Shown here piece by piece: positions 1 to 34,883 of a DNA stretch of 34,883 bases (position 1 is its first letter; each line of letters begins with the position of its first letter). Origin of the DNA: Candidatus Daviesbacteria bacterium (lineage in GTDB: Bacteria; Patescibacteriota; Microgenomatia; Daviesbacterales; UBA10151); contig JAUYKM010000018.1 of the NCBI GenBank assembly GCA_030699125.1, forward strand, positions 1 to 34,883, given 5' to 3'. A program made the translations under genes and the position numbers. The notes below the pieces were generated by a model. It was not told the origin of the DNA and searched no databases. It saw only the letters and a list, made by a program, of their open reading frames with translations.

Positions 1-92
1 ATTTTCCCACTGGCATCAATGATATGTTTTTCTCTTTTAATATCTTTTATTGAAAGTTTATTCGTAGAAAAGCTTTGCTTATTAGTACTCAT
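1..92 (-). CDS. rplM: ribosomal protein uL13 (L13), N-terminal part, truncated by window edge
   Basis: ATG at 92 overlaps the rplQ stop as ATGA (89-92); translation MSTNKQSFSTNKLSIKDIKREKHIIDASGK matches the L13 N-terminus (..RKWYVIDAEGK..). Not in ORF track. Confidence 0.85.
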   Translation of the reverse strand, partial: MSTNKQSFSTNKLSIKDIKREKHIIDASGK

Positions 93-487
93 TTTTTTAT
101 TTTGGACGTCTTTCTTTTTATAGTTGGCTTTTGTGCAATAACTTTTTTCTTGGGGGGTGTTGGTTTTATCTCTTCAGCTCCAATCAAACTCATCTTAACC
201 CTCATAGTTTGATCACCCGGTCTTCTACCCATCTTAACAAGTGATGTATAACCTGAGGTTCTATCACCTAACTTTGCTAAAATTTCTTTAGTTAATCCAA
301 ACTGGTAGAATTTTTTCTCCTTAGCCAGATTAATCACTTTATCAACCAGGCCTTTTATGGATTTAGCCTTGGCTTCTGAAGTCGCAATAGTCCCGTGTGT
401 AAAAATGGCTTGGACTAAACCTTTAAAGAGTGTCTCACGGGTATCTTTATCTCTTCCAAGGTGTTTGCCATAAACTCTATGCCTCAC
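89..487 (-). CDS. rplQ: ribosomal protein bL17
   Basis: MRHRVYGKHLGRDKDTRETLFKGL..; GTG start overlapping the rpoA end by 11 nt. Confidence 0.95.
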   Translation of the reverse strand: MRHRVYGKHLGRDKDTRETLFKGLVQAIFTHGTIATSEAKAKSIKGLVDKVINLAKEKKFYQFGLTKEILAKLGDRTSGYTSLVKMGRRPGDQTMRVKMSLIGAEEIKPTPPKKKVIAQKPTIKRKTSKIKK

Positions 488-1379
488 GCAAAGACAACCC
501 CCTCTCAGTCAGCTTTTCCGAAATCATACTTAAGGATTTAGCACCCAAATTTTTTGCCTTTAGGAGTTGAGCTCTTGGGATATTGATTAAATCCTCAATT
601 GTTTCAATTTCAATTGCCTTTAAGGCATTGGTGATTCTAACCGGCAAATCTAATTCTTCTACAGTTAATTTCAATATTTCCTCAGAAATTTTTGGAGTTT
701 CATCTTCTTCCTCTTCTATCTGCGGCTCATATATATTTTTAAAACTTTCTGATAGTATTTTGGCTGTTTCATTTAAAGCCTCAATAGGCTTGATTGTACC
801 ATCTGTGGTAATATCTAAAATTAGTTTATCAAAATCCGTACTTCTACCTACACGAGTTGGTTCAACTGAATAATTAACAGCCACAATCGGACTAAATAGA
901 GCATCAATTACGATAACACCCATCTGATTTGTTTTTCTTTCCTCTGCTTGAGAGTAACCCTTACCTTTTTCTGCAATCATTTCCAAATTTAATTTTGCAT
1001 TCGCAGAAGTTAAGGTAGCGATATGTTGATCTCCATTAACAATCTCTCCATCGCCCTCTATTTCCAAATCTTTTGCTTTAACTTCCTTTTTGCCTGATGT
1101 TTTGATCTTTAATTTGATTGGACTATCTGAGTAAACCTTGGGGCGGATCTTTTTAATATTTAAAATAATTTCAATCACATCTTCTTTTATTCCATCGATG
1201 GTGGAAAACTGATGCGCCACTCCATCAATTTTAATTGAAGTGACTGCCCCACCGCCCAAGACAGTTAAAAGTACCCTTCTTAAACTATTTCCCAATGTAT
1301 GACCAAAACCTGCCTCTAAAGGTTCTATACTTAATTTAGCAGAATTGTCCGATGATTGTTCTGTCTTTACTTTAAACAT
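477..1379 (-). CDS. rpoA: RNA polymerase alpha subunit
   Basis: EPLEAGFGHTLGNSLRRVLL and C-terminal helix-hairpin-helix alpha-CTD. Confidence 0.97.
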   Translation of the reverse strand: MFKVKTEQSSDNSAKLSIEPLEAGFGHTLGNSLRRVLLTVLGGGAVTSIKIDGVAHQFSTIDGIKEDVIEIILNIKKIRPKVYSDSPIKLKIKTSGKKEVKAKDLEIEGDGEIVNGDQHIATLTSANAKLNLEMIAEKGKGYSQAEERKTNQMGVIVIDALFSPIVAVNYSVEPTRVGRSTDFDKLILDITTDGTIKPIEALNETAKILSESFKNIYEPQIEEEEDETPKISEEILKLTVEELDLPVRITNALKAIEIETIEDLINIPRAQLLKAKNLGAKSLSMISEKLTERGLSLREA

Positions 1380-1387
1380 AAATTAAT

Positions 1388-1993
1388 TTACCTTGAATAG
1401 TATTCCACAATTAATTGTTCCTCAATTGCTTGTTCCATCTCATCCCTTTCCGGTCTTCTTAAAACCTTGCCAAAAGTAGCTTCTCTTTCAAGCCACCCCG
1501 GCAAGGTAGATTGTTCTTCAATCTCTTTTTTGACCAGAGTATTATCTCTCAATTGAGGCGATAATGCAATAGTTTGACCTATATCCGTAGTATATGAGGG
1601 AATATTAATTTTTTTATTGTCAATTGAAATATGTCCGTGTGTAACTAATTGCCTGGCTTGGGCCCTGCTTTTGGCAAGACCTAATCTGAAGACTACATTA
1701 TCTAATCTTCTTTCCAAGAGCTCAAGAAGCATTAGACCCGTTGCTCCCTTTACTTTACTGGCTCTTTCAAAATATTTTCTAAATTGTCTCTCTAATATTC
1801 CATAAAATCTTTTGGCTTTCTGTTTTTCTCTTAGCTGAAGTCCATATTCAGAAACTCTTTTTCGTCTTCTGGCACTACTTCTTTGACCAGGATTTATCAC
1901 TCCCTTTCTTTCCATGGCTTTAATATCTTTACTAAAAAGAGGTAAACCTTCTCTTTTGGATAATCTTCTTTTGGGACCAGTGTATCTTGCCAT
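1388..1993 (-). CDS. rpsD: ribosomal protein uS4
   Basis: MARYTGPKRRLSKREGLPLF.. RRLDNVVFRLG..S4 domain. Confidence 0.97.
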   Translation of the reverse strand: MARYTGPKRRLSKREGLPLFSKDIKAMERKGVINPGQRSSARRRKRVSEYGLQLREKQKAKRFYGILERQFRKYFERASKVKGATGLMLLELLERRLDNVVFRLGLAKSRAQARQLVTHGHISIDNKKINIPSYTTDIGQTIALSPQLRDNTLVKKEIEEQSTLPGWLEREATFGKVLRRPERDEMEQAIEEQLIVEYYSR

Positions 1994-1996
1994 TTT

Positions 1997-2404
1997 TTAT
2001 ACTCTCCTTCTCTTTTTTGGTCTAGGGCCATTATGGGGAATCGGCGTCACATCAGCAATCATGGTAATATTTATTCCTGTTCCTCTTAAGGCTTTGATCG
2101 TAGCATCTCTACCTGGTCCAGGTCCTTTAATATAGACTTCACAAGAACTTATTCCTATCTCTTTTGCCTTTTGGGCAACTTTCTCCATGGCAGAAATGGC
2201 CGCAAAAGGGGTGGCTTTTCTGGCTCCTTTAAATCCGGAAGAACCGGAAGTTGCCCAGGCCAAAGTTTTACCAGAATTATCTGTCAGAGTAACCAGAGTA
2301 TTATTAAAAGTGGCAGTAACATAAACTCTACCAGCAGTTATTCTTTTTTCCTCTTTTTTTGTTTTTGCTCCAAAGGACTTTGTTTTTATCTGCTTTTTTG
2401 TCAT
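1997..2404 (-). CDS. rpsK: ribosomal protein uS11
   Basis: [41 protein letters not shown]. Confidence 0.97.
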
Positions 2405-2820
2405 TTTTCAGCCTCTTTGGTTTCTGGTGCTTTTATGCCCGTTTTTGATTGGATCTCTTTACTAATTGCTCCCACTGTTTTTCTTTTTCCTCTTCTGGTC
2501 CTGGCATTACTCCTGGTTCTTTGACCTCTGGTAGGTAGACCTCTTTTATGTCTTAAACCTCTATAACTGCCTATTTCTTCCAGTCTTTTGATATTTTGTT
2601 CCACTTCCTGTCTTAAATCTCCCTCTACTTTAAATTTTTCTATTGCTTTCTGTAATTTTCCAATCTCTTCCTCTGTTAACTCTTTAACTTTTTTAGCAGC
2701 ATCTATCCTTGTTTCTTTTATTACATTAACCACATTGGAGCGGCCTATTCCAAAAATATAGGTAAGTCCAATATCCAATCTTTTATTTTCCGGTAAATCT
2801 ACTCCTGCTATACGTGCCAT
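2401..2820 (-). CDS. rpsM: ribosomal protein uS13
   Basis: [46 protein letters not shown]-type overlap with rpsK. Confidence 0.97.
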
Positions 2821-2823
2821 AAA

Positions 2824-2940
2824 TTATCCTTGTCTTTGCTTATGCCTAGGATCACGGGGGCATATTACATACAACACGCCCTCGCGCTTGACTATTTTAC
2901 AAAATTTACATCTTATTTTTATGCTAGCTGCTACTTTCAC
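2824..2940 (-). CDS. rpmJ: ribosomal protein bL36 (zinc-binding form)
   Basis: Not in ORF track (38 aa). GTG start at 2940: (M)[37 protein letters not shown], CxxC..C..H and PRHKQRQG terminus. Confidence 0.95.
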
Positions 2941-2954
2941 GTTTTTAATTCTCC

Positions 2955-3197
2955 TTATTTCAATCTAAATGTAATTCTCCCTTTATCCAAATCATATTGA
3001 GGACTCATTTCAATCCTTACCCTATCTCCCTCCAAAAGCCTAATATAGTGCATCCTCATTTTACCTGAAATATGACATAAAATGATTCTGCCTACCAACT
3101 CAGGCAGTTGGGCACTTCTATCAATCCCTACTCTAAATAAAGTATTAGGCAAAACTTCCAATACTTTGCCTTCCACCTCAATTACATCTTTAGCCAT
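2955..3197 (-). CDS. infA: translation initiation factor IF-1
   Basis: [26 protein letters not shown]1 domain. Confidence 0.96.
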
Positions 3198-3247
3198 TAT
3201 TTAGGTCCTCGGTATTTTATCAAATTTAGGTTCATACTACAAGCCCA

Positions 3248-3312
3248 TAATTCTTGTTCTACAAGAATTAACAGGTTCTGCGAGTACTGCGATATAATTC
3301 CTCCCATCGCAG
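3248..3312 (-). promoter_or_regulatory. hairpin cluster in the map-infA intergenic region
   Basis: 10-bp perfect stem taattcttgt-tct-acaagaatta (3248-3270) and 7-bp stem ctgcgat/atcgcag (3287-3293/3306-3312). Confidence 0.6.
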
Positions 3313-3331
3313 GACGAGCAGGTCCTTATAA

Positions 3332-4093
3332 TTACGTATGTCTCCAGTCTGTTAAAACTTCCGCTCTCCTCTTTCCTATTACCACAGTCATCTCAAAAAG
3401 TCCTCCCCAAGACCCATCAGCTGAGGAGTAAGTCCATCCATCCTTATCCAAAGTTACTTCAGGTGTTCCTTTTGTATAGATAACCTCAATTGCCAAACTC
3501 ATTCCTATCTTTAAATCTTTGCCTGTTCCCCTCTTTCCATACCCGGCTACCTCAGGATCCTCATGTAATTTTTTGCCAATGCCATGTCCCACCAGACTTC
3601 TCACTATATGATATCCCAAACCTTCAACTTTGGACTGGATAGCCTCTGATATATCACCGATTCTATTCCCCGAAACTGCCTGTGCTACCCCATCCCATAA
3701 AGCTTCCTCACCTACTTTAAGAAATCTCTCTTTCTCTTTATTGCTTTTTCCATCTTTTTCCTTTACCAAGATCGTCCAAGCGCAATCCGCATGCCAACCT
3801 TTATAAACAGTAGCCAAATCAATACTGACTAAATCTCCTTCTCTTATTTTTCTTGCAGTTGGAATCCCGTGTACTACTTCTTCATTAACAGTAATGCAGG
3901 TGGCAAATTTATACCCTGGTACGCTTTTATAAGACAGATCACCACCCAATCGATAAATTTCATCCTCGGCAATTCTATTTAATTCCAACTCACTTATTCC
4001 TACTCTGATTGAATTAAGAGCTCGTTTTAGGGCAGAGGAAGCGATATAAGCACTCTTTCTCATTAAGCTATGCTCATAGCTGTTCCTAACCAC
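3332..4093 (-). CDS. map: methionine aminopeptidase type I (start uncertain; ORF track start 4147 lies inside adk)
   Basis: Metal ligands in SIDLATVYKGWHADCAWT, LVGHGIGKKLHEDPEV, MSLAIEV, LFEMTVVI; alternative GTG start at 4093 or ATG at 4063 reduces overlap with adk. Confidence 0.85.
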   Translation of the reverse strand: MVRNSYEHSLMRKSAYIASSALKRALNSIRVGISELELNRIAEDEIYRLGGDLSYKSVPGYKFATCITVNEEVVHGIPTARKIREGDLVSIDLATVYKGWHADCAWTILVKEKDGKSNKEKERFLKVGEEALWDGVAQAVSGNRIGDISEAIQSKVEGLGYHIVRSLVGHGIGKKLHEDPEVAGYGKRGTGKDLKIGMSLAIEVIYTKGTPEVTLDKDGWTYSSADGSWGGLFEMTVVIGKRRAEVLTDWRHT

Positions 4094-4616
4094 CGGTAGC
4101 CTTTCTGATATTTTCAAAGATTGGCCCGATTTCACCACTTCCATCAACTATTGACAACAAACCCAACCTTTGATAATAATCCAAAATTGGATCTGTCTGC
4201 TCATGATATATATTAAGTCTTTCAGTTATCAATTCCCTGGTATCGTCTTCTCTTCCTCTTTTCAAAAGTCTACTTATAGATTCTTCGTCAGAAATTTTTA
4301 AATAAATTACCTTATCAAAATTTGGCTCAAATAATCTTATCTGTTCCATATTTCTAGGATAACCGTCCAAAATATAACCATTTTGGCAATCGTCTTTAGC
4401 CAATCTTTTCTTTACCAGGGAGACTGTTGTCTCATTATCAATCAATTTACCCCTGTCGTAAATCTTTTTAATTCTTCTACCCTCATCACTATCTTCCTCT
4501 TTAAATTTTCTAAAAATCTCTCCGGTGGAAATTACAGGAACTTTAAGCTTTGCAGATAAAAGTTTTCCCTGAGTTGATTTTCCTGATCCCTGTGGACCAA
4601 TTAAAAGTATTCTCAT
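4086..4616 (-). CDS. adk: adenylate kinase, short-LID type
   Basis: P-loop [18 protein letters not shown]; 176 aa. Confidence 0.95.
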
Positions 4617-5908
4617 GATCGCCTGGCAAATACCTCATAACTTTTCTCAATCAGTTTAGATTCAAATTGTTTGGCTGTATCCATAATCACCGATACCACA
4701 ATCAAAAGCCCTGTTCCTCCTAAAACTAAAGTGGTAATGCCGGTAACTTGAGTGGCAATTGATGGCAATATGGCCACAGTTCCCAAAAAGATCGCTCCTG
4801 CCAAAGTCACTCGCACCATAATGTAATTAAGGTAAGAGGCAGTGGCAGTCCCCGGCCTGATCCCCGGGATAAATCCATTATATTTTTTTATTTCATCAGA
4901 CACTTTAACCGGATTAAAAATAACTGCTGTGTAGAAAAAGGTAAAACCAACCACCAATAAGAAATAAACTAAATTATAAATGAGATTAGTGGGGCCAAAA
5001 TTAGCAGCCAACCATCTGCCCAAAAAAGCAAGTTGCATCTGATTTACATTAGATAAATACTGGCCGGCAAAAGAAGGAACCAAAACCAGAGAAACTGCAA
5101 AAATAATGGGGATGACCCCTGCCTGGTTAACTCTTAAAGGTAAATAAGTTTTGACATCATCTTTTAAGATTTTCCCCCCGACAAACCTTCTGGCATACTG
5201 AACAGATATTTGTCTTCTTCCCTCATTAATAAAAACTACGGCTGCAATTACTGCCAGCGATAGAGCGGAAAAAATCAGTATATTTAAAATTTGAGTCTGT
5301 TCAATAATGGAGGCTGTCTGAGTAACTACCACCGGAATTCTGGAGACAATTCCGGCGAAAATCAAAAGAGAAATCCCATTACCGATACCATATTCCGTAA
5401 TCAGCTCCCCCAGCCACATCAGAAGAACGGTACCGGCAGTGAGTCCCACCACAATGGCGGCAATCTGAATGGGGGTCGCACTTGATAAAATCCCCTGATT
5501 AGTCAAAAGTACAAACATGCCTATAGCTTGTACAACAGCCAATGGTACAGCCAAATATCTGGTATATTGATTGATCTTTTGTCTGCCATAATCTCCTTCT
5601 TTAGATAAGGCCTCAAGCGAGGGTACAATCATGGTTAAAAGCTGCATAATAATTGAGGCATTAATATAGGGGTTTAATCCCAGGGAAATAATGGAAAAAT
5701 TAACCAAAGTTCCTCCGGAAAAAATATCCAAAAGCCCCAAAAGCTGATTGGAGGCAAAAAGATTTCTTAATGCTACAAAATCAATGCCCCCTACCGGAAT
5801 ATGGGCAATAATTCTAAAAAGAATGATTATGCAAACGGTAATAAAAATTTTCCGCCTTAGTTCAGCAATTTTAAAAGCATTAATAATGGGATCTAAAATA
5901 TTAGACAT
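4613..5908 (-). CDS. secY: preprotein translocase subunit SecY
   Basis: Multi-[34 protein letters not shown] overlap with adk. Confidence 0.97.
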
Positions 5909-6332
5909 CTACTTTTCCCCCAATTTTTTCAATAGCCTTTTTAACATTTTTCGAAACAGGCAATTTGACAATTAAGGCTTTTTCTAACTTTCCTTTTAAA
6001 AGAATTTTTATTCCAGATTTTACATCCTTCTCGTTGACAACTTTTGCCTTGATTAATTGTTCCAAATCTATCTTTGAACCTTTAGGGAAAACGTTTAACT
6101 TGGATAAATGAACGATTTTAGGTTTTGAGGAAATCTTAGGATTACCCTGTCCTTTTCTTAAAGGCAGTTTTCTGTAAAAAGAAACGTCCCCGGTGAATCT
6201 TAGAGGAATTTTTTCTCTAGATTTTTGTCCTTTTGATCCCCTGGCTGAAGTTTTTCCCTTACCAGAGCCTATTCCCCGCCCTATCCTCTTTTTAGATCTG
6301 GTCTTAATTTTTGTTAATTCATTTAGTTTCAT
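5901..6332 (-). CDS. rplO: ribosomal protein uL15 (ORF track start 6347; internal ATG at 6332 gives [10 protein letters not shown])
   Basis: [39 protein letters not shown]. Confidence 0.93.
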
Positions 6333-6789
6333 CTTTACTGCCCCCATTAACTTTTCTCAGTCTTTTTAGAGCTTCCAGAGTGGCATAAACATTTGAGGCC
6401 TGATTAGAGGTTCCCAATATTTTGGAAACAATATCATGAATCCCGGCTGCTTCCACCACAATCCTCACTGCCCCTCCCGCAATCACTCCAGTACCCAAAG
6501 GAGCAGGTTTTAAAAGTACTCTGGCTGCTCCTAATTTAATTAAAATTTGATGGGGAATTGTTTTACCTTTAAGCGGTACTTCTATCATGTGTTTTTTGGC
6601 ATAAACTGTGGCTTTATTCACGGCCGATCTGACTTCTTGGGCTTTACCTAAACCTACTCCCACTTTGCCGTTTCTATCCCCCACCACAACCAATACTGAG
6701 AGAGATCTTTTATCTCCTCCTTTGGTCTTTTTAGAAACCCTATTCACTTGTACTACTTTTTCAAAATATTCTTCTACGTTATTATCCAT
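6319..6789 (-). CDS. rpsE: ribosomal protein uS5
   Basis: VVVGDRNGKVGVGLGKA..PLGTGVIAGGAVR. Confidence 0.97.
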   Translation of the reverse strand: MDNNVEEYFEKVVQVNRVSKKTKGGDKRSLSVLVVVGDRNGKVGVGLGKAQEVRSAVNKATVYAKKHMIEVPLKGKTIPHQILIKLGAARVLLKPAPLGTGVIAGGAVRIVVEAAGIHDIVSKILGTSNQASNVYATLEALKRLRKVNGGSKDETK

Positions 6790-6804
6790 AACTTTATTAG
6801 AAAT

Positions 6805-7137
6805 TTAAAATTCTAACCCCCCTTCTCTTGCTCCTTTGGCAAGTTGGGCTACTCTTCCATGATACAGAAATCCTCCTCTATCAAAAACAACTGTTTTAAT
6901 CTTTGCCTTCAAGGCCTTTTTGGCAATATCCTGACCAACCTTATATGCTCTTTCTTTTTTTACCCCCTTTTGCTTATAATCTGATGCCGAAAATAAAGTT
7001 TTCCCTCCCTTATCATCAATAATCTGAGCATAGATATGTTTATTGGCCCGAAAGATGGCCAGTCTTGGCATATTCTCTGTACCCAGTATCTTTTTTCTAA
7101 CTTTAATATGTCTTTTAATCCTTGATCGTCTTTTCAT
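6805..7137 (-). CDS. rplR: ribosomal protein uL18
   Basis: [42 protein letters not shown]. Confidence 0.96.
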
Positions 7138-7142
7138 ATAAA

Positions 7143-7733
7143 TTAAGCTGATCCTCCCGGAGTGCCTGGCATACCTATTTTCCCGCTTTTACCTAACTTC
7201 TTTCTGACATATTCACCCATCATTCTAATACCTTTACCTTTATAAACATCCGGCTTTCTTACTTTTCTAATATTGGCTGCTACCTGACCGACTAACTGCT
7301 TATCTATACCAATTACTTTTATTTTGGTATTATCTGATATCTCAAAGCTGATTCCTTCCGGGGCTTTAATTTCTACCGGATGTGAATATCCAACATTTAG
7401 GCTAATATGGTCAGAACCACCTTGTACTCTAAAACCGACCCCTATCAGTTCCAAATTTTTACTCCATCCCTCAGTTACCCCATTAATCATATTGACAATA
7501 ATATTTCTGACCAATCCTTGTAGTGCCTTGGTCCTTTTTTGATCATTTTTCTTACTTATAACAATCCTATTTGCAGCTATTTCCACCGAAACTAATTTCT
7601 CCACATGAAATTTTAAGCTTCCTTTAGGCCCGGTTACTTTAATAAAGCTTTCCATCTTTTCAACTGTAACCCCTTCCGGTATTAAAATAGGTGCATCTCC
7701 CACTCTACCCATATATTTGTTTAACCCTACCAA
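7143..7733 (-). CDS. rplF: ribosomal protein uL6
   Basis: [11 protein letters not shown]..; [17 protein letters not shown]. Confidence 0.97.
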
Positions 7734-8107
7734 ACTAGGGCCATGACCTCCCCTCCTAGATGTTTTTTTCTGGCTTCTTTATCAGTCATAATACCTTTTG
7801 GAGTAGAAATAATAGCAATTCCTAACCCACTTAAAACTCTTGGTAACTCGTTTACCCCTTTATAAACTCTAAGGGAAGGCTTTGAGATTCTTTTTAAATC
7901 TGTCAGTGCAGGTTGTCTGTTGATATATTTCAGAGAAACAAACACCTCATGATTTTTTTCTTCAACAGAATCAATATATCCTTCTTTTTGAAGTAATTTC
8001 ATAATTTTTATAATCAGTTTAGAATAAGGTTGACTGACTGATTCCTTACCTACTCTATAACCGTTTTTAATTCTGATTAATGCATCTCCAATTGAATCTG
8101 ATACCAT
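7727..8107 (-). CDS. rpsH: ribosomal protein uS8 (ORF track start 8116; MVSDSIGD start at 8107 preferred)
   Basis: DSIGDALIRIKNGYRVG..; [26 protein letters not shown]. Confidence 0.95.
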   Translation of the reverse strand: MVSDSIGDALIRIKNGYRVGKESVSQPYSKLIIKIMKLLQKEGYIDSVEEKNHEVFVSLKYINRQPALTDLKRISKPSLRVYKGVNELPRVLSGLGIAIISTPKGIMTDKEARKKHLGGEVMALVW

Positions 8108-8109
8108 AA

Positions 8110-8289
8110 TTACCAACTCGCTTTCTTTACTCCGGGCAATTGCCCAAGATAAGCCAACTCTCTAAAACATAATCTGCAAAGTCCAAATTTTCTGATATAT
8201 GCTCTTGATCTACCACACCTTAAACAACGGTTTTTCTTTTGCACATCATATTTAAATTTATTTTTTACAATATTACTGACCTTGGCCAT
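8110..8289 (-). CDS. rpsN: ribosomal protein uS14, type Z (zinc)
   Basis: Not in ORF track (59 aa). [59 protein letters not shown]; CxxC..CxxC. Confidence 0.95.
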
Positions 8290-8290
8290 A

Positions 8291-8836
8291 TTAGCTTTCC
8301 TTTCTGAAAGGCATCCCCAAACTCTCTAAAAGTTTAAAACCCTCCTCACGAGTCTTGGCAGATGTGGTGATGGTTATTGCCAACCCCCTTACTTTATCTA
8401 CACTCTTATAATCAATCTCCGGAAAAATGGTCTGCTCTTTCAAACCGATATTTAAATTACCCTGACTGTCAAAAGATTTTTCCGATACTCCTTTAAAATC
8501 TCTCACTTTGGGTAAGACGATACTAATTAGTTTATCCAAAAAATCATACATCCTCTCTCCTCTTAAGGTCATCATCATGCCTATTGGCTGACCCTGACTC
8601 ACTTTAAAAGATGCCACCGATTTTTTGGCATATGTCACCTGAGGTTTCTGGCCCGATAATTGGGATAAATAAACCTTAGCTTTATCTAATATACCCTGAT
8701 CATCTTTGGCATCTCCCAATCCTATACTGATTACAATCTTTTCCACAAAAGGTACAGCCATCATGTTTTTTAGACCCAATTCCTCTCGTAATTTTCCTTT
8801 TACTTCCTTAATATATTTATCTTTCAGTCTGCTCAT
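8291..8836 (-). CDS. rplE: ribosomal protein uL5
   Basis: [35 protein letters not shown]-like. Confidence 0.96.
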
Positions 8837-8838
8837 TT

Positions 8839-9150
8839 TTAAATAATCTCCTTCTTACATTTTTTGCAAATTCTTACCTTTATATTTCCACTAATCTTAA
8901 ATCCCACTCGTGTTACTTTATGACAATTCGGACAGATCAAGGCCACATTAGAAATATTCATAGGTTTAGGAAGATCAATGATTCCCCCTTCAATATCTCT
9001 GTATTTTTTAACATGTCTTTTATAAACATTAGCCCCCTCCACAAACAATTTCTTTTGTTTTCCCAATACATACGCCACTTTAGCCTCCTTACCTCGATCT
9101 TTTCCTAATAAAATTTTGACTTTGTCACCTTTTTTAATCTTCATTACCAT
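8839..9150 (-). CDS. rplX: ribosomal protein uL24 (with CxxC..CxxC C-terminus)
   Basis: [46 protein letters not shown]. Confidence 0.96.
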
Positions 9151-9512
9151 ACCTCCTGGGCAAGCGAAATAATCTTTGAATACCCCACGTCTCTAACCTC
9201 CCTAGCTATCGGCCCAAAGATTCTGGTAGCTCTTAGGTTTCCATCATTATCCAAAATCACGGCTGCATTATCATCAAATTTAATATAAGAACCATCATCC
9301 CTTCTCAACTCCTTTTTGGTTCTGACAATTACAGCTTTAACAATTTCATGTTTTTTGACCTGACCATTTGGATCAGCTACTTTAACTACTGCCACTACCA
9401 ACTCTCCCAGTTTAGCCTTACGTTTACCAGAACCTCCCAAAGGTTGAATTACCTGTAGGATTTTTGCTCCGCTATTGTCTGCTACCACCAATCTGCTTCT
9501 ATGTTGAACCAT
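9144..9512 (-). CDS. rplN: ribosomal protein uL14
   Basis: [27 protein letters not shown]. Confidence 0.97.
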
Positions 9513-9540
9513 TATTTAGTCATCAGCTATCAGCTATCAG
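9513..9540. repeat. heptanucleotide array (4 units) at the rpsQ 3' end / rpsQ-rplN junction
   Basis: minus strand CTGATAG CTGATAG CTGATGA CTAAATA. Confidence 0.8.
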
Positions 9541-9925
9541 ACTCTCCTCTCTTTTTTCTTGGCCTTTTTTGTTTTTCTTCTATTTTATCTGCTAGCTGAG
9601 GACTGTTAACTGTAGACTCTTTCTGCTTTTTCTTCTCCGGCATTACTTCTTCAACTACTCTTTTGGCCTCCTCTTTTAACTTCTCCGCAGTTAACTCTTC
9701 CAAGTTTTTACCCACCACTTTAATAATTTTGAAATGTTTCTTTTTTGAAACTGGTCTTATTTTGAGAATTTCCACTATATCTCCTATCTTTACTCCAATT
9801 GAATCATCCACCAGATACTTTTTACTTCTGATAAAACTTTTTTTATACAAAGGATGGACAGCCTTTCTTTCCACTAAAACTGTGGCAGTATTTTTTAATT
9901 TGGTGGAAACTATTCTACCGATCAT
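9530..9925 (-). CDS. rpsQ: ribosomal protein uS17 with long repeat-derived C-terminal extension
   Basis: GRIVSTKLKNTATVLVERKAVHPLYKKSFIRSKKYLVDD..GDIVEI; about 50 aa tail. Confidence 0.94.
   Translation of the reverse strand: MIGRIVSTKLKNTATVLVERKAVHPLYKKSFIRSKKYLVDDSIGVKIGDIVEILKIRPVSKKKHFKIIKVVGKNLEELTAEKLKEEAKRVVEEVMPEKKKQKESTVNSPQLADKIEEKQKRPRKKRGESDS
9590..9617. repeat. degenerate heptanucleotide array (4 units) in the rpsQ tail
   Basis: plus strand TGCTAGC TGAGGAC TGTTAAC TGTAGAC. Confidence 0.65.
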
Positions 9926-10218
9926 TTCTTACCTCCGGTTTTTCTGGCATCTGTTTTCTGTTTATCAGATTGACTAACAACTGATGAACTTTTATCCGAC
10001 AACTGATTACTGAAAACTGATAACTGCTCTTTTTGCTTTATCACAGTCAACACCTGGGCCAAATCTTTTTTCTTTTTGTGAATCATCTTCGTATCCTTCA
10101 TTTTCTTCATATTTTTATCCAAAGTTAAATCAGCAATTTCTTTTTCCAACCTTTTTGCTCTTACTTGCAATTCCTTAATATCTAATTTTTTTATTTCTGT
10201 CATTTCTGTTTTTTTCAT
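9922..10218 (-). CDS. rpmC: ribosomal protein uL29 with C-terminal extension
   Basis: LDIKELQVRAKRLEKEIADLTLDKNMKKMKDTKMIHKKKKDLAQVLTVIKQKE. Confidence 0.9.
   Translation of the reverse strand: MKKTEMTEIKKLDIKELQVRAKRLEKEIADLTLDKNMKKMKDTKMIHKKKKDLAQVLTVIKQKEQLSVFSNQLSDKSSSVVSQSDKQKTDARKTGGKK
9999..10026. repeat. heptanucleotide array (4 units) in the rpmC tail
   Basis: plus strand ACAACTG ATTACTG AAAACTG ATAACTG. Confidence 0.8.
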
Positions 10219-10220
10219 TT

Positions 10221-10637
10221 TTATGAACCTCTCTCTACTAATCTGGTGTCAATCGGCAGCTTATGAGAAGCCAACCTTAACGCCTCATAGGCAATTTCTT
10301 TTGTTACAGCTCCCATTTCAAAAATCAGCTGGCCTGGTTTAACTACCGCCACATACCCCTCCACATCACCTTTACCCGAGCCCATTCTAGATTCGGCAGG
10401 ATGCTTGGTAACTGGCTTACTGGGGAAAACTCTAATCCAGATACGTCCCCCTCTTTGGGTATAGTGGGCCATGGCCCGTCTGGCTGCCTCCAGTTGTCTG
10501 GAGGATAACCATCCGGCCTGCATCGCTTTTAAACCAAAGTTTCCAAAAGATAAAACATTACCCCTGGTGGCAACACCACCTCTTTTACCTCTAAATGCTT
10601 TTCTATATTTTGTCCTTCTAGGAGCTAATAAAGCCAT
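10221..10637 (-). CDS. rplP: ribosomal protein uL16 (ORF track start 10667 too far upstream)
   Basis: [32 protein letters not shown] overlap with the rpsC stop at 10637. Confidence 0.95.
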
Positions 10638-11281
10638 TAAATTTCCACCTCTCCTTTGTTTATCCAAACTTTCACGCCCACATATCCTGATTTAGTCAAA
10701 GCCGGATATGATGCAAAATCAATATCTGCTCTCAAAGTATGGAGCGGCATGGTGCCGGAAGCTTTCCACTCTCTTCTGGCAATTTCTGCACCGCCGATTC
10801 TCCCGGACAAAACTACCTTCACTCCTTTACCGCCTGCCCTCATAACCCTATCTATTACCTGATTCATCACTCTTTGGGCAGGTAATCTTCTTATCAATTG
10901 TTCAGCCACAGATTGTGCCACAAGATAAGCAGATAGATCTTGAGATTTTATTTCCATGGGCACAATTTCCAAACTATTTTCATCTTTGGTGGCCAGCTCT
11001 TTCATCAGATATTTTTTAAGCTCAATCAAACCGGTCCCGCCTCGGCCGATTAATACTCCCGGTCTGGATACAAAAATCATAATTTTTAATTTATTAATAG
11101 CTCTCTCGATTTCAATAGCAGAAATTCCTGCTGGTCTTAATTTCTTTAACAGCAGTTGTCTAATCTTTAAATCTTCCTTAATAAATTCTTGATATTTTAA
11201 GCCACTGGCATACCAGCGGGATTGCCAAGGAGTACCAATTCCAAGCCTAAAACCAACCGGATTGATCTTCTGTCCCATCAC
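10637..11281 (-). CDS. rpsC: ribosomal protein uS3
   Basis: MGQKINPVGFRLGI..VLIGRGGTGLIELKK; AEIARREWK..GTMPLHTLRADIDFA. Confidence 0.97.
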   Translation of the reverse strand: MMGQKINPVGFRLGIGTPWQSRWYASGLKYQEFIKEDLKIRQLLLKKLRPAGISAIEIERAINKLKIMIFVSRPGVLIGRGGTGLIELKKYLMKELATKDENSLEIVPMEIKSQDLSAYLVAQSVAEQLIRRLPAQRVMNQVIDRVMRAGGKGVKVVLSGRIGGAEIARREWKASGTMPLHTLRADIDFASYPALTKSGYVGVKVWINKGEVEI

Positions 11282-11616
11282 TTACCCCCCTCATCACTTA
11301 GCACTATTTTAATATGGCTCATTCTTTTTGCATAAGGCTTAATTCTTCCTCTGGTACCTGCCCTAAATCTTTTCATCTTCATACTCTCATTAATTTCTAA
11401 ACTCTTTACATTGATATTTTGAAGATCCATCCCCTTTTGTTTGGCATTTGCCAAAGCAGTCTTTAGAGCATATTGCAGAGTTTGAGCTGATGCTTTAGGG
11501 GTAATAGCCAAAATATCGATAGCCTCCTCAGGCTTCATTTTTCTGACCATATCAGCTATCAGTCTCAATTTTCGAGGGCTGGCATGTATAAATTTTTGTA
11601 TGTGCATTGATTCCAT
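11278..11616 (-). CDS. rplV: ribosomal protein uL22
   Basis: KFIHASPRKLRLIADMVRKM..RFRAGTRGRIKPYAKRMSHIKIVLSD. Confidence 0.97.
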   Translation of the reverse strand: MESMHIQKFIHASPRKLRLIADMVRKMKPEEAIDILAITPKASAQTLQYALKTALANAKQKGMDLQNINVKSLEINESMKMKRFRAGTRGRIKPYAKRMSHIKIVLSDEGGK

Positions 11617-11619
11617 ATT

Positions 11620-11904
11620 TTAAGTCTTTTCCAAAGTTCGTTTTGTAACTGTACCATGCCCATGAAACTTCCTAGTGGGGGCAAATTCACCCAAACGATG
11701 ACCTACCATAGACTCAGAGACATAAACAGATATAAAATTTTTCCCCTGATGAACCAAAAAAGTATATCCCACAAACTCAGGCGGGATCTGACAACGTCTG
11801 GCCCAAGTTTTAATAGGGGTTTTTGCTCCACCTGCCTTTTGAGCTTGCACTTTCTTCATTAATTTCTCATCAATATATGGTCCTTTTTTAGTTGATCTAG
11901 ACAT
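11620..11904 (-). CDS. rpsS: ribosomal protein uS19
   Basis: [33 protein letters not shown]. Confidence 0.97.
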
Positions 11905-11907
11905 ACT

Positions 11908-12648
11908 TTATTTCCTCCTGCTTAATATATATTTATTGGTCCATTTTTTCCTATTTCTGGTAATACCTACAGCCGGTTTGCCATATTTAGTCATGGGTTT
12001 TTTCCTACCAATGCCTGATCTGCCTTCACCGCCACCATGCGGGTGAGAGTGAGGATCTTGAGCCACTCCTCTAACTGTCGGCCTAACTCCCATATGACGC
12101 ACTCTCCCGGCTTTTCCCAAAAACCTTTGCTTCATATCTTCATTGCCTAAACTGCCAATGGTGGCCATGGATTTTAGAGGCACCATCCTGATCTCACCGG
12201 AGGGCATTTTTAAATGAGCAAATCCTCCTTCTTTAGCGAGGATCTGTATGGATACACCAGCACTTCTTCCCAAAACTCCGCCCTTTCCTGGCATCATTTC
12301 TACATTATGCACTAGAGTGCCGATAGTTAAATTCTTAAGCTGCATGGCGTTACCTGGTTTTACTTCCACTTTTTCCCCAGAGATCAGTTTATCTCCCTTT
12401 TTAAGCTGGGCGGGAGCAAGGATATATCGGTATTCACCATCCTCGTATTTCACTAAAGCAATTGAGACATTTCTATTGGGATCATACTCTATTCCTACTA
12501 CCTCGGCCTCTATGCCATATTTTTCTCTCTTAAAATCAATTTCCCGATAATATCTTTTATGCCTACCTCCCTGACCACGCACAGTTACTTGACCAAGAGA
12601 CCTGCCGGAATGTTTCTTCAATATTGTCTTCAATCGTTTTTGATCCAT
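11908..12648 (-). CDS. rplB: ribosomal protein uL2, N-terminally shortened
   Basis: GRSLGQVTVRGQGGRHKRYYREIDFKR..GVAQDPHSHPHGGGEGRSGIGRK. Confidence 0.97.
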   Translation of the reverse strand: MDQKRLKTILKKHSGRSLGQVTVRGQGGRHKRYYREIDFKREKYGIEAEVVGIEYDPNRNVSIALVKYEDGEYRYILAPAQLKKGDKLISGEKVEVKPGNAMQLKNLTIGTLVHNVEMMPGKGGVLGRSAGVSIQILAKEGGFAHLKMPSGEIRMVPLKSMATIGSLGNEDMKQRFLGKAGRVRHMGVRPTVRGVAQDPHSHPHGGGEGRSGIGRKKPMTKYGKPAVGITRNRKKWTNKYILSRRK

Positions 12649-12652
12649 ATTT

Positions 12653-13087
12653 TTACTTTCCAGTGATTACCTTTCTCTGAGTAGTAGGAGCAGCTCCCAC
12701 AGCAGTTTTTTCCACCTTTACTTTAGTCCTACCCAATAAATCTTTCTTTTCTTTTAACTTCACACCTTCACCCTCAGCTGTGGTAACTGTCACCTCTTCC
12801 TCCTTTGGTGTTTCAAAAAGAGCAATTTTATCACCTTTTTTAAGTTGCACTAAGACCTTTTTATATCCTTTGGTTCTATATTTTCTTCTGACCATCCTTC
12901 TTTGTTGTTTAGTTTCACCTTTTACGTTGATTGATTTCACATCTAATACTTTTACTCCAAATTTTTGGGCAACTTCCTTTGCTACTTGTGGCTTGGTTAC
13001 CCATTTATTCACCTCAAAAGCATATAGTCCACTTTGGGCCAGTTTCATGCTTTTCTCAGTAATAATTGGTCTTTTTAAAATAATCAT
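12653..13087 (-). CDS. rplW: ribosomal protein uL23 with C-terminal extension
   Basis: ILKRPIITEKSMKLAQSGLYAFEVNKWVTKPQVAKEV. Confidence 0.95.
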   Translation of the reverse strand: MIILKRPIITEKSMKLAQSGLYAFEVNKWVTKPQVAKEVAQKFGVKVLDVKSINVKGETKQQRRMVRRKYRTKGYKKVLVQLKKGDKIALFETPKEEEVTVTTAEGEGVKLKEKKDLLGRTKVKVEKTAVGAAPTTQRKVITGK

Positions 13088-13824
13088 TTTCTTAATATCC
13101 CAACTGCTTCTTTAGTAATAATCAATTTGTCGTGTTTTAAAATCTCATATGCATTAATCAAATTAGCAGGTAAAATAGCCACATTCTCAATATTTCTGAC
13201 GGCACGAACTAAATTATCTTTTTTATCTTCAGTCACAATTAAGGCACTTTTTATCTTTTTTTCCTTACCTGCCATTTTTTCCAAAAAATTGGCAACTTCT
13301 TTTGTTTTGCCTGTTGCCTTTTCCAAACCGCTTATGCCAGATATATTTTTATCTGTCATTTTTGATGAAAGGGCAGAAATAAGAGCTGCTCTTCTTATTT
13401 TTTTAGGCAAATTTAATATTGTCTTTCTGGGCTTTGGACCGAAAGCTATGCCTCCTCCTACAAAGATGGGGGCAGTAATAGCACCGTGCCTGGCTCGTCC
13501 CATACCTTTCTGTCTATAAATTTTGGCAGTAGAACCTCTCACTTCTCCTCTTTTCTTGGTTGACCCATAATGTCCCGTCCTATTTGTCAGGTAGACTCTC
13601 ATGGCCTGAGAAAGTAGTTTCTTATTAACTTCTTGTCCAAAAATTTCTTTTGGTAAAATCATCGTACCCGCAGCTCTTCCGGTTAGGGAATAGACTGGAA
13701 CAGATAAACCACTAGTTTTTGCAGTGACTGGCTTTGTAACCTTTTTTTCACTTTTCACCTTTAACTTTGTCGCCTCTGGCGAACCTCGCCTTTGGCGGGA
13801 ACTTTGAACTTTCTTAACTGGCAT
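13084..13824 (-). CDS. rplD: ribosomal protein uL4 with repeat-derived N-terminal extension
   Basis: SVPVYSLTGRAAGTMILPKEIFG..RQKGMGRARHGAITAPIFVGGGIAFGPKPR. Confidence 0.96.
   Translation of the reverse strand: MPVKKVQSSRQRRGSPEATKLKVKSEKKVTKPVTAKTSGLSVPVYSLTGRAAGTMILPKEIFGQEVNKKLLSQAMRVYLTNRTGHYGSTKKRGEVRGSTAKIYRQKGMGRARHGAITAPIFVGGGIAFGPKPRKTILNLPKKIRRAALISALSSKMTDKNISGISGLEKATGKTKEVANFLEKMAGKEKKIKSALIVTEDKKDNLVRAVRNIENVAILPANLINAYEILKHDKLIITKEAVGILRK
13741..13768. repeat. degenerate heptanucleotide array in the rplD N-terminal extension
   Basis: minus strand AAAGTTA AAGGTGA AAAGTGA AAAAAAG. Confidence 0.6.
13771..13797. repeat. two tandem mini-palindromes CGCCtctGGCG / CGCCtttGGCG in rplD
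   Basis: Read directly on plus strand. Confidence 0.8.
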
Positions 13825-14593
13825 CTTTTACCTCCTTATTTGGTGTCTCAGTTACTCCAACTTTAACAATATCAGCTTGTTCTGACTTTACACTCTCCAC
13901 TTTCCCCTCTTCACTTTCATCAATCTTTTCTTCTGGTGGAGGAGTATAACCTTTAATCCTGCCCAACTTTGTCACCATCACCAAGCCGCCGGCTATTCCG
14001 GGCACAGCTCCTTTAATTGTTAAGAGATTTTTTTCCTTATCAATACTAACTACTTCCAAACCCGTAGTGGATACTTGTACATTACCCATATGACCGGCCA
14101 TTTTTTTACCTTTATAAACTCTGCCTGGAGTTGTACCGGAACCAATAGCGCCGGGAGCGCGATGCCTGTCTGATTGGCCATGAGTTTTGGGACCGCCATG
14201 AAAGCCCCAACGTCTTACTCCACCCTGGAAACCCTTACCCTTAGATATACCAGTAACCTTCACCTCGTCACCAATAGAAAAAACCTGGTCCAACTTTACT
14301 TGTTGTCCAGGTTTTAGATCTCCCAAATCTTCCTTATCATCTCTAATCTCCCTAAACCATCTAATGGGTTGATCTATTCCTATCTTTTTTCCCAGTCCAA
14401 GTTGCGGTTTCTTAACTGATTTCTTTGTTCCATATCCCAACTGCACTGAGTTATACCCATCTTTTCCTACCTCAGATTTTATTTGGGTTATTACACTTGG
14501 TTTTATCTCCACTACGGTTGCTCCCACACGTCTTCCGCGGGAGTCATAAGTTGATGTCATGCCATTTTTAGTTCCCAGCAATGTGTTTATCAT
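13814..14593 (-). CDS. rplC: ribosomal protein uL3 with C-terminal extension
   Basis: LLGTKNGMTSTYDSRGRRVGATVVE..GFQGGVRRWGFHGGPKTHGQSDRHRAPGAIG. Confidence 0.97.
   Translation of the reverse strand: MINTLLGTKNGMTSTYDSRGRRVGATVVEIKPSVITQIKSEVGKDGYNSVQLGYGTKKSVKKPQLGLGKKIGIDQPIRWFREIRDDKEDLGDLKPGQQVKLDQVFSIGDEVKVTGISKGKGFQGGVRRWGFHGGPKTHGQSDRHRAPGAIGSGTTPGRVYKGKKMAGHMGNVQVSTTGLEVVSIDKEKNLLTIKGAVPGIAGGLVMVTKLGRIKGYTPPPEEKIDESEEGKVESVKSEQADIVKVGVTETPNKEVKDAS
13884..13918. repeat. degenerate heptanucleotide array (5 units) in the rplC C-terminal extension
   Basis: minus strand GAAAGTG AAGAGGG GAAAGTG GAGAGTG TAAAGTC. Confidence 0.6.
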
Positions 14594-14614
14594 AATTTTG
14601 TATTTTTTTGCATT

Positions 14615-14649
14615 AAAAAGAGTGAGGCCTTTTTACAGGACGCTCACTC
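14615..14649 (-). terminator. hairpin + U-tract in the rplC leader (putative attenuator)
   Basis: RNA sense: GAGTGAG(14649-14643) CGT CCT GTAAAA AGG C CTCACTC(14626-14620) followed by TTTTT(14619-14615). Confidence 0.7.
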
Positions 14650-14662
14650 AGTATCTCGCCTA

Positions 14663-14691
14663 GATTCGCCGTATCCAGCGGACGCGCGATC
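14663..14691 (-). promoter_or_regulatory. bulged stem-loop in the rplC 5' leader
   Basis: RNA sense GAT-CGC-(G)-CGT [CCGCTGGAT] ACG-GCG-(A)-ATC; extended by TCAGTA(14697-14692)/TACTGA(14653-14648). Confidence 0.6.
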
Positions 14692-14702
14692 TACTGAAAT
14701 TT

Positions 14703-14722
14703 AGGTTAAAATCTATTAACCT
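14703..14722 (-). promoter_or_regulatory. 7-bp perfect stem AGGTTAA/TTAACCT in the rplC leader
   Basis: AGGTTAATAGATTTTAACCT in RNA sense. Confidence 0.55.
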
Positions 14723-14741
14723 GAACTAATCATGTAAGGGA

Positions 14742-14771
14742 ATTGTAACACAAGCTTGAATTCAAATGCAA
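14742..14771 (-). promoter_or_regulatory. putative rplC/S10-cluster promoter TTGCAT-18-TACAAT
   Basis: -35 at 14771-14766, -10 at 14747-14742; inverted repeat AAGCTTG/CAAGCTT (14752-14758/14769-14775) overlaps it. Confidence 0.6.
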
Positions 14772-14790
14772 GCTTTGGGGAAGAGGTATT

Positions 14791-14985
14791 TTAACCTCTA
14801 ATTTTTGCCATTAATTGAGCTCTATACACAGTTTTACTAGGATCTGGCAAAGCTATATTTTTAGGTAATAAGTTCAACTGTCTATCAACATCTTCAACAC
14901 CAGTTATAGGACTAATCTTTCCAGTCGCAATTTGTCTTTTAATCCTTGCGGATTGATTTTCATTTCCATTACGTTCTTCACTCAT
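14791..14985 (-). CDS. small hypothetical protein, 64 aa (start ATG 14985 preferred to 15036)
   Basis: MSEERNGNENQSARIKRQIATGKISPITGVEDVDRQLNLLPKNIALPDPSKTVYRAQLMAKIRG; own promoter TTGAAA-17-TATAAT ending 6 nt before ATG. Confidence 0.65.
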   Translation of the reverse strand: MSEERNGNENQSARIKRQIATGKISPITGVEDVDRQLNLLPKNIALPDPSKTVYRAQLMAKIRG

Positions 14986-14991
14986 ATAAAA

Positions 14992-15020
14992 ATTATACCA
15001 GATCTTACTTAAAATTTCAA
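14992..15020 (-). promoter_or_regulatory. putative leaderless promoter TTGAAA-17-TATAAT
   Basis: -35 15020-15015, -10 14997-14992, 6 nt to ATG 14985. Confidence 0.7.
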
Positions 15021-15058
15021 CTATTATAGGGTACAACTTTCGAGGTGAAGTATCGAAA

Positions 15059-15367
15059 TTACATTTTTACTTCAATATCAACTCCGGCAGGGATTTCTAA
15101 ATGCATCAGGGAATCTATGGTTTTTTGGGTAGGTTCTATAATATCTACCATTCTTTTATGAGTTCTTATTTCAAAAGCTTCCTGGGAATCTTTATCTGTA
15201 TGTGGGGAACGAAGAACTGTAATTCTCTCAATTTTGGTAGGTAGGGGAATTGGGCCAACAATTTTAGCACCGGTTCGAAGGGCGGTATCCAATAAAATCT
15301 CACAGGTACTATCTAGTACTCTGTGATCATAACTTTTTAGTTTTACGCGGATGCGTCCACTTGGCAT
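15059..15367 (-). CDS. rpsJ: ribosomal protein uS10
   Basis: [42 protein letters not shown]. Confidence 0.97.
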
Positions 15368-15376
15368 ATTTTTTCT

Positions 15377-15432
15377 GGACAGATTTGGTACGTTTCTTGG
15401 ACTTTTACTTAAGGCAATCTGCCAAATCGTCC
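15377..15432 (-). promoter_or_regulatory. 11-bp bulged hairpin in the rpsJ leader
   Basis: RNA sense GGACGATTTGG(15432-15422)..33-nt loop..CCAAATC(T)GTCC(15388-15377). Confidence 0.6.
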
Positions 15433-15443
15433 ATTACGATCCC

Positions 15444-15472
15444 AATCTATTCCCCTCCCTGTCAAAGTGCAA
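15444..15472 (-). promoter_or_regulatory. putative rpsJ promoter TTGCAC-17-TAGATT
   Basis: -35 15472-15467, -10 15449-15444. Confidence 0.45.
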
Positions 15473-16651
15473 TTAAGCAATAATCTTTGTGATTACTCCT
15501 GCTCCAACTGTTTTTCCACCTTCACGAACAGCAAATCTTAAACCATCTTCCATAGCTACAGGAGTAATCAGTTTCCCAGTAATTTTAACTGTATCTCCTG
15601 GCATGGCCATTTCCACACCTTCCGGCAATTGTACTTCACCTGTCACATCTGTGGTTCTGATATAAAATTGTGGTCTGTAACCTTTAAAGAATGGCGTATG
15701 TCTTCCACCCTCTTCTTTACTCAAAATATAAATTTCTGCTTCAAATTCTGCGTGAGGAGTAATTGAGCCGGGTTTAGCCAAAACTTGACCGCGCTCAACA
15801 TCATCTTTTTCAATACCGCGAAGCAAAATCCCGGCATTGTCACCTGCTTGACCTTCATCCAACATCTTATGAAACATCTCAATGCCGGTGACCACAGACT
15901 TGGTGGTTGGCCTAATTCCCACAATCTCTATTTCCTCGTTAACTTTAACTTTCCCTCTTTCAATTCTTCCAGTGACTACCGTACCACGACCTTTGATCGA
16001 GAAAACATCTTCCACAGCCATAAGAAATGGCTTTTCTATGTCTCTAACAGGTGTGGGAATCCACTCATCCACTTTAACCATTAACTCTTCAATGGCTTTG
16101 ACAGCTTCCGGGTCACCTTCCAAAGCTTTCAAAGCAGAACCTCTCACAATAGGAGACTCTGGGTCAAATTCATATTTTTTCAGTAAGTCTCTGATTTCTT
16201 CTTCCACCAAATCTATCAGCTCTGGATCGGAAACTTGATCAATTTTGTTTAAGAAAACTACAATGGCAGGAACTCCCACCTGGCGGGCAAGTAGTAAATG
16301 TTCCCGAGTTTGAGGCATAGGACCATCTGGTGCGGAAACCACCAAGATTGCTCCATCAGTTTGGGCGGCACCGGTGATCATGTTTTTAATATAATCTGCG
16401 TGCCCAGGCATATCGATGTGAGCATAATGCCTTTTCTCTGTTTCATATTCTTGATGAGAAATATTGATGGTGATTCCTCTGGCTTTTTCCTCAGGAGCGT
16501 TATCAATTTGGTCAACTGATCTGGCCTCGGCCAAACCTTTGCCTGCTAAAACTTTGGTAATAGCTGCAGTAAGAGTAGTTTTACCATGGTCAACATGACC
16601 CATGGTGCCAATATTTACGTGTGGTTTTGATCTGTCAAATTTCTCTGCCAT
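15473..16651 (-). CDS. tuf: elongation factor Tu
   Basis: [47 protein letters not shown]. Confidence 0.98.
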
Positions 16652-16667
16652 TTATTAATTTTCCCTT

Positions 16668-16692
16668 AAAAATCCAGCTCCTGTCAAGCTGG
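16668..16692 (-). terminator. CCAGCT/AGCTGG hairpin + ATTTTT between tuf promoter and tuf start
   Basis: RNA sense CCAGCT(16692-16687) TGACAGG AGCTGG(16679-16674) A TTTTT. Confidence 0.65.
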
Positions 16693-16699
16693 CAAATAG

Positions 16700-16728
16700 A
16701 ATATACACAAAATTCATACAAAATGCAA
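16700..16728 (-). promoter_or_regulatory. putative tuf promoter TTGCAT-17-TATATT with TTTTGTG upstream of -10
   Basis: -35 16728-16723, -10 16705-16700. Confidence 0.55.
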
Positions 16729-16736
16729 GCCCCAAA

Positions 16737-18878
16737 TCAGTGCTCTACCCTACCTGTAAAGCCTGAGGATTCTACAATTTTATCTGTAATATTTTTGGGT
16801 ACCGGGTCGTAGTGGTCTGCTTCCATATAATAGGAAGCTCTTCCCTGGGACATAGAACGCAACGAGGTGGCATAACCGTGCATTTCCGCCAAAGGTACTG
16901 ACGCATCAATGACTGTATAATTTCCCCTTTTATTACTTCCCAAAATCTGAGCTCTTTTGGAAGATAAATCTCCAATAATCTCTCCCAAAAACTCCTCCGG
17001 AGTGGTCACTTCCACCTTCATGATTGGCTCAAGTAAAATCATATCCGCCTTTTTAGCCGCCTCAGACAAACCTAATGAGGCAGCAATTTTAAAAGCCACC
17101 TCGGAGGAGTCAACATCATGGTATGATCCATCATAAACAGTCACTTTTATATCAGTCAGTGGGTAACCTGCTAAAATACCGGTATCCTCTTTTTCAATCA
17201 CACCTTTTTCAATAGGCGGAATAAATTCTCTGGGGATGGCACCACCCACCACCTCAGATACAAACTCCCTACCTTGTCCGCGAGGAAGCGGTTCAATCTT
17301 CAGTAAACAGTGGCCATATTGACCGCGTCCTCCGGTCTGCCTAATATATTTACCTTCCCCTAAAGCCTCTTTGGTGATAGTCTCTTTATAGGCCACCTGC
17401 GGCTGGCCCACATTGGCCTCCACTTTAAATTCCCGCTTCATGCGGTCTACCAAAACATCCAATTGCAGCTCTCCCATTCCGGCAATAATGGTTTGACCTG
17501 TTTCCTGATCGCTCTTTACCCTAAAGGTAGGATCCTCCTCAGCCAGTCTTTGTAGGGCAAAGCCCAATTTTTCCTGATCGCTTTTGGTTTTAGGTTCAAT
17601 GGCCAAAGAAATCACCGGATCAGGAAAGGTAATTGATTCCAAAATAATCGGGGCACCTTCATCACATAAAGTATTACCTGTCACAGTATCTTTCAACCCC
17701 ACTGCTGCTACAATTTCCCCTGCATAAGCTTCCTCAATCTCTTCCCTGTCATTGGCATGCATTAGAAGAATTCTACCCACTCGCTCTTTTATCTGTTTGG
17801 TGGAGTTATAAACATAAGAACCGCTCTTTAGAGTTCCTGAATAAACCCTAATATAGGTAAGTTTACCAACGTGTGGATCAACCTGAATTTTAAAAGCCAG
17901 GGCAGACAAAGGTGCTGCCGGATCAGTTTTTCTTTCTGTTGATTCACTTGTGGCAGGATCAATTCCGGAGGTGGAGGCAATATCCTGAGGAGAAGGCAAG
18001 TATTGTACTACCGCATCAAGCATTGGTTGAACTCCTTTGTTGCGAAGAGAAGATCCCCCCAAAACCGGTACGATTTTATTGGCAATGACTGCCCGTCTTA
18101 GTGCCTGCTGCAGTTCATCCACACTGATTTCCTCACCACCCAGATATTTTTCCATCAGAGTATCGTCTGTTCCGGCAATCTCCTCCACCAATTTTTCTCT
18201 GGCTACTTTAACTTCATCTGTCATATTTTGAGGGATTTCCTCTTCGTGAAACTTGGCACCGGTCTCATCCCCTTCCCAAATAAAAGCTTTCCGAGTTAAT
18301 AGATCAATCACCCCTTTAAAATCATTTTCTTTGCCAATGGGCAGATTGTAGGCGATGGCATTGGCCCCCAAACGATCTTTAGCAGATTGGATGGTGGCGG
18401 CAAAATCCGCCCCCACCACATCCATTTTATTGGCAAAAGCAATCAAAGGCACACTATATTTATTGGCCTGTCTCCAGACAGTTTCTGTTTGAGATTGAAC
18501 TCCGGATGATGAATCCAAAACAATCACTGCTCCATCCAAAACTCTTAAAGACCTTTCTACCTCAGCTGTAAAATCAACATGACCTGGAGTATCAATTAAA
18601 TTAATTCTGGTTTCCAATCCATCAAAAAGTCCGCCTGATTTAATAATCCAAAAGGTGGTGATGGCAGCAGAAACAATAGTGATGCCACGCTCCTTTTCCT
18701 GCTCCATCCAGTCTGTGACTGTGGTACCTTCGTCAATATTGCCGATTTTATAAGTTCGTCCGGTATAAAAAAGTACCCGTTCCGTGGTGGTGGTTTTACC
18801 GGCATCAATATGGGCAATAATTCCAATGTTTCTAATCCGGTCTAGCGGAAAATCTCTTTTAGTCTTTTGTATAGCCAT
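16737..18878 (-). CDS. fusA: elongation factor G
   Basis: [46 protein letters not shown]. Confidence 0.98.
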
Positions 18879-19099
18879 TACTTATCCTCCAAACCTGCTA
18901 TTATCTTTTTTACCTGGTCAATCTGTACTCTTAAGGTCTCTGCATCCTCGATGGCCATACTGTAGGCAGCGTTTTCAGATAAATCACCTTCTTGTGCGGC
19001 AGCCCCTTTTTTATGCTGAACCGCCACAAGTTGATCCTCCATCTGCTTGAGGTTTTCTTTCCACATTTTTAGTTTTTCTTGCTTCAATTTTCTATCCAT
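18878..19099 (-). CDS. stand-alone GreA/GreB N-terminal-like coiled-coil protein, 73 aa (ATG 19099 preferred to TTG 19138)
   Basis: [41 protein letters not shown] matches the GreA NTD signature (GDLKENAEYHAARE..); no FKBP-like C-terminal domain; TAATG overlap with fusA. Confidence 0.75.
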
Positions 19100-19105
19100 A
19101 GATTC

Positions 19106-19134
19106 AAAAAACCTCCCTCTTGTTTTTCGGGAGG
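19106..19134 (-). terminator. CCTCCC/GGGAGG hairpin + TTTTTT just upstream of the GreA-like ORF
   Basis: RNA sense CCTCCC(19134-19129) GAAAAACAAGA GGGAGG(19117-19112) TTTTTT(19111-19106). Confidence 0.7.
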
Positions 19135-19143
19135 CCAATGTTA

Positions 19144-19172
19144 ATTTTAAGATTTTTGATCCTAAAAGTCAA
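19144..19172 (-). promoter_or_regulatory. putative promoter of GreA-like/fusA unit TTGACT-17-TAAAAT
   Basis: -35 19172-19167, -10 19149-19144. Confidence 0.6.
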
Positions 19173-19396
19173 ATGCTACGCTGAGGAGGAAAAGGATCAG
19201 AATCTGTTGAAGTTTGTTGAGGTTTAGCAAGCACACTTAGTGTATCTTTAGACAAACGGGTCACTATCATTTCTAGTTTCTCCATCGGAATAGGAACTCC
19301 CCCGCTACCTGGGACACCAGTAAGGATTCTCAAAGTTTTTAAAGGTATAATCATCCTGGAATTTCCCAAATTTTTCTCACTTTCAACTCCTGCCAT
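19169..19396 (-). CDS. small hypothetical protein, 75 aa
   Basis: ORF on operon strand between phosphatase and GreA-like gene; no recognised family. Confidence 0.45.
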   Translation of the reverse strand: MAGVESEKNLGNSRMIIPLKTLRILTGVPGSGGVPIPMEKLEMIVTRLSKDTLSVLAKPQQTSTDSDPFPPQRSI

Positions 19397-19431
19397 ATTT
19401 TATTAAATATTATGAATTCTTCCCCCAAAAG

Positions 19432-19962
19432 TCAAATCGTATAGCTCCAACCTGGTTGCCATTTGAAGGGGGTGGAGACCAAGGTTTTTAAATCTATTCC
19501 ATTTATCCAATGTTCTAAACCATATTGAGTGGCTCTGTGTCCAATAATTAGGACATTTATATCACGATCGTGATATTTTTGTCTCAGATCATCTAAGAAT
19601 TCTTTCATTCTTTTAGATGTCTGCTCATAACTTTCTCCATTAGGAAAAGGTTTACTGATATGATCCAATTTTTGTGGCTCTACTTCATCTGATGGATTTC
19701 TGGTTAAATCTCCATAATCACACTCTCTAAGCCTATTATCTTTAACAATTGGAAATTTATTTCCAAAAGCAATTTCTGCGGTTCGATAGGATCTCCTAAA
19801 ATCGGAACAAAAAATGGCATCAAATTCTTGATCTTTGTATCTTGCTCCAAGCTCCTTTGCTTGTTTAATACCAAGAGGAGATAGTTCTACATCAAAATGG
19901 CCGGAAGACAAATGAGCTTCATTATCAAATGTTGTCCCATGAACTTCAAAAACTATTGTCAC
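19432..19962 (-). CDS. histidine phosphatase superfamily (phosphoglycerate mutase-like) protein
   Basis: EVHGTTFDNEAHLSSGHFDVELSPLGIKQAKELG..RLRECDYGDL..IIGHRATQ; GTG start overlaps toxin stop (TAGTG). Confidence 0.8.
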   Translation of the reverse strand: MTIVFEVHGTTFDNEAHLSSGHFDVELSPLGIKQAKELGARYKDQEFDAIFCSDFRRSYRTAEIAFGNKFPIVKDNRLRECDYGDLTRNPSDEVEPQKLDHISKPFPNGESYEQTSKRMKEFLDDLRQKYHDRDINVLIIGHRATQYGLEHWINGIDLKTLVSTPFKWQPGWSYTI

Positions 19963-20213
19963 TATTCTCTGTATACCTCCCTTCTATGCCTAATCCTAAC
20001 AATGATAATCACCCTAGATTTCTTATCAACCGTATATGTGACTCTATAATCTCCTATTCGGATACGATATCCTTTTCCACCTCCCAATTTTTGACTTCCT
20101 TGCCCATAAGGATTGTTCTGTAATAGAGAAATTTTTTGAAAGATCCGTTGTCCTAATTGTCTATCTAATTTAAGAAGTTCTTTTTCAGCTGAAGTTTTAT
20201 AGATTATTTCCAT
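19962..20213 (-). CDS. RelE/ParE-family toxin
   Basis: IIYKTSAEKELLKLDRQLGQRIFQKISLLQNNPYGQGSQKLGGGKGYRIRIGDYRVTYTVDKKSRVIIIVRIRHRREVY. Confidence 0.88.
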   Translation of the reverse strand: MEIIYKTSAEKELLKLDRQLGQRIFQKISLLQNNPYGQGSQKLGGGKGYRIRIGDYRVTYTVDKKSRVIIIVRIRHRREVYRE

Positions 20214-20461
20214 TAAAGCCCAAGCTTTTTGGCAACCTGTTTAGAAGAAACTGTGGATTCTTCTTTACGTTCCTCAATAACTTTTAGGTCTTCTAGATCT
20301 TCTAGTGATTTTTCAAGTATTTCGTAATAATTAGGGTCTACTAAAACTGCAGAAGGTTCAGAACGTTGTATTATGAGTACTGATTTACCTGTAATCTTCA
20401 CTCTCTTAACCACATCAGCAGTATTTTGTTTTAAATCAGTAATAGAAACAGTATTAATCAT
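20213..20461 (-). CDS. Phd/YefM-family antitoxin
   Basis: MINTVSITDLKQNTADVVKRVKITGKSVLIIQRSEPSAVLVDPNYYEILEK; 1-nt overlap with toxin. Confidence 0.85.
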   Translation of the reverse strand: MINTVSITDLKQNTADVVKRVKITGKSVLIIQRSEPSAVLVDPNYYEILEKSLEDLEDLKVIEERKEESTVSSKQVAKKLGL

Positions 20462-20469
20462 ATAAATAC

Positions 20470-20505
20470 ATTATAACATACTCTTAACAATACTTTCAAG
20501 AGTAT
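20470..20505 (-). promoter_or_regulatory. TA promoter TTGAAA-18-TATAAT with perfect 8-bp inverted-repeat operator
   Basis: -10 20475-20470; -35 20499-20494; IR atactctt(20478-20485)/aagagtat(20498-20505). Confidence 0.7.
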
Positions 20506-20592
20506 CTAAAAGACTCTCATGTAGGAGCCATTATATGGACTTTTAATTGTTAATTAAACCGTTCTGAATGTATCGTGGCCTAGATAATGAAA

Positions 20593-21174
20593 TTATTTAC
20601 CAAGCAGATGATCAATTTGATCTGATGCATCTTCAGGTCCATCAAAGAGTGTATGAGTTATATCTTTACCTCCAGTAATTTTACCATGATCATCTACATC
20701 TACTTGAATCAAACTTGTGATACTTGGTAGATATACGTTTCTAATACGTCTAATTAGTGGGTTATCTCCCCCAAACATATACATTGTAATCCATATTGCA
20801 TCTGTGGGTGGTTTTAACATATTACAAAGTTCATCTTGTTCCTGAGCAAGGTAAAAACCATTTGTAACGGATCTAAAAGTATCAAAAAAAGCTGTAAATC
20901 TTTTTTCTTCTTCCTTCTTTTCATATTTAGGTACTGAATATCCAAAAAAATCCGCTACTTGTTTTGCTACAGCTGCAACTCTTAATACCTTATCTAAATC
21001 TTTTTTCCCTAATTGACTTGGATTTAAAAATAAATCGAGATCCTCTGGGGTCGAAGTTACAATTGTTTCTAGTGCAGATTTAACCAATGCTAACTTTTTC
21101 CCATCGTTGAAGAACTTAGACTCTCCATCTATAGGTAACCGTTCAAACCAGTAACTAAACCTGTTTTCTACCAT
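20593..21174 (-). CDS. hypothetical protein, 193 aa
   Basis: Long ORF whose ATG overlaps the 3' end of rpsG; no recognised domain. Confidence 0.7.
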   Translation of the reverse strand: MVENRFSYWFERLPIDGESKFFNDGKKLALVKSALETIVTSTPEDLDLFLNPSQLGKKDLDKVLRVAAVAKQVADFFGYSVPKYEKKEEEKRFTAFFDTFRSVTNGFYLAQEQDELCNMLKPPTDAIWITMYMFGGDNPLIRRIRNVYLPSITSLIQVDVDDHGKITGGKDITHTLFDGPEDASDQIDHLLGK

Positions 21175-21644
21175 CTAAAGTGGGCGAAGGCACGGTTGGC
21201 ATTGGCTACTTTCTGCATATCTTCTTTTTTCTTAACAGCTGATCCGGTATTATTTGAAGCATCAATCAGTTCCTGCGCCAGTTTCTGATCAAAACTGTGG
21301 AACTGATTATTTGATTTCCCCTTGGCTCCACCAATAATCCACCTTAGGGCCAAAGCTTCTTTTCTATCTCCTCTAACCTCTATCGGTACCTGATATGAGG
21401 CACCACCTACCCGGCGGGGTTTTACCTCCATTTTAGGAGAAACATTAGCCATTGCTCTTTCAAAAATAACCAAAGGATCACCTTTGGATTCTGTTTTGAC
21501 GCTATCCAAAGCTTTATAAACCAAGCTTTGAGCAATTGATTTTTTCCCATCCTTCATGATTTTATTGATCAATTTATTAACCAATCTGGAATGATAGATG
21601 GGATCCCCTGTAATAATTCTTTTGGTTACTTTTTTACTCCTCAT
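21168..21644 (-). CDS. rpsG: ribosomal protein uS7 (ORF track start 21761 lies inside rpsL)
   Basis: MRSKKVTKRIITGDPIYHSRLVNKLINKIMKDGKKSIAQ..ANANRAFAHFRW; ATG at 21644 is 10 nt after rpsL stop. Confidence 0.96.
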   Translation of the reverse strand: MRSKKVTKRIITGDPIYHSRLVNKLINKIMKDGKKSIAQSLVYKALDSVKTESKGDPLVIFERAMANVSPKMEVKPRRVGGASYQVPIEVRGDRKEALALRWIIGGAKGKSNNQFHSFDQKLAQELIDASNNTGSAVKKKEDMQKVANANRAFAHFRW

Positions 21645-21654
21645 TTTTATCCTT

Positions 21655-22149
21655 TTAAGCTGCTGGCGCCAAGTCAGACTTGGCTGGCGCTGGTGGTGTT
21701 TCAACTGCGCTCTGTGTAGTTGGGCGAGTAGGAGCAGGGCCTCCTCCAGCCTTAGTGCCATACCTTGATCTTCCTTTTTTCCTGCCTACTACTCCCGCCA
21801 AATCATATTTACCTCTAATTAAATGATACTTAACACCTGGTAAATCTTTTACTCTGCCGCCTCTTACTAAAACTATTCCGTGTTCTGCCAAAGAATGTCC
21901 TTCTCCCTGAATATAGGCTGTCACCTCAGTTCTATTAGACAATCTGACTCTCGCCACTTTGCGAAGAGCAGAATTAGGCTTTTTGGGAGTCATTGTTTTG
22001 ACCAAAGTAACCACTCCCCGCTTTTGCGGATTAAAAAGAGTCTTATATCTTCTATCCTTGGCATTAAAGCTTCGCCTTAAAGCTGTGGCTTTAATTTTTT
22101 TGACCACCTTTTTTCTTCCTTTTCTAATTAATTGACTAACTGTAGGCAT
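21655..22149 (-). CDS. rpsL: ribosomal protein uS12 with Pro/Ala-rich C-terminal tail
   Basis: [62 protein letters not shown]. Confidence 0.97.
21668..21684. repeat. perfect palindrome GCCAAGTC-A-GACTTGGC inside the rpsL tail
   Basis: Read directly. Confidence 0.85.
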
Positions 22150-22152
22150 AAT

Positions 22153-25100
22153 TTAACTCTCTATCTTCACTCTCTCTGGATCCGTTGGGATCAAACGACC
22201 AATTATAACATTTTCTTTTAAGCCTAACAATTTATCAACTTTGCCGGAAATAGCCGCATCTGCCAAAATGGTGGTAGTTTCCTGAAATGAAGCAGCAGAA
22301 AGCGGTGAATCTGTTAAAAGAGATGCTCTGGTAATACCCAAAATGACCATCTCGGCTGTGGCTGGCTCACCACCTGATGCTAAAACTCTTAAGTTCTCTT
22401 CCTCAAATTTAATTTGATCAATTACCTCTCCAGGTAAAAGATTGGTATCTCCCTGTGTTTCTACTCTCACCTTATCTGACATTTTTCTAACAATCACTTC
22501 AAAATGTTTCTCATTAATAGGTACACCCTGAGATTCATAAACAAACCTCACCTCATCTACTATATATCTTTGGGCTGCTTTAATACCCTGGATCCTCAAA
22601 ATTTCTTTAACATCAGAATGCCCGGAAGCAAGAATTGTCCCTGCTCCAATCAACTGCCCTTCTTCTACTAAGATTTGCGAGGCTGCAGGAATGATATATT
22701 CTCTTTCTTCATGTGGTTTTTGGGTAGTTTTCACGATCACTTTAATTCCCATTTCTCCTTCTTCTATACTAACCTTTCCGGCAATTTCCGACATGGGAGC
22801 TACAATCTTAGGGGTGCGAGCCTCAAATAATTCTTCCACTCTGGGTAGACCTTGGGTAATATCCAATCCAACTATTCCTCCGGTATGAAAAGTTCTCATA
22901 GTAAGCTGTGTACCTGGTTCACCAATAGCTTGAGCAGCCACCACCCCCACCGGTGTTCCTTGTTTTACCTTTTGACGGGTGGTCAAATCATATCCATAAC
23001 AACTACTGCATAAGCCAAAACGAGCCTCACAAGTTAAGGGTGATCTCACCTTCACAGAAGTTACTCCTGCTTTCAAAATAACTTCAATGATGTCTTCTAT
23101 TAAGAATTCTCCTTGTTTACTGATTATTTTTCTGGTTTTAGGATCAGTAATATTTTCCAAAACTAGTCGCCCCAGCATTTTTTCCCGCGCTGTAGTAAAA
23201 CTGATACCGGCTATATCAAATTCCAAACCCTCTTTTGTATTACAATCGTCCATCCTGATAAGCACATCGTGGGCCACATCCACCAGTCTTCTGGTCAAAT
23301 ATCCTGCATCGGCAGTTTTCAGAGCTTTATCAGCCACCCCTTTTCTGGCACCCCGGGCAGAGGTAAAATATTCAAAAACAGATAAGCCTTGGCGGTAGTT
23401 TGACTTAGTAGGCAACTCCACGATTTTTCCGGTTGGATCTGTTGATAAACCTCTCATGGCAGAAAGCTGTTTAGCTTGATCCCTAGACCCTCTAGCACCT
23501 GCTTCAACCATCATTCTGATAGGGTTAGTAACCTCCAGATACTCCCAGGTGGCATTAGCTAAATCTTCTGTAGTTTTAATCCAGACCATTTGGGAAAGTT
23601 GTACTTTTTCTTGTGGAGTAATCAATCCTTTGGCTAAATTAGCCTCAATTTTTTCCACTTCTTTTTCTGCTTCGGCCAAATATTCATCCTTATTGGGCAA
23701 AATCTTGGCATCAAAAAGAGAAATAGAATTACTTGCCATGGTAGCACCCCAAAAACCTACTGATTTAATATTATCAATAAGATCAGTTACCTCTTCTTTA
23801 GTCTGGGAAGAAGTAGCGTTAAGCAAAATATCCCTGATAGTTATACCTTTGATAGGGCTATTAATAAATCTCATCTGAGGTGGTAAAACCTGATTGAAGA
23901 TGATTCTACCTACAGAAGTTTCAATATTTTCACCATTAAACCTTAGTCCAATTTTTTGCTTTAATTTAATCTTACCTAATTGATAGGACAAAATTGCTTC
24001 CTCGTAAGAAGTGAAAAATTTCACCTCTTTACTCTCTTCATCACTGATAACAGTTAGATAATAACACCCCAAAGCCATTTCCCTATTAGGCACAGTGATT
24101 GGCTGGGCATTGGCCGGACCAAAAATATTTTCCCGGGCCATCATCAGTCTGATTGCTTCTTCCTGTGCTTTGGCAGATAAAGGAACATGAACAGCCATCT
24201 GATCCCCATCAAAGTCAGCATTAAATCCTGCGCAAATACAGGGATGAATCTGAATGGCATTTCCGTCTACCAAAACCGGGAAGAAAGCCTGAATACCTAA
24301 TCTGTGCAAAGTTGGTGCCCTATTAATCAATATGGGGTGTCCGGTAACTATTTCCTCCAAGATATCCCACACTTCATTGGGACGAGTTTCCAAGACATTT
24401 TTAGCCCCCTTAACATTGGCAGCCAAACCTCTGGCAATCACCTCTCGCAATACGAAAGGCTTAAACATCTCCAAAGCCATTTCTTTTGGTAAGCCCACTT
24501 GATCCAGCTTTAATTTAGGACCTACCACAATCACTGATCTACCTGAGTAATCAACTCTTTTTCCTAAAAGATTTTGTCGGAAACGTCCCTGTTTTCCTCT
24601 TAACATATCCGAGAGGGATCGCAACATATGTGAGGCTGGACCACCACGCCTTGAGGTACGGCCTGATGAATCGATCAAAGCATCAACCGCCTCCTGCAGC
24701 ATCCTTTTTTCATTGCGTAAAATTATTTCCGGTGCACCCAGATGAATCAGTCTGTTAAGTCTGTTGTTTCTATTGATCACTCGTCTGTATAAATCATTCA
24801 AATCAGATGTGGCAAATCTGCCTCCAGGAAGTTGCACCATGGGGCGAAGATCTGGAGGAAGGACCGGCAAAATCCTTACCACCATCCAAGAAGGCATAAT
24901 ATCAGCTGATCTCATTCCCTCTACCACCCTTAATCTTTTGGTGGCTTTAATATGTTTTTGTCCAGTTGTTTTTCTGACCTCTTCCCGCAGTAAGGCAGCC
25001 AATTTATCTAAATCTATTTTTTCCAAGACTTCCAAAAGTGCATCTGCCCCCATCCCCACTTTAATAAAATCAGCCACAGAGTATTCCTCAAGCTTAGAAT

Positions 25101-25839
25101 ATTCATCTTCTGACAATAACTTTTGAGGCGTCATTCCTTTAACCATATCAGAGATGGTTTTAAAAATACTTTCCACCTGTCCCTGTTCCACAACCAAGTT
25201 ATCTCTTAATTTTTGAATTTCGTGCCTATTCTTAAGCTCCAGCTCCTGTGATTCCAATTCAAATTTTTCTTTGTCAATCTTTTTCTTAAGCTCTGCTAAA
25301 TCTTTTTTAAGCTGCAACTCTAATCCCTTAATTGCTTTATCCAGATTCTTTTTTAGCTCCTCCAGTCTAACTTGCAGTTCTTTATCCAATTTTTCCAAGG
25401 CTTGAGCCTTTTGAGAAGAATCAACATCTACCACCAAATATGAGGCAAAATAGATAACCGCTTCCAAATTCTTGGGGGAGATATCTAAAACTAAAGATAG
25501 CTTGGAAGGAGCTCCTTTCACAAACCAGTTATGAGCAACTGGAGCAGCCAAAGAAATATGCCCCATTCTCTCACGTCTGACCTTAGATTGAGTGACCTCC
25601 ACCCCACATTTATCACAAATTACTCCCCGATAACGGATTCTTTTATATTTGCCGCAATAACATTCATAATCTTTGGTGGGGCCAAATATATTCTCTGAGA
25701 ATAGACCATCTTTTTCAGATTTTAAGGTTCGGTAATTAATAGTTTCTGGTTTGGTAACCTCACCAAATGACCAGCTCCTGATTTGTTCAGGTGAGGCCAA
25801 AGTTAATCTTAATGCTTCAAAATCTAGTAAATCGTTCAT
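22153..25839 (-). CDS. rpoC: RNA polymerase beta' subunit
   Basis: CYCGKYKRIRYRGVICDKCGVEV; NADFDGDQMAVHVPLS; ATGA overlap with rpoB. Confidence 0.98.
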   Translation of the reverse strand: MNDLLDFEALRLTLASPEQIRSWSFGEVTKPETINYRTLKSEKDGLFSENIFGPTKDYECYCGKYKRIRYRGVICDKCGVEVTQSKVRRERMGHISLAAPVAHNWFVKGAPSKLSLVLDISPKNLEAVIYFASYLVVDVDSSQKAQALEKLDKELQVRLEELKKNLDKAIKGLELQLKKDLAELKKKIDKEKFELESQELELKNRHEIQKLRDNLVVEQGQVESIFKTISDMVKGMTPQKLLSEDEYSKLEEYSVADFIKVGMGADALLEVLEKIDLDKLAALLREEVRKTTGQKHIKATKRLRVVEGMRSADIMPSWMVVRILPVLPPDLRPMVQLPGGRFATSDLNDLYRRVINRNNRLNRLIHLGAPEIILRNEKRMLQEAVDALIDSSGRTSRRGGPASHMLRSLSDMLRGKQGRFRQNLLGKRVDYSGRSVIVVGPKLKLDQVGLPKEMALEMFKPFVLREVIARGLAANVKGAKNVLETRPNEVWDILEEIVTGHPILINRAPTLHRLGIQAFFPVLVDGNAIQIHPCICAGFNADFDGDQMAVHVPLSAKAQEEAIRLMMARENIFGPANAQPITVPNREMALGCYYLTVISDEESKEVKFFTSYEEAILSYQLGKIKLKQKIGLRFNGENIETSVGRIIFNQVLPPQMRFINSPIKGITIRDILLNATSSQTKEEVTDLIDNIKSVGFWGATMASNSISLFDAKILPNKDEYLAEAEKEVEKIEANLAKGLITPQEKVQLSQMVWIKTTEDLANATWEYLEVTNPIRMMVEAGARGSRDQAKQLSAMRGLSTDPTGKIVELPTKSNYRQGLSVFEYFTSARGARKGVADKALKTADAGYLTRRLVDVAHDVLIRMDDCNTKEGLEFDIAGISFTTAREKMLGRLVLENITDPKTRKIISKQGEFLIEDIIEVILKAGVTSVKVRSPLTCEARFGLCSSCYGYDLTTRQKVKQGTPVGVVAAQAIGEPGTQLTMRTFHTGGIVGLDITQGLPRVEELFEARTPKIVAPMSEIAGKVSIEEGEMGIKVIVKTTQKPHEEREYIIPAASQILVEEGQLIGAGTILASGHSDVKEILRIQGIKAAQRYIVDEVRFVYESQGVPINEKHFEVIVRKMSDKVRVETQGDTNLLPGEVIDQIKFEEENLRVLASGGEPATAEMVILGITRASLLTDSPLSAASFQETTTILADAAISGKVDKLLGLKENVIIGRLIPTDPERVKIES

Positions 25840-28800
25840 CCTTTTTTCTCCTCTGTCATCTCTGTATTTACTATCTCAAAAGGGCTTGATTCTGCTGCGA
25901 GTTCTTGATCAGAAGCCTGCTGTTTCATCTCCAAGACTTCTTCCATTTGAGCAACTTCGGCAGCTACAGCAGGTTTTTCTTCCACCTCAGGAGCCTGGAT
26001 AATTTTGGCTCCCACAGTATCTACTGAAATAGATAAAGCTTGCAATTCTTTGACTAGAACCTTAAATGATTCCGGGATTAGAGCCTGAGGAATATCAATT
26101 CCCTTAACTATAGCTTCAAAAGCCTTGGCTCGTCCTACTACATCATCTGATTTGATAGTTAACATCTCCTGTAGAATATGTGCAGCCCCATATGCTTCCA
26201 AAGCCCAAACTTCCATTTCTCCCAATCTTTGACCTCCCATTTGAGCTTTACCACCCAAAGGCTGTTGGGTAACCAAAGAATAGGGTCCGGTGGAACGGGC
26301 ATGAATTTTTTCTTCCACCATATGAATCAATTTCAAAATATAATTTTTACCAACCACCACCGGATTATCAAAAGGTTGACCGGTTCTTCCGTCAATTAAC
26401 TTCATTTTCCCGGAAGTAGGTAAGTTGGCTTTTTTCAATTCTTGAATGAGAATATCCTCCGGTATTTTTTCAAAAACTGGAGTGGCGATTTTATAATTTA
26501 GTTGTGAGGCCGCCCAACCCCAGTGAGTTTCCAAAAGCTGACCTAAATTCATTCTGGATAAAACTGACAGGGGTGAAATGATAATGTCAATGGGAGTGCC
26601 ATCTTCTAGATGGGGCATATCTGAGGCAGGCACAATCTTGGAGATAACTCCTTTATTTCCGTGTCTTCCTGCCAGTTTATCTCCTTCTGTGACCTTTCTC
26701 ATCTGGGCTACTTTAACTTTAATCCTCATTAAAGTACCGGTATCTAGTTCATCTCCTTCATCTCTTGATAGAATCTGTACTCCGATCACTATACCTCTTT
26801 CTCCGTGTGGTACTCTTAAAGAAGTATCTCTGACTTCCTTGGCTTTTTCTCCAAAGATGGCTCGAAGCAGTCTTTCCTCAGCTGTCAATTCCGTTTCACC
26901 TTTGGGTTGGACTTTTCCCACTAAAATATCATTGGGACTCACTTCTGCTCCAATTCTGATAATCCCCCGCTCATCCAAATTAGCTAAGGCATCCTCAGAA
27001 ACATTGGGGATATCCCGGGTTAGCTCCTCAGGGCCCAGCTTGGTTTCCACCATATCCACTTCGTACTCTTCAATATGGATGGAGGTTAAAACATCATCTT
27101 TGACCAGTCTGTCTGATATGACAATGGCATCCTCATACCCTAATCCTTCAAAACTCATATAAGCAATTAAAAGATTGCTGCCTAAAGCCAGTTCTCCGTT
27201 TTGGGTGGCTGCCCCATCAATCAATAGTTCTCCTTTTTTGACTTTTTGTCCCAGGGAAACTACTGGTTTTTGGGAATAACAAGTACCTTGCGGAGAGTGG
27301 ATAAATTTTTTAATTTCATATTCAAATTGTTTTCCCCGGGAAGATAGAATGAGTTTTTGAGCATCAACAAAGCTAATGGTACCGTCCTCCGAAGCTCTCA
27401 CCACCCTACCCATATTATCTGCCACAACCCGCTCCATCCCTGTACCCACTATAGGGGCTTGCGGTAAAAGCAATGGAACGGCCTGACATTGCATTTGGGT
27501 TCCCATCAAAGCTCTGTTAGCATCATCATTACTTAAAAAGGGAATAAGGGAGGCGGAAGTACCAAAAATCTGTTGCGGAGAAATATCAATCAAAGTTACA
27601 TTTTTAGATAATCCTTCAAAAAAATTCCCTTTATGTCGAGTGGGCACCCGGTCATCTATAATATATCCCTTTTCATCAATGTTTACTGTGGCCTCAGTAA
27701 TATAATATTGCTCTTCATCATCTGCACTAAGGTAGCGGAGCTCATTAGTAACCTTAGGTTTATTTCTTTCCAAAATTACCTTTCTATAAGGTGTCTCCAA
27801 AAATCCGTACTCATTAATCCGGGCATAAAGGGCCAGATATGTTACCAAACCAATATTTTGACCCTCTGGTGAACGAATGGGATCAATTCGACCGTATTGA
27901 GAGTGATTGATGTCACGAACGGAAAAAGAAGCCCGGTCGCGGGTAATACCACCTGCTCCCATCACGGTTAATCTCCTTAAATGGTCCAGCTCAGATAGAG
28001 GATTGACCTGATCTAAAATAGAAGAGAGTTGGGATGAGCGGAAAAACTCATTAATGGCGGCAATAACCGGTTTGGCATTGATCATTCCACCTGGAGTTAC
28101 TCCCTGATCTACCGCTGCCAGACTCATTCTTTCCTTAATAATTCTTTCTAACCTTAAAACTCCAATTCTGAAAGCATTTTGCTCCACCAGCTCACCTGCA
28201 CACCTAACCCGTCTGTTGCTTAAATGATCAATATCATCCACATTGCCTTCACCGTTAGTGAGACGGATTAAATATTTGACTGCAGCTACAATATCATCTT
28301 TTGTTAAAATCCAGTTGTCGGCCTCATTAGGCAGATTTAGACCTAATCTTTTATTAATCTTGAATCTGCCAACTTTGGTCAAATTATAACGTCTGCTGTT
28401 AAAAAACATCCCTTCCAAAAGTGCTTTGGCATTATCTAACACAATGGGATCCCCCGGTCTCATCTTTCGAAAAATCTCAATTAAAGCCTCCTCTGAGGTT
28501 TCAGTAGGATCTTTGGTGAGCGTTACATCGATAAGCTTGGTTTCACCAGTATCTACATCGGAAAAAAGCTTAACTATCTCCTCAGTTTCAGAAAAACCAA
28601 TCGCCCTAAAAAAAGTGGTGGCAGCAAATTTTCTTCTTCTGTCTATTTTGGCTGTTAATACACCAGTTCTGGAAACAGAAAATTCCAGCCAAGAACCACG
28701 ATATGGTCTGATCTCTGCAGAATATAATCTTTTACCGGTGATGGGATCCTCAATAGCCGAAAAAAATACGCCCGGTGAGCGTACTAGTTGGTTGATGATG

Positions 28801-29198
28801 ACTCTTTCCACCCCATTAATAATAAAGGTGCCTTTGTCAGTCATTTGGGGAATGTCTCCCAAAAAGACTTCTTGTTTAAACCTTTGGCCGGTTTGTTTAT
28901 TAGTTAAAATAGCCTCAATTTTTAAAGGAGCGTCAAAGGTCACTCCCTTTTCTTTAGCCAGTTCCGGAGTATATTTTGATTTACCAAAAGAGAAATCTCC
29001 TAATTCCAAAAGCCAATTTTTACCAGTAAAATCCTCTACCGGAGAGATTTCATTTAAAACTTCTCTGATACCTGTCTTTAAAAACCAACTATATGAATCT
29101 ATTTGGAGTTGTATTAGGTTAAGTTCCGGAGTAATAAAGGGAGATTTCCCCCATCTTTTTCTTAAATTATTATGATGTTGCGCTATTGCTTGAGACAT
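25836..29198 (-). CDS. rpoB: RNA polymerase beta subunit
   Basis: [64 protein letters not shown]. Confidence 0.98.
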   Translation of the reverse strand: [1120 protein letters not shown]

Positions 29199-29279
29199 TA
29201 GTAGATGGCCAATCTATACGCTATTTTGATTACCGGGCAAGCATTTTTGAATCTGATTCATCCAGATCAACAAAAGCTA

Positions 29280-29297
29280 GCGTACGTATACGTACGC
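29280..29297. repeat. 18-bp perfect palindrome GCGTACGTATACGTACGC in the rpoB 5' leader
   Basis: Read directly. Confidence 0.9.
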
Positions 29298-29329
29298 CTA
29301 CTTATCAAAATTTATTTAACTATTTTAAA

Positions 29330-29358
29330 GAATAACACAATATATTGGGCAATGTCAA
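29330..29358 (-). promoter_or_regulatory. putative rpoB promoter TTGACA-17-TTATTC
   Basis: -35 29358-29353; -10 29335-29330; spacer contains palindrome CAATATATTG (29338-29347). Confidence 0.6.
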
Positions 29359-29369
29359 GAGCTCATTAA

Positions 29370-29397
29370 TTGATAAACAGACATAATTTGATATAAT
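29370..29397 (+). promoter_or_regulatory. putative leaderless promoter of the MOSC gene TTGATA-16-TATAAT
   Basis: -35 29370-29375, -10 29392-29397, ATG 6 nt downstream at 29404. Confidence 0.7.
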
Positions 29398-29403
29398 GCG
29401 GAG

Positions 29404-30348
29404 ATGATTGAGGCCAAAATAAGAGATCTGCAAATCCAACCCATTAAAGGTGGCTGTCCTCTAAAGCTTGACGAGGTAAGAATGACCAAGGCTGGTTTAG
29501 AAACTGTTGACGGAATGGTTAAGGATCACTTTCTAGTAGCAGTTACAGAGACTTTAGATGATTTAGGATACCATAACTTTTTAAGTCAACGGGTACAAAT
29601 TGATCCGAAAAAAAATATGTTTGTCTCTGGTACACCTCATCTTGCTCTTATTCAGCCGGAAACAAGAAACGGACACCTGGTTTTAAATTTTAATGGACAA
29701 AGTGGAGTTGAAGATCCCGGAGAAAGTAATGATAATCTAATAAATATTATTCCTGTTCAAGTTTGGGAATATAGAGGAGAAGCAATTGAAGTGCCAATAT
29801 TTTCTGAATGGCTAAGTGATAATTTAAAAAGGAAAGTAAAGGTTGCCAGAACTTCCGGGCCCTGGAATAGATTATCAAGACAAAACTTCATGGAAAATGA
29901 TAGTCCTTTAAGAGCTCAAGATGGCTATCCTGTCCATGCTATTTCTTGGGAAGATGCCACAGCTATCTTTGAAGCTTTAAAATCGGAAGTTGATCCGAAT
30001 AGATTTAGGTACCAAGTACTCCTAGAAGGCTTAGAATTTAGAAATATTCATAATTTTGCCAGAGGTGTAATCAATGGTGTAAGAGTTGAACAACCCAAGC
30101 CTTGTGATAGATGTGAGGTAACAGGAATTGATCAGGAGAAGGGAGAATTTAGCAAAATCAAACCTCTTTCTGGACTTTTTAAATTAGGAGCAGGTCGCTG
30201 GATCAGACCAGATAATGGCCAAAAAGTACAAATTATGGGGGAAAATTGGTTACCCCAAGATGAAGTTATTATAAAAATAGATGATAAAGTTGAATTTACA
30301 GATTTAAAGGAAATTCCTCTAAGTTTTGAAGGGGTGAGAAAACAGTAA
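29404..30348 (+). CDS. MOSC-domain protein
   Basis: IQPIKGG (MOSC N-terminal-like), LINIIPVQVWEYRGEAIEV..SEWLSDNL, CDRCEVTGIDQEKGEF Cys motif. Confidence 0.75.
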   Translation: MIEAKIRDLQIQPIKGGCPLKLDEVRMTKAGLETVDGMVKDHFLVAVTETLDDLGYHNFLSQRVQIDPKKNMFVSGTPHLALIQPETRNGHLVLNFNGQSGVEDPGESNDNLINIIPVQVWEYRGEAIEVPIFSEWLSDNLKRKVKVARTSGPWNRLSRQNFMENDSPLRAQDGYPVHAISWEDATAIFEALKSEVDPNRFRYQVLLEGLEFRNIHNFARGVINGVRVEQPKPCDRCEVTGIDQEKGEFSKIKPLSGLFKLGAGRWIRPDNGQKVQIMGENWLPQDEVIIKIDDKVEFTDLKEIPLSFEGVRKQ

Positions 30349-30393
30349 AAATTACTTTAGATAAGCTCAGAGAGTCTTTTTTGTGGGAAATTT

Positions 30394-31044
30394 CTACACT
30401 ATGGAATAACTTTTACCCTCAACTATTACTGCCTGCTCATTTGTTATTTTAACTAGTGTATATTTATCCTCATATTCGGCAATAATTTTTTTAAATTCTT
30501 TTTCATATTTTTTATCTCCATAGTGAGGTAATACTACAAAATCTATTAAATTCAAGCCTTTTGTTGATTGGAGTTCTGTTGCAACGGAAGGATCATCAAG
30601 TAATTCTACTGGTTTGATGTCTGGTCCTACTAAAACAGATCCTGCACTAGAACCAATATATAAGACTCTTTCCCTATGGACTAATCTTTTTACTTCCTCA
30701 TCAAAATCACTTTTTCGTACTTCATTAAGTAAATAAAATGTATTACCACCAGCAACAAAAATGATATCTACAGACCTCAATTGTTCCCAAAGCTCTTCTC
30801 TTCTTTTATCTTTTATATCCAAATCAAAGACATCGAATCCCATCTTTTCTAATTTACTCCTATCTTCTTCTACAAATCCTTTATCTAGATATGGATCTGC
30901 CGCTGTTGGAATAAATGCAACTCTAGTTTTATTTCTGGGTTTATCTGGAAATAAATTAATGGCTTTATCTAAAGAATTAGCTGCTATAGATGCTAGAAAT
31001 AATCTAGGAGTAATGTTTCTGACTTTTACAACGATTTGCGACAC
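30394..31044 (-). CDS. peptidase S51 (dipeptidase E-like); GTG 31044 start preferred
   Basis: FVAGGNTFYLLNEVR, YIGSSAGSVLVGPDI nucleophile motif; -10 TAAAAT 6 nt before GTG. Confidence 0.82.
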   Translation of the reverse strand: MSQIVVKVRNITPRLFLASIAANSLDKAINLFPDKPRNKTRVAFIPTAADPYLDKGFVEEDRSKLEKMGFDVFDLDIKDKRREELWEQLRSVDIIFVAGGNTFYLLNEVRKSDFDEEVKRLVHRERVLYIGSSAGSVLVGPDIKPVELLDDPSVATELQSTKGLNLIDFVVLPHYGDKKYEKEFKKIIAEYEDKYTLVKITNEQAVIVEGKSYSIV

Positions 31045-31050
31045 GAACAA

Positions 31051-31079
31051 ATTTTATACTTCAGTTATACTCAGTACAA
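31051..31079 (-). promoter_or_regulatory. putative leaderless promoter of S51 gene TTGTAC-17-TAAAAT
   Basis: -10 31056-31051; -35 31079-31074; 6 nt to GTG 31044. Confidence 0.6.
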
Positions 31080-31106
31080 TAGGGACTTTTGGGAAATATT
31101 GTCTAG

Positions 31107-31511
31107 TTAGTTAAATTCTATTTCAATAATTTTCTTTTTAAGATTGAAGTTAATTTTACATAAATCGAAAAAACCATATTGTCCGAGAATTCCATTGTCT
31201 ATAGGTGCAAAAACCACCTTAGTTTTAATTTTTTCAGATCCCATTTCTAGTATTACATCTGCTTTTATCCCATCTATAAAATTACCTCCCACTCCAACAA
31301 AGGTAAGCTCGTCTGACTTCTTTAGGTTTATTCTTAATTTTTTAGCAATTTCAAATGGAAATATATTAAAATCTGCACCGGAATCTATTAAAGCTTCAAA
31401 ACGCAACGATCTGTCGTTATATTTGATGCTGAATGGAATTATCGGCCTTAAAATGAAATCCTTTGAATTAAAAGGATTCTGGAGATTAATTTTTCGGTAT
31501 GGAAATTTCAC
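31107..31511 (-). CDS. retropepsin-like aspartic protease
   Basis: FEALIDSGADFNIFPFEIAKKL (DSGA motif), GILGQYGFFD; GTG start. Confidence 0.75.
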   Translation of the reverse strand: MKFPYRKINLQNPFNSKDFILRPIIPFSIKYNDRSLRFEALIDSGADFNIFPFEIAKKLRINLKKSDELTFVGVGGNFIDGIKADVILEMGSEKIKTKVVFAPIDNGILGQYGFFDLCKINFNLKKKIIEIEFN

Positions 31512-31514
31512 AAT

Positions 31515-31715
31515 TTATACAGTACCACCAACAAAATAAGTTAATTTTTGTGGAACTTTATAAAAAATCGGATTTTCAAAACCTTTCTCTTTTGCCTTCT
31601 TAGAAGTATCTTCTAAAGTCTTACCTGATGAAATAACGGTTACTTCATCATCTTCTAAAGCTACCCAAAGTCCTTTATATTTTCTATAGAGATGCGTCCA
31701 ATCAATTGCAGCCAT
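31515..31715 (-). CDS. DUF5678-like small protein
   Basis: YRKYKGLWVALEDDEVTVISSGKTLEDTSKKAKEKGFENPIFYKVP. Confidence 0.6.
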   Translation of the reverse strand: MAAIDWTHLYRKYKGLWVALEDDEVTVISSGKTLEDTSKKAKEKGFENPIFYKVPQKLTYFVGGTV

Positions 31716-31721
31716 GATCTA

Positions 31722-31727
31722 ATTTTA
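31722..31727 (-). promoter_or_regulatory. -10 element TAAAAT 6 nt upstream of ATG 31715 (leaderless candidate)
   Basis: minus strand GATAAAATTAGATCATGG; -35 is weak (TAACTT). Confidence 0.5.
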
Positions 31728-31736
31728 TCACAAAAA

Positions 31737-32195
31737 TTATAGCGAAGTTATAAAATCCAAAGTTCTAGATGCAAATACCAGGACTTCTTTCAGTAGTTTA
31801 GATTTTTGTAATTCTCTTTTATTAAACCATTTATATTCTTCCTTCATTTTTATTTTTTTAGGATTTTTACAAAAGGCAAAATAAATTAAATCTATATGAT
31901 GATGCGCTGGCTCATTTTTAAATTGGGGAATATCCTCCTCGATAATGGTGGCAGGATGAATTAATTCTCTGACATCCTCAGTTTCCAAAAGCTTTTTTCC
32001 ATTTAAAAGTCTAACTTCCAAATTTGTTTCTTCTTTAATTTCTCTCAAAACACATTCAATAGGGTTTTCATCGCTTTCAATATGTCCCCCAATCCCAATC
32101 CAAATTCCCAATTTTTTGTGTTTATGTAGTAAAACTTTATACTGATTATCTATTTTGGCAATAATATATGCCGTGGCAACAAAGTGTTTTTCCAT
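31737..32195 (-). CDS. NUDIX hydrolase
   Basis: Nudix box GGHIESDENPIECVLREIKEETNLEV. Confidence 0.9.
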   Translation of the reverse strand: MEKHFVATAYIIAKIDNQYKVLLHKHKKLGIWIGIGGHIESDENPIECVLREIKEETNLEVRLLNGKKLLETEDVRELIHPATIIEEDIPQFKNEPAHHHIDLIYFAFCKNPKKIKMKEEYKWFNKRELQKSKLLKEVLVFASRTLDFITSL

Positions 32196-32200
32196 ACTCT

Positions 32201-33175
32201 TTATGGATGATTTACAACATTGGCACTATGTTCTTCTAAAGTTTTAGCATAATAGGAATTTCCTTCTGAATCATGATAGTAATAGAGATAGGGAGTGTTG
32301 GGATCAGCATTAGCAACAGCTTGCAAAGAAGATAGGGATGGATTGGCAATTGGTTTTGGAGGTAAACCTTTATAACGGTAAGTATTATAAGGAGAGTCTA
32401 TTTTCTTATCCTCATTTGTTAAATACTTTGTCCACCATCCGCCAGCTGGCGGACTTTCAGATCCTTGAGGTACTAAAATATATTGCAATGTAGCATCAGC
32501 ATTCAGACCCATGCCAATTTTTAATCTTTTTAAAAGGATCGCGGCAATTTCAGTTCTAGCTTTATCTGATCTGGCTTCCCTCTCCACAATTGAGGCTAAA
32601 ATAACTCCCTCATCCTCTGTTAGTCCTTGATTTCTGATTTTGGAACGTAACTCTTCATCATATCTTTCTTCAAAAGTATCCATTAATTTTTGGGCAATTT
32701 GCCCCGGGGTATAATCCTTGGGGAAAAGATAAGTATCAGGAAACATATACCCCTCTTTGGCCACCTTCAAAAATTCTGAATTCTGAATTCTGAATTCTTG
32801 ATTCAATTTTTGTGCCATTTCTTCCACTCTCCAACCTTCTAGAAAAGTTGCCCACAAATCCTCCGGCTGACCAGTGATCTCTTTTAGGATCTCTTGGGCA
32901 TTCATTGAAGGTGATAACGGAAAACTACCGGCTTGAATTCTGTCAATTGACCCGCTTAACCTGCCATATATATTAAAAAATAATGGCGATTTAATTAAAT
33001 CTTCTTCATCCAATCTTGCTAGTACAGAGGAAAAACTTTCTCCTTTGGCGATTACAAAATCTTTAGGGGTTTGATCAGAAGAAACTTGAGACAACTGTGA
33101 AGTCCAAAAACTTCTCACTATAAAAAATATAATTATTATAACAACCAGTAACCATACTAATCTTTTTTTTGTCAT
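32201..33175 (-). CDS. mltG: endolytic transglycosylase MltG (YceG-like)
   Basis: N-terminal TM; GYMFPDTYLFPKDYTPGQIAQKLMDTF; ILASIVEREARSD; IDSPYNTYRYKGLPPKPIANPSLSSLQA. Confidence 0.95.
   Translation of the reverse strand: MTKKRLVWLLVVIIIIFFIVRSFWTSQLSQVSSDQTPKDFVIAKGESFSSVLARLDEEDLIKSPLFFNIYGRLSGSIDRIQAGSFPLSPSMNAQEILKEITGQPEDLWATFLEGWRVEEMAQKLNQEFRIQNSEFLKVAKEGYMFPDTYLFPKDYTPGQIAQKLMDTFEERYDEELRSKIRNQGLTEDEGVILASIVEREARSDKARTEIAAILLKRLKIGMGLNADATLQYILVPQGSESPPAGGWWTKYLTNEDKKIDSPYNTYRYKGLPPKPIANPSLSSLQAVANADPNTPYLYYYHDSEGNSYYAKTLEEHSANVVNHP
32438..32453. repeat. 16-bp perfect palindrome TCCGCCAGCTGGCGGA inside mltG
   Basis: Read directly; encodes part of SPPAGGWW. Confidence 0.9.
32772..32799. 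repeat. heptanucleotide array (3 exact + 1 variant) in mltG
   Basis: plus strand AATTCTG AATTCTG AATTCTG AATTCTT. Confidence 0.85.
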
Positions 33176-33558
33176 TTTTTAAAGTCAAGATAATCTTGTA
33201 AAATCCAGGCAGCAGAATAGGCATCTTCATCCTCCCTTTTTTTACGACCAATTCCCAAAAAAATCATTTTTTCCCTAGCTTTAATTGTAGATAAGGTTTC
33301 TTCAAATAATTCTATATCCAATTTATACAGATCTTTTAGTTTTTTGGCAACTTTTAAAATCTTTTTTCTGATGCCAGACTCCGGAATTCCCATGATGATT
33401 TTTTGAGCACCTTCTTTTTTAATTACTTCATTAATCTTTATTAGGGTATCTGTCTCGTTACTGACATGAATAACATCTAAAGGCCTGGCAATTTCTCCTT
33501 CCGATATAGCAAATCCCAATTTCTTTAACCCAAAATCAATCCCTAAATAAATCATCAA
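33172..33558 (-). CDS. ruvX: RuvX/YqgF Holliday-junction resolvase-like protein
   Basis: YLGIDFGLKKLGFAISE..IIMGIPES..FEETLSTIKA..DEDAYSAAWILQDYL. Confidence 0.9.
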   Translation of the reverse strand: MMIYLGIDFGLKKLGFAISEGEIARPLDVIHVSNETDTLIKINEVIKKEGAQKIIMGIPESGIRKKILKVAKKLKDLYKLDIELFEETLSTIKAREKMIFLGIGRKKREDEDAYSAAWILQDYLDFKK

Positions 33559-34187
33559 AGCATTTTACCTAAAACAATCAGTCTTTTAAAGTTTAGTCCC
33601 GGGGGAACACAAGTCATTAAAGTAATATACCTACCATTAGTGTCAGGCGGGGCGATTACTGAAACATTACCCGGATCAACTACTTTTAAATCTACCACTT
33701 GATATTTAAACTTAACCCTGTTTGCTTCTACCACAATCTCATCTCCCTTTTTTAAATCAGTTAATTTAGCAAAAAAGGCTTTCTTAACCCCCAGTAAAGG
33801 ATTAACAGCCGAATGCCCGGAGATAAACACATTACCTTTTTCACCTGGCAAAGCAGTTCCCGGCAAATGAGCCAGTTTATTGATCAACTCATTAGTGTCA
33901 ACTACCACTTCAACTTTATCTAAATTCAGCCTCGGCACTGACAGACTAAACTCTGAATAGTTAGGCTGATACTCTCTTTCAATATCTGAAACAAAATAGG
34001 AAAAATTAAGGCTGCTTTCAATTGATACTCCCAGAATTTCAGCTGAGGAGGAAGTGGGAGTTATTAAATTTTGACTATCTTGTCCTTGAGCCATTTCCCA
34101 AATCTGAAAAGAGATAATGGGGAGAACAACCTGCATTAAAAGAATAACTCCAATAGAGAGAAAGCCTAAGGATAAAATCTTACCCAT
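33555..34187 (-). CDS. sortase (LPXTG-type transpeptidase)
   Basis: N-terminal TM; HLPGTALPGEKGNVFISGHS; TLMTCVPPG; KRLIVLG. Confidence 0.88.
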   Translation of the reverse strand: MGKILSLGFLSIGVILLMQVVLPIISFQIWEMAQGQDSQNLITPTSSSAEILGVSIESSLNFSYFVSDIEREYQPNYSEFSLSVPRLNLDKVEVVVDTNELINKLAHLPGTALPGEKGNVFISGHSAVNPLLGVKKAFFAKLTDLKKGDEIVVEANRVKFKYQVVDLKVVDPGNVSVIAPPDTNGRYITLMTCVPPGLNFKRLIVLGKML

Positions 34188-34191
34188 ATCA

Positions 34192-34883
34192 TTATTTTAA
34201 TCCCACTTCAATTTGAATATTATTTTCTATAAGAGGTAATCTCTGCAGGAAGCTGGGCAGACTTGGATTCATCCTTATTTCTGATCCCAAAATACCTTCC
34301 ATCTCTTTTAGAATTTGGGCCACTTCGTCTGCAGTTCTTCCCCTGATTTTATTTTTGATCTCATCTTGATTTAATTTCGGTATCAATTTAGCCCTAAATT
34401 TAGCAGAAAATATGAGCTTGCCATCTTTTTCTACATCTTTCACACTGGATTGAGTTTCAGTATTCTCTAAACTCAGTTCAAATCCTTCAGGCACTTCAGT
34501 AGTAACTAAATCTCCCACAATTTGTTTTAGATTATTCTCATCAAAGGCAGTACCTCTAAATCTAACTGTAAGATTTAAAGTGAATTCGGATGCTTGATCA
34601 TTGACATTTTTATTATAACTGCGCCTGATAATATCCTCCGATAATGATTCCTCAATCACCTTTTTATCCGGCAACTGCTCTTGCAGTTTATCTTTGGCCT
34701 GAGTCCTGAGATTGGCAGCTACTTTGGCCAATAATTTCTCCTGATCTGCTGCGGAAACAACCGTTACCTCTTTAGAAGTTCCTCCTGAAAAATTCCCCTC
34801 TGATTTGGCAACTAATTGATCGGATGAATAATTGGCAATTGAAAGATCAGTACCTGAAGGAAGGTTTCCGTCCGCTCCAATTG
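34192..34883 (-). CDS. baseplate J-like protein, C-terminal part (runs off the window edge)
   Basis: Frame is open from 34731 to 34883: IGADGNLPSGTDLSIANYSSDQLVAKSEGNFSGGTSKEVTVVSAADQEKLLAKVAAN..; the GG-S/T-KEVTVVSAxDQ segment resembles baseplate J-like proteins. Confidence 0.6.
   Translation of the reverse strand, partial: IGADGNLPSGTDLSIANYSSDQLVAKSEGNFSGGTSKEVTVVSAADQEKLLAKVAANLRTQAKDKLQEQLPDKKVIEESLSEDIIRRSYNKNVNDQASEFTLNLTVRFRGTAFDENNLKQIVGDLVTTEVPEGFELSLENTETQSSVKDVEKDGKLIFSAKFRAKLIPKLNQDEIKNKIRGRTADEVAQILKEMEGILGSEIRMNPSLPSFLQRLPLIENNIQIEVGLK

Follow-up and report, generated by a model that had tools for sequence, protein, structure and literature searches.

The window analysed here, a stretch of 34,883 nucleotides from Candidatus Daviesbacteria, raises the question of what a stand-alone N-terminal domain of GreA/GreB, encoded directly ahead of the EF-G gene fusA, does for the cell. 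The gene in question (short gre; Table 1) encodes 73 amino acids followed by a stop codon. Its product matched the Pfam family GreA_GreB_N (PF03449) with 32.3 bits (E 1.1e-7), above the curated cut-off of 24.5, and the match to the NCBIfam greA model (TIGR01462), 35.6 bits and hence below the cut-off of 139 bits, covered only model positions 3-66 of 151, the N-domain. The C-terminal FKBP-like GreA_GreB domain (PF01272) is absent, the reading frame stopping before it, as the initial annotation had claimed. A GreA N-domain match was obtained for 28 of 28 short gre orthologues, and a profile of these orthologues detected E. coli GreA (1grj, E 7.7e-5) and a GreA/Gfh1 chimera in a PDB set. In the gapless profile alignment, D39 of short Gre falls on D41 of E. 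coli GreA and E42 on E44, and columns 26-64 lie on residues 28-66 without a gap, corresponding to a GreA-like arm length. A phmmer search of the PDB with the single short gre sequence had returned coiled coils of huntingtin-interacting protein only and was set aside, the orthologue profile later giving GreA. Because both sequence and position are conserved across the family, short gre is not a chance ORF and, as judged from these matches, its product is the RNA-polymerase-probing finger of GreA alone, without the docking domain.

Table 1. Features of the short gre-fusA region, in coordinates of the window
Feature	Position	Strand	Evidence or remark
sigma70-like promoter, TTGACT-17-TAAAAT	19144..19172	minus	17 relatives have the same promoter at the aligned position
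terminator-like hairpin, GGCCTCCC-loop-GGGAGG, then TTTTTT	19106..19137	minus	6-7 nt between its end and the short gre start codon
short gre CDS (hairpin, 73 aa; predicted helices 3-35 and 44-72)	18878..19099	minus	family matches, model, profile
tip codons G38-D39-L40-S41-E42-N43	18971..18988	minus	D39/E42 aligned with E. coli GreA D41/E44
GGAGG, Shine-Dalgarno of fusA in the last codons of short gre	18886..18890	minus	sequence
TAATG, short gre stop overlapping the fusA start	18876..18880	minus	sequence
fusA (EF-G), directly downstream of short gre	16737..18878	minus	ORF and family evidence
tuf (EF-Tu)	15473..16651	minus	ORF and family evidence

The AlphaFold monomer model of short Gre is a two-helix hairpin with the helices given in Table 1 (mean pLDDT 89.6), and the top rows of a Foldseek search include GreA (1.2-1.3 Å rmsd over 60-62 columns). 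No Foldseek match to this model fell under E 0.001, and hantavirus N and similar two-helix hairpins score like GreA; such hairpins are generic, so the identity argument rests on sequence and not on fold. The model of the orthologue from a related family of the same class (f6; the Daviesbacteria family is f1) was weaker (mean pLDDT 75.9) and was left out of the argument. The GreA N-terminal domain, a structural match to which the initial annotation had made decisive for its reading, was returned by both the profile search and the fold search.

Regarding its distribution, short gre was detected by a class-wide profile search and targeted checks in 43 f1 genomes, that is, in every f1 genome with a detectable fusA, and the two f1 genomes without it (G032 and G062) are assemblies in which no fusA was detectable; genome-wide statements made here rest on searches of genomes. 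At the loci read, from 40 f1 genomes, short gre shares the strand of fusA and immediately precedes it in every case in which the contig extends into fusA. A tandem second copy is present in G018, G028 and G029; the second copy of G033 is on a short contig that does not contain fusA. The survey of genomes for the gene upstream of fusA that had been proposed with the initial annotation extends to f6, in which an orthologue was present between rpsG and fusA in 14 of 14 loci read. For about 28 other families of the class, represented by 30 genomes, no short gre was detected in the sequence preceding fusA, of which up to 1.5 kb was covered. In the fusA tree, f1, f6 and f9 are grouped (support 100/95), and the single f9 genome showed no trace of short gre; since f9 groups with f1 and f6 yet lacks the gene, one origin followed by loss and two origins are both possible. 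The tree of the short domain, with few columns and long branches, separates full-length and short forms (100/100), with the exception of one full-length row, 21% of its columns filled, that falls among the short forms, and, with the same few columns and long branches, places the tandem "type b" copies with f6 (87/70). The best greA-model score among short copies (47 bits) belongs to a type b copy, which fits descent from GreA.

Short gre is under purifying selection, the median pairwise dN/dS being 0.17 in f1 (56 pairs with dS < 2) and 0.23 in f6 (nine pairs). Mean column identity in the f1 alignment is only 55%, and the residues W13, G32, G38, D39, E42, N43 and E71 are invariant. That a full greA is decaying here as a pseudogene, as truncation at the domain boundary might suggest, is already contradicted by the data, since dN/dS is about 0.17, the gene is found in every f1 genome with fusA and no remnant of a C-domain precedes fusA, which short gre overlaps by one base in the window; the chance of this explanation is negligible. 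Neither a frameshifted greA remnant nor a lack of conservation in relatives, outcomes that would have spoken against the initial reading, was encountered.

The stop codon of short gre (TAA, 18880-18878) shares one base with the ATG of fusA (18878-18876), and the TAATG overlap and internal GGAGG described previously were confirmed at their coordinates. The translational coupling to fusA proposed on this basis is frequent, with stop-to-start distances between -8 and +12 nt at 29 of the 38 Daviesbacteria loci, but not universal, the remaining nine having distances of 42-128 nt; the range for f6 is 6-431 nt. While the overlap, the internal Shine-Dalgarno sequence and the short distances in most f1 loci would suit an ORF that mainly couples or tunes translation of fusA and has no role as a protein, this is very unlikely given selection at the amino-acid level, an invariant tip and conservation also where fusA starts 42-431 nt away.

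Gene order suggests a link between short Gre and translation. The hairpin might bind EF-G or the ribosome, contact with RNA polymerase being gone, and adjacency to fusA is strict in two families, even with insertions on the rpsG side; however, adjacency is gene order only and shared expression would account for it equally well, what is conserved is the tip that acts at the polymerase active site, and the match to the ribosome-associated YibL family, weak and limited to 1 of 28 orthologues, was discarded. A translation-side partner is accordingly regarded as improbable.

Further genes were observed in the same neighbourhood. A RelB/RelE-like toxin-antitoxin pair, assigned by recognition (19962-20461, minus strand), is inserted between rpsG and fusA, and similar pairs lie close to fusA in some relatives (L040, L061). 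Three ORFs of the ribosomal protein/str region (20593-21174, 19169-19396 and 14791-15036, all minus strand) have no family match over the cut-off. Elsewhere in the window, positions 31107-31511 (minus strand), adjoining a DUF5678 gene, gave a weak match to retroviral-type aspartyl protease families (E 1.4e-4, just under the cut-off).

Regarding the tip, 39 of the 40 f1 genomes read have an intact GD(L/I/W)xEN motif, so that the retention of both acidic residues, claimed from the window sequence, holds for Daviesbacteria. The exception is G007, in which the fusA-proximal short gre (L172:4014-4232, minus strand) has a degenerate tip, TNLGDDSAL against GDLSENAAY; this genome otherwise has only a diverged GreA-like protein. 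In f6, by contrast, all 14 loci lack the tip aspartate and two of them also the EN pair, the tips reading (S)GxAWxENAAW or SAAPGEDAAW/SSSPGESAAW; conservation is strong in the flanking helix, AAWELADEE.SVLRAM. A repurposed finger is most likely for the f6 orthologue, to judge from these sequences. Repurposing may also apply to the whole group, the protein being a non-cleaving Gre finger that acts as a channel competitor or inhibitor (similar to Gfh1, DksA or TraR) or on another partner via its conserved base, with cleavage an ancestral leftover in f1 and lost in f6. We consider this possible, though on the less likely side: the altered f6 tips next to a conserved helix, the loss of the docking domain and the invariance of W13 and E71 argue for it, whereas the presence of D39/E42 in 39 of 40 f1 genomes, despite the low mean column identity, is most easily explained by catalysis. 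Retention of the tip acids is not decisive, because the non-cleaving factors Gfh1 and Rv3788 keep them too (PMC4598747). W13 and E71 lie near the base of the hairpin, far from the tip, and point to some other contact.

The presence of a full GreA elsewhere, which the initial annotation had left to be checked, was established for the genome of the window (1.13 Mb, estimated 100% complete), in which a separate full-length greA on contig C8 is the sole PF01272 match. Most f1 genomes keep a full-length GreA besides short gre, and 12 f1 genomes, 10 of which are at least 90% complete, yielded no open frame combining the canonical N- and C-domains of GreA. Among those ten, G007 and G029 retain a diverged two-domain protein and G018, G021 and G027 retain pieces of the GreA C-domain; in G002, G005, G010, G014 and G031 the short protein alone represents the Gre N-domain, and no GreA C-domain was found. 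Absence of full GreA is provisional because the assemblies are drafts. Short open frames with a GreA C-domain match and without the N-domain were located at G017:C3:106924, G018:C2:46 and G027:C17:10927. That short Gre is one half of a split GreA, a second protein supplying the C-domain in trans, would fit short C-domain frames in a few f1 genomes such as these; it is nevertheless highly improbable, as such fragments occur only sporadically and the C-domain is lacking altogether from five well-assembled genomes that do encode the short protein.

Regarding expression, short gre is preceded by a sigma70-like promoter and a terminator-like hairpin, which begins at about the predicted transcription start. 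The promoter-hairpin pair was detected at short gre in 21 of 32 f1 loci under a strict rule, and in three more within about 170 nt upstream; elsewhere, one clear case was found in 593 kb of strand. Stems vary while pairing is kept (e.g., CCCCGC/GCGGGG in L176), and the exact CCTCCC/GGGAGG-T5 pattern has three occurrences in the genome, one of them at the short gre leader. RNAalifold recovered only four pairs from the leader alignment because loop lengths differ, and hairpins were evaluated per locus instead; Rfam gave no match in 14500-22500. Promoter and terminator-like leader together suggest autoregulation of the operon, which would also set EF-G levels. A specific tie between the leader hairpin and short gre was, however, weakened by the other families, in which a hairpin with a T-run precedes fusA in 14 of 30 genomes without short gre (L184-L213; 1.9% in random windows), and by f6, in which such a hairpin was found upstream in none of 12. 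Since the hairpins are common in other families and lacking in f6, the leader may belong to fusA, autoregulation by short Gre being hypothetical, and the hairpin, widespread ahead of fusA in the class, is a possible fusA leader attenuator. Similarly, terminator-like hairpins with T-runs, resembling GraL, were observed just before full-length greA in other families (L009, L012, L015, L017, L022); among the Daviesbacteria full-length greA genes checked, only one is preceded by such a hairpin. It is rather unlikely that short Gre is a dedicated regulator of the EF-G operon, acting on polymerase paused at the promoter-proximal terminator and tying EF-G supply to backtracking, with f6 having become non-catalytic after losing the tip aspartate and the leader hairpin; if true, this would be a direct link between transcription and translation.

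The explanation preferred here is that greA was duplicated in the last ancestor shared by Daviesbacteria and f6, or close to it, and that one copy lost the C-terminal domain docking on RNA polymerase. The product, a predicted two-helix hairpin, would have kept its access to the secondary channel of RNA polymerase; in Daviesbacteria it would bring D39 and E42 to the active site and stimulate cleavage of backtracked RNA. High dosage from the fusA operon would compensate for the missing docking domain, and the leader may serve autoregulation of the operon, hence of EF-G, as GraL does for greA in E. coli. That short Gre is a secondary-channel factor, cleavage-competent in f1, is given about an even chance. 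Against it, the C-domain has been reported as the main polymerase-binding part of GreA and the overexpressed N-domain of E. coli GreA as not lethal, unlike the whole protein (PMC7527559); the tips of f6 and G007 are altered, conserved W13 and E71 lie away from the tip, and full-length GreA is retained alongside in most f1 genomes. High dosage could answer the docking gap, as could a different partner or a contact newly made by the conserved base.

GreA is usually described as a two-domain protein in which the C-domain mediates binding and the coiled coil cleavage. A natural form consisting of the coiled coil only, in some genomes apparently without full GreA, tests whether the finger alone serves a cell, and its fixed spot ahead of EF-G, behind a terminator-like leader, provides a concrete system for the wiring of backtracking control with translation capacity in reduced genomes. 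The contrast between kept f1 tips and lost f6 tips is a natural experiment on roles of the finger beyond cleavage. In a literature search that mostly lay outside subscription literature, no paper was found on Daviesbacteria and GreA together, or on truncated or NTD-only GreA there; an earlier description of a natural stand-alone GreA finger has so far not been found, such a finger having been known as a laboratory construct only.

Short hairpins of the GGDGWHDNASW type elsewhere in the phylum were considered and rejected as a different group, being not beside fusA and fused to CYTH domains in relatives. CYTH-domain proteins with a C-terminal Gre-like hairpin and the tip GGDGWHDN were observed at L221:838-1701 (+), L222:1492-2340 (-) and L223:1480-2307 (-), and stand-alone hairpins of this type in L180 and L181.

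Compared with known systems, short gre shares with GreA the N-terminal antiparallel coiled coil, the GDLxENAxY tip and the arm length but, unlike GreA, lacks the C-terminal FKBP-like domain and is encoded with fusA. The GreA N-terminal domain carries antipause activity, and when overexpressed that of E. coli is without the lethal effect of whole GreA (PMC7527559). The artificial E. coli GreA N-terminal domain has its stop after codon 75 (PMC7527559, citing Koulich et al. 1998). This construct has the same domain boundary and almost the same length as short gre, the former being a product of the laboratory whereas the latter is a natural, conserved gene. TraR is similarly small to short Gre. 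Together with Gfh1, Rv3788, Rnk and DksA it belongs to the coiled-coil factors of the secondary channel, several of which work without stimulating cleavage (PMC4598747); these have a globular binding part, while short Gre has none. Regarding the leader, E. coli GreA represses its own gene via a leader terminator (GraL), for which D41 is required (PMC6829880), and leader terminators have been predicted for greA/rnk and, in streptococci, for fusA (PMC2965389). All of these resemble the short gre leader in having a terminator-like hairpin before the gene. What sets the short gre leader apart is that its hairpin, a terminator by prediction only, begins close to the predicted transcription start and stands at the head of an operon of short gre and fusA.
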